Origin: Actinomycetota bacterium
Lineage (GTDB): Bacteria; Actinomycetota; Thermoleophilia; Gaiellales; Gaiellaceae
Assembly: GCA_005884005.1 (NCBI GenBank)
Contig: VAWI01000015.1
Coordinates: 1 to 64,000, forward strand
DNA length: 64,000 bases
Reading direction: 5' to 3'
The notes beneath the pieces were generated by a model, which did not search any database, was not told the origin of the DNA, and was given only the letters and a program-made list of their open reading frames with translations. This document shows positions 1 through 64,000 of this stretch, piece by piece (positions within the stretch are counted from its first letter, which is position 1; each line of letters begins with the position of its first letter). The position numbers and the translations under genes were made by a program.

Positions 1-134
1 GGGGTCGCGTCGGCTGGCACCTCGTCCGGGTCGTCGACGAAGACGAACTCCGCTTCCGGGTCGAGGAAGCGGCGAATCAGCCAGGCGCAGGCGGCGCGGT
101 CGACGTGGCAATGGCGACGCGTCGCCCACCTCAT
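1..134 (-). CDS. chrB: ChrB C-terminal domain protein, partial (runs off left edge)
   Basis: This is the first 44 codons of a gene that continues beyond the left edge. The translation opens MRWATRRHCHVD and continues through WLIRRFLDPEAEF, the pattern of the ChrB C-terminal (chromate resistance exported protein) domain. The ATG overlaps the TGA of the upstream gene by 4 nt, so the two are translationally coupled. In most described ChrB proteins the N- and C-terminal domains form one polypeptide; here they are two genes. ChrB is known as a chromate-sensing regulator of the ChrA efflux pump, but no ChrA is visible because the window ends. Confidence 0.75.
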   Translation of the reverse strand, partial: MRWATRRHCHVDRAACAWLIRRFLDPEAEFVFVDDPDEVPADAT

Positions 135-610
135 CCGACCGGCTCCTCGACGAGCGCCGCCAATTCCTCCACCGATCGCTCCGCCTGCTCGCGCTCCGGC
201 GGCGGGAAGTAGTCACGCGCCCGGATCCGCCGCAGCTCGCGGCGCAAGCGAGCGAGGGTGCGGCGCCGCCGCCCCGCTCGCTCCGACCGAGCCGCGCTCG
301 CGTCGGCGATCAGCGCCCGATACTCGGCGGCGACCCCGTTCGCCATCCGGCTCGCCAGCTCCCGCTCCTGCGCCGCCGAGGCTAGCTCGCCGACCCAGAT
401 CGTCGCCTCGCCGCCGGACTCCAAGACTTCGTCTGCGAGCCACTCCAGCTGCTCGCGGTTCCGTGCGTCGAGTGGCAGTGCCGCGAGGCCGTCGAGCACC
501 TGCACCGCGCCGACCCGGCGCAGCTTGCGCCACAGCGCACTCCGCGGCGTCGACGGGTCGCGCGGCAAGCGGTAGGCGAGCAGTACCCAGGATGTCCGGC
601 GGGACGACAC
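131..610 (-). CDS. chrB: ChrB N-terminal domain protein
   Basis: A protein of about 159 residues that opens SSRRTSWVLLAYRLPRDPS and continues with WRKLRRVGAVQVLDGLAALP, the conserved start of ChrB N-terminal domains. The C-terminal third is Arg/Glu-rich and probably helical. The reading frame is open further upstream to 715, but recognisable homology begins at the GTG at 610, which I chose. A CATAAT hexamer lies about 5 nt upstream of this GTG and could drive a leaderless transcript, though no good -35 is seen. It is coupled by ATGA to the C-terminal-domain gene. Confidence 0.75.
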   Translation of the reverse strand: MSSRRTSWVLLAYRLPRDPSTPRSALWRKLRRVGAVQVLDGLAALPLDARNREQLEWLADEVLESGGEATIWVGELASAAQERELASRMANGVAAEYRALIADASAARSERAGRRRRTLARLRRELRRIRARDYFPPPEREQAERSVEELAALVEEPVG

Positions 611-872
611 CCGCCGATTATGATGGAATCTGCAACAGCGGTCGCACAACTCGCTGCTATGCCCGGAAGATGAGCGGACAGGTCTCCGAACAAGGAGTGC
701 TGGATGAAGCAGCAAAGTGGCCTGACCCCAGCTGGTTGATCCAGGTCATTTGAGAGTCTTGCGGCACACGTTGTGGCGGGATCAGTGCGGAATGGATCGT
801 TGTCTGAATAGATAACGGACACCGGAATGCGCGCCAGGTGCCGATCGGAGCCACTGGTTTGGAGAGGCAGGG
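611..872. other. Intergenic region, no supported gene
   Basis: About 260 bp between two minus-strand genes. All six frames contain only short open stretches without recognisable protein signatures. The segment around 770-860 has lower GC than its surroundings and reads like the edge of a decayed mobile element, but no terminal inverted repeat or transposase fragment could be identified. Confidence 0.4.
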
Positions 873-1781
873 CTAAGGTCGAGCTGCGATTCGCCCGCGC
901 GGTCGCCACGCGGGGCTCGAATCGTTCTGGGCGGACGTGATCTGTCTCGCGTTGCCAGCGCGGTCGACCTCCCAGATCGCGCCGTCACGGGAGAACGCGA
1001 TCTCCTTGCCGTCCGGCGACCACGCGGGCTCGATCGTGTCGATCGCCGAGCGCGTCTCGCGACGGAGGCCTGTTCCGTCGACGCCGATCGAATAGATCTC
1101 GTAATGGCCGCCGCGAGCGTTGCTGTGGAAGGCGAGGCGCCGGCCATCGGGTGACCACGATGGGTGGGCGCTGACGGCGCCGAGCCGCGTGACCTGCCGT
1201 GAATTCCGCCCGTTCACGCCCATGACCCAGATTTCGCGGATCGAGAAACCGGGCCGGCGATAGTCGTACGCGACGAGCTTCCCGTTCGGCGACCACGCCG
1301 GGTCGGCGGCATCTCCGAAACCACGCCCGAGCCGCCGCGCCCGCCCGCCCTCTGCGGGAACGACGAACAGCGCACCCTCGCGCCCGAACGCGATCCGGCG
1401 GCCGTCGGGCGACCACGCCGGGTGGTCGTCGTCGCGAGCGGACGACGTGAGCCGGCGAACGCCTGTGCCGTTCGGCCGCGTGACGAAGATGTGCGACGGG
1501 CCGTCGCGCCTGCTCGCGAAAGCGATCCGCTTACCGTTCGGCGACCACGCCGGCTGGGTCTGGAAGAAGAGTCCCTTAGGAGTAGCCGGGTCGCCCTTCT
1601 CCTTCGTCAGCCGGCGCTCGTGGCCGCCGTCTGCAGCGACCCCGAAGAGCGCGTAGTCGCCGTCGCGCGTAGAGACGAAGACGAGGTCGGGCGTCGACGG
1701 CGTCGACAGCGTCGACGAGCCGCAGGCGGCCAGGACGAGCAGCGCGGGAAGCAGCGCGAGCGGTCGCACGAAAAATGACAT
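873..1781 (-). CDS. TolB-like beta-propeller lipoprotein
   Basis: A 302-residue exported lipoprotein. The N-terminus MSFFVRPLALLPALLVLAAC is a signal peptide ending in a lipobox (LAAC), so Cys20 is likely lipidated and the protein tethered outside the membrane. The rest is a tandem array of WD40-like (PD40/TolB) blades, visible as repeated PAWSPDGRRIAF-type motifs about every 40-45 residues. ATG at 1781 was chosen because the signal peptide starts there, although the frame is open to 1850. It lies 10 nt after livF at the end of the ABC transporter operon. Its link to transport is unknown; propellers of this type bind proteins or ligands. Confidence 0.8.
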   Translation of the reverse strand: MSFFVRPLALLPALLVLAACGSSTLSTPSTPDLVFVSTRDGDYALFGVAADGGHERRLTKEKGDPATPKGLFFQTQPAWSPNGKRIAFASRRDGPSHIFVTRPNGTGVRRLTSSARDDDHPAWSPDGRRIAFGREGALFVVPAEGGRARRLGRGFGDAADPAWSPNGKLVAYDYRRPGFSIREIWVMGVNGRNSRQVTRLGAVSAHPSWSPDGRRLAFHSNARGGHYEIYSIGVDGTGLRRETRSAIDTIEPAWSPDGKEIAFSRDGAIWEVDRAGNARQITSAQNDSSPAWRPRGRIAARP

Positions 1782-1791
1782 CGCCGTCCGC

Positions 1792-2511
1792 CTAGTGAGC
1801 GACAGGCTCGACGCCGAGATATCGGCGCTGGAGCTCGACGCTCCCGGCAAGCTCGCTGGCCGTCGTCTCGGCGGCGATCTCGCCTCCGATCATGACGAGC
1901 TGACGCTCGGCGAGCGAGGTCGCGACGACGAGGTTCTGTTCGACAAGCAGCATCCGGAGTCCCTCCTCCTCGAACTTGCCGAAGGTCTCGACGAGCATCT
2001 CGATCACCGTCGGCGCCAGCCCTTCGGACGGCTCGTCCATGATCAGGAGCTTGGGGTTTGTCAGCAGCGCACGGCCGATCGCGAGCATCTGCTGCTCGCC
2101 TCCCGAAAGCTGCGCGCCGCCGTTCCGCTTCCGTTCGGCCAGGCGCGGGAAAAGCTCGTAGACCCGGCGCATGTTCCATGGGCCGCCGTTACGACCCGCG
2201 ACCATGCGGAGGTGCTCCTCCACGCTCAGCGACGGGAACAGGCGCCGGCCTTGGGGCACGTAACCGATGCCGAGGCCGGCGATCTTGTACGACGCTCTGC
2301 CGATCAGCTCGGTCCCCTCAAGCCGAACTGATCCGCTCGTGCGCGGAGGCGTCATGCCCATAATTGCCGCGCACAGCGTCGACTTGCCCATACCGTTGCG
2401 GCCGATGATTGCGACTGCCTGTTCAGTGACGGAGAAGGACACGTTCTGCAGAACGTGGGAGGGCCCGTAGTAGGCATTGAGGCCCTCGACAACGAGCAGC
2501 GGGTCACTCAT
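1792..2511 (-). CDS. livF: Branched-chain-type (HAAT) ABC transporter ATP-binding protein LivF
   Basis: A 239-residue cytoplasmic ATPase of the HAAT importer family. Walker A is GRNGMGKST near residue 38, the signature motif is LSGGEQQ, and Walker B is LLIMDEP. Length and the C-terminal YLGV ending match LivF. The ATG overlaps the end of livG by 8 nt, so the two ATPases are co-translated as expected for a heterodimeric engine. The family imports branched-chain amino acids, but relatives carry urea, amides and aromatic or sugar-derived acids. The neighbouring kdgK and aldolase genes suggest a non-amino-acid substrate here (inference). Confidence 0.93.
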   Translation of the reverse strand: MSDPLLVVEGLNAYYGPSHVLQNVSFSVTEQAVAIIGRNGMGKSTLCAAIMGMTPPRTSGSVRLEGTELIGRASYKIAGLGIGYVPQGRRLFPSLSVEEHLRMVAGRNGGPWNMRRVYELFPRLAERKRNGGAQLSGGEQQMLAIGRALLTNPKLLIMDEPSEGLAPTVIEMLVETFGKFEEEGLRMLLVEQNLVVATSLAERQLVMIGGEIAAETTASELAGSVELQRRYLGVEPVAH

Positions 2512-3286
2512 CGCGCTGTGGTGCCCCGAGGTAGAGCTCGTGTACGTACTCGTTGGCTCGGATCTCGTCCGGGGTGCCTTCGACGATCACCCGGCCCTCG
2601 TGCATCATGGTAACTCGCTCAGCGACGCGGAGCGCGACGTCCATGTCGTGCTCGATCAGGATCAGGGTGATCTCGCGGTCGAGTGCGAGCAGCAAGTCGG
2701 TCAGCAGTTGGCGCTCGCCGGGCGAAAGCCCGGACGCAGGCTCGTCCAGCATCAGCATTCGGGGCTTGGACGCGAGCGCCATGGCCACGGCGACCTGCCT
2801 ATGTTCGCCGTGCGAAAGCGATCCCACCATTTCCCCCAGCTTGTCGTCGATCGCCACGCGCCGGGCCGCCTCCCGCGCCCGCTCCCGCATCTCGCGGTCG
2901 CGGCGGGTGGTCACCGGGCGAAGGTGACCCCTCCGAACGCCGAGCGCCGCGAGGTAGAGGCTGTCCTCGACAGTCAGGTTGAGAAAGAGCCTGGACTGCT
3001 GGTACGAGCGGGCGAGGCCGAGCCGCGCCCGCTTGCGTGCCGGTGCGGCCGTCACGTCGTGTCCGAAGAGCTCGATCCGGCCCGAGCTGACTGGCAAGTC
3101 GCCTGCGATCACATTAAAAAGCGTCGTCTTGCCGGCACCGTTGGGGCCAAGGATCGCGCGGCGCTCGCCGGCGACGATCTCGAGATCGACGTCGTTGACT
3201 GCGTGTAAGCCGCCGAAGCGCCGGCCGACCCCCCACACGCGGAGGGTCGGCTCGGTGCTTCGGGTCTCGAGCGGTGCCTCGGTCAA
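2504..3286 (-). CDS. livG: HAAT ABC transporter ATP-binding protein LivG
   Basis: A 260-residue ABC ATPase, partner of LivF. Walker A is GPNGAGKTT, the signature region is SLSHGEHRQVAV (H replaces the usual second G of LSGGE, common in LivG), and Walker B is LMLDEPASGL. The start is a TTG at 3286, four nt after the stop of the binding-protein gene. No other ATG or GTG fits the family N-terminus better. The gene lies between the binding-protein gene and livF in a five-gene transporter set. Confidence 0.92.
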   Translation of the reverse strand: MTEAPLETRSTEPTLRVWGVGRRFGGLHAVNDVDLEIVAGERRAILGPNGAGKTTLFNVIAGDLPVSSGRIELFGHDVTAAPARKRARLGLARSYQQSRLFLNLTVEDSLYLAALGVRRGHLRPVTTRRDREMRERAREAARRVAIDDKLGEMVGSLSHGEHRQVAVAMALASKPRMLMLDEPASGLSPGERQLLTDLLLALDREITLILIEHDMDVALRVAERVTMMHEGRVIVEGTPDEIRANEYVHELYLGAPQRDE

Positions 3287-3290
3287 GCGC

Positions 3291-4706
3291 TTACTTGATG
3301 ACGCCCTTCGTGACGACGCCGTTCTTGACGACCCGGATCTTGCCCTGCCAAGGCGTCTTCAGCTTCCGACACGGCGGCTGAGTGCGTCCCGGCGGCGGGC
3401 TCGACTTCTTGAACAGGCCGCCGAAGGACTGCGTCACGTTCGGGACGAAGCCGACGACGGTCAGCGCCGGCTTGCCGCCCTTCCTGACGATCTGGAGCGG
3501 CCACTGATCCTGGATCGCCTGGCGGTTCTTGTCCAGGTGCAGGACGCCGTGCCCCGAGACCTGGTAGCCAGGCCTGAGCGTGCGCGGCAGGCTGCTCTGA
3601 AGCTTTGCCCCAAGCGCACCATGGGACTTGTTCAGGCCCTGGACCAGCGCCCAGGCCGCGTTGTAGTAGTTGTAGACGAAGCCGTCGGCGTAGTTCCCGC
3701 CGTTTAGGCCCGGGAAGATCTTCGCGACATTCCCTTCGTAGGCCCGTGCCGCCTTCGTCTTCAGCCCCGGCGACGTGCCGAACCCTCCGACGTAGGCTCC
3801 GACGAGACGCGGAGCCACCTCGGAGAAGTTCCCGAGGAACGCGAAGAAGAGGTTGCCGACGAACTTCTTCGGATTGGTCTTCCCGTACGCCTGCTCATAC
3901 GCCTTGAGCGACGCTCCGGTCCCGGTTCCACCGACGACCCAGAAGTAGCCGTCAACCGAGTTCGGCGGCGGCAACTGCCGGATGTAAGGGGCGTAGTCGG
4001 TCGTGTTCAGCGGCGGGAAGACCCGCTTCGTGATCTTGCCGCCCATCGCGCAGTAGTCGGCGATCAGGCCGGCTGCGGACGTCCAGCCGAAGCTGTAGTC
4101 GTCCATGATGATGGCCGCCTTCCGCCAATGCAGCTTCCGGTAGGCGATCTCGCCGGTGCCCGCGTTCCACTGGGCGCCGTCCCCGTGGTAGCGGAACACG
4201 TTCTTCGGCGCGATTTGCAGCGTCGGATCCTGCGAGCCGGCCGTCCCGATGATGAACGTCTTCTTCGGGTGCGACTTCGCGTAGTTCGCGACCGACACCG
4301 CCTCGTCGCCCGACAACGGGCCGATCATCACGTCGGCCTTCGCCTGCTCCATCAGGCGTTTCGTCTCGGTGACGGCGAGCGGGACCGTGTCGTTCCCACA
4401 GCCGTAGCCGACGATCTTGATGTTCGCCCCGCCGGCGGTTATTCCGGTCATGCCCGCAGACGGCTTCTTCTTGTTCTTTGCTTTGCCGTGGGCGTAACGC
4501 GCGAGTGCCGCCTCGGCCCCGCCGATGTCCGGTTCGTAGCCGAAGCCGAACGCGCCCTTGCAGTCGGTCATGATCGCGACCCGGACGGTCTTCGCCTGGG
4601 ACGCTGCGGACGATGTCGAGATGCCGCCGATCAGCGCGACGCCGACCGCGATCCCTACTGCGGCGAGCGCGGCGGCGTGCCAGCTTCGCAATCCCGATCT
4701 CCTCAT
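3291..4706 (-). CDS. livK: HAAT ABC transporter periplasmic-type substrate-binding protein
   Basis: A 471-residue type I periplasmic-binding-fold protein (Leu/Ile/Val or receptor-ligand-binding family). An N-terminal signal sequence of about 37 residues (basic MRRSGLRS, then a hydrophobic core ending SSAASQA) is followed by the ligand-binding body, with motifs such as DVMIGPLSGDEAVSVA and DGFVYNYYNAAW. The ATG at 4706 has a strong GGAGG ribosome site 7-8 nt upstream, which decides the start even though the frame is open further. It is longer than classical LivK (about 370 residues), closer to binding proteins for larger or unusual ligands. Substrate unknown. Confidence 0.9.
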   Translation of the reverse strand: MRRSGLRSWHAAALAAVGIAVGVALIGGISTSSAASQAKTVRVAIMTDCKGAFGFGYEPDIGGAEAALARYAHGKAKNKKKPSAGMTGITAGGANIKIVGYGCGNDTVPLAVTETKRLMEQAKADVMIGPLSGDEAVSVANYAKSHPKKTFIIGTAGSQDPTLQIAPKNVFRYHGDGAQWNAGTGEIAYRKLHWRKAAIIMDDYSFGWTSAAGLIADYCAMGGKITKRVFPPLNTTDYAPYIRQLPPPNSVDGYFWVVGGTGTGASLKAYEQAYGKTNPKKFVGNLFFAFLGNFSEVAPRLVGAYVGGFGTSPGLKTKAARAYEGNVAKIFPGLNGGNYADGFVYNYYNAAWALVQGLNKSHGALGAKLQSSLPRTLRPGYQVSGHGVLHLDKNRQAIQDQWPLQIVRKGGKPALTVVGFVPNVTQSFGGLFKKSSPPPGRTQPPCRKLKTPWQGKIRVVKNGVVTKGVIK

Positions 4707-4803
4707 CTGGTGCCCTCCGTTTCGTTGCCGGTTACTCCATTCTTGTCCAGCTGGCTCCCCCAACTCAACCCCTTCGGCTGCCCGTGAAGACCCCTCCTTT
4801 CTC

Positions 4804-5892
4804 TCACCCGCCGGTTCTCGCAGGCGCTTCCGCGCTCGGCCCGGCGCGTCCGACGCGCGAGCGAGCGGCAAGCGCTCGGTCCCAAATCCCCATCAGCCCG
4901 TCCGGCGAGATGAGCACGATCAGCAGGAAGATGATCCCGATCACGGTGTTGAACGAGCCGCCGAAGAGCGTCCCGCCGAACCCGAGGAAGGGGAAGGTGA
5001 AGCCCCGAACGTAGTTCTGGATGATGATGAAGGCGAACGCGCCGAGCCACGCGCCTTCGATCCGCGCCAGCCCGCCGATCACGGCGATCACGAGCAAGCT
5101 GATCGTCTCGGGGAGGTCGACGTTGCCGGGCGCGATCTGCCCGCTCCACCAGACGTACAGGACGCCGCTCAGCGAGGCCAGGAACGCCGCGAACCCGAAC
5201 GCGAGCGTCCGGTGGAGAGGCACATTGTAGCCCAGCGAGCTCATCCGAACCGGCTCGTCGCGGACACCCTGGAGGGTGATCCCGAAGGGCGTGCGCACCA
5301 CGTACCGGATCAGCACGTACGTGAACACGGCGGCGACCAGCGAGACGTAGTAGAGGCGGTTCGGATGCCCGGTCAGGTCGCCGATCCAGCTGGGGGTATA
5401 CCGGTTGATCCCGCCAATGCCCGAGAAACCCGAGACGAGCGTCACCTGGCCGAGGAAGTACGTCGTGATCACGGAGTACGTGAGGGTGATCATCAGAAAG
5501 TAGATGCCGATGCTCCGCGCCGCGATCGCCCCGAACATCAGTCCGATGGCCGTCGTCATCGCGATCGCGACGACGAGCGCCACCGTCGGGTCCCAGCCGA
5601 GGTGGAGACCCTTGGAGGTCCCGCCCGGACCGCCTCGGGTGGCGAGGTTGCCGAGAATTACGCCCGCGATCCCGAACAGGGCCGTCTGGGCGAGCGAGAC
5701 CATGCCGCCGTACGCGGAGAGGAAGATCAGGCTCGCTGCGGCGATGCCGAACAGAAACGTCTCGATCAGGATCTGGTGCGCCCAGTACTGGTTGAAAACG
5801 AGCGGCCCGAGCGCGGCGAGTACGAGCGCGATGGCGCCGATGGCGCGTTCGATCGTCGTCTTCGGCGACGACCTGAGTACGTTCCACCTCAT
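4804..5892 (-). CDS. livM: HAAT ABC transporter permease LivM
   Basis: A 362-residue integral membrane permease with about 9-10 hydrophobic segments. Family motifs include SAYGGMVSLAQ near residue 60 and the EAA-like loop region GPIRVL-type equivalent around PFGITLQGVRDEPVRM. The C-terminal ISPDGLMGIWDR is typical of LivM. It starts with an ATG that overlaps the livH stop (ATGA), so the two permease halves are coupled. A 97-nt gap separates it from the binding-protein gene, which has its own strong ribosome site. Confidence 0.92.
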   Translation of the reverse strand: MRWNVLRSSPKTTIERAIGAIALVLAALGPLVFNQYWAHQILIETFLFGIAAASLIFLSAYGGMVSLAQTALFGIAGVILGNLATRGGPGGTSKGLHLGWDPTVALVVAIAMTTAIGLMFGAIAARSIGIYFLMITLTYSVITTYFLGQVTLVSGFSGIGGINRYTPSWIGDLTGHPNRLYYVSLVAAVFTYVLIRYVVRTPFGITLQGVRDEPVRMSSLGYNVPLHRTLAFGFAAFLASLSGVLYVWWSGQIAPGNVDLPETISLLVIAVIGGLARIEGAWLGAFAFIIIQNYVRGFTFPFLGFGGTLFGGSFNTVIGIIFLLIVLISPDGLMGIWDRALAARSRVGRAGPSAEAPARTGG

Positions 5893-7019
5893 CCAGGCCT
5901 CCCGAACAGGCCCTGCGGGCGGAACGCGAGGACGAGCGCGATCAGCGCGAAAGTGACGACGATCGAGTACTGCGTGCAGCAGTCAGCGCCGGCCGTGGGG
6001 AGGTACGTCGCACTGAAGTTGAGGACGAACGCGTAGAGGATCGCACCGGCGGCGGCGCCGAAGATCGAGCCCATCCCACCGACGATCACAACGACGAGCG
6101 AGTTGAGCAGCCACTGTCCGTCCTGTCCGGCCGCGATGTTCGCCTGGGAGGCCCAGACGACGGCGCCGAATGCAGCGAGTGCCGAGCCGAGCACGAACGC
6201 GATCGCGAAAGTGCGCTGGATGTTGATCCCGAGCGCCGACGTCATCTTCTGGTCGTCGACGCCGGCGCGGATGACCATGCCCGTCTTCGTCCGGTAGAGC
6301 CACAGCCACAGGGCGAGACCGACCGCGATCCCAAGCCCGAGCATGACGAGCCGGGCGAGCGAGTAGTGGACGCCCGCGACGTGGAGGTTGACGAACCGGT
6401 CGGTCCAGCCGGGCCAGCTGAGGCTGACGGCGTTGCCGCCGAACTTCTGCGCGACCGTGGAAGTCGCACGCGGGAAGTGAGCGATGATCTGGTCGGCGAC
6501 GATCACCGAGATCGCGATCGTGATCAGCGCCTGGCGAAGCTCCTGACCCTGGTTCCAGCGCAGGAGTCCCTGCTGTGTGACGAAGCCGACAAAAGCGATG
6601 CAGGGTGCCGCGACGAGGAGCGGGACGACCCACTCCCACGTGTTCACCTGGGACGTCGGGATCGCGAAGCCCTGACCGGTCATCGCCTGCTGGATCTCGT
6701 AGGCGATGTAACCCCCCAGAAGGTAGAACGCGCCGTGGGCCATGTTCACGACACGCATGAGCCCGAAGATCAGCGCGAACCCGCTGGCGACAATAAACAG
6801 GGCGCCGGCGAACGTGATCGAGTCGAGGAAGATCCTCAAGAACGAGCCGGGGTCGTCGACCGCTGAGCCGAACGTGGTCGTACGCCAGTTGCCGCCGCCT
6901 GTCGCCGGCGGTTTCTGCGCGATGAGGAGCACGTAGGCGAGCGCGAAGACGACCGCCGCTCCCACGACGAGCAGCGGTACCTGCCGTCGGTTGAGCCGCG
7001 GAAGTCGGAACCCCGTCAC
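5889..7019 (-). CDS. livH: HAAT ABC transporter permease LivH
   Basis: A permease of about 376 residues with a basic N-terminus (RLPRLNRRQ), a first membrane segment, and the LivH core GFALIFGLMRVVNMAHGAFYLLGGY in pieces typical of the family. The C-terminus ends RPQGLFGRPG. The start is uncertain. A GTG at 7019 (chosen) leaves 31 nt after the aldolase stop. Alternatives are GTG 7061 and TTG 7067, which would overlap the aldolase gene. The strong purine-rich GGGAGGTGAG at about 7051-7060 has no start codon at the right distance. Confidence 0.9.
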   Translation of the reverse strand: MTGFRLPRLNRRQVPLLVVGAAVVFALAYVLLIAQKPPATGGGNWRTTTFGSAVDDPGSFLRIFLDSITFAGALFIVASGFALIFGLMRVVNMAHGAFYLLGGYIAYEIQQAMTGQGFAIPTSQVNTWEWVVPLLVAAPCIAFVGFVTQQGLLRWNQGQELRQALITIAISVIVADQIIAHFPRATSTVAQKFGGNAVSLSWPGWTDRFVNLHVAGVHYSLARLVMLGLGIAVGLALWLWLYRTKTGMVIRAGVDDQKMTSALGINIQRTFAIAFVLGSALAAFGAVVWASQANIAAGQDGQWLLNSLVVVIVGGMGSIFGAAAGAILYAFVLNFSATYLPTAGADCCTQYSIVVTFALIALVLAFRPQGLFGRPG

Positions 7020-7050
7020 CCAGGGCGACCCTACAACGTTAGGCGGGCGC

Positions 7051-7662
7051 TCACCTCCCACATCCAACCTGGAGCGCCGCGCGGCAACGCCGCTCGACCT
7101 CGCCGGCGCCGACAGCCGCCACGGTGCCGAGCGCGCTGCCGAGCCCGACGGCCCAGGCTCCGGCGTCGAGCCACGGCCGGACGTCGCCCAGCTCGATGCC
7201 GCCCGTCGGCATTAGCCGGACGTCCGGCAGGACGGAGTGGAGGTCGCCGAGATACGCCGGCGAGACCGCTCGCGCCGGAAAGACCTTGACTGCGTCCGCA
7301 CCAGCCACGTGCGCGGCGAGGACTTCCCCCGGCGTCAGCGCGCCTTGCACGGCGGGCACCGACGCCTCGCGAGCCGCGGCGACGAGGTCCGGGACGCAGC
7401 CAAACGTGACGACAAACTCGGCACCGGCCTCGACCGCAGGCGCGACGTCGGCTGCATCCAGCAGGCTTCCAAGCCCGAGCACGAGCCCGACGCTGCGCAG
7501 CTCGCGGAGGGCTTGGTGGACGTCCGGCGTCGTCAGCGTCAGCTCGACGACCCGCATGCCCCCGGTGCCGGCCGCGCGCGCCGTCAAGACCGCGTCCTCG
7601 GCGTCGCCGCAACGGACGACCGGGACGACCCGCTGGGCCGCGATCGCGACGATCGAGCTCAT
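7051..7662 (-). CDS. eda: KDPG/KHG-type bifunctional aldolase (Eda family)
   Basis: A 203-residue class I aldolase of the Eda family, which cleaves 2-keto-3-deoxy-6-phosphogluconate (or 4-hydroxy-2-oxoglutarate) to pyruvate and an aldehyde. Expected elements are present: VVPVVR at the N-terminus, catalytic Glu in VVELTL, the GLGSL strand and the Schiff-base lysine in DAVKVFPA. It overlaps the kinase gene by ATGA and is directly followed by the transporter genes. With the kinase it forms the lower half of an Entner-Doudoroff-like route for sugar acids. Confidence 0.9.
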   Translation of the reverse strand: MSSIVAIAAQRVVPVVRCGDAEDAVLTARAAGTGGMRVVELTLTTPDVHQALRELRSVGLVLGLGSLLDAADVAPAVEAGAEFVVTFGCVPDLVAAAREASVPAVQGALTPGEVLAAHVAGADAVKVFPARAVSPAYLGDLHSVLPDVRLMPTGGIELGDVRPWLDAGAWAVGLGSALGTVAAVGAGEVERRCRAALQVGCGR

Positions 7663-8564
7663 GCGAGCCTCTCCGCGAGCGCCTCGATCTCGGCACCGGC
7701 CGGATATGACAGGGCGCAGCCGAATGCGCGGCAGGAAAGCGCAGCTGCGGCGACCCCGCGGCGCAGCGCCGGTTCGGGGTCGAGTCCGCGAATCCGCGCG
7801 GCGAGGTAGGCGCCGGCAAGCGCATCACCCGCGCCGGCCGCGTCGACGGCATCGACCGCCGGCGCGCGGATCGTCAGCACCTCGCTGCCGGCGGCGATGG
7901 CGGCTCCGTTGGCGCCGAGGGTGATGACGAGCTCGCTTGGGTCGTGCCCAAGCGCTCCTCGCACCTCGTCGATCGCCGAGGTCTCCAGCAGCAGCTCAGC
8001 CTCCTCCGCCGAGATGAAGACGACATCCGCCCCGCGCGCCGCCGCGAGCACCGCCTCGGGGTCGCCGTCGAGGTTAGGGCGGTGGTTGACGGCGAACGAG
8101 ATCAGCGCGCCGGCCGCCCGCGCCTGTTCGGCGGCCGCAGTGGTCGCGGCGCCGACGACAGCGAGCGAAATCCCGCTCGTGTGCAGGACGGCGAGACCGC
8201 TTATAAACGCCGGCGCGATGTCCTCCGGTGCGAGCAGGCTGCCCGCAGAGCCGCGCCGGTGGTAGTCGAAGCGGTGCGCGTTGCCGGGCGTCCGCTCGTT
8301 GACGTAGATCCCGGTCGGCGCGCCTGCCTCGATCCGCACGTGCCCGACGTCGACGCCCTCAGCGCCCCAGAATGCGAGGAGCGCGCGACCGAGAGCGTCG
8401 GCGCCGACGCGGGCGGCCAGCCGCGCGCCGATCCCAGCCCGCGCCGCCATCACGCAGACGTTCGCGACGTCTCCGCCATAGCCCCGGCGCAGCGGCCCGG
8501 TGTCCCCTTTGTCGAGCCCGATCTCGAAGAGGCCCTCGCCGACCGCGCCGAGTTCCCCTGCCAC
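7659..8564 (-). CDS. kdgK: PfkB-family sugar kinase, probable 2-keto-3-deoxygluconate kinase
   Basis: A 301-residue ribokinase/PfkB-family kinase. The N-terminal YGGDVANVCVMAARAG is the substrate-binding GG motif, and the C-terminal VDAAGAGDALAGAYLA carries the catalytic Asp and anion hole. The FDYHRRGSAGSLL stretch resembles KDG kinases. Its pairing with an Eda-type aldolase (ATGA overlap) supports 2-keto-3-deoxygluconate as substrate. The start is a GTG at 8564, only 46 nt from a divergent tautomerase gene. A TAGAGT hexamer ends about 6 nt upstream and would give a nearly leaderless transcript. Confidence 0.85.
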   Translation of the reverse strand: MAGELGAVGEGLFEIGLDKGDTGPLRRGYGGDVANVCVMAARAGIGARLAARVGADALGRALLAFWGAEGVDVGHVRIEAGAPTGIYVNERTPGNAHRFDYHRRGSAGSLLAPEDIAPAFISGLAVLHTSGISLAVVGAATTAAAEQARAAGALISFAVNHRPNLDGDPEAVLAAARGADVVFISAEEAELLLETSAIDEVRGALGHDPSELVITLGANGAAIAAGSEVLTIRAPAVDAVDAAGAGDALAGAYLAARIRGLDPEPALRRGVAAAALSCRAFGCALSYPAGAEIEALAERLA

Positions 8565-8579
8565 ATCACGACTCTACTA

Positions 8580-8593
8580 GGGTCGCGTGACCC
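8580..8593. promoter_or_regulatory. Inverted repeat in the kdgK / tautomerase divergent gap
   Basis: GGGTC-GCGT-GACCC, a 5-bp inverted repeat with a 4-nt centre. It sits inside the 46-bp gap between the divergent starts, where an operator would affect both promoters. The function is inferred from position only. Confidence 0.3.
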
Positions 8594-8610
8594 AACCCGA
8601 AGGAGGCGCG

Positions 8611-8823
8611 ATGCCGCTGATCGAGGTGAAGCTGTACGACCGTCGCATCAACGACGAGGTCGTCCCGAAGGTGATCGAGAAGATGACGGACGCGATCTGC
8701 GATGTGATCGGCGACGACATCCGCGACCACACGTGGGTGCTCGTGGAAGGCCTGTCGCCGAAGCAATGGGGGATCGGCGGCAAGCCGACCGACGTTACGC
8801 AGCCGGCACAGACGGCCGTCTAG
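8611..8823 (+). CDS. 4-oxalocrotonate tautomerase family protein
   Basis: A 70-residue tautomerase-superfamily protein. The start was set at the ATG at 8611 because a GAAGGAGG ribosome site lies just upstream and the second codon is Pro, the catalytic amino-terminal proline of this family (MPLIEVKLYD). A longer frame beginning at 8587 would bury this proline. The C-terminal WGIGGKP is typical. It isomerises enol/keto forms of unsaturated dicarboxylates in ring-cleavage pathways. It converges on the amidase gene, and their two stop codons share the 4-nt CTAG. Confidence 0.88.
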   Translation: MPLIEVKLYDRRINDEVVPKVIEKMTDAICDVIGDDIRDHTWVLVEGLSPKQWGIGGKPTDVTQPAQTAV

Positions 8824-10166
8824 GACGCGGCAGCCTCGACCGCGGCGCCCGCGCGGAGCACGGTCTCGTCCTCGAAGCGCCGCCCGACCAGCTGGACCGC
8901 GATCGGCAGCCCCTCGAGGCTGCGAGTGAAAGGCACCGTGAGCGCGGGCGAGCCCGTGAGGTCGAACGGGATCGTCGCCCGCATCGAGACGCGAGGCGCG
9001 AAGGCGGCGCCGCCGATCCGGATCTCCTCGGCATCGTGCGGCGGTGCCACCACCGGTGCGGTCGGGCAGAGGAGGACGTCGTAGCGGCGGAAGAACGAGG
9101 CGAGATCACGGCGCAGCCGCTCGACCGCAGCCTCGGCCGCGACGTACTCGGCCAGGGTCGCCCGGGGCAGGTCGAGGCGCTGCTGCATCGCCGGGTGGAG
9201 ATCGCTCCGGCGATCGCCGACGAGCTCGTCGAAGTAGGCGCCGGCCTCCACGCCGTAGAGCTGGAGCGTGAGCGCGTTCGCATCGACGTCCGCGAACCCC
9301 GCCGGCTCGGCCGGCTCGACCACGGCTCCGGAATCGGCAAGGGCGCGCGCTGCGTGCTCGATGGCTGACGCGATCTCGTCCTCGACGGCGCCGAACGCCG
9401 TGTGCGTCCAGCCGACGCGAAGTGTCGCGTCGTCCCGAGCTGCGGGCGGCAGCGGCATGGCGTACCAGTCCGCGCCGTCCGGTCCCTCGAGCACCGCCAG
9501 TGCGAGCGCGACGTCTCGCACGCTGCGGACGAGCGGGCCAGCGTGGGTGAAGCGGAAGAGCGTCTCCGGGAAGTGCCCAGTCAGCGGGACGCGACCGTGG
9601 GTCGGCTTGAGCCCGACGATCCCGCAGTGGTGCGCCGGCAGCCGGATCGAGCCGCCGAGATCGCTGCCGAGCCCGAGCGACGACATGCCGGTGGCGACGG
9701 CCACCGCCTCGCCGCCACTCGAGCCGCCGGAGCTCCGCCGCCGGTCGTGCGGATTCGATGTGCGCCCGAAGACGAGGTTCGCCGTCTCCCACCAGAGCGC
9801 GAACTCGGGCGTGTTCGTCTTTCCCAGTAGGACGGCGCCGGCAGCCTTCGCACGCGAGACGACCGTCGCGTCCCGCTCGGGGACGTAGCCGGCGAAGAGC
9901 CGGGAGCCGCGCGTGGTCCGGATGCCGAAGGTGTCGAACGTGTCCTTGACCGTGAACGGGACGCCGTGCAGCGGGCCGAGCTCGTCGCCGCGCAGCACGG
10001 CCGCCTCCGCCGCGCCCGCCCGCTCCTCTGCGTCGGGTGCCTCGGTGACGATCGCGTTCAGCGCCGGATTGAGGCGGTCGATGCGGCTCTGGTGCTCGGC
10101 GAGCGCCTCGACCGGTGAGATCTCGCGCCGCCGGATCCGCAGCGCGAGCTCGGTCGCGTCGATCAC
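8820..10166 (-). CDS. Amidase-signature family amidohydrolase
   Basis: A 448-residue amidase-signature enzyme. The Ser-Ser-Lys machinery is visible: lysine in PFTVKDTFD, the GGSSGGEAVA loop with the cis-Ser, and nucleophile region GSDLGGSIRLPA followed by GLKPTHGRVP. It hydrolyses an amide to acid plus ammonia; the substrate cannot be read from sequence. The start is a GTG at 10166 overlapping the stop of the ThDP enzyme (GTGA). It is the last gene of an eleven-gene catabolic block and its stop overlaps that of the convergent tautomerase. Known relatives act on biuret, ureidomalonate, aryl amides and peptides. Confidence 0.9.
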   Translation of the reverse strand: MIDATELALRIRRREISPVEALAEHQSRIDRLNPALNAIVTEAPDAEERAGAAEAAVLRGDELGPLHGVPFTVKDTFDTFGIRTTRGSRLFAGYVPERDATVVSRAKAAGAVLLGKTNTPEFALWWETANLVFGRTSNPHDRRRSSGGSSGGEAVAVATGMSSLGLGSDLGGSIRLPAHHCGIVGLKPTHGRVPLTGHFPETLFRFTHAGPLVRSVRDVALALAVLEGPDGADWYAMPLPPAARDDATLRVGWTHTAFGAVEDEIASAIEHAARALADSGAVVEPAEPAGFADVDANALTLQLYGVEAGAYFDELVGDRRSDLHPAMQQRLDLPRATLAEYVAAEAAVERLRRDLASFFRRYDVLLCPTAPVVAPPHDAEEIRIGGAAFAPRVSMRATIPFDLTGSPALTVPFTRSLEGLPIAVQLVGRRFEDETVLRAGAAVEAAAS

Positions 10167-11815
10167 GCCGTGCCGGCGCGGATTGCGCTCAGCGTCGCGC
10201 GTGGTGTGATCAGCTCCGGGTCGACGCGTAGTTCGAGGACTGCTGCTCGACCGGCCCGGAGCGCCCGTTCGAAGGCGTCGGCGAAGTCCTCGGTTCGCTC
10301 GACGAGCTCCGCGTGCGCCCCGTACGCCTCCGCGAGCCCGACGAAGTCGGGGTTGACCAGATCGGTCCCGATCACCCGGCCCGGAAACTGGCGCTCCTGG
10401 TGCATCCGGATCGTTCCGTACATGCCGTTGTTGACCAGCAACACGACGATCGGTGCCCGCTCCTGCGCGGCCGCCGCGAGCTCGTGGCCGCTCATCAGGA
10501 AGTCCCCGTCGCCGGCGACGCAGACGACGATTCGCTCCGGATGGACGACTTTCGCGGCGACCGCCGCCGGGACGCCGTAGCCCATCGCACCCGAGCACGG
10601 CGAGAGCTGCGTCCGGTAGCGGCGGAACGTGTAGAAGCGATGCACCCAGACCGTAAAGTTGCCGGCACCGTTCGTGACGATCGCGTCCGGCGGCAAGCGC
10701 TCCCGAAGATGCGCGAGGACATCGGCGAGATCGACCCCGCGGGCTCGCGGCCGATGACAGAGCCAGTCCTGGAAGCCGGCGTGGGCGGCCGCGGTCCAGT
10801 CGGCCCAGCGTGAACCGTTGAGCGGCTCGAGCGCGCGCATCCCGGCGAGGAATTCAGGGGAGCCCGAGACGATCGGGAGGTCCGGCTCGTAGACGCGGCC
10901 GAGCTCGTTGGGATCGGCGTGGACGTGGACGAGCGTCTGCGGCGTCCGCGGCGGCTCGAGCGTGGTGTAGCCGCGTGTAGCGATCTCTCCCAGCCGTGTT
11001 CCGAGCGCGAGCAGCAGGTCGGATTCCCGAAGCCGGCTCGCGAGGGCGGGATCGTGGCCAATCGTCAGCACGCCCGCATAGCTCGGCGAGGTGTTGTCGA
11101 CATAGTCCTGACGGCGGAACGAGGTCGCCACCGGCAGCCGCGACGCCTCGGCCCATGCCTGGAGATCGACCGCGGCCTCCGCCGTCCAACCGCCGCCGCC
11201 GACGACGACGAGCGGCCGCTCCGCCTCGGCGAGCAGGTCGCGGACGCGGTCGGCGTCTTCCGGCGCAAGCGTCGTGCGGGCGGGATGGTAGCGCGCCGCG
11301 TCCGCGACGTCCGACGTCTCGCTCAGCACGTCTTCCGGCAGCGCGACCACGACCGGCCCGGGGCGGCCCGAGGTCGCCACGTGGAGCGCACGGGCCGCGA
11401 CCTCCGGGAACGCCGCCGCCTCCTCGACCTCGACGACCCATTTCGCCATCTGGCCGAACATGCGGCCGTAGTCGAGCTCCTGGAACGCCTCGCGCCCGCG
11501 ATGCCCGCGCGGCACCTGCCCAACGAACAGGATCAGCGGCGTCGAGTCCTGGTAGGCGGCATGGACGCCGACCGCGGCGTGGGTGGCGCCGGGCGCACGG
11601 GTGACGAAGCAGATGCCTGGGCGGCCGGTGAGCTTGCCGTAGGCGTCGGCCATGTTCGCGGCGCCCGCTTCGTGGCGCGCGACCACGAGTCGGATCGGCG
11701 CGTCGTGCAGCGCGTCGAGGACGGCAATATAGCTCTCGCCTGGAATGCAGAACGCCGCCTCGACGCCGTGGACGACGAGCTGGTCGACGAGCACCTGCGC
11801 ACCGGTTCGCGTCAC
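10163..11815 (-). CDS. Thiamine-diphosphate-dependent enzyme, acetolactate-synthase-like
   Basis: A 550-residue ThDP enzyme with the usual three domains. The N-terminal pyrimidine-binding domain carries the catalytic Glu in VARHEAGAANMAD. A central domain follows with GGGGW near residue 210. The C-terminal pyrophosphate-binding domain has the GDGDFLM...NNGMYG motif. It resembles acetolactate synthase large subunits, but with no regulatory subunit gene beside it a catabolic carboligase or decarboxylase (benzoylformate-decarboxylase-like or oxo-acid lyase) is more likely. The start is a GTG at 11815, coupled by GTGA. Confidence 0.85.
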   Translation of the reverse strand: MTRTGAQVLVDQLVVHGVEAAFCIPGESYIAVLDALHDAPIRLVVARHEAGAANMADAYGKLTGRPGICFVTRAPGATHAAVGVHAAYQDSTPLILFVGQVPRGHRGREAFQELDYGRMFGQMAKWVVEVEEAAAFPEVAARALHVATSGRPGPVVVALPEDVLSETSDVADAARYHPARTTLAPEDADRVRDLLAEAERPLVVVGGGGWTAEAAVDLQAWAEASRLPVATSFRRQDYVDNTSPSYAGVLTIGHDPALASRLRESDLLLALGTRLGEIATRGYTTLEPPRTPQTLVHVHADPNELGRVYEPDLPIVSGSPEFLAGMRALEPLNGSRWADWTAAAHAGFQDWLCHRPRARGVDLADVLAHLRERLPPDAIVTNGAGNFTVWVHRFYTFRRYRTQLSPCSGAMGYGVPAAVAAKVVHPERIVVCVAGDGDFLMSGHELAAAAQERAPIVVLLVNNGMYGTIRMHQERQFPGRVIGTDLVNPDFVGLAEAYGAHAELVERTEDFADAFERALRAGRAAVLELRVDPELITPRATLSAIRAGTA

Positions 11816-12354
11816 AAGACGAGGGGGCGGTCGAAGAAGATGGTCGGCCGCTGGAGCTTCGGCTTGTCCTCGTCGGCCGGGTCGACGTAGCGGATCGTCC
11901 GCCTCCCCTCCCACTCGCGAGGAAGCAGCATCACGCGGACGAAGGCCGTCGCCTCGGTCTCGGACGCCGCGGCGAAGACTGGCTCCGGACCGCTCTCGAA
12001 CCACGGCTGAAGCGGGCCGTACGCGTGCGTGCTCCCGCCGCTGTCGATCAGGATCGAGCCGAAGAGCAGGCAGCGGATCCCAGGCCCGGGGTGGGTGTGC
12101 GTGTAGGCGACGCCGCCCGGGGGGAAGTCGATGCGGTCGCAGCGGACGACCCACTCGCGGCCGCGGTCGAGCTCGACCTCGGCGGCGAGCTCCGCGCCCG
12201 GCTCCGGCTCGGCCCCGGCGAGCTCCCAGCGCAGCGCGTGGCCCTCGACCTGCGCGGCGCCGAACTGCGCCTCGTCGCGCGCGAGGTCGTAGACGACGTG
12301 GTTGCCGCTCTCCGTCTGGACGCCGTCCGGGTGGTCGTAGAGGGCGAGGATCAA
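11812..12354 (-). CDS. Cupin-like protein of unknown function
   Basis: A 180-residue protein with a single cupin-like barrel: FPPGGVAYTHTHPGPGIRCLLFG provides the first metal-binding histidine motif, in pieces, followed by a glycine-rich turn. It opens with a TTG overlapping the SDR stop (TTGA). The C-terminus RPTIFFDRPLVL is not familiar. It is positioned between an SDR and a ThDP enzyme in a coupled operon, so a small-molecule binding or metal-dependent enzyme role is likely, but I cannot name the reaction. Confidence 0.7.
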   Translation of the reverse strand: MILALYDHPDGVQTESGNHVVYDLARDEAQFGAAQVEGHALRWELAGAEPEPGAELAAEVELDRGREWVVRCDRIDFPPGGVAYTHTHPGPGIRCLLFGSILIDSGGSTHAYGPLQPWFESGPEPVFAAASETEATAFVRVMLLPREWEGRRTIRYVDPADEDKPKLQRPTIFFDRPLVL

Positions 12355-13100
12355 TGAAAGTACTGGCCGCCGTCGATCACCATCGTCTGCCCGGTGATGA
12401 AGTCGGCGGCGGGGGTACAGAGGAAGACGACTGCACCGACTACGTCCTCGGGCAACTGATCGCGCTGGATCGTCCTGGCCGCGATCGAAACGTCGCGCAG
12501 CGCCTGGACGACCTCCTGGTGCTCCTGCACGCCCTCGCTCATCGTGAAGCCGGGCGCCACGCAGTTGACGTGGATGCCGTCCTTGCCGAGCTCCTTAGCG
12601 AGCGCGCGGGTCATGGCGACGATCGCGCCCTTCGAGGCGACGTAGTGGAGCAGGAACGGAACGCCGCGAAAGACGGTTCCGGAGGAGACATTGACGATCT
12701 TCCCGCCCCCGCGCTCGCGCATCCGGGGAACGGCCGCGCGGGAGGCGAGGAACATCGACGCGACGTTGACGTCCATCACCTTGCGCCACTCCTCGAGCGG
12801 GATCTCGGTGAACGGCCGCATCGCGAGCGAGGCGTACAGGCCCGCGTTGTTGATCAGGATGTCGATGCCGCCGCAGCGGTCGACGACCTCCTCGGCCATG
12901 CGCTCGACTGCATCCTCGTCCGCGCAGTCGACCTGGATGCCCACGCCGTCCGGGATCTCGGCCGCCGCCTCGTCCGGCCTCTGCAGGTCGGCCACGACTA
13001 TGCGCGCCCCCTTCTGCGCAAGACCGTGCGCGATCGCGTTGCCGATCCCCTGCGCGGCGCCGGTGACGACCGCGACCTTGCCGGTCAGGTCGTCGTTCAT
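12351..13100 (-). CDS. Short-chain dehydrogenase/reductase (SDR)
   Basis: A 249-residue classical SDR. The cofactor loop is VVTGAAQGIG, followed by NNAG, the catalytic Ser in NVSSGT, and YVASKG giving the Tyr-x3-Lys pair. Asp after the second strand (VVADLQ) suggests NAD preference. The C-terminus DGGQYFH is standard. It oxidises or reduces an alcohol or ketone intermediate; specificity is not readable. It overlaps its neighbours by 4 nt on both sides. Confidence 0.9.
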   Translation of the reverse strand: MNDDLTGKVAVVTGAAQGIGNAIAHGLAQKGARIVVADLQRPDEAAAEIPDGVGIQVDCADEDAVERMAEEVVDRCGGIDILINNAGLYASLAMRPFTEIPLEEWRKVMDVNVASMFLASRAAVPRMRERGGGKIVNVSSGTVFRGVPFLLHYVASKGAIVAMTRALAKELGKDGIHVNCVAPGFTMSEGVQEHQEVVQALRDVSIAARTIQRDQLPEDVVGAVVFLCTPAADFITGQTMVIDGGQYFH

Positions 13101-13411
13101 CGGATCGGCGAGAACGCCGTCGGCACGAGAATCCGGTTCTGCTGCGTGTGGATCAGGGGCTGGATTTTGGCGAGGAACTGCTGCCAGCGCTCGTCCGCCT
13201 GGAGCTGCGCCCGCCGCCGCTCCCGCTCGCGGAAGCCGTCGTAGCCCCAGAGGCTCGTGTACGTCGAGAGGGCGCCGACGTCGGTCGTGAAGACGCCGAT
13301 CAGGCCGCCGAGGATCTCCTGTTGGATCGCGATCCCCTCCTCGGCGTAGAGCCGAACGAGCTCGTTCAGCCTGCCGGTGAAGACGTGGTAGTCGCGCTGC
13401 TCGACGATCAC
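13097..13411 (-). CDS. NIPSNAP family protein
   Basis: A 104-residue protein matching the NIPSNAP ferredoxin-like fold: MIVEQRDYHVFTGRLNEL at the start, GVFTTDVGALSTYTSLWGYDGF in the middle (shown in family-typical order) and a C-terminal ILVPTAFSPIR. Bacterial NIPSNAP proteins often sit in catabolic operons, but their biochemical role is poorly defined. The GTG start overlaps the dehydrogenase stop (GTGA). Confidence 0.8.
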   Translation of the reverse strand: MIVEQRDYHVFTGRLNELVRLYAEEGIAIQQEILGGLIGVFTTDVGALSTYTSLWGYDGFRERERRRAQLQADERWQQFLAKIQPLIHTQQNRILVPTAFSPIR

Positions 13412-14907
13412 GAGTCGACGCCCGCCATCGCGAGGTACTTGATCTCGAGCCAGTCGTCGATCCCGTACTTCGAGCCCTCGCGACCGATGCCGGACTCCTT
13501 CATGCCTCCGAACGGCGCGACCTCGGTTGAGATGAAGCCCGTGTTGATGCCGACGATGCCGTAGTCGAGCGCTTCCGACACGCGCCAGATGCGGCCGACG
13601 TCGCGGCTGTAGAAGTACGCGGCGAGGCCGTAGGGCGTGTCGTTCGCGGCGCGCACAGCCTCCTCTTCGGTCGAGAAGCGTGCGATCCCGGCGACCGGGC
13701 CGAACGTCTCTTCGCAGCTCATCGCCATCTCCGGTCTGACGTCCACGAGCACGGTCGGCTCGAAGAAAGTGCGGCCGAGCGCGTGCGGCTTGCCGCCGGC
13801 AACGAGCACGGCGCCGCCCTCGAGCGCGTTCTCGACGTGCCGGCGCACCTTCGCGAAACCGGTGTCGTCGATGATCGGCCCGACCGCGACGTCCGCCTCG
13901 GTGCCGGGGCCAACCTTCAGTTTCGCCACCGCCTCGACGAGTTTCGCGAGGTAGTCATCGTAGATCCCTTCCTGCACGAGGATCCGGTTCGCGGAGATGC
14001 AGGTCTGGCCCGAGTTGCGGTACTTGCAGAGCACGGTGCCGGCGACCGCGGCGTCGAGCTGCGCGTCGTCGAAGACGATGAACGGCGCGTTTCCGCCCAG
14101 CTCGAGCGAGATCCTCTTCAGCTGCTTCGAGCACTGCCCCATTAGCACCTTTCCGACCTCGGTCGAGCCGGTGAAGCCGAGCTTGCGCACGAGCTGGTTC
14201 GACGTCATCTCGCTGCCGATGGTCGGCGCGTCCGCGGCGTCGCCGGTGACGACGCTGAGCACGCCGGGCGGCAGACCAGCCTCTTCGCCGAGCTTCATCA
14301 GCGCGAGCGCCGTCAGCGGCGTCTGCTCGGCCGGCTTCAGCACCATTGTGTTGCCGGCCGCGAGCGCGGGGGCGGCCTTGCGCGCCGGCATCGCCGCGGG
14401 GAAGTTCCACGGCGTGATCCCGGCGCTGGCGCCGATGGGCTGCCGTAGCACGACGACGCGCCGGTCCTGCATGTAGGTCGGGATCGTGTCCCCGTAGACG
14501 CGCTTCGCCTCCTCGCCGAACCATTCGAAGAACGAGGCGGCGTAAGCGAGCTCGGCCTTGGACTCGGCGAGCGGCTTGCCCTGCTCGGCCGTCAGCAGCA
14601 GCGCCAGGTCGTCGACGTTCTCGAGCAGGGCGTCGGCCCAGCGGCGGAGGATCTGCGCCCGCTCCCTGGCGAGCAGCGAGCGCCACTCGGGGTAGGCGTC
14701 CGCCGCCGCTTCAATCGCGCGGCGCGTCTCCCCGACACCCATCCGCGGCACGTGCGCGAGCACCTCGCCGGTCGCGGGATCGACGACCTCGAAAGTCTCG
14801 CCGGAGTCGGCGTCGATCCACTTGCCGCCGACGTGCCCCTTGTCGAGGAGCAGGCCTTGCTCCCTCAGCCGCACGGCCGCTGCCGGCGCTGACGCGATCT
14901 CGACCAC
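13408..14907 (-). CDS. gabD: NAD(P)-dependent aldehyde dehydrogenase, succinate-semialdehyde type
   Basis: A 499-residue aldehyde dehydrogenase closest in pattern to GabD. Key elements are ITPWNFPAAM, the coenzyme loop GFTGSTEVGK, catalytic Glu in LELGGNAPF and catalytic Cys in NSGQTCISANR. EQGKPLAESKAE and the ending GREGSKYGIDDWLEIKYL are GabD-like. It probably oxidises a C4-C5 semialdehyde to a dicarboxylate entering the TCA cycle. The GTG start lies 9 nt after the CoA-transferase stop. Confidence 0.88.
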   Translation of the reverse strand: MVEIASAPAAAVRLREQGLLLDKGHVGGKWIDADSGETFEVVDPATGEVLAHVPRMGVGETRRAIEAAADAYPEWRSLLARERAQILRRWADALLENVDDLALLLTAEQGKPLAESKAELAYAASFFEWFGEEAKRVYGDTIPTYMQDRRVVVLRQPIGASAGITPWNFPAAMPARKAAPALAAGNTMVLKPAEQTPLTALALMKLGEEAGLPPGVLSVVTGDAADAPTIGSEMTSNQLVRKLGFTGSTEVGKVLMGQCSKQLKRISLELGGNAPFIVFDDAQLDAAVAGTVLCKYRNSGQTCISANRILVQEGIYDDYLAKLVEAVAKLKVGPGTEADVAVGPIIDDTGFAKVRRHVENALEGGAVLVAGGKPHALGRTFFEPTVLVDVRPEMAMSCEETFGPVAGIARFSTEEEAVRAANDTPYGLAAYFYSRDVGRIWRVSEALDYGIVGINTGFISTEVAPFGGMKESGIGREGSKYGIDDWLEIKYLAMAGVDS

Positions 14908-14916
14908 GCGACGATT

Positions 14917-16125
14917 CTATGTCTCGGCCGTCGCCACCACGCCGGCCTCCTCGAGCGCGGCGAGTCGCGCGTCGTCGACCCCAAGCTCGGCGAGCACCTC
15001 GCGCGTGTGCTGGCCCAGCAACGGGGGCGGGGCAGGGGCGGGCGGGGCCGACGACTCGAAGGAGAGAGGCGGCGCGACTAGCTCGAGCTCGCCCGCCGCG
15101 GGATGGTTCACGCGCACCGTCGCCGGTGCGGCGGTGCGAAGCGCGTCCAGCACGCCGCGGATCTTTCCGACGGGAACGCCGGCGGCGTCGAGGGTCGCGA
15201 CCCAGTCGTCGGCAGGCCGGGTGGCGAAGGTCTCTTCGAGCAGCGGCAGCAGTGCGTCGCGGTGCAACACGCGGGCCGCGTTGGTGGCGAACCGCTTGTC
15301 GGTCGCGAGCTCGGGCCGCGCCAGAGCCTCGCAGAGCCGCGCGAAGAGGCTGTCGTTCGCCGCCGCGACGGCGATCCAGCCGTCCGACGCGGCGAACGGC
15401 TGATACGGGACGATGCTCGCGTGGGCGTTGCCGTAGCGCGGCGGCTCCTCGCCCATGACGAGGGCGTTCTGCGCCACGTTGACCAAAGCCGCGAGCGCCG
15501 AGTCGAGTAGCGAGATCTCGATCCGCTCGCCCGTTCCCCCCAGATCGCGGCGCCGGAGGGCGGCGAGGATCGCAACCGCTGCGTTGAGACCCGTGAGCAC
15601 GTCGACGAGCGCGACGCCGATCTTCGTCGGCGGTGCGTCCGGCTCGCCGGTGATCGCCATGAGCCCGCTCTCAGCCTGGACGATGAAGTCGTAGCCCGGC
15701 CGGTCGTGCGGCTCGCGTCTGCCGAAGCCGGTGATCGAGCAGTAGACGACCCGCGAATTCCGCGCGTGGATCGCAGCGGCGTCGAGGCCGAGACGGGCCG
15801 CCGCGCCGGGGCGGAAGTTCTCGATCACGACGTCGGCCGCCGCGGAGAGTTCGAGCGCGAGCGCGAGCCCTTCGGGATGCTTCAGGTCGACGGCGACGCT
15901 CCGCTTCCCGCGGTTGACGGCCAGGAAGTAGGCGGCCTCGCCGCCCGCGTGAGGCGGCCCCCAGGAGCGCGTCTCGTCGCCCTCGCCCGGACGCTCGACC
16001 TTGACGACGTCCGCGCCGAGATCGGCGAGCAGCATCGTCGCGTAGGGACCGGCGAGGACGCGGGAGAGGTCGACGACGCGCACGCCGTCGAGAGGCGCGC
16101 CGCCGGACTCAGGGGACGACGGCAA
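14917..16125 (-). CDS. Class III (CaiB/BaiF/Frc) CoA transferase
   Basis: A CoA transferase of about 402 residues. It shows the family N-terminus PLDGVRVVDLSRVLAGP, the conserved Asp-containing ADVVIENFRPG region, the RPGYDFIVQAESGLMAITG motif and C-terminal LGQHTREVLAELG. It moves CoA from a donor thioester to a carboxylic acid, activating a catabolic intermediate. The chosen TTG at 16125 places nine residues before the conserved PLDG; a GTG at 16083 would lose conserved sequence. It overlaps the RidA gene by 17 nt. Confidence 0.87.
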   Translation of the reverse strand: MPSSPESGGAPLDGVRVVDLSRVLAGPYATMLLADLGADVVKVERPGEGDETRSWGPPHAGGEAAYFLAVNRGKRSVAVDLKHPEGLALALELSAAADVVIENFRPGAAARLGLDAAAIHARNSRVVYCSITGFGRREPHDRPGYDFIVQAESGLMAITGEPDAPPTKIGVALVDVLTGLNAAVAILAALRRRDLGGTGERIEISLLDSALAALVNVAQNALVMGEEPPRYGNAHASIVPYQPFAASDGWIAVAAANDSLFARLCEALARPELATDKRFATNAARVLHRDALLPLLEETFATRPADDWVATLDAAGVPVGKIRGVLDALRTAAPATVRVNHPAAGELELVAPPLSFESSAPPAPAPPPLLGQHTREVLAELGVDDARLAALEEAGVVATAET

Positions 16126-16501
16126 CCGCCTCGACCTCGATCTTCGCGCCGGGGATCGCGAGCGCGGAGATCTGGACGAGCGTGCTCGCCGACCGCGTCT
16201 CGCCGAAGAGCTCCTGGCGCACCGCGTTGATCCGCGCACGGTCGTCGACGTCCGTGAGGAACACAGTCACCTTGACCACGTCCGCAAAGGTCGAGCCGCC
16301 CGCAGCCAGGACGGCGTCCATGTTCGCGAACACCTGCCGCGCCTGAGCGACGACGTCGTCGCCGCCGACCAGACGACCGGCGTCGTCCACGGGCACCACG
16401 CCGGAGACGAAAAGAAGCGGGCCCTCGACCCGCACGGCGTCGGTGTAGTGGCTAAGCGGCTCGGGCTGCCCGGCGGCGCGTATCTCCTCGCGCCGCGTCA
16501 A
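16109..16501 (-). CDS. RidA family (YjgF/YER057c/UK114) protein
   Basis: A 130-residue RidA-family protein. LSHYTDAVRVEGPLLFVSG is the typical first half, and the C-terminal INAVRQELFG and IPGAKIEVEAVAVVP match the family; the Arg in AVRQELF corresponds to the substrate-binding arginine. RidA enzymes hydrolyse enamines/imines to a ketone and ammonia. In the uracil (Rut) pathway a RidA homologue acts beside an isochorismatase-fold hydrolase, and both families are near each other here. The TTG start overlaps the ADH stop (TTGA). Confidence 0.85.
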   Translation of the reverse strand: MTRREEIRAAGQPEPLSHYTDAVRVEGPLLFVSGVVPVDDAGRLVGGDDVVAQARQVFANMDAVLAAGGSTFADVVKVTVFLTDVDDRARINAVRQELFGETRSASTLVQISALAIPGAKIEVEAVAVVP

Positions 16502-17592
16502 GGCAGCACCAGGACGCGCCCGGGCGAGCCCGCGAGGCTCGCCTCGACGGCCTCGTTGACGTCGTCGAGCGTGAAGGTGGGCCCGACAAGCGGCTCGAGT
16601 TGCAGCGCGCCGCTGCGGACATGCTCGAGCAGCAGGGGCAGCGCGTGGCGCGGGTCCTCGGAGCCGTACATCGATCCCGTGAGCTCTTTCTCGCGCCGTA
16701 CGAACTCGGCAGGGTCGAGGTCGAGCCGCTCGCCGGCCGCCGGCAGGCCAACGAGGACTGTGCGACCACCGTTTCGCGTCCAGCGAAGTGAGAAAGACGT
16801 GGTCTCGGGCGCGCCGACGGCGTCGAGCGCGACGTCGGCCCCGTCCGGCGCCACCCCGCGTAACGTCTCCGGCAGCTCCTCGGGCGTCGCAGTCCGGCTC
16901 GCGCCGAGCCGCGCCGCCTGCTCGAGCCGCGCCTCGAGCGGATCGACGCAGACGATCTCCGCAGCGCCCGCGATGCGCGCGCCCTGCACGCAGAACTGCC
17001 CGACGCCGCCGGCGCCGACGACGAGGACGACCGAGCCGGGCTCGGGGCGAGCCTGGAAGAGCACGGCGCCGACCCCGGTGAGCGCGGCACAGCCGAGCAG
17101 CGCCGCGTGCTGCAGCGGCAGGTCGCCGCCGAGCGGCAGCGCCACGTCCGCGTCGACGGTAAGCAGCTCCGACAGCGCGCCCGTCGCCGTCCCGCGGTAG
17201 ACCGTCTCGCCGTCGGCCGCCAGCCCCGTCGTGCCGTCGAGGAGCGTCCCGTTGCCGATTGCGCGCTGCAGCTCGATGCAAGCTGCCGGGCGGCCGCGCC
17301 GGCAGTCCGCGCACTCTCCGCACGACGGCGCCCATGAGAGGACGACCGCGTCCCCGGGTTGCAACAAGTCGACCTCGGCGCCGACGGCTTCGACCGTCCC
17401 CGCGCCCTCGTGTCCGAGCACCATCGGCTTCGGGCGTTCCCACTCGCCCTTGACGACGTGCAGGTCAGTGCCGCAGACGCCGACGGCCTTCAACCGCACC
17501 AGCACCTCGTGCGGACGCGGCTCGCGCAGCTCGATCTCCCGCACCTCGAGCGGTTGCCCGGCGCCGTGGAAGAGCGCCGCCCGCGTCTTCAC
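16498..17592 (-). CDS. Zinc-dependent alcohol dehydrogenase
   Basis: A 364-residue medium-chain dehydrogenase. Catalytic zinc ligands lie in VGVCGTDLH and LGHEGAG, and the structural zinc in CGECADCRRGRPAAC. The Rossmann glycines are in VVGAGGVGQF. It resembles class III / mycothiol-dependent types in length. It likely interconverts an alcohol and an aldehyde that feeds the neighbouring aldehyde dehydrogenase. The GTG start at 17592 lies 3 nt after the upstream stop. Confidence 0.9.
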   Translation of the reverse strand: MKTRAALFHGAGQPLEVREIELREPRPHEVLVRLKAVGVCGTDLHVVKGEWERPKPMVLGHEGAGTVEAVGAEVDLLQPGDAVVLSWAPSCGECADCRRGRPAACIELQRAIGNGTLLDGTTGLAADGETVYRGTATGALSELLTVDADVALPLGGDLPLQHAALLGCAALTGVGAVLFQARPEPGSVVLVVGAGGVGQFCVQGARIAGAAEIVCVDPLEARLEQAARLGASRTATPEELPETLRGVAPDGADVALDAVGAPETTSFSLRWTRNGGRTVLVGLPAAGERLDLDPAEFVRREKELTGSMYGSEDPRHALPLLLEHVRSGALQLEPLVGPTFTLDDVNEAVEASLAGSPGRVLVLP

Positions 17593-17595
17593 GGG

Positions 17596-18219
17596 TTAGC
17601 CGCCGATCGCCGAGACGAGCGCGTCGCAGCTCGTCACCGTGGACACGTTCTGCAGCGCGTAGTTGATCGAGGCGTTGTGCCAGTCCGCGTTCATCGTCGA
17701 GCAGCAGTCCTCGGGCACGAACATGAAGTAGCCCTTGTCGGCGCCGTTACGCGCCGTGTGCTCCACGGACATGTTCGTCCAGGCGCCTGTGACGATGAGC
17801 TGGTCGCGCTCGAGCCCACGCAGGAGCGACTCGAGGATCGTGTCCTGCCAGGCGTTCATCCGCATCTTCTCGACGACGAAGTCGCCGTCCTGGGGCTCGA
17901 GACCCTCGGTCGGCTGCGCACCCCAGCTGCCCCTGACGAGTGCGTTGTTCTCCTTGACACCCTCGAAGAGCGGCGCGTTCACCTTGAGCCCGCGCGACCC
18001 GTCCTCGACGATGTACCAGACGTGGATCACGGGGATCCCTGCGCCTCTGCAGGCCTCGGCGAGCCGGCGGCAGTTCTCGACGGCGTTTTGCTCCTTCGCG
18101 TGCTGCGGCGCGCCGGAATCGGCGAAGGCGCCGCCCTCCATCATGACGTCGTTCTGCATGTCCTGGATGATCAGCGCCGCGCGATTGCGGTCGATGGTGA
18201 CGCTCTCGTTCTCGCTCAT
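17596..18219 (-). CDS. Isochorismatase-fold hydrolase lacking the Cys nucleophile
   Basis: A 207-residue protein of the isochorismatase-like / cysteine hydrolase superfamily. The catalytic Asp (IIQDMQND) and Lys (VVEKMRMNAW) regions are present. In the third motif, where cysteine hydrolases have T-x-x-C-V-x-x-T-A, this protein reads TNMSVEHTA, so Ser replaces the Cys. True isochorismatases also lack the Cys, so the enzyme may cleave an enol ether or act non-covalently rather than as an amidase. The ATG is preceded by GAGGGAGA. It is coupled to SMP-30 (8-nt gap) and ADH (3-nt gap). Confidence 0.82.
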   Translation of the reverse strand: MSENESVTIDRNRAALIIQDMQNDVMMEGGAFADSGAPQHAKEQNAVENCRRLAEACRGAGIPVIHVWYIVEDGSRGLKVNAPLFEGVKENNALVRGSWGAQPTEGLEPQDGDFVVEKMRMNAWQDTILESLLRGLERDQLIVTGAWTNMSVEHTARNGADKGYFMFVPEDCCSTMNADWHNASINYALQNVSTVTSCDALVSAIGG

Positions 18220-18227
18220 CTTCTCCC

Positions 18228-19145
18228 TCAGCTCATGAACGGCTCGCGGCGGCCGCGTGTCTTGGTTTTGACCCGGTAGACGGATGACGACGCCGGTACG
18301 AACAGCCAGCTCCAGTCCGGGCCGCCCCAGTGGAGGTTGCCGACGTTCTCGGGGATCTCGATGATGCCGAGATGCTCGCCCTTCGGTGAGAAGACCCAGA
18401 CGCCCTTCGGCCCCGTCACCCAGACGTTGCCGTGCTCGTCGCACTTCATCCCGTCGACGAGCTCGCCGGACTCGAGGTCTCCGGTGCCGATGCCGTCGGC
18501 GAGCACACGCCCGTTCGAGATCGTCCCGTCGCCGCCGACGTCGAAGATCCGGATGTGCGCGCGGTCGGTGTCGTTGATGTAGAGCAGCGACTCGTCCGGC
18601 GAGAAGCAGAGGCCGTTGGGCTGCACGAAGTCGTCCACGAGGAGCTGCGGGTCGCCACCTTCGGGCGCGAGGCGGTAGACGCCCTGGAAGTCGAGATCTT
18701 GCTCGCGCTCGATCCCGAAGACCGGCATCCGGCCGTACGTCGGGTCGCTGAAGTAGATCGCGCCGGTCGAGTGGACGATCACGTCGTTCGGGCTGTTCAG
18801 CTCCTTGCCCTCGTAATGCGTGGCGAGCACCTCGCGGCCGCTGCCCGTTCCATCGGGATCCATCCGCACGACCGAGCTCGTGACGTGCTCGCAGACGATC
18901 AGGCGGCCCTGTGCGTCAAGCGTCATCCCGTTGCCCTTGTTGCTCGGCTTGGCCACCTCGGTGACGCCGCTCTGCTCGTCCCAGCGGCGCCGCGTGTCGC
19001 CCGGCATGTCGCTGAAGAGCAGGAAGGCGCCCTCCGGGTTCCAGATCGGTCCTTCCGTGAAGGTGAAGCCGGTGCCGATCTGCTCGACCTCGGCATTCTC
19101 GTCGATCAGCTCGTGGAGCTGGTCGGACTCGGCCCGTACGCTCAC
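18228..19145 (-). CDS. SMP-30/gluconolactonase/LRE family lactonase
   Basis: A 305-residue six-bladed propeller of the SMP-30 family. The metal-binding Glu is in FTFTEGPIWNPEG, Asn in LNSPNDVIVHS, and Asp in PDESLLYINDTDRA. Such enzymes hydrolyse sugar or aromatic lactones using Ca or Zn. The start is a GTG at 19145 with AAAGGAG 8 nt upstream; the frame is open to 19352 but that part is not family-like. A 68-nt gap with an inverted repeat separates it from xdhC, so it probably begins its own transcript. Confidence 0.87.
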   Translation of the reverse strand: MSVRAESDQLHELIDENAEVEQIGTGFTFTEGPIWNPEGAFLLFSDMPGDTRRRWDEQSGVTEVAKPSNKGNGMTLDAQGRLIVCEHVTSSVVRMDPDGTGSGREVLATHYEGKELNSPNDVIVHSTGAIYFSDPTYGRMPVFGIEREQDLDFQGVYRLAPEGGDPQLLVDDFVQPNGLCFSPDESLLYINDTDRAHIRIFDVGGDGTISNGRVLADGIGTGDLESGELVDGMKCDEHGNVWVTGPKGVWVFSPKGEHLGIIEIPENVGNLHWGGPDWSWLFVPASSSVYRVKTKTRGRREPFMS

Positions 19146-19165
19146 CGCGCCGCTCCTTTCTGCGA

Positions 19166-19186
19166 GGTTCGTCTGCCGGACGAACC
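19166..19186. promoter_or_regulatory. 8-bp perfect inverted repeat upstream of the SMP-30 operon
   Basis: GGTTCGTC - 5 nt - GACGAACC. The repeat lies between the end of xdhC (19214) and the ribosome site of the SMP-30 gene. No T-run follows, so an operator or a leader hairpin is more likely than an intrinsic terminator. Confidence 0.4.
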
Positions 19187-19213
19187 TACCACGGTCGCGG
19201 CGGCGGAGGCGCG

Positions 19214-19969
19214 TCAGACGGCTTCGGCGTGGATCCGCTGCTTGCTGTCGCGCAGCCGCCCGCCCGAGCGCCCGGCGCGGAGAGCCACGATCTCGGCGAG
19301 GATCGACAAGGCGGTCTCGGGCTGCGAGTCGGCGCCGACGTCGAGCCCGCACGGGCCGGAGATCCTCTCGAACTCCACTGCGTCGACGCCCTCGGCGAGC
19401 AGCTTCTCGCGCCGCCGCTCCTGGTTGCGGCGCGAGCCGAGGGCGCCGATGTAGAACGCATCGGTCGCCAGCGCCGCCTTCAGCGCCGGGATGTCGAACT
19501 TCGCGTCGTGGGTCAGGACGAGCACTGCGGTCGCGTGGTCCGGCTGCACCTCAGCGAGCGCCTCCTCGGGCCACTCGACGATCAGCCGATCGGCGTTCGG
19601 GATCCGCTCACGCGTCGCGAACTTGGCGCGTGCGTCCACGACGATCGTCTGCCAGCCGAGCAGCTTCGCCGCCTGGCAGAGTGCGTCGGCCGTGTCGACC
19701 GCACCGATGATCACGAGCCGCGGCGGCGGGCCGTAGACCTCGGCGAAGACACGGGCGTCGTCGAGCTCGAGGAGGCGGTTCCGCGCTGCCCGGATCAGCT
19801 CGTTCGCCTGTCCGAGCGCGGCCGGCGGGACGCCGTCGCCGACCACCTCGCCGCTCTCGAGCGCTAGCGCCTTCGCCCCGAGCGGCTCGCCCTCGATCAC
19901 CGTGAAGACGACGGCGCGCTCGTTGCCTTCGATCGCCTTCAGTAAGCGGTCGGTGACGACTCGGCTCAT
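19214..19969 (-). CDS. xdhC: XdhC family protein, Rossmann-domain part
   Basis: A 251-residue protein carrying the C-terminal Rossmann domain of XdhC/CoxF (VIIGAVDTADAL glycine loop, VVDARAKFATRERIPNAD and a C-terminal GSRRNQERR-like region). XdhC-type chaperones bind and sulfurate the molybdenum cofactor before insertion into xanthine-dehydrogenase-family enzymes. The usual N-terminal XdhC/CoxI domain is encoded by the separate gene upstream, with which it overlaps by ATGA. The residues before the Rossmann fold (MSRVVTDRLLKAIEGNERAV) show a small second domain of their own. Confidence 0.85.
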   Translation of the reverse strand: MSRVVTDRLLKAIEGNERAVVFTVIEGEPLGAKALALESGEVVGDGVPPAALGQANELIRAARNRLLELDDARVFAEVYGPPPRLVIIGAVDTADALCQAAKLLGWQTIVVDARAKFATRERIPNADRLIVEWPEEALAEVQPDHATAVLVLTHDAKFDIPALKAALATDAFYIGALGSRRNQERRREKLLAEGVDAVEFERISGPCGLDVGADSQPETALSILAEIVALRAGRSGGRLRDSKQRIHAEAV

Positions 19970-20283
19970 TCGCCGTCGAGCGGCTCGACGAATACGTCGA
20001 TCTCTCCGCCGCACGGGAGGCCCACGTTCCAGGCTTCCTCGTCCTCGATCCCGTAGCTGAGCAGCTTCGGCTGACCGCTACGCAGGACCTCGCAGGCGTG
20101 CTCGAACACGTCTCCTTCGACGCAGCCGCCCGAAACCGAGCCGGCGAGCTCGCCACTCTCCGACACCGCGAGCTTCGCGCCGACCGGCCGTGGGGCGGAC
20201 CTCCGTGTTGCGACGACTGTCGCGATTGCCACCTTCTCACCCTTCTCGCGCCAGCGCTCGACGTCGGCGAGGATTTCCTTCAT
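19966..20283 (-). CDS. XdhC/CoxI N-terminal domain protein
   Basis: A 105-residue stand-alone CoxI/XdhC N-terminal domain. VATRRSAPRPVGAKLAV and the GSVSGGCVEGDVFEHA motif with its conserved Cys (proposed to bind molybdenum cofactor) are present, and it ends PCGGEIDVFVEPL. The ATG overlaps the coxE stop (ATGA). Splitting of the two XdhC domains between adjacent genes is found in some CO-dehydrogenase-type clusters. Confidence 0.85.
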   Translation of the reverse strand: MKEILADVERWREKGEKVAIATVVATRRSAPRPVGAKLAVSESGELAGSVSGGCVEGDVFEHACEVLRSGQPKLLSYGIEDEEAWNVGLPCGGEIDVFVEPLDGE

Positions 20284-21416
20284 GCGGCATGCCTCCTCTC
20301 GATGCCCATCAGCACTTCGCCCAGCCGTTCCAGGCTGGCGAGATTGTGCCCGGGCAGGAACCTGTCGACGTGCGGAAGCGCCGCCCGCATTCCGGCCGCT
20401 AGCGGTTCGTACGCGGGATGTCCCTTCAGCGGGTTCACCCACACGACCGTGTAGGCCTGACGTGCCAGGCGCGCCATCTGGTCTTCGAGCAGCCGGGCGC
20501 CAGACTCCTCCCGCTCCCAGCCGTCGGACGCGATCACGACCACGGCTCCGCGGGTGAGGGCGCGGCGGCCCCAGTCGTCGTTGTAGGTCTTGAGCGAGGC
20601 GCCGATGCGTGTCCCGCCGCACCAGTCGGCTACGCTCCTCGCCGCGTCCTGGAGCGCGCGGTCGGGGTCGCTCGTCTCGAGCGCCCGCGTCAGCCGCGTC
20701 AACCGGGTGCCGAACGCGAAGGCCTCGACGCCCTTGCCTGAGCCTCGGACCGCGTGCACGAATAGGAGCAGGGGCCGCACGTACGCCTCCATCGAGCCTG
20801 AGACGTCGCAGAGCACGACCAGCTTCCGCGGAACGCGGGCGCGCAGGCGGTACTGACGGTGCACCGGATCGCCGCCGGCGCCGAGCGACTCACGAATCGT
20901 CCTGCGCAGGTCGAGCTCGCGGCCGCGATGGTGCCGGCGGAGCCGACGGGAGCGGCGGCGGGGACGCTCGGCGGCGATGTCGGCGATCAGCGCTCGTACG
21001 CGGTCGAACTCGTCGGAGGTCATCGCGCCGAAGTCCTTGGTCCGCAGGATCTCCTCGTAGCTCCAGCCTCGTGCTGCCGGCGACTCGTCGGTCCCCGCTG
21101 CACTATCGGGGCGGCCGGCAGCGTGGATGCGGCGGAGCACCGCGCTCTGCGGGGTCGGCGGCGAAAGCTCGAACGGCGAGACCGGCGTGCGCAGGAACCA
21201 GGCCTGGAAGGCGCGGTCGAAGATCTCGAGCTCCTCGCGGCGCGTGACGAAGTTGGCGCGCAGCGTCCAGTAGACGTCGTCCTGACGCGTCAGGTCTACC
21301 TGGTCGAGGCCGCTGAGCCCGTCGGCGATGCGGTTCGGGCCGATCTCCAGTCCCGCCTGGCGCAGGACGCGGCCGAACGTGACGACGTGACCGACGACGC
21401 CGCTAACCCGCGGCAA
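20280..21416 (-). CDS. coxE: CoxE-like VWA domain protein
   Basis: A 378-residue CoxE homologue. The C-terminal half is a von Willebrand A domain with the metal-ion-dependent adhesion motif DVSGSM and a second conserved stretch ASDGWEREE. The N-terminal half matches CoxE helices (VDLTRQDDVYWTLRANFV). CoxE works with the CoxD ATPase as a chaperone pair that finishes the molybdenum active site of CO-dehydrogenase-type enzymes. The start is a TTG at 21416 overlapping coxD by 14 nt; no ATG or GTG preserves the conserved N-terminus. Confidence 0.85.
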   Translation of the reverse strand: MPRVSGVVGHVVTFGRVLRQAGLEIGPNRIADGLSGLDQVDLTRQDDVYWTLRANFVTRREELEIFDRAFQAWFLRTPVSPFELSPPTPQSAVLRRIHAAGRPDSAAGTDESPAARGWSYEEILRTKDFGAMTSDEFDRVRALIADIAAERPRRRSRRLRRHHRGRELDLRRTIRESLGAGGDPVHRQYRLRARVPRKLVVLCDVSGSMEAYVRPLLLFVHAVRGSGKGVEAFAFGTRLTRLTRALETSDPDRALQDAARSVADWCGGTRIGASLKTYNDDWGRRALTRGAVVVIASDGWEREESGARLLEDQMARLARQAYTVVWVNPLKGHPAYEPLAAGMRAALPHVDRFLPGHNLASLERLGEVLMGIERRHAA

Positions 21417-22290
21417 CCCGTGCCTCCTCGAGCAGATCGGCGAGCGCGGCGTCGCGGACGGCCTGCAGGTCCTCGTGGTGCTTGAGCACCGACCCGAGCG
21501 TCGACTCGACGAGGTCCGGATCCAGCTCGTGGCTCCCGAGCGCGGCGAGCGCCTGCGCCCAGTCGATCGTCTCGGCGACGCCGGGCGGCTTCTCGAGGTC
21601 GAGCCGCCGCAGGCCCTGGACGAACGCCGCGGCCTGCAGGGCGAGCCGCTCGGGGACGCCGGGCACGCGCAGCCGCACGATCTCGACCTCGCGCTCGAGC
21701 GACGGGTGGTCGATCCAGTGGAAGAGCGCGCGCCGCTTGAGCGCGTCGTGCAGCTCGCGCGTCCTGTTCGACGTCAGGATCACGACCGGTCGCCGCTTGG
21801 CCTGGATCGTCCCGATCTCGGGCACGGTGATCTGGAAGTCTGAGAGCACCTCGAGCAGGAACGCCTCGAACTCGTCGTCCGCCCGGTCGATCTCGTCAAT
21901 CAGGAGGACGACTGGCTCGTCGGTCTCGATCGCCTCCAGCAGCGGCCGGCGGATCAGGAACTCCGGTCCGAAGAGCTCTTCCTCGGAAACCGTCCCCTCT
22001 TGAGCGGCTCGGATGTGCAGCAGCTGGCGCGAGTAGTTCCACTCATAGACGGCATGCGCGACGTCGAGGCCCTCGTAGCACTGAAGACGGATCAGGCGCG
22101 CCGGGAGCACCCGCGCCATTGCCTTCGCGGCTTCGGTCTTGCCGACGCCCGCCTCGCCCTCGAGCAACAGCGGCTTCTCCAGCTTGAGCGCCAGGAAGAG
22201 GACGCTCGCCAGACCGCGGTCGGCCAGATACGACGCGTCGAGCAGTCCCGCCTGGAGGTCGTCGATCGTCGCGAAGGTGCGCGCCGTCAC
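21403..22290 (-). CDS. coxD: CoxD-like MoxR-family AAA+ ATPase
   Basis: A 295-residue MoxR/CoxD ATPase. Walker A is GEAGVGKTEAA, Walker B is VVLLIDEIDRAD, and sensor regions include ILTSNRTRELHDALKRR. It forms an ATP-driven chaperone with CoxE. A GTG at 22290 was chosen over a TTG at 22299 because a TACGAT -10-like hexamer lies nine nt upstream of it, which suggests a leaderless message. It is the first gene of the minus-strand maturation operon, divergent from the molybdenum hydroxylase genes. Confidence 0.87.
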   Translation of the reverse strand: MTARTFATIDDLQAGLLDASYLADRGLASVLFLALKLEKPLLLEGEAGVGKTEAAKAMARVLPARLIRLQCYEGLDVAHAVYEWNYSRQLLHIRAAQEGTVSEEELFGPEFLIRRPLLEAIETDEPVVLLIDEIDRADDEFEAFLLEVLSDFQITVPEIGTIQAKRRPVVILTSNRTRELHDALKRRALFHWIDHPSLEREVEIVRLRVPGVPERLALQAAAFVQGLRRLDLEKPPGVAETIDWAQALAALGSHELDPDLVESTLGSVLKHHEDLQAVRDAALADLLEEARVAAG

Positions 22291-22354
22291 GGCTGGCAAA
22301 TCGTATCCGCGAGCGGCTCAATACTGCTATTGCGATTTCAAAGGGTTAGGATCG

Positions 22355-22370
22355 CTCGGGTCGACCCGAG
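22355..22370. promoter_or_regulatory. 16-bp perfect palindrome between the divergent coxD and Mo-hydroxylase operons
   Basis: CTCGGGTCGACCCGAG is self-complementary over all 16 bp. It ends 18 nt before the first codon of the FAD-subunit gene and is about 65 nt from coxD, the right place for an operator shared by the hydroxylase operon and its maturation operon. Confidence 0.55.
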
Positions 22371-22388
22371 ACCTCTCGAAGGCGCGAA

Positions 22389-23180
22389 TTGACGAATCTC
22401 ACCAACGTCCTCGTCCCCACCTCGGCAGATGACGCCGCCGCTGCGTTCGGTGACGGATCCGGGGTGACTGTCGTTGCGGGCGGCACGATCGTCATGCCCG
22501 ACATCAAGCTCGGCCGCCTGTGTCCGGAGCGGACGCTCTACCTCGGTCGCGCCGGGCTCGACCGAATCGAGCGCTCCGGCGGGATGTGCCGCATTGGCGC
22601 CGCAACGCCGGTCTCGGCGCTCGTCGATGGCGCGCCCGAGCCGCTGGCGACGTTCGCCGCCCACGTGGGCGACCGCGAAGTGCGCGGCCAGGCGACGATC
22701 GGCGGCAATCTCTGCGCGCCCGCGACCGCGACGTTCTCGCGCGGCGACCTGCAGGCGCCGCTGCTCACGCTGGACGCGCGCATCCGTTCGGCTGGCTCTA
22801 CCGGCGAACGAACCGATTCGATCGAAGACTTCCTCGCGGCCGGCCCCGACGGAAGGCTCGTGCTCGAGATCGAGGTTGATGAGCCGAAGCGTGCCGCAAG
22901 CGCGTCCGTCCGGCGCCCGCACGCACACGCCTACACGATCCTCGCGGTCGCTGCGGCGGAAACGGCGGCCGGAATTCGGGTCGCGATCGCCGGCGCCGGG
23001 CCTCGCGCGGTGCGCGCGACCTCGGTCGAGCAGGCGCTTGCCGACGGAGCATCGCCCGAAGACGCGGGTCAGAAGGCGCTCGACGACGTCGATCCCCAGG
23101 ACGACGCCATTGCCTCGGGCAATTACCGGCGTCAAGTCTTGCCCGCTCTCGTCACCCGGGCGCTGGGAGATCTCTCGTAG
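22389..23180 (+). CDS. Molybdenum hydroxylase FAD-binding (medium) subunit
   Basis: A 263-residue CoxM/NdhF-type FAD subunit that passes electrons from the Fe-S subunit to an acceptor. FAD pyrophosphate contacts are VVAGGTIVMPDIKL near residue 30 and GQATIGGNLCAPATA near residue 100. It is slightly shorter than CoxM (about 285). The start is a TTG at 22389 preceded by GAAGG. It is the first gene of the structural operon, 13 nt before the 2Fe-2S subunit gene. Confidence 0.88.
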   Translation: MTNLTNVLVPTSADDAAAAFGDGSGVTVVAGGTIVMPDIKLGRLCPERTLYLGRAGLDRIERSGGMCRIGAATPVSALVDGAPEPLATFAAHVGDREVRGQATIGGNLCAPATATFSRGDLQAPLLTLDARIRSAGSTGERTDSIEDFLAAGPDGRLVLEIEVDEPKRAASASVRRPHAHAYTILAVAAAETAAGIRVAIAGAGPRAVRATSVEQALADGASPEDAGQKALDDVDPQDDAIASGNYRRQVLPALVTRALGDLS

Positions 23181-23193
23181 AGAAAGGAGTTCG

Positions 23194-23727
23194 ATGCGAC
23201 TGACCGTCAACGGGATCGAGCGCGAGCTTTCGACGCGGCCGCTGGACACGCTCCTGAACGCGCTGCGGGAAGAGCTCGGGATCACGAGCCCGAAGGCCGG
23301 CTGCCAGCAAGGAGGCTGCGGCGCGTGCACGGTCCTGATAGACGGCGAGCCGCGAAGGTCGTGCTTGACACCGCTGGTCGCGGTTGATGGCGCGACGGTG
23401 ACGACGGTCGAGGCGCTCGGGGAGCCAGGGAACCTCTCGCCGGTGCAGGCCGCGTTCTACGAGCAGTACGGGCTCCAGTGCGGCTTCTGCACGCCGGGCT
23501 TCGTCCTCGCGACGACTGCCATGCTCGAGCGGAACGCGAACCCGAGCCGCGAGCAGATCCTCGAGGAGCTCGTGGGGCACGTCTGCCGCTGCACCGGCTA
23601 CGTGAAGATCGTCGCCGCCGTCGAGGCGGCCGCCCGCGGCGACGTCTCCGAGGCCGCCCTCGAAGCCGGCGCGACCGGTCCCAGCCGGCGCGAGCCGGAA
23701 GTCCTCGTCCCAGGGAGCCCCGCATGA
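23194..23727 (+). CDS. Molybdenum hydroxylase 2Fe-2S (small) subunit
   Basis: A 177-residue iron-sulfur subunit. The plant-ferredoxin-type cluster motif is CQQGGCGACTVLIDG and the C-terminal cluster motif is CGFCTPGFVLA followed by CRCTGYVKIV, as in xanthine dehydrogenase-family small subunits. A low-complexity tail follows. A clear AGAAAGGAG ribosome site precedes the ATG at 23194. It ends in ATGA with the next gene. Confidence 0.93.
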   Translation: MRLTVNGIERELSTRPLDTLLNALREELGITSPKAGCQQGGCGACTVLIDGEPRRSCLTPLVAVDGATVTTVEALGEPGNLSPVQAAFYEQYGLQCGFCTPGFVLATTAMLERNANPSREQILEELVGHVCRCTGYVKIVAAVEAAARGDVSEAALEAGATGPSRREPEVLVPGSPA

Positions 23728-25112
23728 AAGCTGTAGGCGCGCGCCTGCCCCGCTACGACGGCGTCGGCCACGTAACGGGCCGCACCCGCTTCGTCGACGA
23801 CGTTCGCATCCCGGGGACGCTGTGGGCGAAGGCCCTTCGCTCACCGCACCCGCACGCCGGAATCAAACGCCTCGACACGAGCAAGGCCGAGAAGCATCCG
23901 GGTGTCCACGCCGTGATCACGCACAAGGACGTCCCGCGAAACGTCTACGGCCACCTCGAGGCGCTCGGCGTCCCCGCTGACGAGCCATTGCTCGCCGACG
24001 ACGACGTCCGTTACAAGGGTCAGCCGATCGCCGTCGTCGCAGCGGAGGACGAGGCGACCGCGCTCGAGGCCGTCGAGTTGATAGAGGTCGAGTTCGAGGA
24101 GCGGGAGCCAGTCTTCGACATCCGCAAGGCCTACGACGCCGACGCGAAGCCGTTCCACCAGTGGGGGCCCGCATTTCCGCACTTCGGTCCCTACGCGAGC
24201 CGCCGCATCCGCAAGGGGGACGTCGACGACGCATTCGAGCGCGCCGACGTGATCGTGCAGGGCGTCTACCGCCCGCAGGCGATCGAGCAGCTGCCGATCG
24301 AGCCGCAGGTCGGGCTCTCGGTGCCGGAACCGGACGGCCGGCTGACGATCTACTCGTGCACGCAGGCGATGTACTTCTCGATGGGCGTCGTCGCCGCCCA
24401 CCTCGAGTGGCCGCTCAACAAGCTGAAGTTCGTCGGCGGCACCGTCGGCGGTGGCTTCGGCGGCAAGGTCGACACCGCGACGGAGACGATCACCGCCCTA
24501 CTCGCGCTGAAGGCCAACCGTCCGGTCAAGTGGCGCTGGACGCGCGAGGAGGAGTTCCTCTGCTCGTCGACCCGGGCGCCGTGGCACATGGAGCTCGCCG
24601 ACGCCGTTACGAGCGACGGCTGGCTGCTCGGCCGGAAGATGATCACGCTCCACGACGCCGGCGCCTACACGCGGTTCTCGTCGTACGGAGTCACGAAGCA
24701 CTCCTTCCACCACACGGGCGCCTACACGATCCCGAACCTGCGCTTCGACGGCTACGTCATCTACACGAACCGCTCGCCGACCTCGGCGATGCGCGGATTC
24801 GGCGTCACATCCGTGTCCTATGCAGTCGAGATCCATATGAACCGCATCGCCGAGACGCTCGGCATCGACCCGCTCGAGCTCCGGCTGAAGAACGCCAACC
24901 GGATCGGCGACCTGACCGCTAACCGCGTCCGGCTCAGCGACCCGTCAACGGTCCCCGTTGTGCTCGCGGCGGCCGACCGGATCGGCTACGAGCTGGGGGC
25001 GGAGTTCAAGCAGATGACGAGCGAGCCGCGCTCGGGCGACCTGCTCCCCGACCACCTACTGACGTCCGTCGCTCGCGACGGCGGCGCTGAGACCGACGGG
25101 AGGGGTGCCTGA
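23724..25112 (+). CDS. Molybdenum hydroxylase large subunit, N-terminal half
   Basis: A 462-residue protein with the a/b-hammerhead domain (residues 10-130: GRTRFVDDVRIPG, LADDDVRYKGQPIAVVAAE) and the first molybdopterin-binding domain (GTVGGGFGGK, TSAMRGFGV). The Arg in MRGFG matches the xanthine-dehydrogenase-type active site. The CO-dehydrogenase form I loop AYxCSFR is absent. The protein stops where single-chain homologues would continue, and a second gene supplies the rest. The 462 + 371 split resembles NdhL/NdhM of nicotinate dehydrogenase. Substrate unknown. Confidence 0.87.
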   Translation: MKAVGARLPRYDGVGHVTGRTRFVDDVRIPGTLWAKALRSPHPHAGIKRLDTSKAEKHPGVHAVITHKDVPRNVYGHLEALGVPADEPLLADDDVRYKGQPIAVVAAEDEATALEAVELIEVEFEEREPVFDIRKAYDADAKPFHQWGPAFPHFGPYASRRIRKGDVDDAFERADVIVQGVYRPQAIEQLPIEPQVGLSVPEPDGRLTIYSCTQAMYFSMGVVAAHLEWPLNKLKFVGGTVGGGFGGKVDTATETITALLALKANRPVKWRWTREEEFLCSSTRAPWHMELADAVTSDGWLLGRKMITLHDAGAYTRFSSYGVTKHSFHHTGAYTIPNLRFDGYVIYTNRSPTSAMRGFGVTSVSYAVEIHMNRIAETLGIDPLELRLKNANRIGDLTANRVRLSDPSTVPVVLAAADRIGYELGAEFKQMTSEPRSGDLLPDHLLTSVARDGGAETDGRGA

Positions 25113-26227
25113 TGGCGAAGCATCGAGGTCGCGGGATCGCGACGATCGAGTACCCGACCGGGATGAATCAGAACGGTGACCCAAGCCAGGCGTGGATCAA
25201 GGTCAAGCCTGATGGGCGTATCGACGTGTTCGCCGGCACGGTCGACATCGGCCAAGGCTCGAAGACGGTGCACACGCAGATCGTCGCCGACACGATCGGC
25301 GTCCCCTACGAGTGGGTGACGATGGACGTCTCGAACACCGACTCCTCGCCGATCTGCACGGGATCGTTTGCCTCGCGCGGCACGTTCATCGGTGGCAACG
25401 CTGTCCGTTTCGCAGCGGAACGGGTGCGCGAGCGGATTCTGGAGATCGCGTCGAAGGAGATGGAGATCGACGCCGCCGACCTCGAGATCGAGGACGGCGA
25501 GGTGGTCGCGAAGGGCGCTCCTGATCGCAAGCTCGGCCTGGCGGACGTCGCAGCGGCCGCGACTTGGACCCACGGCGAACTGCTCACGGGCGCGGGCGCC
25601 GCGTTCAAGCCGTATTCGACGGTCGACGACGACACCGGCGAGGTGGACAGCGAACCGCACTCGGCGATCTCGTATGCGGCCTGCGTCGCGGAGGTCGAGG
25701 TCGACGACGAGACTGGCGAGGTGCGGGTGGACAAGCTCGTCCAGGTCTACGACGTCGGGCGGGCGATCAACCCGACGCTCGTCGAGGGCCAGATCGAGGG
25801 GGGCGCGTTGATGGGCCTCGGACTGGGGCTGCTCGAGAGCTCGTACCCTTACTACCCCTCGGTCGAGCACCGAGGCGAGCAGTTCGGCGCCTACCTCGCG
25901 CCGACGCTCGAGGACCTGCCGGATCTCGACAACGTGATCCTGGAGCACCCCTCCGCGGACGGGCCCTATGGGGCCAAGGCGATCGGCGAGATGGCCAACA
26001 ACGCCCAGCCGCCTGCGATCATGTCCGCAATCCACGACGCGCTCGGCGTCTGGGTCACTGAAGCCCCAGCGACTCCGGAGAAAGTCCTGAACGCGATCCA
26101 GGAACGGAGGGCGCCGCAGCGCGACGGCAAGCGGGTCGTTTACGACGATCAGATCTCGATCGCGGCCGTCTCGGGGAATCGCGGCAAGGGCGGCGACGGA
26201 GAAGGCTTCCTGCTCCCGGATGAGTAG
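25112..26227 (+). CDS. Molybdenum hydroxylase large subunit, C-terminal half
   Basis: A 371-residue protein that carries the second molybdopterin-binding domain: GTVDIGQGSKTVHTQ (contacts to the Mo ligands), GSFASRGTF, the YDVGRAINPTLVEGQIEGG segment and the catalytic Glu in GAKAIGEMANN near residue 294. It begins with an ATG sharing its A with the preceding TGA (TGATG). Both halves are intact with normal codon use, which argues for a genuine two-gene subunit rather than a sequencing frameshift. Confidence 0.87.
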   Translation: MAKHRGRGIATIEYPTGMNQNGDPSQAWIKVKPDGRIDVFAGTVDIGQGSKTVHTQIVADTIGVPYEWVTMDVSNTDSSPICTGSFASRGTFIGGNAVRFAAERVRERILEIASKEMEIDAADLEIEDGEVVAKGAPDRKLGLADVAAAATWTHGELLTGAGAAFKPYSTVDDDTGEVDSEPHSAISYAACVAEVEVDDETGEVRVDKLVQVYDVGRAINPTLVEGQIEGGALMGLGLGLLESSYPYYPSVEHRGEQFGAYLAPTLEDLPDLDNVILEHPSADGPYGAKAIGEMANNAQPPAIMSAIHDALGVWVTEAPATPEKVLNAIQERRAPQRDGKRVVYDDQISIAAVSGNRGKGGDGEGFLLPDE

Positions 26228-26627
26228 CGCGGCGCAGGACGTCTGGCCCTTCGGGACCTGGAATGGGCTCGGCTCGTTCGAGCTGTTTCCAGGTGTCAGG
26301 CTGCACGCGATCGGCGGCGACCAGGTGCTGCTCTGCCGGGTCAGCTATGACGCCGGCAAGTCGGTCGCCCGGCACGCGCACGAGCACACCGAGCAGGTGA
26401 TGGTGATCGTCGACGGCGAGGTCGACGTCACGATTGGCGACGACCGCCGTCACCTGCGCACCGGCGATGTCTGCGTGATGAACCGCGGCGTCGAGCACGA
26501 GCTCTACTCGGAGGACGGCGTCACGTTCTTCGAGGCGCTTGCGCCGGTGCCCCTCGACCACGTGCCAGACCGCGAGCGCGACCTCGTGCTTCGCAAGGAC
26601 GGCGGGTCGCAGCACGTCGAACGCTAG
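26220..26627 (+). CDS. Cupin-domain protein
   Basis: A 135-residue single-cupin protein with the metal motif HAHEHTEQVMVIVDGEV and the second motif GDVCVMNRGVEHELYS. It overlaps the molybdenum hydroxylase gene by 8 nt, so it belongs to that operon. Possible roles are a dioxygenase- or isomerase-like enzyme or a sensor of the hydroxylated product; sequence alone does not decide. Confidence 0.82.
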   Translation: MSSAAQDVWPFGTWNGLGSFELFPGVRLHAIGGDQVLLCRVSYDAGKSVARHAHEHTEQVMVIVDGEVDVTIGDDRRHLRTGDVCVMNRGVEHELYSEDGVTFFEALAPVPLDHVPDRERDLVLRKDGGSQHVER

Positions 26628-27324
26628 CCCGACCAGACCGCCTGCGCGCGTCCAGCTGTTCGCGACCTGCGTCGGCGATCTCGTCTTCCCGGACGCGGTC
26701 GAGGATGCGGAGCGACTGCTTAGCGCCGCCGGTTACGAGGTCGAGTTCCCGCGGAGACAGGTCTGCTGCGGACAGCCCGCGTTCAACGCCGGCCACCGCG
26801 CGGCCGCGCGCCGCATCGCGCGCGGCTTCGTGCGGGCTTTCGCGCGCGACGCACCCGTGATCGTGCCCTCTGGCTCGTGCGTGACGATGCTCTCGCACTA
26901 CCTGCCGGAGCTGCTCGGGGTCGAGCCGTTCGAGGTCTGGGAGCTCTCCGCGTTCCTGGACGCCGCCGGTTTCGAGCCCACGAAGACGAACGACGGCCGC
27001 ACCGTCGCCTACCACGATTCATGTCACATGCTGCGCGAGCTGCACATCGCGGAGCCGCCTCGCCGTCTGCTCGAGCGCTCTGGCGCGGTGGTCGCCGCGT
27101 TGCCGCGGCCGGACCTCTGCTGCGGGTTCGGAGGAACGTTCTCCGTGCGCCAGCCCGAGATCTCCGCGGCGATGGCGGACGACAAGCTCGCGGGCGCAAA
27201 CGCCGTTGACGCCCTCGTCACCGCCGACCCGGGCTGCTTGATGCAGCTGCGAGCGCGCGCCGGGCGTGCCGGCGGGCCTCACGTGGTCCATCTCGCGACC
27301 GCGCTCGCGCGTGGCGTGGCGTGA
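26539..27324 (+). CDS. lutA: LutA/GlcF-like cysteine-rich Fe-S oxidoreductase subunit
   Basis: The protein has two CCG domains, the cysteine-rich motifs that bind unusual Fe-S clusters in LutA and heterodisulfide reductase: VCCGQPAFNAGH near residue 75 and LCCGFGGTFSV near residue 197. Family similarity starts at RVQLFATC, about position 26650. No ATG, GTG or TTG lies nearby, so the only available start is a TTG at 26539 that overlaps the cupin gene by 89 nt. LutABC oxidises lactate or related 2-hydroxy acids. The gene is coupled to lutB by GTGA. Confidence 0.8.
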   Translation: MRRCPSTTCQTASATSCFARTAGRSTSNASPTRPPARVQLFATCVGDLVFPDAVEDAERLLSAAGYEVEFPRRQVCCGQPAFNAGHRAAARRIARGFVRAFARDAPVIVPSGSCVTMLSHYLPELLGVEPFEVWELSAFLDAAGFEPTKTNDGRTVAYHDSCHMLRELHIAEPPRRLLERSGAVVAALPRPDLCCGFGGTFSVRQPEISAAMADDKLAGANAVDALVTADPGCLMQLRARAGRAGGPHVVHLATALARGVA

Positions 27325-28703
27325 GCGCGCTCGGTCAGCCGCGCGAGCGGTTCCGGGCCGCCGCCGGCCGGGCGCTCGAAGACAGACACACGCAACCGGC
27401 GCTCGACGCCGCGACCGGGCGGCTACGTGACGCGCGCCTCGCGGCGTGGGGACTGTTGCCGGACGTCGAGGAGCTCCGCGAGCGAGGCCGCGAGATCAAG
27501 CAGCGGACTATCGACGACCTCGATCGGTATCTCGACGAATTCTCGCGAGCGCTCGAGGCACGAGGCGGCCACGTGCACTTCGCCGCTACGGCTGGTGAGG
27601 CGGCGGACACGATCCGCGACATCTGCCGCCGCGGCGAGGCGCGGCTGGTCGCGAAGTCGAAGTCGATGGCGAGCGAGGAGATCCGCCTGAACGAAGCGCT
27701 CGAGCGTGACGGGCTGCGGGTCGTCGAGACCGACCTCGGCGAGTACATCCTCCAGCTCGCCGGCGAGCACCCGGCCCACATCATCGCGCCAGCGATCGAG
27801 AAGACGGCGGTCGAGGTCGCCGCCCTCCTCGGCGCAGTAGACGGAAGCGAGCTGCGACCGGAGCTCGAGAAGCTGACGGCGACTGCCCGGCGGCAGCTGC
27901 GCGCGGTGTTCGAGACGGCCGACGTCGGCGTCACCGGCGCGAACTTCGCGGTCGCGGAGACGGGCTCGATCGTGCTGGTCACGAACGAGGGCAACGGCAG
28001 GCTCGTCAGCGCTCTACCGAGGACGCACGTCGTCATCCTCGGCATGGAACGGCTCGTGCCGACAACGCGCGACCTCGGCGTCCTCCTGCGGCTCCTGGCC
28101 CGTAGCGCGACCGGGCAGAAGCTGACGACCTACACGACCGTCCTCACCGGGCCCCGGCGGCCCGGTGAGCAGGATGGGCCGGACGAGCTGCACGTGATCG
28201 TGCTCGACAACGGCCGCTCGCAGCTGCGGCGCGGCCGCTACCGCGAGATGCTGAACTGCATCCGCTGCGGAGCGTGTCTGAACGTCTGCCCGGTCTACCG
28301 GAAGTCGGGCGGTGACGCGTACGGGCCTGTCTACTCCGGCCCGATGGGAGCGGTGCTCGTGCCGCTGCTCGTCGGCCTCGAGCACGCTCCCTCGCTGCCG
28401 CACGCGTCCTCGCTCTGCGGCGCCTGCGCCGAAGCGTGCCCGGTCAAGATCCCCCTACACGAGCTGCTGCTCGACCTGCGGCGCGACCTCGTGGCGGAGC
28501 GCGTGGCGCCGTTCTGGGAGCGGATGGCTTTCCGTCTCTGGGCCCTCGCCTGGTCGACGCCCCTCGGCTACCGGCTCTCGACCGCCGCCGCGCGCTTTGG
28601 TGCGCCGCTGGCCAGGCGGCTGCCGGGTCCCGCCCGCGCCTGGGCGTCGCAGCGCACGCTACCCCCGCTCGCGCGCCGCCGGTTCCGCGACCGCCGCCGA
28701 TGA
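27321..28703 (+). CDS. lutB: LutB-like Fe-S protein with LUD domain
   Basis: A 460-residue protein. An LUD domain spans residues about 60-290 (VAKSKSMASEEIRLNEAL, VVETDLGEYILQLAGEHPAHI, shown in short pieces), followed by a ferredoxin domain with two 4Fe-4S motifs: CIRCGACLNVCPVYR and CGACAEACPVKIP. It is the electron-transferring middle subunit of the lactate-utilisation-type complex. The GTG start overlaps lutA; it ends in ATGA with lutC. Confidence 0.92.
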   Translation: MSALGQPRERFRAAAGRALEDRHTQPALDAATGRLRDARLAAWGLLPDVEELRERGREIKQRTIDDLDRYLDEFSRALEARGGHVHFAATAGEAADTIRDICRRGEARLVAKSKSMASEEIRLNEALERDGLRVVETDLGEYILQLAGEHPAHIIAPAIEKTAVEVAALLGAVDGSELRPELEKLTATARRQLRAVFETADVGVTGANFAVAETGSIVLVTNEGNGRLVSALPRTHVVILGMERLVPTTRDLGVLLRLLARSATGQKLTTYTTVLTGPRRPGEQDGPDELHVIVLDNGRSQLRRGRYREMLNCIRCGACLNVCPVYRKSGGDAYGPVYSGPMGAVLVPLLVGLEHAPSLPHASSLCGACAEACPVKIPLHELLLDLRRDLVAERVAPFWERMAFRLWALAWSTPLGYRLSTAAARFGAPLARRLPGPARAWASQRTLPPLARRRFRDRRR

Positions 28704-29062
28704 ACGATCTCGTCGAGCTCTTTGCCGAGAACGCCGCGGCGGCCGGATTCACCGTCCACCGGGAGGGCGACGCTCCGGAGGAGTCCTCGCGGGCGCTCTA
28801 CGGGCTGGCGGACACAGGCAGCGTCGTCCTCGCCGCCTCGCCCGAGGAGCCTCGCGCTCGGTCGCTGCTGCCGTTCACGCACTGGACGCTCGTCGAGCGC
28901 GACCGGATCCTGCCCGGCCTCGACGAGCTGTTCACCCGCCTGGGGACCGACCTGCCGAGCGCGCTCGCGATCGTTACCGGGCCCAGCCGTAGCGCCGACA
29001 TCGAGCAGCGGCTCGCCGTCGGTGTGCACGGTCCGGGTGACGTCCACGTGCTGATCTTGTAG
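28700..29062 (+). CDS. lutC: Short LutC-like LUD domain protein
   Basis: A 120-residue protein with the second half of the LUD fold: LADTGSVVLAASPEEPRARS, LLPFTHWTLVERDRILPGLDEL and the ending AIVTGPSRSADIEQRLAVGVHGPGDVHVLIL, here quoted in parts. It is shorter than most LutC proteins (about 200 residues), lacking the N-terminal third. Complete and coupled to lutB (ATGA), it is probably functional rather than broken. Confidence 0.85.
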   Translation: MNDLVELFAENAAAAGFTVHREGDAPEESSRALYGLADTGSVVLAASPEEPRARSLLPFTHWTLVERDRILPGLDELFTRLGTDLPSALAIVTGPSRSADIEQRLAVGVHGPGDVHVLIL

Positions 29063-29073
29063 CGTCGCGCGCC

Positions 29074-29730
29074 GTGCCTCTTCCGATCGACAGGCCGAAG
29101 AAGATCGTCTGCGTCGGCCTGAACTACCGCGACCACGCCGAGGAGCAGGGCACGGAGCTGCCCGAGGCGCCGCTGCTGTTCGCGAAGTGGCCGAACACGC
29201 TGATCGGCCCGGGCGAGCCGATCGTGATCCCGCCCATCACGAAGCAGGTCGACTACGAGGCCGAGCTCGGCGTGGTGATCGGCCGACGCGTCCGCGGCAC
29301 CTCAGCGGAGAACGCGCTCGATGCAGTCGCCGGCTACCTCTGCCTGAACGACGTCTCGGCGCGCGACCTGCAGTTCTCGGATGGGCAGTGGGTGCGGGGC
29401 AAGTCGCTCGACACTTTCTGCCCGGTTGGGCCGGCTCTCATCCCCGCAGCCGACGTTCCGGATCCGCAGGCGCTCGCGATTCGCGCGCTTGTTAACGGCG
29501 AGGCGCTGCAGGACTCGAGCACCTCGAACATGATCTTCTCGGTCGCCGAGATCGTCGCGCACACCAGTCAGGCGATCACGCTGGAGCCGGGAGACCTCAT
29601 CGCGACGGGCACTCCGGCCGGCGTGGGCGCGTTCCGCGATCCGCAGGTCTGGCTCCGACCGGGCGACGAGGTGACGATCGAAATCGAAGGCGTGGGGGCC
29701 TTGACGAACCCCGTGCGCGCAGCGGAATAG
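29074..29730 (+). CDS. Fumarylacetoacetate hydrolase-family protein
   Basis: A 218-residue FAH-fold enzyme of the hydrolase/isomerase/decarboxylase type. KIVCVGLNYRDHAEE is the standard start, and the metal ligands lie in VDYEAELGVVIGR (E-x-E) and LNDVSARDLQ. Members act on fumarylpyruvate, oxaloacetate, 2-oxohept-3-enedioate and related ring-cleavage acids. GTG start at 29074, 11 nt after lutC. It fits an operon that breaks down a ring-derived 2-oxo acid. Confidence 0.88.
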   Translation: MPLPIDRPKKIVCVGLNYRDHAEEQGTELPEAPLLFAKWPNTLIGPGEPIVIPPITKQVDYEAELGVVIGRRVRGTSAENALDAVAGYLCLNDVSARDLQFSDGQWVRGKSLDTFCPVGPALIPAADVPDPQALAIRALVNGEALQDSSTSNMIFSVAEIVAHTSQAITLEPGDLIATGTPAGVGAFRDPQVWLRPGDEVTIEIEGVGALTNPVRAAE

Positions 29731-29738
29731 GAGGAGCG

Positions 29739-30032
29739 ATGGCGTACTGCCTGGCCGTGAAGTGGACGATCAAGAAGGGCGAGCTCGACGCCGTCCTCGC
29801 GGCGCTGCGGCCCCTGACCGAGGCGTCGCGGCAGGAGCCCGGCTGCCTGCTCTACCAGGCGCATCGCGATCCCGAGAACGAGAACGTCCTCTTTCTCTAC
29901 GAGCAGTATCTGGACGAGACCGCGTACCAGGCGCACGCGGACTCGGAGCACTTCAAGACCTACGCGCTCGAGGACATCTTCCCGCGCCGCGAGAGCGCCG
30001 AGCGCGCCGCTTACGAGACCTTCCAGCCCTAG
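29739..30032 (+). CDS. Antibiotic biosynthesis monooxygenase (ABM) domain protein
   Basis: A 97-residue dimeric ferredoxin-like protein with the ABM pattern: LTEASRQEPGCLLYQAHRDPEN, FLYEQYLDETAYQAHADSEHFK (in short pieces). Family members are cofactor-free monooxygenases of quinol-like substrates or autoinducer-2-type sugars. A strong GGAGGAGCG precedes the ATG. It is the last gene of the plus-strand operon, and its stop shares CTAG with the convergent gene. Confidence 0.85.
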   Translation: MAYCLAVKWTIKKGELDAVLAALRPLTEASRQEPGCLLYQAHRDPENENVLFLYEQYLDETAYQAHADSEHFKTYALEDIFPRRESAERAAYETFQP

Positions 30033-30949
30033 CGGGAGCGGAACAACTCGACCGTCTCGCGCACCCCCTGCGCGAGCGGCGTCACCGGCATGGGGAAGCC
30101 GCAGGTCGCGAACTCCTCCGGGAACGGCAGCGCGACGTCGTCGTATCCGATCTGCGCGCCGGGAACTTCCGTCTCGATCGCGGCGACGACCTCGCTCATC
30201 AACATCGTCTCGCCCGAAATGTTGTAGACCGGCGCGCCGTCGGCCGCGGCTCGCGCCGCGTCGACGAACGCGCGCGCGGCATCGGGCGCGTAGTTGAACG
30301 TCGAGCGGCTCGACCAGGCGATCGTGTACGGCTCGCCGCGAACGGCTGCCGCCATGGCGAGCGTCGGGCCGGCTGTCATGCCGGTGTCGCGCCCAGGCCC
30401 GTAGACGATGTACGGGCGGAGGCCGATGCTTGGCAGGCGGTCCTCGGACCAGTAGACACGGGCCGTGCCCTCGTTGGCGAGCTTGTGCACCCCGTAGAGA
30501 GTCGTCGGGTGGCCGACCGCGGACTCGTCCCGCGTCGCGGTGTCGGCATCGACAAGGTCGTAGACCGCGGCCGAACTCGCGTACGCGAGGCCCGCGATAC
30601 GCTCGCGCCGCTGCTTCACCGCCTCGAAGACGTTCGTCGTCCCGACGACGTTGACGAGAGCGCCGCGCGATGGGTCGGCGCGCGCGAGCGGGATCAGCAA
30701 CGCGGCGAGGTGGACGACGTGCGTTACCTCGTGCTCGTCCAGCGAGCGTCCGAGCCCGGCGAGGTCGGTCACGTCTCCGCGAACGCACGTGACGCGTTCG
30801 AGCTCGTCCGGATTCATGATCAGGCGGAGCCGCGAGACGTCGTCCCCGAGGTCGAACGTAGTGACCGAAGCGCCCTCGCGCACGAGCGTACGCACGATCC
30901 AGGCGCCGATGCACCCCAGCGCCCCGGTGACGAGCCAGGACTCGCTCAC
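30029..30949 (-). CDS. NAD-dependent epimerase/dehydratase (extended SDR)
   Basis: A 306-residue extended SDR. The NAD loop is VTGALGCIG, and the catalytic YGVHK (Tyr-x3-Lys) follows SSAAVYD. GLRPYIVYGPGRDTG and NYAPDAARAFVDA are sugar-nucleotide-epimerase-like. It may act on a sugar or uronate rather than a nucleotide sugar, given the aldehyde dehydrogenase and FAH-fold enzyme in the same operon. The GTG start overlaps the aldehyde dehydrogenase stop (GTGA). Confidence 0.85.
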   Translation of the reverse strand: MSESWLVTGALGCIGAWIVRTLVREGASVTTFDLGDDVSRLRLIMNPDELERVTCVRGDVTDLAGLGRSLDEHEVTHVVHLAALLIPLARADPSRGALVNVVGTTNVFEAVKQRRERIAGLAYASSAAVYDLVDADTATRDESAVGHPTTLYGVHKLANEGTARVYWSEDRLPSIGLRPYIVYGPGRDTGMTAGPTLAMAAAVRGEPYTIAWSSRSTFNYAPDAARAFVDAARAAADGAPVYNISGETMLMSEVVAAIETEVPGAQIGYDDVALPFPEEFATCGFPMPVTPLAQGVRETVELFRSR

Positions 30950-32409
30950 ACGTCCTGGTAAACCGTGACGACCTCCGTGTAGAACTCGAGCGCCGCCCGA
31001 CCCTGCTCGTGAGGGCCGAAGCCGGACGCCTTGATGCCGCCGAACGGGACGTGCACCTCGGCGCCGGCCGTCTGGGAGTTGACGTGCAGGAGACCGGCCT
31101 CCGCCTCGTTCGCGAACCGCTGCGCCGCTTCGAGGTTCTGCGTGAAGATGGCCGCGGAGAGGCCGAACTCGACGGCGTTCGCCCGGCGCAGCCCTTCGTC
31201 GAGGTCGCCGATTCGGTAGAGCGACGTCACCGGCCCGAACACCTCCTCGCACGACAGGAACGCGTCGTCGCGGACGCCCTCGAAGACCGTCGGCTCGATC
31301 ACATACCCGGTCTCGTCGGCGCGCCCGCCGCCGGCGATCACCTCGCCGCCTTCGCTGCGACCGCGCTCGATCGCCGCCACGATCTCGTCGAACTGCTTCT
31401 CGTTCACGATCGGGCCGACCTCGGTCTCGGGATCCCCCGGATCGCCCACCTTTCCGCTCGCAATGCGGTCGAGCAGCTTCTTCCGGAACGTGTCGTAGAC
31501 GGAGTCGTGGACGTAGATCCGGCGCGTCGCGGTGCACTTCTGGCCGGCCGACCAGAAGGCTCCGGCATACGCGGCCTCGACGGCGGCGTCCATCTTGGCG
31601 TCCGCGAGGACGATCAGCGGGTTGTGGCCGCCGAGCTCGAGCTGGACCCGCTTGCCGAGCTTCGTCGCCTCGTCCCGCACGGACTGGCCGACTGGCACCG
31701 AGCCGGTGAACGAGATCGCGCGCACGCGCGGATCGCGGACGATTGCGTTGCCCACCTTCGAGCCCGAGCCGGTGAGCACGTTCAGCACGCCGGGGGGCAG
31801 CCCCGCCTCGGCGAGGCACTCGGCCAGGTGCAGTCCCGTGACGGGCGCGTCCGTGGCGAGCTTCAGCACGACCGCGTTGCCGTAGGCGAGAGCAGGCGCC
31901 AGCTTCCAGGCTGGAATCGCTGCCGGGAAGTTCCACGGCGTAATCAGCCCGACTACGCCGAGCGGACGGCGCATGGTGTAGACCGGCCCGCCGGTCATCG
32001 TCTGCTGGGACAGCTCGCCCAGGGGCCGGTAGCCCTCGCCGCCGAAGAAGCGAAGGATCGTGGCTGCGCGCGCAGCCTCCATCCTGGCCTCGCGCAGCGG
32101 CTTTCCCATCTCGCGCGTCATCTCGGACGCGATCTCCTCGACGCGCGTGTCGACGACCTCTGCCGCCTTGACGAGCAGGTTCCCGCGCTGGGGGGCGGGA
32201 GTTGCCGCCCAGCCGGGGAAGGCCTCTCGCGCGGCCGCGACCGCGTCGTCGACGTCGTCGGCGTCGCAGGCCGGCACGTCGGCCACGACCTCGTCCGGTC
32301 GCATCGGGTTCCGCTTCTCGTAGGTCTCGCCGGAGCGGGCGCCACGCCACTCTCCGCCGACGTAGTTGCCGAGCGTAACTCGGGCTGGAGCTTCGACGGT
32401 CTCAGACAT
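30946..32409 (-). CDS. Aldehyde dehydrogenase, 2-oxoglutarate-semialdehyde type
   Basis: A 487-residue ALDH with ITPWNFPAAIP, the cofactor loop SFTGSVPVGQSV, catalytic Glu in LELGGHNPL and catalytic Cys in AGQKCTATRRI. The pattern MTGGPVYTMRRPLGVV and the ending PHEQGRAALEFYTEVVTVY is that of 2,5-dioxovalerate (alpha-ketoglutarate semialdehyde) dehydrogenases. Together with the FAH-fold enzyme it suggests non-phosphorylating sugar acid oxidation to 2-oxoglutarate (inference). AAAGGAG precedes the ATG. Confidence 0.88.
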   Translation of the reverse strand: MSETVEAPARVTLGNYVGGEWRGARSGETYEKRNPMRPDEVVADVPACDADDVDDAVAAAREAFPGWAATPAPQRGNLLVKAAEVVDTRVEEIASEMTREMGKPLREARMEAARAATILRFFGGEGYRPLGELSQQTMTGGPVYTMRRPLGVVGLITPWNFPAAIPAWKLAPALAYGNAVVLKLATDAPVTGLHLAECLAEAGLPPGVLNVLTGSGSKVGNAIVRDPRVRAISFTGSVPVGQSVRDEATKLGKRVQLELGGHNPLIVLADAKMDAAVEAAYAGAFWSAGQKCTATRRIYVHDSVYDTFRKKLLDRIASGKVGDPGDPETEVGPIVNEKQFDEIVAAIERGRSEGGEVIAGGGRADETGYVIEPTVFEGVRDDAFLSCEEVFGPVTSLYRIGDLDEGLRRANAVEFGLSAAIFTQNLEAAQRFANEAEAGLLHVNSQTAGAEVHVPFGGIKASGFGPHEQGRAALEFYTEVVTVYQDV

Positions 32410-33235
32410 TCGTGCTGCTCCTTTCCTTCGGCAGCAGATCGGCCGCTGCGCGAACCGGATTCTCCAAGCTACCGATCCCAGAGACGTCGATCAGGACGCG
32501 CTGGCCGGGCGCGAGCGCGACGTCGTCCGGCGGCACGAGGCCCGTCCCCGTTAGCAGCACTGTTCCCGGGGCGACGGGATTGTCGCGCACCAGCCACGAC
32601 ACGAGCTCGTCGAAGGAGCGCTTCATGCGCGCCGTCGACGTCTTGCCCTCCCACACGACGGCGCCGTCGGCGCCGAAGATGCGGCAATTGATCTCGAACT
32701 CGGGCGGCCACTCGTCGGGCGTCACGACGACGGGGCCAAGCGAGCAGGCGCCCGCGAAGACCTTGGCTTGGGGGAGGTAGAGCGGGTTCGCCCCCTCGAT
32801 GTCGCGCGACGTGACGTCGTTGCCGGCCGTCGCGCCGACGATGCGCCCGCCGCGCCCGAGCACGAGCGCCAGCTCCGGCTCGGGCACAGTCCACGTGCTC
32901 TCCTCGCGCACGCCGATCGGCTCGCCTGGGCCGACCGTGCGGCGGCCGCCGGCGTCCTTGAGGAAGAGCTCCGGCCGGTCGGCGTCGTAGACGAGACTGT
33001 AGACGTCCTGCACCTGCGTCTCCTCGACGCGAGCTTGGCGGCTCCGCTCGTAGGTGACGCCCGCGCACCAGACCTCGGGCGGGTCGAGCGGCAGCGCGAG
33101 CCCCTCGGGAAGCGGCGCATCGCCCGCGGGCGCGCCACAGTCCTCGAGCGCCGCGAGCACGTCGTCGACCGGCTCGAGGCCTGCCTCGCCGAGCCAGCCA
33201 CTCCGACCGTCGGCGGTGCGCACCAGCTTCGCCAT
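32402..33235 (-). CDS. FAH-family protein, probable 2-keto-3-deoxy sugar acid dehydratase
   Basis: A 277-residue FAH-fold protein. VWCAGVTYERSRQAR, metal ligands in VPEPELALVLGRGG and NDVTSRDIEGANPLYLPQAK, and the ending DVSGIGSLENPV resemble 2-keto-3-deoxy-arabinonate/xylonate dehydratases, which make 2-oxoglutarate semialdehyde for the adjacent ALDH. ATG at 33235 fits the family; the upstream open frame is not family-like. It shares one base with the SDR stop (TGATG) and overlaps the ALDH start by 8 nt. Confidence 0.82.
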   Translation of the reverse strand: MAKLVRTADGRSGWLGEAGLEPVDDVLAALEDCGAPAGDAPLPEGLALPLDPPEVWCAGVTYERSRQARVEETQVQDVYSLVYDADRPELFLKDAGGRRTVGPGEPIGVREESTWTVPEPELALVLGRGGRIVGATAGNDVTSRDIEGANPLYLPQAKVFAGACSLGPVVVTPDEWPPEFEINCRIFGADGAVVWEGKTSTARMKRSFDELVSWLVRDNPVAPGTVLLTGTGLVPPDDVALAPGQRVLIDVSGIGSLENPVRAAADLLPKERSSTNV

Positions 33236-33954
33236 CAGTAGACCGCGCGGCCGCCCGAGATGTCGTAGCAGGCGCCGGTCGAGAAGGCCATCTCGTCGCT
33301 GGCCAGCCAGCAGACCAGCGCCGCCACCTCTTCCGGGTTTCCGAGCCGGCCGAGCGGGATCCGCTCGACCATGTAGTCGACGTGCTCCTTGGCGATCCCT
33401 TCCAGAATCGGCGTGTCGATCACCGCAGGCGCGATGCAGTTGACGAGCACGCCGGTACCCGCGAGGTCCTTCCCGATCGACTTCGTGAAGCCGATCACCG
33501 CCGCCTTCGAGCCGGAGTAGGCCGCCGCCTGGGGATTGCCTTCCTTGCCGGCGATGGAGGCAACGTTGACGATCCGGCCGTAGCCGCGCTCGACCATCAC
33601 GCGCGCCGCCGCCCGGCAGAACCAGAAGGTGCCGTGTGCGTTGATCGAGAACACGCGTTCCCATTCCTCGTCGGGGACGTCGAGCGTCCGCAGCGACCGC
33701 CCTGGGACGCCGGCGGAGTTGACGAGCACGTCGAGCCCGCCGAGCTCATCGACGACGCGGTCGACGGCGGCATCGGCGTCGGCCGCCCGTGCGACGTCGC
33801 CCTGGATCTCGAGCACGTCTCCGTTGGCCCGCTGGCGGTCGAACACCGCCACGCGGGCGCCACCGTCGCGAAGCCGCTCGGCGGTCGCCGCCCCGATTCC
33901 GCTGGCGCCGCCGGTCACGAGCGCGACCCGGCCCTCGAAGTCGTAGCGGTTCAC
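33235..33954 (-). CDS. Short-chain dehydrogenase/reductase, sugar type
   Basis: A 239-residue SDR with VTGGASGIG, NSAGVPG, catalytic Ser in NVASIAG and AYSGSKAAV (Tyr-x3-Lys); Asp in VAVFDRQ favours NAD. It probably oxidises an aldose or sugar acid as the entry step of the oxidative route. The start is a GTG at 33954. It is the first gene of a four-gene minus-strand operon, separated by only 25 bp from the divergent diol dehydratase operon. Confidence 0.9.
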   Translation of the reverse strand: MNRYDFEGRVALVTGGASGIGAATAERLRDGGARVAVFDRQRANGDVLEIQGDVARAADADAAVDRVVDELGGLDVLVNSAGVPGRSLRTLDVPDEEWERVFSINAHGTFWFCRAAARVMVERGYGRIVNVASIAGKEGNPQAAAYSGSKAAVIGFTKSIGKDLAGTGVLVNCIAPAVIDTPILEGIAKEHVDYMVERIPLGRLGNPEEVAALVCWLASDEMAFSTGACYDISGGRAVY

Positions 33955-33979
33955 AGGCGCGTTCTTATCACGCTTCCCG
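33955..33979. promoter_or_regulatory. 25-bp divergent promoter region, probably leaderless in both directions
   Basis: Only 25 bp separate the GTG of the SDR (minus) from the ATG of the dehydratase small subunit (plus). An AT-rich core TTCTTATCAC reads as GATAAG on the minus strand, about 12 nt before the GTG, and TATCAC on the plus strand, about 8 nt before the ATG. Both are plausible -10 elements, so the promoters overlap. Confidence 0.4.
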
Positions 33980-34435
33980 ATGGCGTACGCTGACGCTGTG
34001 GAGTTCGACCCGACGCGCGACTACCCCCTCGGTCGCCGCCGACCGGACCTGGTAACGACGCCCTCAGGCCTGCGCCAGGCGGACGTGACGCTTGACGCCC
34101 TGCGTGCCGGGACGGTCGACGGGGACGACGTCCGCGCGACCACGGAGACGATCAAGCGACAGGCTGCCGTGGCCCTCGCGGCGGGGCGGATGCCGCTCGC
34201 CGAGAACCTGCTGCGCGCCGCCGAGCTCGCCGCCGTTCCCGCCGACACGGTGCTCGAGATCTATACAGCGCTGCGCCCGCGCCGCGCTACAGCCGCCGAG
34301 CTGGAGGCGTGGGCTGAGCGGCTCGAACGCGAGCTTGCGGCTCCGCGCATGGCCACGTTCGTCCGGGAGGCGCTCGCGGTCTACGCGCAGCGCGGGCTTC
34401 TGGCCGTCCATGAGCGAAGTCCCGCGCAGGTCTGA
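33980..34435 (+). CDS. Coenzyme B12-dependent diol/glycerol dehydratase small subunit
   Basis: A 151-residue homologue of PduE/DhaB gamma. DYPLGRRRPDLVTTPSG, LTLDALR-type region VTLDALRAGTVDGDDVRAT and the block RMPLAENLLRAAELAAVP ... LEIYTALRPRRAT are diagnostic. The subunit completes the heterotrimer that dehydrates 1,2-diols to aldehydes through an adenosylcobalamin radical. It precedes the large subunit gene, the reverse of the usual pdu order, and overlaps it by 26 nt. Confidence 0.9.
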   Translation: MAYADAVEFDPTRDYPLGRRRPDLVTTPSGLRQADVTLDALRAGTVDGDDVRATTETIKRQAAVALAAGRMPLAENLLRAAELAAVPADTVLEIYTALRPRRATAAELEAWAERLERELAAPRMATFVREALAVYAQRGLLAVHERSPAQV

Positions 34436-36647
34436 GCGCTTCGTCGCGCGCGAGGCGCGCGAGCTCCGCAAGGAGCTGCTCATCTCGCCGTGGCCCGAGC
34501 TCGGGCTCGTCGCATTCGACGGTCCGAACGATCCCGAGCCCGAGCTCGTCGTGGAGGACGGCCGCGTCACACGGATTGACGGGCGCGGGCCCGACGAGTT
34601 CGACGTCATCGACCACTTCCTCGCCCTGCACGGGCTCGACCTCGACGCCGCTTCCGAAGCGGCCGCGCTCACGGACGAGGCGCTCGCGCATCAGCTCGTG
34701 GACGTCGACGTCCCGCGCGACGAGCTCGTTAGGCTGTCCCGCGGGCTGACGCCGGCCAGGCTCGCGCGCGTCGTCTCGATGCTCGACCCGGTCGAGCTGA
34801 TGTTCGCGCTCAAGAAGCTGCGCGCGCGACGGCGGCCCGCCAACCAGGCGCACGTGACGAACCTGAAGGAGAACCCTGCGCTCCTCGCGGCGGACGCGGC
34901 GGAGGCGGCCGCGCGCGGGTTCGCCGAGGTCGAGACGACCGTCGGTGTCGCCCGCTACGCGCCGCTGAACGCGCTCGCGATTCTGGTCGGGTCGCAGAGC
35001 GGCCGCCCGGGCGTGCTCACCCAATGCGCCGTGGAAGAGCGGCGGAACCTTCAGCTCGCGATCCGGGGCCTCGTCACCTACGCCGAGACGCTCTCGGTCT
35101 ACGGCACCGAGCCGGTTTTCATCGACGGGGACGACACGCCCTGGTCGAAGGCGCTGCTCGCAGCTGCGTACGCCTCACGCGGCGTTAAAGTGCGCTTCAC
35201 CTCCGGCGGCGGCTCCGAGGCGCTGATGGGGCATGCCGAGGGAAAGTCGATGCTCTACCTTGAGGCGCGCTGTCTCGCGACGATCCGCGCCGCCGGATCC
35301 CAGGGGGTCCAGAACGGGTCGATCTCCTGCGTGGCGCTGGCGCTCAGCGTCCCCGGCGGGACGCGTGAGATTCTCGCCGAGAATGTGCTCGCGGCCTGGC
35401 TCGACCTCGAGGTCGCATCGGGAAACGACGCGATCGCCTCGCACTCGGAGATCCGCAAGACGGCGAAGCTGATGGGCCAGTTCCTGCCCGGCACCGACTT
35501 CGTCACCTCCGGCTACTCGGTGATGCCGCGGCGCGACAACACCTTCGGCGGCGGCAACTACGACGCGGACGACCTCGACGAGTGGCTGACCGTGCAGCGG
35601 GACTGGCAGGTGGACGGCGGAATCGAGCCTGTCGGCGAAGAGGAAGTCCTGGGGGTTCGGGGGCGTGCGGCGACCGCTGTGCAGGCTGTCTTCTCGGCGT
35701 TCGGATTCCCGGCGATCTCCGACGAGGAGGTCGAGGCGGCGACGCACGGCTCCGACTCGCGCGACCTGCCGGACCGCGATCGCGCCGCCGATGTCGCAGC
35801 GGCCGACCGGATGCTCGCGGACCGCATCTCCGGCCTCGACGTCGCCCTCGCGCTCGCCGACGCGGGCTTCGCGGACGTGGCCGAGGCGGTACTCGGGATG
35901 CAGCGCCAGCGGATCGCGGCGGACTACCTCCAGACCTCGGCGATTATCGCGCCGGATGGGACGGTCGAGGCTGCGGTGAACGACCCGAACGAGTACGCCG
36001 GGCCGGGGACCGGCTACCGGCTCGAGGGCGATCGCTGGGCGCGCCTCCGCTCGCTGCCGCACGAGCTCGACCCCCGTGCGCTCGCCAACGGAGGCACCGA
36101 CGGCGGCCCGCCGCTCCTCGCCGAGCTGGCCCCGGCGGGCCGCGGTGATTCGCCTCGCGAGGTTGTCGTCGCAGTCGGCCCGGCGTTCGGGGACGGCCTG
36201 CGCGAAACGATCAACGGCCTCCGGCACGAGGAGGTGCTCGCCGCGGTCGTCGCGGGCGTCCGCGAGGGCGGCGCCGAGCCTCGGCTCGTCCGGATCCGCC
36301 GTTCGAGCGACGTCGCGTTCATCGCCCACGACGGCGCCCGCCTCTCCGGCTCCGGGGTCGCCGTTGGGCTGCAGTCCAAAGGCACGGCGGTCATCCACCG
36401 CGCCGACCTGCAGCCGCTGGACAACCTGGAGCTGTTCGGGATGGCGCCGCTTTTGACGCTCGCCTCCTACCGCGCCATCGGCGGCAACGCCGCGGGGTAC
36501 GCATTCGGAGAGCCAGTGGGGCCGGTGCCGACGGAGCTCGACAACTTCGCGCGCGCGAAGCTGATCGTGACGACCACGCTGTTGCACGCCCGTGAGACGG
36601 CGGCAATCGTCCCGGACGCCCCTGCGATCGACGTCACGCTCGCCTGA
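34410..36647 (+). CDS. Diol/glycerol dehydratase, fused large and medium subunits
   Basis: A 745-residue fusion. Residues about 1-560 match the catalytic PduC/DhaB large subunit. Active-site residues known from the Klebsiella enzyme are conserved: Gln and His in NQAHVTN, Glu in VETTVGVARYAP, Glu in YGTEPVF, Gln in GVQNGS, Asp in SGNDAI and Ser in FVTSGYS. Residues about 580-745 match the B12-binding medium subunit PduD (VAVGPAFG, SSDVAFIAHDGARLSGSG, LDNLELFGMAPLLTL). No reactivating factor, shell protein or B12 riboswitch is nearby. The substrate may be a sugar-derived diol rather than propanediol. Confidence 0.92.
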   Translation: MSEVPRRSERFVAREARELRKELLISPWPELGLVAFDGPNDPEPELVVEDGRVTRIDGRGPDEFDVIDHFLALHGLDLDAASEAAALTDEALAHQLVDVDVPRDELVRLSRGLTPARLARVVSMLDPVELMFALKKLRARRRPANQAHVTNLKENPALLAADAAEAAARGFAEVETTVGVARYAPLNALAILVGSQSGRPGVLTQCAVEERRNLQLAIRGLVTYAETLSVYGTEPVFIDGDDTPWSKALLAAAYASRGVKVRFTSGGGSEALMGHAEGKSMLYLEARCLATIRAAGSQGVQNGSISCVALALSVPGGTREILAENVLAAWLDLEVASGNDAIASHSEIRKTAKLMGQFLPGTDFVTSGYSVMPRRDNTFGGGNYDADDLDEWLTVQRDWQVDGGIEPVGEEEVLGVRGRAATAVQAVFSAFGFPAISDEEVEAATHGSDSRDLPDRDRAADVAAADRMLADRISGLDVALALADAGFADVAEAVLGMQRQRIAADYLQTSAIIAPDGTVEAAVNDPNEYAGPGTGYRLEGDRWARLRSLPHELDPRALANGGTDGGPPLLAELAPAGRGDSPREVVVAVGPAFGDGLRETINGLRHEEVLAAVVAGVREGGAEPRLVRIRRSSDVAFIAHDGARLSGSGVAVGLQSKGTAVIHRADLQPLDNLELFGMAPLLTLASYRAIGGNAAGYAFGEPVGPVPTELDNFARAKLIVTTTLLHARETAAIVPDAPAIDVTLA

Positions 36648-36648
36648 A

Positions 36649-37593
36649 GTGGAGCGCACGCGCGAGTTCCTCCAGTCGATCGGCCTGCCCGGCGGGGATC
36701 TGCACGAGCTGCCGACCTCGGACAAGCGCTTTCCGGACGGCGCGCAATATCGCGTCGAGATTCCGAGCACCGAAGGCCCACGCGCGCTCGAGGCCGTACT
36801 CGACGAGGCGGAACGGCTCGACGTCCGTGTCCATCGCGTCTCACAGGGAAGCGGCGTCTTCATGCTCTCGGACGCCGAGCTCGACGAGATGGCGAAGCTC
36901 GCCGCCGCCGCGACGGTCGAGGTCAGCCTCTTCGCGCGGCCGAACGCAGGCTGGGACATCTCCGCGCAGACGCGGTCGACCGCCGGCGCGGCGCTCGCGC
37001 CGGCGATCCGCGGCGGCGACCAGCTCGTGTACGCCCTGGAGGACATTCGCCGGGCGGCCGCGCACGGCTTCCGGAGCGTCCTGATCGCGGACCTGGGCCT
37101 GCTCGCGAGCTTCGACGCGATGCGCAAGGCTGGAGAGCTGCCGGCGGAAATGCAGGCCAAGGTCTCGGTCATGCTCCCGGCCGCGAACCCGTCCTCGGCG
37201 CGCGTCCTCGCGGATCTCGGCGCCGACACCCTCAACCTCCCGACCGACCTGTCGCTCGACCAGATCGCCGCCATACGGGCCGCAGTCGACGTGCCGATCG
37301 ACTTCTACGTCGAGGCCCCCGACAACCTCGGCGGGTTCGTGCGTCTCTACGAGGTGCCGGAGATCGTGCGCATCGCTGCGCCGGTGTACGTGAAGTTCGG
37401 CCTGCGCAACGCGCCGGACGTCTATCCGTCAGGCAGTCATCTGGAGGCGACGGTGGTGGCGCTCTCGCGCGAACGAGTCCGTCGCGCCCGCCTCGGGCTG
37501 GAGCTGCTGGAGCGCGAGTTTCCGGAGGCAGTGACGTCGGAGCTCGGCGCCGCAGGCCTCGCCCTTCCGGACGTGCTCACCCGGGCGCGTTAG
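36649..37593 (+). CDS. Conserved hypothetical protein, TIM-barrel-like
   Basis: A 314-residue protein that starts with a GTG one nt after the dehydratase stop. An N-terminal 90-residue region (REFLQSIGLPGGDLHELPTSDKRF, partly quoted) is followed by alternating strands and helices like a TIM barrel: VSLFARPNAGWDIS, VLIADLGLLASFDAM, VSVMLPAANPSSARVLADLGADTLNLP, VDVPIDFYVEAPDNLGG, in short pieces. This is distantly like U32-peptidase or lyase barrels, but no catalytic motif was recognised. Tight coupling to the dehydratase suggests it handles the same substrate or repairs the enzyme. Confidence 0.7.
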   Translation: MERTREFLQSIGLPGGDLHELPTSDKRFPDGAQYRVEIPSTEGPRALEAVLDEAERLDVRVHRVSQGSGVFMLSDAELDEMAKLAAAATVEVSLFARPNAGWDISAQTRSTAGAALAPAIRGGDQLVYALEDIRRAAAHGFRSVLIADLGLLASFDAMRKAGELPAEMQAKVSVMLPAANPSSARVLADLGADTLNLPTDLSLDQIAAIRAAVDVPIDFYVEAPDNLGGFVRLYEVPEIVRIAAPVYVKFGLRNAPDVYPSGSHLEATVVALSRERVRRARLGLELLEREFPEAVTSELGAAGLALPDVLTRAR

Positions 37594-37596
37594 CTC

Positions 37597-38736
37597 TTGG
37601 CGGCTCGACTATCCGCCGCGCTCGTCGGTACCGGCTTCATCGCGGCCGTTCATGTCGACGCGCTGCGGCGGCTCGGCGTCGACGTGCTCGGCGTCGTCGG
37701 CTCGAGCCCGGATCGAGCTGCCGAAGCAGGGCTCGGCAACGTGTACGGGAGCCTGGGTGAGCTGCTCGAGGACGACCGCATCGACGTCGTGCACCTGACG
37801 ACGCCGAACCACCTGCACTACCCGCAGGTGAAGCAGGCGCTCGCGGCTGGCAAGCACGTTGTCTGCGAGAAACCGCTCGCCCTGACGGCGGCCGAGTCGC
37901 GAGAGCTGGTCGAGCTCGCGGACGCGGCGGGGGTCGTCAACTGCACGAACTTCATGGCGCGGTTCTATCCGCTCGTGCAGCAGGCGCGCTCGCTCCTGCA
38001 CGAGGGCTCGCTCGGCGAGATCTGGAACGTCCACGGCTCGTATCTCCAGGATTGGCTAATGCGCCCGACGGACTGGAACTGGCGGCTGGAGCCCGAGCGC
38101 GGCGGCGAGCTCCGCGCCATCGGCGACATCGGCTCCCACTGGCTCGACCTCGTCCAGTTCGTCACGGGCTCGCGGATCGTCGAGGTCTTCGCGGATCTGC
38201 AAACGGTGATTCCGATCCGCCGCCGGCCAGTCGGCCCGGTGCAGACTTTCGCGCAGACTGAGGCGGAGGGCGAGGATGTGGCGATCGCTACCGAGGATCT
38301 CGCGCACGTTCTGCTCCGCTTCGAGGGCGGCGCCCGGGGCGCGGTCGTGATCTCACAAGTCAGCGCCGGCCGGAAGAACATGCTCTCGTTCGAGCTCGAC
38401 GGGGCCGACGCCGCGCTGGCGTGGAACTCGGAGCGTGCGGAGGAACTTTGGCTCGGCCGGCGCGACCGGCCCAACGAGCTGCTTCTGCGCGATCCGAGCC
38501 TGATGAAGCCGGCGGCGCGCGAGACGACGACGCTGCCCGGCGGCCACGCGGAAGGATTCGCGGAGACGTTTCGGGAGCTCTACAGGCGGGTGTACCGGGC
38601 CGTGGAGAGCGGCGGTCCGCCCACGGAGCCGGACTACTCGACCTTCGCTGACGGTCACTGGGAGAACGTTCTCGGCGAAGCGATCGCGCTGAGCTCGCGA
38701 GAGAGGCGGTGGATCGAGGTGGAGGTGGACGGATGA
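37597..38736 (+). CDS. Gfo/Idh/MocA family oxidoreductase
   Basis: A 379-residue NAD(P)-dependent sugar-type oxidoreductase. The cofactor loop is ALVGTGFIAAVHVDAL, the EKP motif is VCEKPLALTAAESRE, and the C-terminal domain has IGDIGSHWLDLVQFV with the catalytic His. Members oxidise cyclitols or sugars (inositol dehydrogenase, glucose-fructose oxidoreductase). TTG start at 37597, 3 nt after the upstream stop. Coupled by ATGA to the isomerase. Confidence 0.88.
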   Translation: MAARLSAALVGTGFIAAVHVDALRRLGVDVLGVVGSSPDRAAEAGLGNVYGSLGELLEDDRIDVVHLTTPNHLHYPQVKQALAAGKHVVCEKPLALTAAESRELVELADAAGVVNCTNFMARFYPLVQQARSLLHEGSLGEIWNVHGSYLQDWLMRPTDWNWRLEPERGGELRAIGDIGSHWLDLVQFVTGSRIVEVFADLQTVIPIRRRPVGPVQTFAQTEAEGEDVAIATEDLAHVLLRFEGGARGAVVISQVSAGRKNMLSFELDGADAALAWNSERAEELWLGRRDRPNELLLRDPSLMKPAARETTTLPGGHAEGFAETFRELYRRVYRAVESGGPPTEPDYSTFADGHWENVLGEAIALSSRERRWIEVEVDG

Positions 38737-39641
38737 AGCTCGGGTTCCTGACTGCTGCGTTTCCCGACCTGGCGCTCGGCGAGGTTGCGAGCTGGGCGGC
38801 GTCGGAAGGCTTCGAGACGCTCGAGATCGCGTGTTGGCCCGCTGCCGGTGGCGAGCGCCGGCGTTACGCAGGCGTCACTCACATCGACGTGGACTCTTTC
38901 GACCCGGACGCGGTTCACGAACTACTCGGTGGGCACGGACTCGAGATCTCGGCGCTCGCGTACTACCCGAATAACCTCCATCCTGACGCCGCACACCGCG
39001 AAGAGGTGAACGCGCACCTGCTCAAAGTCGTCGACGCCGCGCAGGCGCTCGGCGTGGGAGTCGTCGGGACGTTCGCCGGCAACGACCAGACGAAGTCGCC
39101 GCCCGAAAACCTGGTCGCTTTCCGCGAGATCTGGCCGCCCCTCGTCGCGCACTCAGAGGAGCGCGGCGTCAAGATCGCTATCGAGAACTGCCCGATGATC
39201 TTCTCGTACGATGAGTGGCCGGGCGGCACGAACTTCGCCCGCTCGCCGGCGCTCTGGGATGAGATGTTCGATGCGATTCCGTCGCCGAACTTCGGCCTCA
39301 TCCTCGATCCCTCGCACCTCATCTGGCAGATGATCGATTACGAGCGGGTGGTGTACGACTACGCCGACCGGATCTTCCACGTCCACGCCAAGGACTTGGA
39401 GATCGACCACGAAGGTTTGTACCGCAACGGCGTCCTTTCGCTCGGGATCGGCTGGCAGGTTCCCAGGCTGCCCGGCCTCGGCGACGTGCGGTGGGATCGC
39501 TTCCTCGCCGCCCTCTACGCCGTTGGCTACGATCACGTCGTTTCGATCGAGCACGAGGACCGCGTGTTCGAGGGCGACGACGAGCTGGTGAAACGCGGCT
39601 TCCTGATTGCGCGTAACGCGCTTCGCGCATACATCGCGTGA
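38733..39641 (+). CDS. Sugar phosphate isomerase/epimerase family (xylose-isomerase-like TIM barrel)
   Basis: A 302-residue AP-endonuclease-2-type TIM barrel. Metal-ligand regions are visible: IAIENCPMIF (Glu), LILDPSHLIW (Asp/His), FHVHAKDLEI (His-x-His/Lys) and VSIEHEDRVFEGD (Glu). Such proteins are isomerases, epimerases or dehydratases of sugars and inositol derivatives (IolE, IolI, tagatose epimerase). A strong GGAGGTGGACGG precedes the ATG. With the Gfo/Idh/MocA gene and the diol dehydratase it suggests a cyclitol or sugar dehydration route. Confidence 0.87.
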   Translation: MKLGFLTAAFPDLALGEVASWAASEGFETLEIACWPAAGGERRRYAGVTHIDVDSFDPDAVHELLGGHGLEISALAYYPNNLHPDAAHREEVNAHLLKVVDAAQALGVGVVGTFAGNDQTKSPPENLVAFREIWPPLVAHSEERGVKIAIENCPMIFSYDEWPGGTNFARSPALWDEMFDAIPSPNFGLILDPSHLIWQMIDYERVVYDYADRIFHVHAKDLEIDHEGLYRNGVLSLGIGWQVPRLPGLGDVRWDRFLAALYAVGYDHVVSIEHEDRVFEGDDELVKRGFLIARNALRAYIA

Positions 39642-39753
39642 GCTCGGTCGCCCTCATCCGCTTGGGAGCGACGGGAAAGCCGAATGGCACTGGCTCGCCG
39701 ACGCAGGGCGGCCGGCTGCCGGCAAGCAGGCTACGCGGCTGTGCTCACGCAGA

Positions 39754-41169
39754 TCATCGGCGCCAGTCGGGGTAAGCGAACTTCTTGCCGGGGTTGAGCA
39801 GGCCCTTCGGGTCGAAGACGCGTTTTATCTCGGAGTGGAGCTGGAGCGCGCGAGGCGACCATTGGCGCTCTAGCTGCCCCCGCTTCAGCCAGCCTACGCC
39901 GTGCTCGCCAGAAATGGATCCGCCGAGGCGCACCGCCAGGGCGAACAACTCTCCGGCCGCGACGTCGGCCCGGGCGAGCTCGTCCTCGTCCTGCGGGGAG
40001 ACGAGGAACGTCGAGTGCAGGTTGCCGTCACCCGCGTGTCCCCAGCTGCAGGCGACGAGATCGTGGCGGCGCCCGATCGCAACCGTCTCGTCTACCGCCT
40101 CGCCGAGCCGGTCGAAGGGGACCACGATGTCCTCGCTCACTTTGCCGCCGCGAGCCGTGCCGACCGCGATCGAGACGCCGTCGCGCCAGCGCCAGAGCTC
40201 GGCGACGGCCGGGCCCTCGGGGCTGACGACGTCGAGCGCGTCCTCGCTGAGAACGTCGATGAGCTCGTCGCGCAGTAGAGCCGCTTCTCCAACCGTTCCG
40301 TCCGCCTCCGCCAGCACGAGGAAACCCGCCCCCCGCGGAACGCCGCCGGGGAAGGCGCTGCCGGCGAGTTCGAGCGTGGCCGCGTCCAGAAACTCGAGTG
40401 CCGCAACGGTCAACCCGTTGCCGAGCACGCGCTCGAGCGCATCGCAGCCCGCCGCCGAGTCTGCGTAGAACGCCCCGACCGGCAGGGCGGCCTCGGGAGC
40501 CGGCAGCAACCGCAGCCAAGCGGCGGTGACGATCCCAAGCGTGCCCTCGGAGCCGACGAGCAGGCTCTTGAGGTCGTAGCCGGCGACGTCCTTGCGGATC
40601 GGACCTCCGACGGCGACCACGTCCCCGGGCGGGATGACCGCTTCCAGGCCCGTCACCCAGGCCCCGGTAACGCCGTACTTGAAGGCGTGGGCGCCACCCG
40701 CGTTCGTAGCGATGTTGCCGCCGATCTGCGACTGCTCGGCGGCACCGGGATCGGGCGGGAACAGGAGCCCGCTTTCGCGCACGATTCGCCGGAGCTCCGC
40801 CGTGCGCAGGCCGGCCTCGACCTCGATGCGCCAGAGGAGCGGCTCGAACGAGCGCACGTGAATAAGGCGCTCGAGAGAGAGCACGACTCCTCCGTCGATC
40901 GGCACGGCGCCGCCTGCGAAGCCCGTCCCGCCTCCGCGCGGCACAATCGGGACGTCGTGGTCGTAGCACCATGCGACGGCAGCGGCGACCTCGGCGGTCG
41001 ATCCCGGCAGCGCGACTGCGTCGGCGCGGCCGGTCAAGCCGCGGCCTTCGGTCTGGTCCGCCAGGTACTCGGCCGGCGGCTCGGCCAGCACTGCGCCCGC
41101 GCCGAGAGCCGAGGCTAGGTCGCGAACGACGGATCGAGCGGTCGCCACGGTTCCAACCTCCTCCGACAC
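39754..41169 (-). CDS. glcD: FAD-linked oxidase, GlcD/D-2-hydroxyacid dehydrogenase type
   Basis: A 471-residue VAO-family flavoprotein. The PCMH FAD-binding domain shows VPIVPRGGGTGFAGGAV, PDPGAAEQSQIGGNIATNAGG (in pieces) and VGSEGTLGIVT. The C-terminal FAD-oxidase domain ends with the HAGDGNLHSTF and ISGEHGVGWLK motifs with metal-binding histidines. It oxidises glycolate, D-lactate or a related 2-hydroxy acid, and could donate electrons to a LutA/GlcF-like partner encoded about 12 kb away. GTG start at 41169; a second GTG at 41148 is possible. Confidence 0.9.
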   Translation of the reverse strand: MSEEVGTVATARSVVRDLASALGAGAVLAEPPAEYLADQTEGRGLTGRADAVALPGSTAEVAAAVAWCYDHDVPIVPRGGGTGFAGGAVPIDGGVVLSLERLIHVRSFEPLLWRIEVEAGLRTAELRRIVRESGLLFPPDPGAAEQSQIGGNIATNAGGAHAFKYGVTGAWVTGLEAVIPPGDVVAVGGPIRKDVAGYDLKSLLVGSEGTLGIVTAAWLRLLPAPEAALPVGAFYADSAAGCDALERVLGNGLTVAALEFLDAATLELAGSAFPGGVPRGAGFLVLAEADGTVGEAALLRDELIDVLSEDALDVVSPEGPAVAELWRWRDGVSIAVGTARGGKVSEDIVVPFDRLGEAVDETVAIGRRHDLVACSWGHAGDGNLHSTFLVSPQDEDELARADVAAGELFALAVRLGGSISGEHGVGWLKRGQLERQWSPRALQLHSEIKRVFDPKGLLNPGKKFAYPDWRR

Positions 41170-41231
41170 GAGCGGGACGACCGCCTGGAGTCTATGGCCT
41201 CCGTCCTGAACGGATCAGCGGACCGATCGGG

Positions 41232-41260
41232 CTCGGCGGCCATTCCGATTCGCCGCCGAG
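41232..41260. promoter_or_regulatory. 9-bp inverted repeat in the glcD / lactonase divergent gap
   Basis: CTCGGCGGC - 11 nt - GCCGCCGAG. The 8-bp half-site CTCGGCGG recurs at about 41276. It lies about 40 bp upstream of the -35 of the lactonase promoter, an operator-like position. Confidence 0.35.
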
Positions 41261-41300
41261 GCGCCGGGCACCCACCTCGGCGGAGACGGACCAGGTCGGC

Positions 41301-41329
41301 TTGACATCCGCCCGGAAACGGCGTATGAC
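41301..41329 (+). promoter_or_regulatory. Sigma-70-type promoter of the MBL-fold lactonase gene
   Basis: TTGACA (41301-41306), a 17-nt spacer, then TATGAC (41324-41329). This is the best match to a housekeeping promoter in the window. A start near 41336 would give a leader of about 35 nt before the ATG at 41371. Confidence 0.65.
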
Positions 41330-41370
41330 GGCTCACAAAACCGGCGACGATGCTAGGGAAAGGGAAGGCG

Positions 41371-42255
41371 ATGGCGCTCGAAATCCAACTCCTGAACCTC
41401 ATCGACATCGAGCTCGATTCGAGCTTTCTGGTGCTCGCTCGAAACATGGGGGTGCGCGTGAAGGCGCCCACCTTCGGCTTCCTCATCCTCGGCGGCAACG
41501 ATCCGATCATGGTCGACACCGGGGCGAAGAGCGCGGAGATCATGCACCGGCTCGGCATGGAGGGGTGGATCTCCGAAGAGCAGGTGCTCGAGAACCAGCT
41601 CGCCACCTTCGGACTGACGCCGAAGGACGTTCGGTGGGTTTTGCATACCCACCTCCACATCGATCACGCGGGACAAGACGATCGTTTCCCGAGCACGACG
41701 ACGGTGGTCATCAATCGTCGCGAGCTCGAGCATTCGGTATCCGGGCTGATGGGCGAGCAGTATCCGGCCGAGTACATCAAGCACCTCGTCGACCGGCTGC
41801 ATACGCCCGGTGCGCTGCGCCTGCTCGACCTCGAGCTCTCCGGTCCGGAGGAGATCATCCCCGGCGTCCGTTGCGAGGTGGCGGGCGCGCACACGGAAGG
41901 CTCGATGAACGTCCTCGTCGAGACCGCAGAGGGCACGGCCTGCATCTGCGGCGACGTGATCTACGACATTCAGAACCAGATCGTCGAGCCGATCTATCAA
42001 GTGCTGGAGTTCGAGCCCCAGACGACGGGTAACCACAGCACGTCGAAACGTCAGGAAAAGGCTGCGATCAAGAAGGCGCTACAGAACACCTTCGTCCTGC
42101 CGGTTCACGACTACCCCGCGAGACTCCGCGCCGGCCGTGTCGTTGCCCGACTGAGAGAAACGGTTCCCGGCCCGGAGGAGCGTGTCGAGATGAAGTGTCC
42201 GAGCGAGACCGGAATCGTCGTCGGAGCAGAGGTGGCCGAACCGATCTCGGTTTGA
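41371..42255 (+). CDS. MBL-fold lactonase, AHL-lactonase-like
   Basis: A 294-residue metallo-beta-lactamase-fold hydrolase. The metal motif is HTHLHIDHAGQD; further ligands are in VAGAHTEGSM and the Asp in ICGDVIYD. The layout resembles N-acyl-homoserine-lactone lactonases (AttM/AiiA), but other lactones are possible. The ATG at 41371 has GGGAAGG upstream and is preferred over 41350. It is transcribed alone from a strong promoter. Confidence 0.85.
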   Translation: MALEIQLLNLIDIELDSSFLVLARNMGVRVKAPTFGFLILGGNDPIMVDTGAKSAEIMHRLGMEGWISEEQVLENQLATFGLTPKDVRWVLHTHLHIDHAGQDDRFPSTTTVVINRRELEHSVSGLMGEQYPAEYIKHLVDRLHTPGALRLLDLELSGPEEIIPGVRCEVAGAHTEGSMNVLVETAEGTACICGDVIYDIQNQIVEPIYQVLEFEPQTTGNHSTSKRQEKAAIKKALQNTFVLPVHDYPARLRAGRVVARLRETVPGPEERVEMKCPSETGIVVGAEVAEPISV

Positions 42256-42271
42256 CGAGTCGAGCAGCCCG

Positions 42272-43183
42272 TCACGCGTTCTTCGGAGGCTCGACGACGA
42301 CCTTGCCGCGGGGACCGGAGCTTTGCCGCTCCCACGCCTCGGCAACGGCGTCGAGAGGGTAGCGCAGCAGATCGAGCACGACTCGCCCTGCGACGAGGTG
42401 CTCGAGCAGTTCGAGGTACGCACGGTTGCGGTCGGCCGCCGACATTGCGAAGTTCGAGTGACCTGTTATCGTCAGTTCTTTGCCGCGGACGTCGGCGGAG
42501 CGAAGCGCCGATTCCGGGCCGGCCGACTGACCGACGTGCACGATCCGCGCGTTGCGCGCGGCCACGCCGAGCACCCGCTTTAGCGGCTCGCCCCAGACGG
42601 GATCGATGCAGACGGTAAAGCCATCATCGCCGAAAGCGTCCGGGACGTCGTCGAGTGTCACGACTCCGGGTGCCGCCGAGCGGCCGGCTCCGACGACCCG
42701 CTCTGCGCCGAGCAGCTTCGCCGCCTGCACCGCGATCTGCCCGACCGCACCACTCGCGCCGAGCACGAGCACGCGGTCGCCTGGACCCACCTTCGCTTTC
42801 CATGCCACCGACACCCAGCCGGCGACGCCGGCGATCCCGGCTGCGGCCGCGAGGGCCGGATCCACTCCGTCCGGGAGCTCCAGAGGCAGTTCGCTCGGCA
42901 GTGCGACGCGCTCGGCCATGAAGCCCGGCGCGGTCACACCGCGGCCTTCTCCGAACAGGTAGACGAGGGCGTCCCCGTCGGTTCGGCCGACCGCCTCGCA
43001 CCCTGGCACGTACGGCAGGGGTGGGTGGCCGCCGTAGAAGCGACCGCTGCCGACGCTGATGTCGAGCGGGTTGAGGGCGACCGCCTCGATCGAGACCAGG
43101 ATCTCGCCGCTGCCGGCCTGCGGCTCGTCGAGGTCGGTCACCTCCGGCGGCGACGAAAGCGCGCTGATCAGAGCGCCCCGCAT
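42272..43183 (-). CDS. Zinc-free quinone-oxidoreductase-like MDR protein
   Basis: A 303-residue medium-chain reductase of the quinone oxidoreductase (NADPH:quinone / enoyl reductase) type. VPGCEAVGRTDG and the NADPH loop VLGASGAVGQIAVQAAKLLGA (in parts) are present, with no zinc cysteines. The C-terminal YPLDAVAEAWERQSSGPRGKVVV is typical. The ATG at 43183 (MRGALI) fits; upstream open frame is not conserved. It is convergent with the lactonase, 16 bp between stops. Confidence 0.85.
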   Translation of the reverse strand: MRGALISALSSPPEVTDLDEPQAGSGEILVSIEAVALNPLDISVGSGRFYGGHPPLPYVPGCEAVGRTDGDALVYLFGEGRGVTAPGFMAERVALPSELPLELPDGVDPALAAAAGIAGVAGWVSVAWKAKVGPGDRVLVLGASGAVGQIAVQAAKLLGAERVVGAGRSAAPGVVTLDDVPDAFGDDGFTVCIDPVWGEPLKRVLGVAARNARIVHVGQSAGPESALRSADVRGKELTITGHSNFAMSAADRNRAYLELLEHLVAGRVVLDLLRYPLDAVAEAWERQSSGPRGKVVVEPPKNA

Positions 43184-43223
43184 TCGGTGCGGGAGCTTAC
43201 CGTCGAGACACGTGCAACCAGGG

Positions 43224-43238
43224 GATAATGAGCGCGTG
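43224..43238 (+). promoter_or_regulatory. Leaderless -10 element of the cupin gene
   Basis: GATAAT at 43224-43229 is followed after 6 nt by the GTG start codon at 43236, the spacing of a leaderless transcript in actinobacteria. No strong -35 is seen. Confidence 0.45.
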
Positions 43239-43604
43239 AGCACTGCAGAGCCGCAGTTCGTCCGCTTCGACGATGTGAGTGCATTCGAGCTGGCGCGCGG
43301 CGTGAGCGGCCGGCCCGTGTTCGGCGAGGGAGCGATGCTCAACCTGATCCGCTTCGAGCCGGGCGCCGAGGTGCCGTTACACAGCCACGATCACGAGCAA
43401 CTCGGCCTCGTACTCGAAGGAATGCAGGCGCTCGTGATCGACGGGGTCGCGCACGAACTTGGACCGCTGGAGGGATACGTGCTCCCGGGTGGCGTCGAGC
43501 ACGCGGCGTATTGCGGGCCGGAAGGAGCCCTTGTTCTCGACGTCTTCCGGCCCGTCCGCGAGGACTACCGAGAACGCTGGGCGGCCGCCTCAGGGCAGCG
43601 TTGA
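43236..43604 (+). CDS. Cupin-domain protein
   Basis: A 122-residue single cupin. Motif 1 is PLHSHDHEQLGLVLEG and motif 2 is LEGYVLPGGVEHAAYCG, with three histidines and a glutamate placed to bind a metal. A GTG at 43236 directly after a GATAAT hexamer was chosen as a leaderless start. It is divergent from the MDR gene. The reaction is unknown; it is a different cupin from those at 11812 and 26220. Confidence 0.82.
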   Translation: MSTAEPQFVRFDDVSAFELARGVSGRPVFGEGAMLNLIRFEPGAEVPLHSHDHEQLGLVLEGMQALVIDGVAHELGPLEGYVLPGGVEHAAYCGPEGALVLDVFRPVREDYRERWAAASGQR

Positions 43605-43839
43605 GCGCGCCGTCGATCGCGAGGCCTCTCCGGACTCGGGCGCAGGCCATTCCTGATCGTGTCGTTGGGGTACCTGCTATTTCGGCGTAGGCTTGCCATT
43701 GACACCCACAAGGTTGGCGCTGTTTAGCTCTCTGCTTCTGCCTAGCAGCCAGTCAAGGGTCGTTCGACCTCCAATGGCCGGAGTAGGGGGTCGCGCAGAG
43801 CGCTACTAGGACTGCGGCTTTCCGAGGCTGCTGGAGCAC
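43605..43839. other. Gene-free stretch between the cupin and the integrase relic
   Basis: About 235 bp with no supported coding frame and lower GC than the flanks (for example around 43680-43760). I see no tRNA, repeat or promoter with confidence. It may be remnant DNA of the degraded integrated element that ends at tRNA-Thr. Confidence 0.4.
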
Positions 43840-44110
43840 TTATGGAGCGGCCGAGAACTCCAGTGGCTGTCGCTGCTGCGACACTGCTGGAGTGGCTGCG
43901 TCGTCAGCGAAGAGCCGCGCGAGCCGAGCCCCGACCTGACTTCGTTGCGCCTCGCGGTACTTCCACTCGTGCGCGTACACCCGCAATGTTGTATCGGGCT
44001 TTCGGTGGCCCAGGCGGCGTTGGACGTCAATCAGGTTGCAGTCGAGGGCGATCAGCATGCTCGCATGGCGACCCCTCACGATCGAGCGGGTGGTCCTCAA
44101 CGGCCAAATG
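43840..44110 (-). pseudogene. Tyrosine recombinase (integrase) relic, C-terminal end only
   Basis: The last 90 or so codons read GRHASMLIALDCNLIDVQRR, then LGHRKPDTTLRVYAHEW, the C-terminal catalytic box of phage-type tyrosine recombinases. The RVYAHEW tyrosine is the nucleophile and LGHRK supplies the conserved His. The normal HxLRHTHAS sequence before it is degenerate (SIVRGRHAS), and no N-terminal half exists in any frame up to tRNA-Thr. The relic reads away from the 3' end of the tRNA in the same direction, the usual position of an integrase beside its attachment site. Confidence 0.75.
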
Positions 44111-44241
44111 GGCGCGTTTCGGCTGCTTCTCCGTCGGCGAAGCAACCTGGGTGTTCCAGAAAGTGCTCCATGCCCGACGAGGTTGGAGCTGTAGCAAGTG
44201 GAGTGGGCGCAGGAAGCTTCTAGTTTCCAGCTCTTTTGCAG

Positions 44242-44314
44242 AGCCCTCTGACGGACTCGAACCGTCGACCCCCTCCTTACCATGGAGGTGCTCTACCAAC
44301 TGAGCTAAGAGGGC
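44242..44314 (-). tRNA. tRNA-Thr (anticodon GGT)
   Basis: A 73-nt cloverleaf on the minus strand. The acceptor GCCCTCT pairs with AGAGGGC (7 bp), the D arm is AGCTCAGTTGGTAGAGC, the anticodon stem CCTCC/GGAGG closes the loop ATGGTAA with anticodon GGT, and the T loop is GGTTCGAGTCC. CCA is not encoded. The 3' end faces the integrase relic. Confidence 0.95.
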
Positions 44315-44412
44315 GAAGCCGCCATTCTAGGCGCTGTTCGCGCCGCCTGACCCTACGCGTCGAGGCGCAGGCCCCGCGAAGGCGGGTCTGTCGCGTGGGC
44401 GTGGGGGCGGGT

Positions 44413-44442
44413 CGAAGGCGCGAGCCTCTGCTCGCCCCTTCG
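44413..44442 (-). terminator. Hairpin after the CHRD pseudogene
   Basis: On the minus strand CGAAGG ... CCTTCG flank an inner CGAGC/GCTCG stem with an AGAG loop, 9 nt after the stop of the CHRD pseudogene. There is no T-run, so termination is only a guess. Confidence 0.35.
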
Positions 44443-44450
44443 CGTTTCCG

Positions 44451-44811
44451 CTAGGCGCGGCTCTGCTTGATCTTGCTCGCGCTCGTGTCCGGCCCTCCGA
44501 AAAGCAGCTCCACGGGGGGGGGGCTTCGATGCCTACGGCTCCCTGGTGGATATGCGCAGCGGTGAACGTCTCGCCGTCGTTTGATCTGGTCTTGAACTCG
44601 ATCGTCCCGTCCTCCAACCCTTGATCAGCGTGTGGCCCGTGGCGGTGGAGGTCGAGCCTGTCTCGCTCTCGGCCGACAGCTTCGCGTGCAGGACGCACAT
44701 CACTCCGCTCTCGCGCTTCGCGCTGTTTTTCGCCGGCGCGGCGCTCGCGGCGGGCACGGCGATCGCGCAAGCATCAACAAAAAAGAGAATCAACGGCGCA
44801 TGAAGCCTCAC
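44451..44811 (-). pseudogene. Frameshifted secreted CHRD-domain-like protein
   Basis: Three frames together give one small secreted protein. A GTG at 44811 opens a signal peptide (LHAPLILFFVDACAIAVPAA) and continues MCVLHAKLSAESETGS...GHTLIKG. One base must then be inserted to continue as LEDGTIEFKTRSNDG...AAHIHQGAVGIEAPPP, the CHRD-type AHIH motif. After a run of ten C (44514-44523) the frame shifts again to VELLFGGPDTSASKIKQ and a stop at 44451. CHRD domains are secreted proteins of poorly known function. The breaks may be decay, or a sequencing error at the homopolymer. Confidence 0.6.
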
Positions 44812-45074
44812 TTCCCTTCGCAGTAGGTTGCGGTCGTGCGGCAAGGATCGCCGCGCCGCCCTATTGCGTCTCCAGGGCCAGAATCCGTCTGCGTTTCGGG
44901 TGAGCCCCAGATTCGAGCTTCGGGCTAGCCCGAGGACCCGGCGATAGCTGCTCGGGCCCAGCCTTCTCGAAGGCCAAGGGGGCGGCTTTTCCGCAGGAAA
45001 CCGGGGCGTCACGTGCAATCTGTGGCTCCTCGACGTACAGTCTGTCGGGCACCCGGCGGCCCAGGGGGTGGCGG
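44812..45074. other. Gene-free leader region before the histidine kinase
   Basis: About 260 bp with no coding signature. It contains a 14-bp perfect palindrome TCGGGCTAGCCCGA at 44920-44933 and further GC-rich self-complementary segments, so it may form a structured leader for the kinase transcript or hold an operator. Confidence 0.4.
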
Positions 45075-46898
45075 TTGAAATTAGCGGTTGAGATTCTGCG
45101 GTACGTAAGCCTGGGGGCTTACGTGGCGCTTGCGCTGGCGACGATCAATCAATGGCGCCGTCAGCGCGACCTCGCTGCGGCCTGGGCGGCGCTCTGCTTC
45201 GGCACACTTGGCCTGGTCGTCGTGCTCGGCCAGAGGCAGATCGTTCCGGAGCATCCCAACGGCTTCCTCGAGAACTTCCTGCAGCGGGTCGACATCGCTT
45301 TCCTGCTGCTCTTTCCTTACCTGCTCCACCGGTTCACGACCGTGTTCCGGACGGCCACCTCGAGACTGGAGAGCGCGCTTGGCCTCATGACCGTCGCGAT
45401 GATCGTCTGGACCTTCGCGCTGCCGCACTTTCCCGAGCCGGGGCAGCCGCGGCCCTGGTCGTTCATCGCCTATCTCACCGGCTTCCTGATCCACTGGACT
45501 GTGCTCTCGTCGGTCGCAGCAACCCGGCTCTGGCGGGCCGGCCGGGGGCAGCCGAGCGTCGCGCGCCGCCGGATGCGGATTCTCGCGTTCGCTGCAGCGC
45601 TCCTCACGATCACCTTGTTCCTCGCGGCGGCGACCAGCCGGTCGTACTCCGTCCTCGCCCTCGTCAGCTCGGCGCTCGGGATCGTCAGCGCGCTTGCATT
45701 CCTCGTCGCCCTGGCGCCTCCGGCGGTCGTCCGAATGATCTGGCGGCGGCCGGCCCAAGAGCGCGTCCAAGACGCAGTTCGGGATCTGATCGCGCTCAGC
45801 CGCAGCCAAGCGGAGGTTGCGACGCGCGTCCTCGGGCCGATGGCCGACATCGTCGGCGCCCGGGCGATCTGCATCAGGAACAACGAGGGAGAGCTGGTCG
45901 GTTCGTACGGCCTCCCAGAGGGTGAGCTCGAGCCTGCACAGACCGGCGACGCGCAGCAATTCGAGCTCTACATCCCTTCCGGTTCGCTGACGGTCTGGGC
46001 CTCGCCCTACGCGCCGTTCTTCGGCCGCGAGGAGCTGCGGCTCCTCGAGACGGTGGGTGCCTTCACAGGCCTCGCGCTCGATCGAGTGCGCCTGTTCCAG
46101 CAGGAGCACCAGGCACGCCTTGCTCTCGAGCGTGCGGACGAGATCAAGACGAACTTCATCGCCCTCGCCTCTCACGAGCTGCGGACGCCGGTGACGACGA
46201 TCCTGGGCCTCGCTACGACCCTCAATCGCCGAGGCGACGATCTCGACGAGCGCCAGCACCGAGACGTGCGAGATACCCTCGAGCGGCAGGCCGACCGGAT
46301 GGCCAAGCTCGTCGAGCAGCTCCTCGACCTCTCGCGCCTCGACGCGGACGCAATCTCGATCACTCCCGAGAGAATCAATCTCCGCGATCGGATCGAGGAG
46401 ATCGTCGCATCGGTTGCGGCCGAGCGAAGAGATGACGTTCAGATCAGGATCGCCCCCGACCTCGAGGCGCCCGCCGATCCGGGCGCGCTCGACAGGATCG
46501 TCGGCAACCTCGTCGCGAACGCGCTGCGGTACGGCTCGCCCCCGGTCAACGTCGACGCGGTGCGCCACGACCGCCACCTGCGCGTCTTCGTCGAGGACCA
46601 CGGCGACGGCGTGCCGCCGCAGTTCGTCCCTCAGTTGTTCGAGCGCTTCACCCGCGGCGCCCGTGAGCGCGTGGGCGGCAGCGGACTAGGCCTGGCGATC
46701 GCACGCTCCTATGCGCGGGCGCACGACGGCGACCTCGTCTACGAAGACCTGGAGCCCCATGGCGCGCGCTTCCAGCTCGTGCTGCCGATGAAGAGGAAGG
46801 GCAACGGCGATCCTGACGAGGTCGAGATCGAGCCGCCGCCAGACGTGGAAGCCCACCGCTGGCAGCTCGTGGGACGCCGCCGGCAGCCGCTCGCCTAG
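45075..46898 (+). CDS. Membrane sensor histidine kinase
   Basis: A 607-residue kinase. About seven hydrophobic segments fill residues 8-215, resembling multi-pass 7TM sensor regions. A GAF-like domain follows (about 225-335), with a short coiled coil. HisKA then carries the phospho-acceptor His in ASHELRTPV (about residue 367), and the ATPase has the N box NLVANALRYG, G1 EDHGDGVPP and G2 GGSGLGLAIA. No response regulator is adjacent, so the partner is unknown. TTG start at 45075. The C-terminal 40 residues are a charged tail. Confidence 0.88.
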   Translation: MKLAVEILRYVSLGAYVALALATINQWRRQRDLAAAWAALCFGTLGLVVVLGQRQIVPEHPNGFLENFLQRVDIAFLLLFPYLLHRFTTVFRTATSRLESALGLMTVAMIVWTFALPHFPEPGQPRPWSFIAYLTGFLIHWTVLSSVAATRLWRAGRGQPSVARRRMRILAFAAALLTITLFLAAATSRSYSVLALVSSALGIVSALAFLVALAPPAVVRMIWRRPAQERVQDAVRDLIALSRSQAEVATRVLGPMADIVGARAICIRNNEGELVGSYGLPEGELEPAQTGDAQQFELYIPSGSLTVWASPYAPFFGREELRLLETVGAFTGLALDRVRLFQQEHQARLALERADEIKTNFIALASHELRTPVTTILGLATTLNRRGDDLDERQHRDVRDTLERQADRMAKLVEQLLDLSRLDADAISITPERINLRDRIEEIVASVAAERRDDVQIRIAPDLEAPADPGALDRIVGNLVANALRYGSPPVNVDAVRHDRHLRVFVEDHGDGVPPQFVPQLFERFTRGARERVGGSGLGLAIARSYARAHDGDLVYEDLEPHGARFQLVLPMKRKGNGDPDEVEIEPPPDVEAHRWQLVGRRRQPLA

Positions 46899-46942
46899 CT
46901 TTGCTGGGTGAACCTCCCGGTTCCCCCAGACCCCCTCCACCG

Positions 46943-46967
46943 GTCCGTCGCGCTGCGCACGACGGAC
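46943..46967. terminator. 8-bp hairpin between the histidine kinase and tRNA-Tyr
   Basis: GTCCGTCG - 9 nt - CGACGGAC, placed between two convergent transcripts, where it could terminate either. No T-run follows on either strand. Confidence 0.3.
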
Positions 46968-46980
46968 GATCGCTACGTGA

Positions 46981-47062
46981 TGGGGGCGGGAGGATTCGAA
47001 CCTCCGTAGGCTAAGCCGACGGGTTTACAGCCCGTTCCCTTTGGCCGCTCGGGCACACCCCC
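46981..47062 (-). tRNA. tRNA-Tyr (anticodon GTA)
   Basis: An 82-nt tRNA on the minus strand. The acceptor GGGGGTG pairs with CGCCCCC, the anticodon stem ACGGG/CCCGT holds the loop CTGTAAA with anticodon GTA, there is a long variable arm (class II), and the T arm is GGAGGTTCGAATCCTCC. CCA is not encoded. Confidence 0.95.
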
Positions 47063-47102
47063 AGGGGTCGGCAATTGTAGCTAGCGGTCTACGATCCCTT
47101 CA

Positions 47103-48227
47103 GTGGCGCGCTACGACGTGATCGTCATCGGCGCCGGGCCGGCCGGCTCGACGACGGCTTACCGCCTCGCGCGCGCGGGCGCGCGCGTGTGCCTAATGGA
47201 CCGCGCGCGGTTCCCCCGCGACAAGCCATGCGGCGGCGGGCTGACGTTGCGCGCGGTGCGGGAGCTTCCGTTCTCGGTTGAGCCCGTGGTCGAAGACCGC
47301 ATCGAGACGATCGAGCTCGGGTTCCGCTACACGCGACGCTGGAGCCGCCGTGCCAAGCAGCCGCTCGTGTTGATGACTCAGCGCCGCAGGCTCGACGCGT
47401 TTCTCGCCGAGCAGGCTGTGACCGCCGGCGCCGAGTTCCGCGACGGGTCGAAGGTGACGGCGGTCGATCCGAGCGGCCGGGTCGCCATCGATGGGGAGCG
47501 CCTGGATGCGGACGTCGTGGTAGGCGCCGACGGAGCGAACGGGATCACGGCGCGCTCGCTGGGGCGGCCGGCCCCCGAGCACGGGGTTGCGCTCGAAGGG
47601 AACGTCGCCTACACGCACGTTTCTCGCGAGCGATTCCAGGGGCGGGCAGTTGCCGAGCTCGGTGCGGTTCCGGGCGGCTACGCGTGGGTGTTCCCTAAGG
47701 GGGACCATGTCAACGTGGGTGTCGGGGGCTGGCAGAGCGAAGGTCCGCGACTGCGCGATCACCTCCGGGAGCTTTGCGCCGCCTTCGAGATCGATGAGGC
47801 CGAGGTCCGGGATCTGCGCGGGCACCGGTTGCCGATGCGCGGGGCGTCGATGCGGCCAGTCGAAGGGCGTCTTCTGCTGGTCGGCGATGCCGCCGGGCTG
47901 GTCGATCCGCTATCCGGAGACGGCATGTACGAGGCTGTCTTCAGCGGCAGGCTCGCGGCCGACGCGGCGCTCGAGTTCCTGCACGGCCGGGCGCGCGATC
48001 TCGACGCCTACGCCGAGCGGTTCGCGCCCGCCTTCGCGCCGCTCGAGAGCATCTCCTGGCGTGCCAAGCTCGCCTTTGAGCGGTTCCCGCACCTCGCTTT
48101 CCGACTCGCGACCACGAATGTCTCGTGGCGGCTCTTCCAGGCGGTCGTCCGAGGAGACCGGCGCGCTTCCGACACCCACGGCCTGAGAGGCGCACCGCTC
48201 CGGGTTCTTCAAGCGCTCGGGGTGTAG
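47103..48227 (+). CDS. Geranylgeranyl reductase family FAD-dependent protein
   Basis: A 374-residue flavoprotein. The N-terminal FAD fingerprint is VIGAGPAGSTTAYRLARAGARV, partly quoted. The family motifs are DKPCGGGLT near residue 40, PGGYAWVFPKGDHVNVGVG (the P-x2-Y-x-W-x-F-P signature) and LLVGDAAGLVDPLSGDGMYEA. These enzymes reduce double bonds of isoprenoid chains, such as menaquinone or lipid side chains. GTG start at 47103. It stands alone, followed by two strong hairpins. Confidence 0.88.
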   Translation: MARYDVIVIGAGPAGSTTAYRLARAGARVCLMDRARFPRDKPCGGGLTLRAVRELPFSVEPVVEDRIETIELGFRYTRRWSRRAKQPLVLMTQRRRLDAFLAEQAVTAGAEFRDGSKVTAVDPSGRVAIDGERLDADVVVGADGANGITARSLGRPAPEHGVALEGNVAYTHVSRERFQGRAVAELGAVPGGYAWVFPKGDHVNVGVGGWQSEGPRLRDHLRELCAAFEIDEAEVRDLRGHRLPMRGASMRPVEGRLLLVGDAAGLVDPLSGDGMYEAVFSGRLAADAALEFLHGRARDLDAYAERFAPAFAPLESISWRAKLAFERFPHLAFRLATTNVSWRLFQAVVRGDRRASDTHGLRGAPLRVLQALGV

Positions 48228-48243
48228 ACACTCAAAATCAAGA

Positions 48244-48261
48244 GGCGCCGCTTCCGGCGCC
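48244..48261 (+). terminator. Perfect 7-bp GC hairpin with CTTC loop
   Basis: GGCGCCG CTTC CGGCGCC, 17 nt after the flavoprotein stop. It could be a terminator or the first stem of a leader RNA for the pilus operon. No T-run follows. Confidence 0.5.
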
Positions 48262-48269
48262 GACTCAGA

Positions 48270-48296
48270 GGCCGTGCGGGCTTTGCCCGTGCGGCC
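48270..48296 (+). terminator. 12-bp hairpin with TTT loop, second of a tandem pair
   Basis: GGCCGTGCGGGC TTT GCCCGTGCGGCC pairs over 12 positions including two G-T wobbles. It is separated from the first hairpin by GACTCAGA. It ends 54 nt before the pilT start codon. Confidence 0.5.
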
Positions 48297-48350
48297 GTCT
48301 AAGCCCGGTCTGTTGGCGATACAGCCTCAAGGCGGGCAACAACGCTGCCG

Positions 48351-49541
48351 ATGGGGAGCGTCGTGGAGCTGAATGCGGTCCTTCGGCGTGCCGTGGAGCA
48401 GGGTGCGAGCGACGTCCACCTGAAGGTGGGCCAGCTTCCGGTCGTGCGCTGCGACGGGGAGCTGACGCCCTTTGCCGATCACCCGCCGCTCACTGACGCC
48501 GACCTCGAGGCGGCGCTCGCCATCGTCTCTGAGTTGACCCCGGCCAAGCGCGAGTCCTTCTACGAGACCGGAGAGCTCGACATCGCCTACACGAGCGGGG
48601 ATCTACCGCGGTTCCGCGTCAACGCGTATCGGCAGCGGGGCTCGATCTCGTTCGCGTTCCGCGTCATCCCCAAGCACGTGCCCAGCTTCGAGCAACTCAG
48701 GATGCCACCGGGCGTGAAAGCGATGGCCGACGAGCATCGCGGTCTCGTTCTCGTCACCGGCGCGACGGGCTCGGGCAAGACGACGACGCTCGCGGCGATC
48801 ATCGACCACATCAACAAGACGCGCCGGCAGCACATCGTCACGGTCGAGGACCCGATCGAGATCTTGCACGACGACCACAGCTGCATCGTCAATCAGCGCG
48901 AGGTCGGGATCGACACCGAGTCCTACCTCACCGCCCTGCGTCGGGCGCTCCGTCAGGACCCGGATGTGATCCTGATCGGCGAGCTCCGGGACGCCGAGAG
49001 CGCGGAGACGGCATTGAAAGCCGCCGAGTCCGGCCACCTCGTCTTCTCGACCATGCACACGATCGACTCGGCCGAGACGCTCGGCCGGATGATCGAGTTC
49101 TTCCCAGGCATCAAACAGGCGCAGATCCGCTCGATCCTCGCAGGCGTGCTACGTGGGATCGTCAGCCAGCGGCTGCTGCCTCGCGTAGACGGCGGCCGGG
49201 TCGCGGCGGTCGAGGTCATGGTCAACAACGCGCGGATCGCCGAGCTGATTCGGGAGAGCAAGACCGAGGAGATCCCTGACGCAATCGCCGAGGGCTCGTT
49301 CTTCCAGATGCAGACCTTCGAGCAGGCGCTGATCGACCTCGTGGTCTCAGGCGACATCGATCGCCAGGTGGCGGCAAGCGCGGCCACGAAGCAGCACGAC
49401 TTCGTCGTCGCGCTCGAGCACGCGCTCAAGCGCAAGGCTGCCGGCGTCACAAGGGAAGACGAGCTTCCGCAGGCCGCCCCTCCGGAAGTGCCGGAGGAAG
49501 AACTCCCGATTCCGGCCCTGCGGGTCGCGCCGGCCGAGTGA
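48351..49541 (+). CDS. pilT: Type IV pilus retraction ATPase PilT (first copy)
   Basis: A 396-residue secretion ATPase of the PilT type. Walker A is GATGSGKTTT, Asp box VTVEDPIEILHDD, Walker B region DPDVILIGELRDAESAETAL, His box TGHLVFSTMHT-like SGHLVFSTMHTIDSA, and the retraction-specific AIRNLIRE-like segment NARIAELIRESK. Proline-rich tail. A GTG at 48363 is an alternative start. It lies in an operon with a murein hydrolase and pilins; a second PilT is encoded at 59217. Confidence 0.92.
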   Translation: MGSVVELNAVLRRAVEQGASDVHLKVGQLPVVRCDGELTPFADHPPLTDADLEAALAIVSELTPAKRESFYETGELDIAYTSGDLPRFRVNAYRQRGSISFAFRVIPKHVPSFEQLRMPPGVKAMADEHRGLVLVTGATGSGKTTTLAAIIDHINKTRRQHIVTVEDPIEILHDDHSCIVNQREVGIDTESYLTALRRALRQDPDVILIGELRDAESAETALKAAESGHLVFSTMHTIDSAETLGRMIEFFPGIKQAQIRSILAGVLRGIVSQRLLPRVDGGRVAAVEVMVNNARIAELIRESKTEEIPDAIAEGSFFQMQTFEQALIDLVVSGDIDRQVAASAATKQHDFVVALEHALKRKAAGVTREDELPQAAPPEVPEEELPIPALRVAPAE

Positions 49542-50968
49542 TGAAGCGAGTTCTGCTGGGTCTCGCGCTCGCAATTGCGAGCGTGGCGGGTACGGCGAGC
49601 GCCGATACGTATCGCATGGTGCCCTCGGTGCCGGCGAATCTGCCGAGCGCCGCTGTACCGAACCAGCCCGGCGAGATCAGCGTCCCGACGCCGATCTCGA
49701 CGCCGCCGTCGGTTTCGCAGTCCCTGAGCTTTCAGCAACTGGTCGCCCTCTGGCAGGGGGCCGGCTCCGCCTATGGGATCCCGTGGGAAGTGCTCGCCTC
49801 GATCAACAAGATCGAATCGAACTTCGGCCGCAACATGGGTCCCAGCTCCGCCGGCGCGGTCGGCTGGATGCAGTTCATGCCGAGCACCTGGGATCGCTGG
49901 GGCGTCGACGCGAACGGCGACGGCGTTGCAGATCCGTGGAATCCGCAGGACGCGATCTACGCGGCAGCTCGCTACCTTGCAGCGGCAGGCGGAGCGCAAG
50001 ACCTCTCGCGCGGGGTGCTCGCCTACAACCACGCCCAGTGGTACGTCGACGAGGTCCTGCAGCTCGCGCATACGTTCGCCGGGGGCGGCCTCGACACAAC
50101 TTTCAAGCTCGACCGGTACCAGGTCTCCCTCGACGGGGCCCGCAAGGACGTCGCCGACGCGAACCGGCAGCTCCTCGCAGCGCTGCGGATTCAACAGGCG
50201 CTCATGAAGCAGGAGCGCCGCTGGCAGGCTCGCGCCGCGGGAGTGCAGCTCTTGTCCAGGCAACTCGAGCTCCAGAAAGCCGCAACGCTCGTCGGCGTCC
50301 GCGAGCACGCGACCGAAGCCCGGGTCGCTCGGCTCCGGGCAGAGCTGAAGAAGGCCGCCGATGCACTGACGCAGGCCAGCACTCAGGCGGAGAGCGCCGC
50401 GGCGTCGCCCGTGACCGGTTCGCTGCTCGGGTCACCGGTGTCCAACGATTCGGGCTACGTATTTCCGGTCGGCGGCGGCCCCTCGGTCATCTCGGTCTCG
50501 CACCATCACCACGACTATCCGGCCGCTGACATCGCGGCCCCCGAAGGCTCGCCGCTCTACGCCCTTGCCGACAGCGTCGTGCTCAAGTCGTGGGCACAGC
50601 CGGATCCGTACTGTGGGATCGGGCTGTCCTTGCGGGCAAGCGATGGGCAGGAATGGACCTATTGCCATCTTTCGTATCTCGACCCGCAGGTCGTTCAGGG
50701 AGCGGTGTTGAGCGCGGGTCAATCCGTAGGTCTCGTCGGCCACACAGGCGACGCGACCGGGCCGCATCTCCATCTTCAGACCGACCCGGCGACGCACTAC
50801 CCACAATTGGAGCCCTGGTTCCAGCGCTTCGCCGGCACTGCTTTCCGCTGGCAGGATGCGCCGACCCCTCAGCCTGGGGCGACGGCGAGCGCGAGCGCCC
50901 CCGTGTTCGCGCAGGCGCCGAGTGGAAACGCCGCTTCTGGCGGTGGCGTGATCCGATTCACCCAGTAG
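49541..50968 (+). CDS. Bifunctional murein hydrolase: lytic transglycosylase plus M23 peptidase
   Basis: A 475-residue exported protein. A signal peptide (MKRVLLGLALAIASVAGTASA) is followed by an SLT-type transglycosylase domain (catalytic Glu in INKIESNFGRN at about residue 91; GWMQFMPSTW; AYNHAQWYVDEV). A helical coiled region spans about 200-290. A C-terminal LytM/M23 domain has zinc ligands His and Asp in HHDYPAADIAAPEG and the GPHLHLQ motif (about 408). It cuts both glycan strands and peptide bridges, probably to let the pilus machine through the wall. Its ATG shares a base with the pilT stop (TGATG). Confidence 0.9.
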   Translation: MKRVLLGLALAIASVAGTASADTYRMVPSVPANLPSAAVPNQPGEISVPTPISTPPSVSQSLSFQQLVALWQGAGSAYGIPWEVLASINKIESNFGRNMGPSSAGAVGWMQFMPSTWDRWGVDANGDGVADPWNPQDAIYAAARYLAAAGGAQDLSRGVLAYNHAQWYVDEVLQLAHTFAGGGLDTTFKLDRYQVSLDGARKDVADANRQLLAALRIQQALMKQERRWQARAAGVQLLSRQLELQKAATLVGVREHATEARVARLRAELKKAADALTQASTQAESAAASPVTGSLLGSPVSNDSGYVFPVGGGPSVISVSHHHHDYPAADIAAPEGSPLYALADSVVLKSWAQPDPYCGIGLSLRASDGQEWTYCHLSYLDPQVVQGAVLSAGQSVGLVGHTGDATGPHLHLQTDPATHYPQLEPWFQRFAGTAFRWQDAPTPQPGATASASAPVFAQAPSGNAASGGGVIRFTQ

Positions 50969-51007
50969 GGGGATAGCTCGATGCCCCGGTCCGCCGACGA
51001 CTAGGGT

Positions 51008-51895
51008 ATGGCGGCTCGTTTCGCTGCGGTTCTTCCTCGCATGGCCGTAATCGGCCTCGTCTGGCTGTTTGCGACCGGAACCCTGACCTATGCCGCTGGG
51101 CGGAAGCTGACGACGCCCGAGAAGACGCCCGCGGCAGTTGCGACGCCGCGTCCGACTCTCGTCGTCCCGGACATCCGCGGCCAGGCTTTCGTCTTCGCCA
51201 AGGGGATCCTCGAGGACGGCGGCTTCGGCTGGCGCGTCAAAGGCGGTGTCCAAGGTTATGCGACGAACGTCGTCGCCTCTCAACAGCCCGCCGCAGGCAC
51301 GCGCGTCGAGGACACGGGCGCACCGACTTTGACCCTGACCATGGAACGTGGCACCTATCCGCAGAATGGGACCCCGGAGAACACGTCCCCTTACGCGGGC
51401 ACCTCGATCGTCCTTCCCAAGACTCCGAGCGCGGGGGCGAAGCCCTCCGCGCGTATCGCTCCGTCGGCAGGACCGAAGAACGCTAAGAAGTCGGTCGCGA
51501 AGCGTGCCCACGCGACGGCCAAGCCGAGGCGGAAGGTCGCCAAGCGGAAAGTGGCGAAGCACAAGCTTCACGTCACGCGGTCGCGCCCGCCGGCGTTCGC
51601 CGTACCGGGCGCGCGCAAGGAGCCGCTCGATGAGCTGCCGCTAGCGGTTCGGGCCCAGCGGCTGAGCGACTGGCTGACGCCCTCGCGTCGTGCAACGGCG
51701 TCGAACCAGCGCTACTGGCTCTACCAGCACGCCTGGATCGTCGCCGGCGCGAAGTTCGGCTGGTGGCACGGTGCGGCGGCCCTCCGGGTGCTCATCAACG
51801 TCGACCGCCGAGTGGAGTCCCAGTGGGGGATCGGTCATCAGAGTGAGTCGGTTGCCCGCCGCGCCCTTGCCGCGGTCGAGGCGCAGGCGAAGTGA
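51008..51895 (+). CDS. Membrane-anchored PASTA domain protein
   Basis: A 295-residue protein with an N-terminal membrane segment (residues 10-30) and one PASTA domain (about 50-115: VVPDIRGQAFVFAKGILED, GWRVKGG, VVASQQPAAGTRV). A Lys/Ala/Arg-rich stretch (about 155-190) follows, then a helical C-terminal region with WLYQHAWIVAGAKFGWWHG. PASTA domains bind peptidoglycan fragments, so the protein probably links the pilus machine to the wall. It overlaps the next gene by GTGA. Confidence 0.8.
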   Translation: MAARFAAVLPRMAVIGLVWLFATGTLTYAAGRKLTTPEKTPAAVATPRPTLVVPDIRGQAFVFAKGILEDGGFGWRVKGGVQGYATNVVASQQPAAGTRVEDTGAPTLTLTMERGTYPQNGTPENTSPYAGTSIVLPKTPSAGAKPSARIAPSAGPKNAKKSVAKRAHATAKPRRKVAKRKVAKHKLHVTRSRPPAFAVPGARKEPLDELPLAVRAQRLSDWLTPSRRATASNQRYWLYQHAWIVAGAKFGWWHGAAALRVLINVDRRVESQWGIGHQSESVARRALAAVEAQAK

Positions 51896-52482
51896 GGTTT
51901 GGCAGGCGCGTGACGCGACGCCTCCGCGAACAGGGGGGTTACACGTTGGTCGAGATGCTGACCGTCCTTTTGATCCTGGGTGTGGTGATGGGGGGACTGA
52001 CCTCCGTCTTCGTAACCGCGACGAATGCCGACGCCGACATGAACAATCGCTTCCGAGCTCAGCAGACGGCGCGGCTCGCACTCGACAAGCTCCGCCGCGA
52101 AGTCCATTGCTCTTCGGCGGCGACCCCGGCCGGATCTGCCACCTCCTCGATCACCCTGACGCTCCCGACCTACTGCAAGACCTATTCGGGAAGCACCTCG
52201 GTTACGTGGTGCACGCGGAGCGTCGCGACGAATCGCTACGCCCTCTACCGCGTCGATGGCGCGACTTGCACCGGCGGCGTCAAGTGGGCGGACAATTTGA
52301 CCCCGACTGCGACGGCGCCCGTCTGCAGCGGCGCGCTTTGTATCTTCAACTACTCGGCGCAGTCGACCTCGAGCCTCGCGAAGCTGCAAGTCGACTTCCC
52401 GGTCAACCCGAAGGCTTCCCGCACGGTCGACACCTACGAGCTCATCGACGGCCTCGTGCTCAGGAACAGCACCCGATCATGA
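51892..52482 (+). CDS. Type IV pilin-like protein with prepilin N-methylation signal
   Basis: A 196-residue minor pilin or pseudopilin. The class III leader ends in GG-Y: EQGGYTLVEMLTVLLILGVVMGG, partly quoted, with the conserved Glu5 after the cleavage site. The mature domain has several cysteines (for example TYCK, TWCTR, ATCTGG, PVCSGALC) likely forming disulfides. PilW/PilV-like by position before a PilX-like gene. GTG start coupled by GTGA; ATGA to the next gene. Confidence 0.85.
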   Translation: MRFGRRVTRRLREQGGYTLVEMLTVLLILGVVMGGLTSVFVTATNADADMNNRFRAQQTARLALDKLRREVHCSSAATPAGSATSSITLTLPTYCKTYSGSTSVTWCTRSVATNRYALYRVDGATCTGGVKWADNLTPTATAPVCSGALCIFNYSAQSTSSLAKLQVDFPVNPKASRTVDTYELIDGLVLRNSTRS

Positions 52483-54305
52483 GGCTGCGGAGGATGAGCC
52501 TGAAGGCCCTCGCCGCGGGCAAGCCAATGGGCGACGAGCGCGGCATCGCGCTGGTGATGGCTCTCGGCATCCTGGTCGTCTGCGCGATCATGGTCACGAC
52601 GGTCATTGCTTACACCAGCTCCGGCCAGCGAACGTCGTATTTCAGCAAAGCGCGGCTGACCGCCTTCGACGCGGCCGACGCCGGCATGAACAATGCGTTT
52701 GCGGTCCTGAACCTTCCCACGAACAACTCGCTGGACCCGAGCATCCTCCCGCCTTGCCACACGACAAACCCGGACACCTCGACTCCGGGAACGACGAACC
52801 CGACCTGGTTCACGAGCTCCACCAATCTCACCGCGCTGACGAGCTGGAACAACAACCTCTATGGTCGCGCGACCGCCTATTGGTGCGGGGACTTCGACCG
52901 CTACGGCGCCCAGTGGTTTCTCCGCTCGATCGGCTCGATCAGGAACCCAACCAGCCAGATCGGGAATACGACTCGCACGCTCAGCTCGAGGGTCACGATC
53001 CAGCCGACGTTGACGCAGCCCAAGAACAACCCGGTCTGGGACTATCTATACGCAGGCCACACGGGGAGCGCCTGCGATCAAACGCTGAACAACAACATCA
53101 GCGGCTCCTCGCGCATGTACGTCGCCGGCAACCTCTGCCTGAGCCCGAACGTGCAGTTGGCGCAGTCGACCGTCATTGTCGGAGGAAACCTCGACGTTGC
53201 GAACAACGCCGCTGTTGGCGCCAACACGAGCATGAGCACTCGCGTCGAGACGTATGTCGGTGGTAACTGCCGTTACGGCAGCAACAGCCCGCCATGGGTC
53301 GCCTGCAGCGGCAACCAGGATGCGAATCACATCTACAGCAAGCTGTCCGACGGGACGACGGTCGCCGTGAACCACACCGCTCCGATCGTTGCCCCACCGG
53401 CCGCCGATTTCGCCGGCTGGTACCAGGATGCGATTCCGGGACCCGCCCAGTCCTGCACCAGCGCAGGTGGCACGTCTCCCACGTTCGACAACAACTATCC
53501 GACCCGCGACAACAGCGTTTCGACCGTCTTCGACTTGACTCCCTCGACCTCGTACACGTGCCGAGTCGGCAGGGGCTCGTCGACGACCCTGGGCTCGGCG
53601 ATCACCTCCTCCCAGACCTCGATCACGGTCGCCTCGGCCGGCGGCTTTCCGACGAGCGGGAACTTTCGGGTCAGGATCGACGATGAAGATATGACCGTCA
53701 CCGGCGGGCAGGGATCGACGACGTGGACGGTTACCCGCGGCGTCAACGGCACGACCGCTGCCAGCCACGTGGCCTCGCAGACTGTCGAACAAGACGACGC
53801 AGGCACCAGCGGAGAGCTCTCGTGGAACGCGACGACGAAGACCCTCACCGTCTCCGGAACGATCTTCATCGACGGAAGCGCGAAGGTATCCAACGGCGCG
53901 CTCAACACATACAACGGCCAGGCTACGCTCTATCTCTCGGGGACCTTCTACGCGAACGGGTCGCTGTGCGGCGCGACTTCCGGAACCAGCTGCAACTTCG
54001 CCGGCTGGAATCCGGACAAAGAGCTGCTGATGATCGTTGCCGACGGGAACGGCGGCCAGATCAACCCCGGTGACGGCGTCTTCATAGCCAACAACTTCTC
54101 GTACGAGGGCGGCCTCTACGCGACCAACGCGGTTGAGTTCGGCAACAACGTCAACATCGACGGGCCGGTCGTCGGCAGTCAGATCCTGCTGAGCAACAAC
54201 CTGACGACCCAAGCGTTCCCGACGATCACGACCGTTCCTGTCGGAATGCCGTCGAACAACGACGTGTACGCGCAGCCGAACCCGCCGCAGAGCTTCTCCG
54301 GCTAG
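52479..54305 (+). CDS. Large PilX-like surface protein with inserted Ig-like/phage-tail-type module
   Basis: A 608-residue protein. The N-terminus has a PilX-like membrane helix after DERGIALVMALGILVV and lacks the GFxxxE pilin site. The body is Ser/Thr/Asn/Gly-rich with repeating short beta segments (SSRMYVAGNLCLSPNVQ, VIVGGNLDVANNA, TLYLSGTFYANGS) that suggest a beta-helix. Residues about 365-440 are different: LGSAITSSQTSITVASAGGF, then WTVTRGVNGTTAASHV, a module I know mainly from phage tail or baseplate proteins. It is probably a pilus-tip adhesin or scaffold. Function not proven. Confidence 0.75.
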   Translation: MRLRRMSLKALAAGKPMGDERGIALVMALGILVVCAIMVTTVIAYTSSGQRTSYFSKARLTAFDAADAGMNNAFAVLNLPTNNSLDPSILPPCHTTNPDTSTPGTTNPTWFTSSTNLTALTSWNNNLYGRATAYWCGDFDRYGAQWFLRSIGSIRNPTSQIGNTTRTLSSRVTIQPTLTQPKNNPVWDYLYAGHTGSACDQTLNNNISGSSRMYVAGNLCLSPNVQLAQSTVIVGGNLDVANNAAVGANTSMSTRVETYVGGNCRYGSNSPPWVACSGNQDANHIYSKLSDGTTVAVNHTAPIVAPPAADFAGWYQDAIPGPAQSCTSAGGTSPTFDNNYPTRDNSVSTVFDLTPSTSYTCRVGRGSSTTLGSAITSSQTSITVASAGGFPTSGNFRVRIDDEDMTVTGGQGSTTWTVTRGVNGTTAASHVASQTVEQDDAGTSGELSWNATTKTLTVSGTIFIDGSAKVSNGALNTYNGQATLYLSGTFYANGSLCGATSGTSCNFAGWNPDKELLMIVADGNGGQINPGDGVFIANNFSYEGGLYATNAVEFGNNVNIDGPVVGSQILLSNNLTTQAFPTITTVPVGMPSNNDVYAQPNPPQSFSG

Positions 54306-54356
54306 CCGCGCTCAACTCTGCTCAACTCTCACGTCGACCCGACCGATAAAGGGAAG

Positions 54357-55109
54357 ATGAACGCTGCGCTCGCTGCGGTCGCGTTCGCTCCCGGCTTGGC
54401 GATCGGAAGCTTCGTGAACGTCGTCGCGACACGACTGCCGTTACGGCGCTCGGTCGTGCATCCGCGCTCGGCCTGCATGAGCTGCGGGAGCGAGCTCGCC
54501 TGGTACGACAACGTGCCGCTGCTCTCCTACGTGCTCCTCCGCGGCCGCTGCCGCAGCTGCGGCGTGCGTATCGGCTTGGTCTACCCGGCCGTCGAGCTTG
54601 CCACCGCGCTGCTCGTCGCCGCCTGCTTCGTTCGCTTTGGGCTTTCCGGCCGCGCGGCGGTGGCCGCCTTCTTCTGCATCGTCCTCGTCACGGTCAGCGC
54701 GATCGACCTGGCACATCGGATCATCCCCAATCGGATCGTAGTTCCGGCCGCGGCGCTCGTGCTAGTGGCGCAGACAGCGTTACGGCCGAGTCCGGAATGG
54801 GCGCTCGCGGCCCTTGGCGCTGGGCTGTTCCTCTTCGTCGCTGCGCTTGCCTATCCGGCCGGCATGGGTATGGGTGACGTCAAGCTGGCACTTCTGATGG
54901 GCGCCGCGTTGGGACGGACGGTCTCAGTGGCGATGATGGTCGGCATGCTTGCGGCGCTCGTGCCGAGCCTCTATCTGCTGGCGCGGCACGGCGGTGCCGC
55001 GCGCAAGATGGCGATCCCGTTCGGCCCGTTCCTCGCGCTCGGGAGCGTGGTCGCGTTGTTTGCGGGCGGGCCGCTGCTGCACGTTTACTGGCAGCTCTTC
55101 GCCCACTAA
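54357..55109 (+). CDS. pilD: Prepilin peptidase / N-methyltransferase PilD
   Basis: A 250-residue bifunctional membrane aspartyl protease that cleaves and methylates prepilins. The N-terminal domain has the four zinc cysteines C40, C43, C65 and C68 (CMSCGSELAW ... CRSCGV). The catalytic Asps are D117 in AIDLAHRIIPN and D174 in GMGMGDVKLA. About eight membrane segments. The ATG has AAAGGGAAG upstream. It processes the pilins encoded on both sides. Confidence 0.93.
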   Translation: MNAALAAVAFAPGLAIGSFVNVVATRLPLRRSVVHPRSACMSCGSELAWYDNVPLLSYVLLRGRCRSCGVRIGLVYPAVELATALLVAACFVRFGLSGRAAVAAFFCIVLVTVSAIDLAHRIIPNRIVVPAAALVLVAQTALRPSPEWALAALGAGLFLFVAALAYPAGMGMGDVKLALLMGAALGRTVSVAMMVGMLAALVPSLYLLARHGGAARKMAIPFGPFLALGSVVALFAGGPLLHVYWQLFAH

Positions 55110-55176
55110 CGCCCAACTTCGCCCAAGTTCACCCTCACGGTTTGGGCCGTTTCGGCCGATACCTCATTCGAGGGAT

Positions 55177-56964
55177 ATGGACACCGAACAGCCCCCGAAT
55201 CTCCGCACGACCGGTAAACACGGCGGCGAAAGCGCGCCCGCGCGGACTTCCCTTGCCTCGGGGGTCAATGCCGTCGCGGAGCTCGTCGCAGACCTGCTCG
55301 CGGCGACGAACCTCCTTTCCGAAGACAAGCTGAACGTCGCGCGCGGGCGGGCCGGGAAGGGCTCGCTTGCCCAGGCGATCGTCGACGAGGGCTTCGCCGC
55401 GAGCGAGGGCGTCGCTCGAATGCTCGCCAACCGGCATCACGTGCGCCTCGTCGATCTGGCGCTCACCGGTGTCGATAGACATGCCGCGGAGCTCGTGCCC
55501 CTGCACGTGCTCGAACGGCTCGTCGCAGTTCCCTACGCGCTCGACGGAGAGACGCTTCGCGTTGCGGTCGCGGATCCCGCCGACCTGCACGCGATCGATG
55601 AGCTACGGCTCGCGAGCCGCCACCAGCTGGAGCTCGGCGTCGCAGCCCGCGAGGACATCCTCACCGAGCTCCGGCGCCTCTCTCGCGCCTCGGAGGCCTT
55701 CGGCGCGCGCGCGGCGCTCGCCGAGGAAGAGGCGTTGCACGCGGAGGAGGAAGAGGAGGCCGACGACCTCGAGGTCGAGGACGGCATCTCGGAGGCGCCG
55801 CTCGTCCGCTTGGTCAACTCGATCATCTTCCAGGCCGCCGAGGACGGGGCCTCCGACGTCCATTTCGAGCCTCAAGAGGACTGCCTAGCCGTTCGGCTTC
55901 GCATCGACGGCGTGCTGCACGAAGTGCAGCGGATCCCGAAGCGAATGATGCCCGGCGTCACCACGCGCCTGAAAGTGCTCGCGAAGCTCGACATCGCCGA
56001 GCGCAGAAAGCCGCAGGATGGCCGGATGTCCTTGAATGCCGCCGCCGCGGGACGGATGCTCGACATCCGTGTCGCAACGCTCCCGACGGTCGAGGGCGAG
56101 TCGGTCGTCATGCGTCTCCTCGACAAGTCCAAGCGGCCGCCCACCCTCGAGGAGTTGGGGCTCTCAGACGAGATGCGCCAGAAGCTCGAGAAGCTCGTTC
56201 AGCGGCCGACCGGCGCGCTGCTCGTGACCGGACCGACCGGCTCCGGTAAGTCAACGACGCTCTACGCCGCGCTGGCCGAGATCAACAATCCCGAGATCAA
56301 CATCATCACGGTCGAGGACCCGGTCGAGTACCGGCTCGGCGGCGTCAACCAGGTGCAGATCAACCAGCGCGCCGGCCTCACATTCGCAGCAGCGCTGCGC
56401 TCGATTCTCCGCTCGGATCCCGACGTCGTGATGGTGGGCGAGATCCGCGACCCCGAGACGGCAAAGATCTCGATCGAAGCTGCGCTTACCGGCCATTTCG
56501 TCCTCTCCACTCTGCACACGAATGACGCTCCCGGCGCACTGACACGGTTGAACGAGATGGGCGTCGAGCCGTTCTTGACCGGTTCCGCCGTCACCGGAGT
56601 CCTCGCCCAGCGGCTGGCGCGGAAGCTCTGCACGCACTGCTGCGAGATGTACACGCCGTCCGTGGACGAGCTGATCAAGGCGCGCGTCTCTCCGGACATC
56701 GCCGCCCAGGCTGACGGCATGATCTTCTACCGCAAGAGGGGCTGCCCTCGCTGCAACCAGACCGGGTACAAGGGGCGGATCGGAGTCTTTCAGCTGCTGG
56801 CCATGAGCGAGAACCTCGAGACCCTTGCCGCCGAGAAAGCGAGCCGCGAAGAGCTCGAGCGGGCCGCGATGGAAGAGGGCATGCGGACACTGTGGGATGA
56901 CGGCATCGCAAAGGTCGCAGCTGGTCTCACATCGATCGAAGAGCTCGCGCGCGTGACGATCTAG
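55177..56964 (+). CDS. pilB: Type IV pilus assembly ATPase PilB
   Basis: A 595-residue GspE/PilB ATPase. Order: an MshEN-type N-terminal domain (about 40-170), an acidic linker (EEEEEADDLEVEDG), and the ATPase core with Walker A GPTGSGKSTTLY, Asp box TVEDPVEYRLGG, Walker B DPDVVMVGEIRDPETA and His box GHFVLSTLHTNDAPGA. A four-cysteine zinc site follows (CTHCCEM and CPRCNQTG). MshEN domains often bind cyclic di-GMP. ATG at 55177 is preferred; the longer frame overlaps pilD. Confidence 0.94.
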   Translation: MDTEQPPNLRTTGKHGGESAPARTSLASGVNAVAELVADLLAATNLLSEDKLNVARGRAGKGSLAQAIVDEGFAASEGVARMLANRHHVRLVDLALTGVDRHAAELVPLHVLERLVAVPYALDGETLRVAVADPADLHAIDELRLASRHQLELGVAAREDILTELRRLSRASEAFGARAALAEEEALHAEEEEEADDLEVEDGISEAPLVRLVNSIIFQAAEDGASDVHFEPQEDCLAVRLRIDGVLHEVQRIPKRMMPGVTTRLKVLAKLDIAERRKPQDGRMSLNAAAAGRMLDIRVATLPTVEGESVVMRLLDKSKRPPTLEELGLSDEMRQKLEKLVQRPTGALLVTGPTGSGKSTTLYAALAEINNPEINIITVEDPVEYRLGGVNQVQINQRAGLTFAAALRSILRSDPDVVMVGEIRDPETAKISIEAALTGHFVLSTLHTNDAPGALTRLNEMGVEPFLTGSAVTGVLAQRLARKLCTHCCEMYTPSVDELIKARVSPDIAAQADGMIFYRKRGCPRCNQTGYKGRIGVFQLLAMSENLETLAAEKASREELERAAMEEGMRTLWDDGIAKVAAGLTSIEELARVTI

Positions 56965-57064
56965 CGGGCTTCAAGACCCGTCACTCAGAGCATTGGTCCA
57001 AACCGGCACCAGATGCGGAATCAAGTAACCGTCTGATACCGAGAACGGCACGTCCCGGGTGGGC

Positions 57065-57080
57065 GTCCGACCGGTCGGAC
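57065..57080. promoter_or_regulatory. 16-bp perfect palindrome downstream of pilB
   Basis: GTCCGACCGGTCGGAC is fully self-complementary. It lies in the 211-bp gap between convergent pilB and the 57176 gene, so it may be a bidirectional terminator stem or a protein-binding site. Confidence 0.4.
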
Positions 57081-57105
57081 CGCCAGGTTCGCGCCGGGCC
57101 GGGCA

Positions 57106-57122
57106 GGTAACAGGCTGTTACC
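57106..57122. promoter_or_regulatory. Inverted repeat GGTAACAG-G-CTGTTACC
   Basis: Two perfect 8-nt arms around one central base, 25 bp from the previous palindrome. Operator-like sequence in a convergent gap where no promoter is expected, so its role is unclear. Confidence 0.4.
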
Positions 57123-57175
57123 AGGTGCGAAGTAGCGGGTGCAGACCGCGCTGGAAAATCCAGGTTCGCTGCGGG

Positions 57176-57439
57176 CTACTGAGCCTGAACTTCGCAGCCG
57201 AGGTACATCAGCGCCTCGACCGCTTCGGTCACGAACGCCGTCGCCTGCTGCGAGTCGGCAAACGTGTAGGGGCCGGGCTGCATCGGTTTCGAGTTGCGCG
57301 CGCCGACCGGATAGACCTCGGCCTCGACGACACAGGAGTCGCCGTAGTCGACCGTCTTCAGCACCGCGATCGAACGTCCGTCCTTCTTCGCATGGCGGAC
57401 GAAGAGCTCGCGCGCGTCGTCAGATTCCGCCCGTCTCAT
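57176..57439 (-). CDS. Small hypothetical protein
   Basis: An 87-residue protein (MRRAESDDARELFVRHAKKD...LMYLGCEVQAQ) with no membrane segment or recognised domain. It may fold as a small alpha-beta unit. Its ATG overlaps the preceding anchor-protein gene (ATGA), which supports it as real. It is convergent with pilB. Confidence 0.6.
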   Translation of the reverse strand: MRRAESDDARELFVRHAKKDGRSIAVLKTVDYGDSCVVEAEVYPVGARNSKPMQPGPYTFADSQQATAFVTEAVEALMYLGCEVQAQ

Positions 57440-58026
57440 CGGGTTGTCGAAAGGGGTGCGGCGTTGACCACAGCCTGCTCGACCGTGTCCGCGTCCACGT
57501 AACCGTTCACCCGGATGTAGAGCGTCCGGGGTCGCTGGAAGATGAGCACCGCGGGAGCATCGAGCAGCCGGTTCTGAGGATCGGCGCTCGAGCTCACCAG
57601 GGCCGAGAGGGCCTGGACCTGCGCGTTATTGCGCACGTCGATCGTGGCGAAGCCGGCATGCGCGACGGCCGCTCCGGCCTTTGCCTCGGCGAGAGTGAGG
57701 CTGTCGACTGTCGACTTGGGCGAAACCAGCGCGAGTACGACGACCGAGTGGCGCTTCAGTGCATCCGCCAGCGGGGTGGGCACACCGGCGATCGAGGCGG
57801 GTCGCCGCGAGGGCGTCTTCTGGGCTTTCGACTTCCGCGGCGCCATCGCGACCCCGACCTTCGGCGGCGCGAGCGCAACCTTGGCTTTCGCCCTCGGGTG
57901 AAGGGGCTTGATCTGATGAACAGCCGCCGAGGAGGCAGAACCGCGACTGAGGAAGAGGAAACCCCCGCCGAGAATGACCAAGCCGGTCAGTGCGACGGCA
58001 GCGTAAATCCGAAACCGCTCGTTCAT
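57436..58026 (-). CDS. Membrane-anchored hypothetical protein
   Basis: A 196-residue protein with a single N-terminal membrane anchor (residues 6-28, AAVALTGLVILGGGFLFL), a Lys/Pro/Ala-rich spacer and a C-terminal domain. The latter alternates strands and helices (VVVLALVSPKSTVDS, AGFATIDVRNNAQVQAL, PAVLIFQRPRTLYIRVNGYVDADTV, in pieces), resembling a thioredoxin-like fold without a CxxC. It lies downstream of the pilin genes after their terminator, so it is probably pilus-related. ATG at 58026. Confidence 0.7.
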   Translation of the reverse strand: MNERFRIYAAVALTGLVILGGGFLFLSRGSASSAAVHQIKPLHPRAKAKVALAPPKVGVAMAPRKSKAQKTPSRRPASIAGVPTPLADALKRHSVVVLALVSPKSTVDSLTLAEAKAGAAVAHAGFATIDVRNNAQVQALSALVSSSADPQNRLLDAPAVLIFQRPRTLYIRVNGYVDADTVEQAVVNAAPLSTTR

Positions 58027-58080
58027 AGTCCATCTATCGGCAGCTGAGCGCGATTGCTTGACGGATTCGAGCAAAGAAAA

Positions 58081-58100
58081 GGGCGCGGTCTCCCGCGCCC
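58081..58100 (-). terminator. Rho-independent terminator of the first pilin gene
   Basis: On the minus strand GGGCGCGG GAGA CCGCGCCC is followed by TTTTCTTTGCT. An 8-bp GC stem plus a U-rich tail, 28 nt after the pilin stop. Confidence 0.85.
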
Positions 58101-58486
58101 CTTTCGAACTTCGGATCGACTGAGTGCTTAACAGCCGTTCGGGACGATGTCGCCGCCGGGGCCGCTCTTGTGGTAGCTGACTCCGGTGGGCTTCGTGTTC
58201 TCGATGCAGTAGCCGGTGCCGGCCGTGTTCACCTTGACGGTGATGTTCTTGATGCCGGCGTCGTAGGAGAGCTGCAGCTTCGTCAGGTGGGCACCGAGGT
58301 AGGCCGTCTTGCTGTTGTCGGCCGCGTAGGCCTCGATGCCTGGGATGGCCGCGCGGACGTTGGCCTGGGCGGCCGACTTGTTCGCGCGCGTCCGGAAGCT
58401 GAGGTACGAGGGAATCGCGATTGCGAGCAGGATTCCCAGGATGATGATCACGACCAAAAGCTCGATCAGCGTGAAGCCGCGCTCCT
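58081..58486. repeat. Tandem pilin duplication, copy A
   Basis: This segment and 58613-59012 are almost identical. Each contains the 3' end and most of a pilin gene plus its downstream terminator. Identity stops inside the leader-peptide codons, so the two pilins differ mainly before the cleavage site. Confidence 0.8.
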
Positions 58487-58520
58487 CGCGGGCGAGACGC
58501 TGCCGCAATGCATTAATCAT
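58128..58520 (-). CDS. pilA: Major type IV pilin PilA (copy A)
   Basis: A 130-residue type IVa prepilin. Leader MINALRQRLAREERG, cleavage after Gly15, then FTLIELLVVIIILGILLAIAIP (in part) with Glu5 at residue 20. The globular part has two cysteines (GYCIEN and C-terminal PNGC) that can form the disulfide loop. The mature part is nearly identical to copy B; I see changes at IEN/IQN, VSY/VLY and PNG/PLG. AAGGGAG precedes the ATG, and a terminator follows. Confidence 0.95.
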   Translation of the reverse strand: MINALRQRLAREERGFTLIELLVVIIILGILLAIAIPSYLSFRTRANKSAAQANVRAAIPGIEAYAADNSKTAYLGAHLTKLQLSYDAGIKNITVKVNTAGTGYCIENTKPTGVSYHKSGPGGDIVPNGC

Positions 58521-58609
58521 GTGGTGCTCCCTTCGGTGTCTTGACGCGGTGGCTTTGTCCGCTATCGGCGTCTGCGTTGGGAGATCGACCCTCGAAAGGG
58601 GGAGCAAGA

Positions 58610-58637
58610 GAAAGGGCGCGGTCTCCCGCGCCCTTTC
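58610..58637 (-). terminator. Rho-independent terminator of the second pilin gene
   Basis: A 12-bp perfect stem GAAAGGGCGCGG / CCGCGCCCTTTC with a 4-nt loop on the minus strand, 22 nt after the pilin stop. It lies between the two pilin genes and so may lower expression of copy A from a shared promoter. Confidence 0.85.
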
Positions 58638-59012
58638 GAACTTCGGATCGACTGAGTGCTTAACAGCCGAGCGGAACGATGTCGCCGCCGGGGCCGCTCT
58701 TGTGGTAGAGCACTCCGGTGGGCTTCGTGTTCTGGATGCAGTAGCCGGTGCCGGCCGTGTTCACCTTGACGGTGATGTTCTTGATGCCGGCGTCGTAGGA
58801 GAGCTGCAGCTTGGTCAGGTGGGCACCCAGGTAGGCGGTCTTGCTGTTGTCGGCCGCGTAGGCCTCGATGCCGGGGATGGCTGCGCGGACGTTGGCCTGG
58901 GCGGCCGACTTGTTAGCGCGCGTCCGGAAGCTGAGGTACGAGGGAATCGCGATTGCGAGCAGGATTCCCAGGATGATGATCACGACGAGGAGTTCGATGA
59001 GCGTGAAACCTT
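58613..59012. repeat. Tandem pilin duplication, copy B
   Basis: Partner of the repeat at 58081-58486, in direct orientation about 530 bp apart. The high identity of coding and 3' non-coding parts shows recent duplication or ongoing gene conversion. Confidence 0.8.
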
Positions 59013-59058
59013 CGTCGCGCTTGGCCGGTGCAAGCCGGCGCGAAAGACGTGAAAGCAT
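58660..59058 (-). CDS. pilA: Major type IV pilin PilA (copy B)
   Basis: A 132-residue prepilin. The leader MLSRLSRRLAPAKRDEG differs from copy A, with cleavage after Gly17 and Glu5 at residue 22; the mature region is nearly the same. A perfect GGAGG lies 8 nt upstream of the ATG. It is the promoter-proximal copy, divergent from pilT2, and probably the more strongly expressed one. A terminator separates it from copy A. Confidence 0.95.
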   Translation of the reverse strand: MLSRLSRRLAPAKRDEGFTLIELLVVIIILGILLAIAIPSYLSFRTRANKSAAQANVRAAIPGIEAYAADNSKTAYLGAHLTKLQLSYDAGIKNITVKVNTAGTGYCIQNTKPTGVLYHKSGPGGDIVPLGC

Positions 59059-59216
59059 TGGTTGATCCTCCTTAAGGGATGCGTCGGGTGGCTCGCGCTC
59101 CTTATCGGTCACCCTCGGCGAGGCAGCGCACCCCCCGCCAGAGGGATATTCCCCACGGAATTCGGGGCGGGGTAAAGGAAGAGCGCCTTCCTGCCGATTA
59201 GCCCGTCTGAGGGACA

Positions 59217-60368
59217 ATGCCGGAGACCTTTCTCTCAATCGACGCTCTACTCGAGCGGACCGTTGCGCGCAATGCGTCAGACCTGCACATCACGGTCGGC
59301 ACGCCGCCGGCCTTGCGCGTGCACGGGAGCCTGGAGCGCTACACGGATGTCCCCGAGCTCACTCCCGATGACACGCACCAGATGCTCTACCGCATCCTGT
59401 CCACGGAACAGCAGAAGCTCCTCGAGATCAACCGCCAGATCGACTTCGCACACTCGATTCCCGGGCTCGCCCGGTTCCGCGTCAACGTCTTTTTCCAGCG
59501 CGGCACACTCGGCGCCGCATTCCGGCTCATCCCCGCGGACATCAAGACGCTGGAAGAGCTCGGCATTCCTTCCGCCCTTCACTCGCTGACCGTGAAGCCC
59601 CGCGGGCTCGTGCTGATCACGGGCCCGACCGGCTCCGGTAAGTCGACGACGCTGGCGGCGCTGATCGACGAGATCAACCGCAAGCGCTCGGAGCACATCC
59701 TCACGATCGAAGATCCGGTCGAGTTCGTCCACCGGCACAAGCGCTGCATCGTCAACCAGCGCGAGATCGGCCCCGACGCGCCGAGCTTCGCCGAGGCCCT
59801 GCGCGCGGCGCTGCGCGAGGACCCCGACGTGATCCTGCTCGGCGAGATGCGCGACCTCGAGACGATCTCGACCGCGCTCACCGCCGCGGAAACGGGTCAC
59901 CTCGTCTTCGCAACCCTGCACACGCAGAGCGCACCGAGCACGGTCGACCGCATCATCGACGCCTTTCCGGCGGCCCAGCAGGAGCAGGTCCGCGTGCAGC
60001 TCGCCGGGACGCTCGAAGGTGTCTGCACGCAGGCGCTCATTCCGACTCCGGACGGCAACGGCCGGGTCCCCGCGCTCGAGATCCTGTTTCCCGATGACGC
60101 GGTCCGGAACCTGATCCGCCAGGGCAAGGTCGAGCAGGTCTACTCGGTGATGCAAACCGGAACCTCCAAGGGCATGCAGACGATGGAGCAGGCGCTCGCG
60201 GATCTCGTGCTTCGCAAGGTGATCACACTCGACGACGCCCTCAGTCGCTCGAGCCGTGCCGAGCAGCTGTTCGGGCTACTCGAGCGCGCGGGCATGGACG
60301 TCGCTCCCCACGAGGACAGCTCAGAGACACTCCCGCTAGCGGCCGGCCTTCGGGTCGCGGGGACCTAA
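59217..60368 (+). CDS. pilT: Type IV pilus ATPase PilT (second copy)
   Basis: A 383-residue PilT. Walker A GPTGSGKSTT, Asp box TIEDPVEFVHRHK, Walker B DPDVILLGEMRDLETIST, His box TGHLVFATLHTQSA and the segment DAVRNLIRQGK, which matches the AIRNLIRE retraction motif more closely than the first PilT does. It begins 158 bp from the divergent pilin operon and heads pilMNO. The TAATG overlap couples it to pilM. Confidence 0.93.
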   Translation: MPETFLSIDALLERTVARNASDLHITVGTPPALRVHGSLERYTDVPELTPDDTHQMLYRILSTEQQKLLEINRQIDFAHSIPGLARFRVNVFFQRGTLGAAFRLIPADIKTLEELGIPSALHSLTVKPRGLVLITGPTGSGKSTTLAALIDEINRKRSEHILTIEDPVEFVHRHKRCIVNQREIGPDAPSFAEALRAALREDPDVILLGEMRDLETISTALTAAETGHLVFATLHTQSAPSTVDRIIDAFPAAQQEQVRVQLAGTLEGVCTQALIPTPDGNGRVPALEILFPDDAVRNLIRQGKVEQVYSVMQTGTSKGMQTMEQALADLVLRKVITLDDALSRSSRAEQLFGLLERAGMDVAPHEDSSETLPLAAGLRVAGT

Positions 60369-61960
60369 TGGTCGACTGGAACAAGGAAGTCAAGCTCTCC
60401 GATCTGATCGGCCGCAAGCCGAAGGAGGCCGAAGAGACGATCGCCACCGCGCCGGAAGAACGGGGCGCGGACGAGGTTCAGCCGAGGGCCGAGCCCTTCA
60501 CCCCGCCTGCGCCGACGCCGGCGGCTCCGGTCGCGGTCTCTCCGGCTCCGCCCGTGCCGCCGGCGCCGACGCAGGCAACCCCTTCTGATCCCGAGCCCGT
60601 TCCGGAGACCGATCCTGCAGCGGCCGAACGGGTGCCGTGGTACAAGCGCGAGCTCTCACTGGGCAGCGGCGGCGCGAGGAAGCCGAAGGCCAAGAAACCG
60701 AAGGTCGAGAAGCCGAAGGCTGAAAAGACAAAGGCCGAAAAGCCCGTGAAGCAACCGAAGCAGAAGAAGCCGAAGGGCGAGCAGGTTCCCTTCTACAAGC
60801 GCGAGCTTTCCTTCGGCCGCGGCGGCAAGCCTAGAGCGGCCAAGACGCCTAAGGCCCTGGGGGGCAAGTCCCAGAAGGGCTCGGCCCCGTCGAAGCGCGT
60901 GAAGCGCGTGACAGGTTTGAAGATCGGCGGCTCTCAGCTGGCCGCGGCGCGAGTCCACAACAACGGTGTTCCCGAGCTCGTCCAGGTGGCGCGCGAGGCA
61001 CTCGATCCCGGCGTCGTCGTCGGCGGCGAGCTTCGCGATCCCGACGCCTTGGCCGCAGCTCTAAAGGGCTTCTTCAAGCGACACAAGCTGCCCCGCCAAG
61101 GCGTACGGCTCGGCATCGCCAACAACCGCATCGGCGTTCGGATCTTCGACATCGGCGGCATCGACGACGTAAAGCAGCTCGAAAACGCTGTTCGCTTCCG
61201 CGCTCACGAGGCTCTGCCGATCCCGATCGAGGAGGCCGTGATCGACTGGCACATCCTCAGCGAGTCGCAGGACGACGACGGGGGCATCACACGACGGATC
61301 CTGCTCGTCGTCGCTTACCGCGACCTCCTCGACCGCTACGTCGAGGCGTGCAAGAAGGCGGGCATCAAACTCATCGGAATCGATCTCGAAGCGTTCGCGC
61401 TCCTTCGTGCGATCACGGAGCCACTGGCTGCCGAAGCCGGGCCCGCGAGCGCCGCGAACGTCGTCGTAGCGGTCGGCCACGATCGCTCCACCTTTGCCGT
61501 CTCGGACGGCCGCGTCTGCGAGTTCACTCGAGTGCTCGACTGGGGTGGGGCGACGCTGAACGTCGCGATCGCGCGCGAGCTCGACATCGCTCCCTCAGAG
61601 GCCGAGCCTGTCAAGCGTTCGCTCTCCCTCACGCACGGTGACACGCCCGAAGGCTTGACCGACGACCAGGCGAACCGCGCTCGGGAGGCGGTACGGCGGC
61701 AGCTGCAGAGCTTCGCCCGTGAACTCGTCTCCTCGCTTCAGTTCTACCAGAACCAACCCGATTCCTTGGGCATCGGCGAGATCGTTCTCACGGGCGGCAC
61801 CGTGCACCTTCGCGGGCTAGCCGAGGAGCTTCAGACGCTGATCGGTGTCAACGTCCGCCCGGGTGATCCCCTCGCGCGGGTCAAGGTGGGCAAAAAGATC
61901 AAGGACGCTGAGCAGATCGGTTCGCTCGCGATCGCAATCGGACTCGGAATCGAGGACTGA
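60368..61960 (+). CDS. pilM: Type IV pilus inner-membrane complex protein PilM with a long N-terminal extension
   Basis: A 530-residue protein. The C-terminal 350 residues are an FtsA/actin-like PilM domain (VTGLKIGGSQLAAARVH, VRLGIANNRIGVRIFDIGG, ALPIPIEEAVIDWHIL, GEIVLTGGTVHLRG, in pieces). The first 180 residues are an extra low-complexity Pro- then Lys-rich region. It contains two copies of one motif, VPWYKRELSLGSGG (89-102) and VPFYKRELSFGRGG (140-153), and a weaker one at the N-terminus (VDWNKEVKLS). These look like binding peptides on a flexible tether. Confidence 0.9.
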   Translation: MVDWNKEVKLSDLIGRKPKEAEETIATAPEERGADEVQPRAEPFTPPAPTPAAPVAVSPAPPVPPAPTQATPSDPEPVPETDPAAAERVPWYKRELSLGSGGARKPKAKKPKVEKPKAEKTKAEKPVKQPKQKKPKGEQVPFYKRELSFGRGGKPRAAKTPKALGGKSQKGSAPSKRVKRVTGLKIGGSQLAAARVHNNGVPELVQVAREALDPGVVVGGELRDPDALAAALKGFFKRHKLPRQGVRLGIANNRIGVRIFDIGGIDDVKQLENAVRFRAHEALPIPIEEAVIDWHILSESQDDDGGITRRILLVVAYRDLLDRYVEACKKAGIKLIGIDLEAFALLRAITEPLAAEAGPASAANVVVAVGHDRSTFAVSDGRVCEFTRVLDWGGATLNVAIARELDIAPSEAEPVKRSLSLTHGDTPEGLTDDQANRAREAVRRQLQSFARELVSSLQFYQNQPDSLGIGEIVLTGGTVHLRGLAEELQTLIGVNVRPGDPLARVKVGKKIKDAEQIGSLAIAIGLGIED

Positions 61961-61963
61961 GGC

Positions 61964-62602
61964 ATGCGAGCCATCAACCTGCTGCCGAAGGACGACGGGC
62001 GCCGGAGCGGCACCTCGATTCCAACGCCGGTCGCGATCAGCTCGATTGCCGGGGTCACCCTTGTGGCCGCATTGCTCGGCCTGCTCTTTGTGAGCGCGCA
62101 CGGAACGGTGAAGTCGCGCCGGCTCGAGCTCGCCCAGAAGCAGCAGGAGCTCGCGGCTATCCCGGTGCCGGCGCAGAACCAGGTCCAGCAGCAGGATGCG
62201 CTCGTCGCTGACAAGCAGGCGCGCGTGACCGCCCTCAACGCAGCCCTGGCCAGGCGGATCGCTTGGGACCGCGTGCTCCGGGAGTTCGCGCTCGTGCTTC
62301 CCGACGACGTCTGGCTGCTGAACCTGTCCGCGCATGCCCCGACCTCTGCGTCGGCCACCGCGGCCACGGCCGAGACCTCCAGCACGTCGTCCGGATCGCT
62401 GGCGATCGGCCAGCTCGGTTTCACAATCGACGGATATACGTACTCGCACGACGCCGTGGCGCGTCTGCTGACCCGGCTCTCGGTCATCCCCGATCTGGAG
62501 CAGGTTCAGCTCGTGACGAGCGAACAGGCGATGCTCGGGGACCGCTCGGTCGTCCACTTCAAGGTCGCCGCCAACGTGCGTGCGGCGGGAGCGAGCTCGT
62601 GA
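61964..62602 (+). CDS. pilN: Type IV pilus assembly protein PilN
   Basis: A 212-residue membrane protein with the N-terminal INLLP motif (MRAINLLPKDDG) that binds PilM, one membrane helix (about 24-44), a coiled coil (KSRRLELAQKQQELAAI) and a C-terminal ferredoxin-like domain (LGFTIDGYTYSHDAVARLLTRL). A Ser/Thr/Ala stretch is inserted at about 125-145. Three nt after pilM; coupled to pilO by GTGA. Confidence 0.92.
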   Translation: MRAINLLPKDDGRRSGTSIPTPVAISSIAGVTLVAALLGLLFVSAHGTVKSRRLELAQKQQELAAIPVPAQNQVQQQDALVADKQARVTALNAALARRIAWDRVLREFALVLPDDVWLLNLSAHAPTSASATAATAETSSTSSGSLAIGQLGFTIDGYTYSHDAVARLLTRLSVIPDLEQVQLVTSEQAMLGDRSVVHFKVAANVRAAGASS

Positions 62603-63318
62603 GCAAGAAGAAGCTGCCCCAGTCCGCGCAAATCGGGATCGCGGTCGTCGTGCTCCTCCTGCTCGCGCTGATCGGTTACTTCGCCGTGGTCAAGCCGCAG
62701 AAGGGCAAGGCGGCCGACCTCGCGACCCAGATCGCTGCGCAGGACAAGCAAATCGAGGAGGCGCGGGCTCTGCTCGCAAAGTCGAAGGACGCCCAGAAGG
62801 TTCGCGTGGCCGACCTCTTCAGGCTGACCAAGGCGATGCCTGACCAGCCGGACGAGGCGGGGATCGTCCTCGAGCTCACGAACGTCGCCCGGCAGAGTGG
62901 GATCACATTTCAGTCGATCGCGCCCCAGGGCTCAACGCCCTTGAGCGGGTATCAAGTCGTGCCGATCAACGTTGTCTTCGACGGCAACTTCTTCCAGCTC
63001 ACCGACTTTCTCTTCCGCTTGCGCAACCTGGTCGACGTGCGGCGAGGGGCACTCGCGGCCAACGGCCGCCTGTTCACCGTCGACACCATTCAGTTCGATG
63101 AAGGCGCGCGGAAGTTCCCGCAGGTTCAGGCCTCGTTGACGGTCGACGCGTACATCTACGGGACGGGTGCGACCGTGACCGCGCCGCCGCAAACAACGAC
63201 AGGCACGCCCGGCGCTACCACGCCTGGGACGACGACGCCCGCGACGACGACCGCAACCACCACGACTCCCGCGCCCGCGACCGCCGCGGCGACGAGCTCG
63301 GCCGGAGCGACGAACTGA
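62599..63318 (+). CDS. pilO: Type IV pilus assembly protein PilO
   Basis: A 239-residue protein with one membrane helix (about 12-31), a coiled coil (KGKAADLATQIAAQDKQIEE) and a ferredoxin-like domain (VPINVVFDGNFFQLTDFLFRL). It pairs with PilN. The last 45 residues are a Thr/Pro/Ala tail, a likely wall-spanning tether in an organism without a normal outer membrane. GTG start at 62599; the TGATG junction leads to the next gene. Confidence 0.9.
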   Translation: MSKKKLPQSAQIGIAVVVLLLLALIGYFAVVKPQKGKAADLATQIAAQDKQIEEARALLAKSKDAQKVRVADLFRLTKAMPDQPDEAGIVLELTNVARQSGITFQSIAPQGSTPLSGYQVVPINVVFDGNFFQLTDFLFRLRNLVDVRRGALAANGRLFTVDTIQFDEGARKFPQVQASLTVDAYIYGTGATVTAPPQTTTGTPGATTPGTTTPATTTATTTTPAPATAAATSSAGATN

Positions 63319-64000
63319 TGGCGAAGAAGAAGAACGATCCCAAGGCGAAGGCCAAACGGCAGAAGGTCTTCCTCGCCGTCGGCGGGGTGTTCCTGCTCGC
63401 GCTGTTGGCCTTCCAGGTGCCGCGGACGATGAAGATGATGAAGTCGCAGACTGCAAGCACTTCGTCCTCGACCCCGCCGGCCACGACGACGACCGCGGCC
63501 GGCTCGACCCCGCTCGCCCCGCCTACTCTCGACGGTTCTTCAACCGCCGCCGGAACAGGCGCGTCCAGCGGGGCGTCCGCGGCTGGGTCGACCTCGACGA
63601 CGGCCGACGGCGTCTCCGACCCGAGCAACCCGTTGCCGCCCAATGCCGGCCAGCTCGTCTCGTTCAGCAAGTTCAAGAGCAAGGATCCGTTTCACCAGCA
63701 GATCACCGACTGCGGGACCGTTTCGACCGGCGCGGCCGCCACCGCTTGCGCTTCGGGGTCTGCGCCCGCTTCACCGAAGCCGGGCTCGACTACGACGCCC
63801 GTCTCCAGCAATGCGCCCCCGACTCTGATTGGGCGCGAGGCGAAGCCCGTCTTGCGTAAGGCGACCAAGGTGACAATCTCCGTCAACGGTGTGGCGAGCA
63901 CGGTCGCGGTTGGGAGTTCCTTCCCCGCCGGCGCGCCTGTCTTCACGCTTGTCTCGCTGGCGAGCACCGCAGCGAAGATTGGGATCGTCGGTGGTTCCTA
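63318..64000 (+). CDS. Pilus-operon membrane protein, partial (runs off right edge)
   Basis: The first 227 residues of a protein that continues past the window. A Lys-rich start (MAKKKNDPKAKAKRQK) precedes one membrane helix (VFLAVGGVFLLALLAF), then a long Thr/Ser/Ala/Pro region, then LVSFSKFKSKDPFHQQ and a beta-rich part (KVTISVNGVASTVAVG). It occupies the place of PilP but no lipobox is present. Two cysteines follow (DCG, ACAS). It probably completes the PilMNO complex. Confidence 0.75.
   Translation, partial: MAKKKNDPKAKAKRQKVFLAVGGVFLLALLAFQVPRTMKMMKSQTASTSSSTPPATTTTAAGSTPLAPPTLDGSSTAAGTGASSGASAAGSTSTTADGVSDPSNPLPPNAGQLVSFSKFKSKDPFHQQITDCGTVSTGAAATACASGSAPASPKPGSTTTPVSSNAPPTLIGREAKPVLRKATKVTISVNGVASTVAVGSSFPAGAPVFTLVSLASTAAKIGIVGGS

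Follow-up and report, generated by a model that had tools for sequence, protein, structure and literature searches.

A fused B12-dependent diol dehydratase of Gaiellaceae and its Ala336 relatives: active site, gene context and the missing reactivase

The closest described relatives of the enzyme considered here are PduCDE (1DIO) and DhaB (1IWP) of Klebsiella. They share with the enzyme encoded in the window (the whole stretch of 64,000 nucleotides analysed, from Gaiellaceae contig VAWI01000015.1) the fold, the catalytic and metal residues, most of the B12-contact residues and the three subunit types. Unlike them, the window enzyme has its large (alpha) and medium (beta) subunits fused, carries Ala in place of Gln336 together with changes in nearby loops, and is encoded with the small subunit first; its genome contains neither a DdrAB/DhaFG reactivase nor bacterial microcompartment (BMC) shell genes.

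Fused large-medium genes are known from Mesorhizobium, Mycobacterium and Hyphomicrobium, where reactivation-factor genes were reported to be absent (PMC4777399, 2016); fused glycerol dehydratases of these genera are credited to Liu 2010, as cited in PMC4777399 and PMC7674605. Compared by description only, these enzymes resemble that of the window in the large-medium fusion and in the lack of a reactivator gene. Plasmid searches for the named relatives gave only unfused canonical enzymes among the matches listed. In another actinobacterial family, a complete genome of 6.0 Mb contains a fused enzyme (type B, below) and a divergent reactivase (DDR), so the published absence of a reactivator may partly reflect divergent genes.

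Two further precedents come from the laboratory. The Klebsiella alpha-beta fusion glycerol dehydratases of the PDB 9VIA series, read as man-made, have the same alpha-linker-beta architecture as the window protein; the name of the chain lists two subunits on a single polypeptide, and Gln336 is retained in the aligned 9via_B. An engineered Q336A diol dehydratase (Yamanishi 2012, as described in PMC7674605 and PMC9850924) carries the same change at the same site, whereas Ala336 of the window is natural and is accompanied by a retained Ser301 and changed surrounding loops. The fusion and the missing reactivator gene are already published; the new points are a branch marked by Ala336, the range of phyla in which it occurs and its genome-wide difference from the sister types. 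A sequence-only reading of the window had recognised the fusion, the gene overlap, the conserved catalytic residues and the lack of reactivase and microcompartment genes, but it had overlooked both the Gln336 to Ala change and the fused forms already in print.

Dehydratase genes and active site

The features of the dehydratase locus are as follows.

33980..34435, + strand: small (gamma) subunit gene, 151 aa (PF02287, 137 bits)
34410..36647, + strand: fused large and medium (alpha-beta) diol dehydratase gene, 745 aa, ATG start (PF02286, PF02288)
35325..35327, + strand: codon of Ser306 (Klebsiella Ser301), kept, by alignment
35427..35429, + strand: codon of Asp340 (catalytic Asp335), kept, by alignment
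35430..35432, + strand: codon of Ala341 (Klebsiella Gln336), type-A signature, by alignment
36075..36179, + strand: linker between the large- and medium-subunit domains, residues about 556-590, from the domain limits

Coordinates and Pfam domains bear out that the small-subunit gene comes first and overlaps the 745-aa fusion, the overlap being 26 bp. In the fusion protein PF02286 covers residues 7-555 (813 bits) and PF02288 residues 591-703 (88 bits); both domains, like PF02287 of the small subunit, score far above their cut-offs. The fusion also reaches 812 bits against NF011979 (cut-off 788). The small subunit stays below the NCBIfam equivalogs PduE (108.6 bits, cut-off 282) and DhaB3 (96.9 bits, cut-off 285), and its PDB matches are gamma chains of diol/glycerol dehydratases (E 1e-26 to 1e-25). 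The best solved matches to the fusion are the 9VIA-series alpha-beta glycerol dehydratase of Klebsiella, followed by natural diol dehydratases, and the alpha part is 53-54% identical to the alpha chains of solved diol dehydratases, with the same fold. An AlphaFold model computed with an alignment of 32 sequences has a mean pLDDT of 78 and is of low confidence in stretches around the active-site loops; in Foldseek its target-normalised TM-scores were 0.92 to 1dio_A and 0.95 to 1dio_B. Domains and residues place the protein in the AdoCbl-dependent diol/glycerol dehydratase family, and the observation of an alpha-beta fused B12 diol dehydratase is confirmed.

Mapped on the alpha chain of Klebsiella oxytoca, residues Q141, H143, E170, E221, Q296, D335 and S362 are all kept, and the catalytic and metal residues are conserved in every alignment row where they are readable. 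The earlier statement that all catalytic residues of the Klebsiella enzyme are conserved is therefore correct for these seven, but not for the pocket residue Q336. The canonical signature of PduCDE and DhaB123 combines Ser301 with Gln336; in the window the serine is kept and the glutamine is alanine. Site 336 adjoins the catalytic Asp335, and its alanine is invariant in a 32-row alignment of type-A enzymes.

In the beta chain D112 and T137 are invariant, K135 is Lys or Arg, N150 is found in 87 of 90 rows, and S155 has given way to Gly or Pro in most rows of type A. From the 1DIO structure, we take D112, K135, T137, N150 and S155 to be B12-contact residues. Most contact residues are kept in the window enzyme, which probably uses AdoCbl in vivo. 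Supply of the cofactor is plausible, since other contigs of the assembly carry a cobalamin riboswitch and an ATP:cobalamin adenosyltransferase. Rfam found no cobalamin riboswitch within the window itself, as had been noted before.

Three dehydratase types and their reactivases

The large subunit occurs in 39 of 299 genomes of the class to which the window belongs, in three types. Type A, that of the window's family, is fused, with the small subunit first, Ser301 (Gly or Ala-flanked variants at this site are rare), Ala336 and an FGGGN loop (Phe-Gly-Gly-Gly at Phe374). Type B, found in other families and as a second copy in genome G165, is fused with the small subunit last, and has Asp or Glu at 301, mostly Thr at 336 and an FGPSN-like loop. 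Type C is unfused and has canonical residues, with the small subunit likewise first. Typing was by motif, including rows L048 and L097, which are misplaced in the alignment, and by kinship or score for three fragmentary type-A and several type-B genomes. About 85,000 species genomes were scanned and the best 80 loci typed: 74 were of type A, all with Ala336, and six were canonical unfused enzymes with Q336. The hosts of type A are Gaiellaceae, Acidimicrobiia, Chloroflexota, Acidobacteriota, Latescibacterota, Zixibacteria, Desulfosarcina and one Bacteroidetes MAG. In a FastTree phylogeny from which the diagnostic columns had been removed, each of the three types lies on one side of a branch. 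The window enzyme is fused, carries Ser301 and Ala336, has no DDR and belongs to the single type-A clade.

The gene order has a narrower meaning. Among type-A loci the small subunit comes first only in an actinobacterial subclade, and outside it the small subunit is last wherever it is found beside the fusion. Three unfused canonical diol dehydratases of the same class (L038, L039, L040) have the order small-large-medium, so a leading small subunit is not special to fused forms. The reversed order pointed out in the sequence-only reading is real in the window; it is a trait of one type-A subclade, shared with unfused canonical enzymes, and was rejected as a hallmark of the fused enzyme.

Within type B, loci L062, L064-L068, L056-L058 and L060 have Asp or Glu at the Ser301 site and Thr or Ala at the Gln336 site. 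In these loci a divergent 565-aa reactivase-like ATPase lies beside the small subunit. At L056 and L057 (genomes G288 and G274) two type-B dehydratase genes stand back to back, in divergent orientation, with Asp at site 301 in one and Glu in the other.

The window's assembly (2.7 Mb, 94% complete) contains one large subunit and one medium-subunit domain by whole-genome search. The same assembly was searched for a DDR ATPase and for a BMC shell gene (PF00936), and neither was found; the DdrAB/DhaFG reactivase that accompanies the canonical subgroup is absent from the genome. The absence of reactivating factor and microcompartment genes, previously described for the window alone, thus extends to the whole genome and, for the reactivase, to its relatives. 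With PF08841, in searches that rely on homology and that an unrelated reactivase would escape, none of the 61 genomes that have type A alone, one of them closed, yielded the reactivase ATPase. The ATPase was present in 17 of 18 type-B genomes (15/16 and 2/2) and in 13 of 14 type-C or canonical genomes (3/3, 6/6 and 4/5), that is, in 30 of 32 for both types together; the Fisher p for this contrast ignores that type A is one clade and does not count as independent evidence. The link with reactivase loss may accordingly be a single evolutionary event. The two B/C genomes without a reactivase are 86% and 83% complete, and G165, which carries both type A and type B, has one. Apart from L048, the type-B and type-C dehydratases that were examined have the reactivase gene directly beside them; it lies beside none of the type-A loci examined, the window included. 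A query with the divergent type-B reactivase retrieved its positive controls but had no match in 33 genomes that carry type A alone, the single-contig G009 included.

It could be argued that the reactivase is missing only through incomplete assemblies, as most type-A genomes are MAGs and that of the window is 94% complete. This is scarcely credible and is in practice ruled out by the 0/61 count, which includes the closed G009, against 30/32 for B/C genomes of similar quality, and by the position of the reactivase, which adjoins the dehydratase in nearly all B/C loci and never in type A. The fusion alone was likewise rejected as the cause of the loss, because type B is also fused and keeps its DDR.

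A different possibility is that the enzyme still inactivates and is repaired by an unrelated system (another ASKHA protein or a G-protein chaperone) or replaced by resynthesis. It has been proposed that in bacteria with fused enzymes reactivation may not exist or may follow a different route (PMC4777399), and three type-A genomes do give weak PF08841 matches of 20-26 bits. These matches are scattered and span less than one third of the profile, and we interpret them as ASKHA proteins of a generic kind; moreover, no conserved candidate gene lies beside type-A loci across the phyla. Such repair appears unlikely.

Neighbouring genes and candidate substrates

Conservation was counted among the loci of the window's family "with room" for the partner, every locus where the partner was found being included.

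22350..26227, + strand: Mo hydroxylase operon (FAD, 2Fe-2S and split Mo subunit), conserved partner
26220..26627, + strand: cupin-domain protein (PF07883), conserved partner, 11/11 family loci with room
30946..32409, - strand: aldehyde dehydrogenase, 7/9 family loci
32402..33241, - strand: FAA-hydrolase family protein (PF01557), 7/10 family loci
33235..33954, - strand: SDR-family dehydrogenase (PF13561), divergent, 25 bp from the small-subunit start, 9/10 family loci with room

The Mo-binding subunit is split into ORFs 23478-25112 and 25112-26227, which are kept beside the dehydratase in 11/11 and 10/10 family loci with room; two subunits of the operon find their nearest named matches in glyceraldehyde dehydrogenase beta and gamma. 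Between 26539 and 29730 lie LutA/LutB/LutC-like L-lactate oxidation genes followed by an FAA hydrolase (29074-29730) that comes closest to 2,4-didehydro-3-deoxy-L-rhamnonate hydrolase; together they suggest deoxysugar-acid catabolism. Directly after the fusion, at 36649-37593, is a protein with only a weak match to peptidase family U32/UbiU and with no relative at other family loci.

No relative with room has the U32-like, Gfo/Idh, TIM-barrel or GlcD-like neighbour of the window enzyme. A cyclitol substrate, proposed from the Gfo/Idh and TIM-barrel genes, was consequently discarded, since these are conserved in 0/11 loci. The broader suggestion that the substrate may be a sugar diol relied on the same neighbours, although those that do travel with the dehydratase still suggest oxidative sugar or aldehyde catabolism, which fits an aldehyde product oxidised in the cytosol. 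Outside the window's family the neighbourhoods are diverse, and enolase-superfamily and IlvD/EDD sugar-acid dehydratases recur.

The enzyme may simply be a 1,2-propanediol/glycerol dehydratase, a serious possibility that falls somewhat short of even chances, with deoxysugar catabolism (the FAA hydrolase and LutAB-like genes) yielding 1,2-propanediol for conversion to propionaldehyde. The alpha-chain identity of 53-54% to solved diol dehydratases with the same fold, the retained Ser301, the preference for 1,2-propanediol reported for Q336A alone and the rhamnonate-type FAA hydrolase at 29074-29730 all agree with it, but the genome has no BMC genes, and the FAA hydrolase and Lut-like genes accompany the dehydratase only in some members of the family. 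A sugar-derived diol seems quite improbable as the substrate. Here 2-keto-3-deoxypentonate, with its terminal C4-C5 diol, would be dehydrated to alpha-ketoglutaric semialdehyde and oxidised by the adjoining aldehyde dehydrogenase in an oxidative pentose route. The chemistry from 1,2-diol to aldehyde is suitable, sugar-acid dehydratases of the IlvD/EDD or enolase superfamilies adjoin several type-A loci in other phyla, and the nearest named family of the adjoining enzyme is indeed alpha-ketoglutaric semialdehyde dehydrogenase, although its 556 bits fall below the cut-off of 770. Against this reading, too, the adjoining protein of the FAA-hydrolase family may be the dehydratase that normally takes that step, the aligned pocket positions hold no cationic residue for the carboxylate, and neighbourhoods outside actinobacteria are diverse.

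Probable turnover without a reactivase

Taken as a whole, the best explanation, which we hold to be rather probable, is that type A forms a branch of AdoCbl-dependent diol dehydratases able to sustain turnover with no reactivase. The type-A enzyme would dehydrate a small vicinal diol to the aldehyde by the usual 5′-deoxyadenosyl radical route, and in the window's family either the aldehyde dehydrogenase next door or the adjacent operon resembling Mo aldehyde oxidoreductases would probably oxidise the aldehyde. A DdrAB/PduGH reactivase would be dispensable if the enzyme undergoes suicide inactivation seldom enough. The altered pocket, aided by a medium subunit that does not dissociate, may limit the binding mode that destroys the cofactor; alternatively, the natural substrate may simply not inactivate the enzyme.

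Published mutants bear on this proposal. In the Klebsiella enzyme the substitutions Ser301Ala and Gln336Ala were reported to slow inactivation with glycerol, as was an alpha-beta fusion arising from a mutated alpha stop codon (PMC7674605). Another account credits a 2.7-fold drop in inactivation to S301A and gives Q336A an effect on selectivity, Q336A alone favouring 1,2-propanediol (PMC9850924), and a Lactobacillus reuteri enzyme mutated at the same site showed a negligible change in resistance (PMC5619818). Because the reported effects of Q336A disagree, an intrinsic resistance of type A to inactivation is something we infer.

A more far-reaching version is possible but rather doubtful: a multi-phylum branch would have dropped its repair chaperone through the same pocket change and fusion that engineers later made, and would serve aerobic oxidative sugar catabolism on a substrate new to B12 enzymes.

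Suicide inactivation sets a limit to diol dehydratases, which rely on an ATP-driven reactivase both in cells and in industrial routes to 1,3-propanediol. A natural branch that has no recognisable reactivase and carries a residue change linked to slower inactivation makes life without repair directly testable, and type A supplies many natural enzymes to assay.
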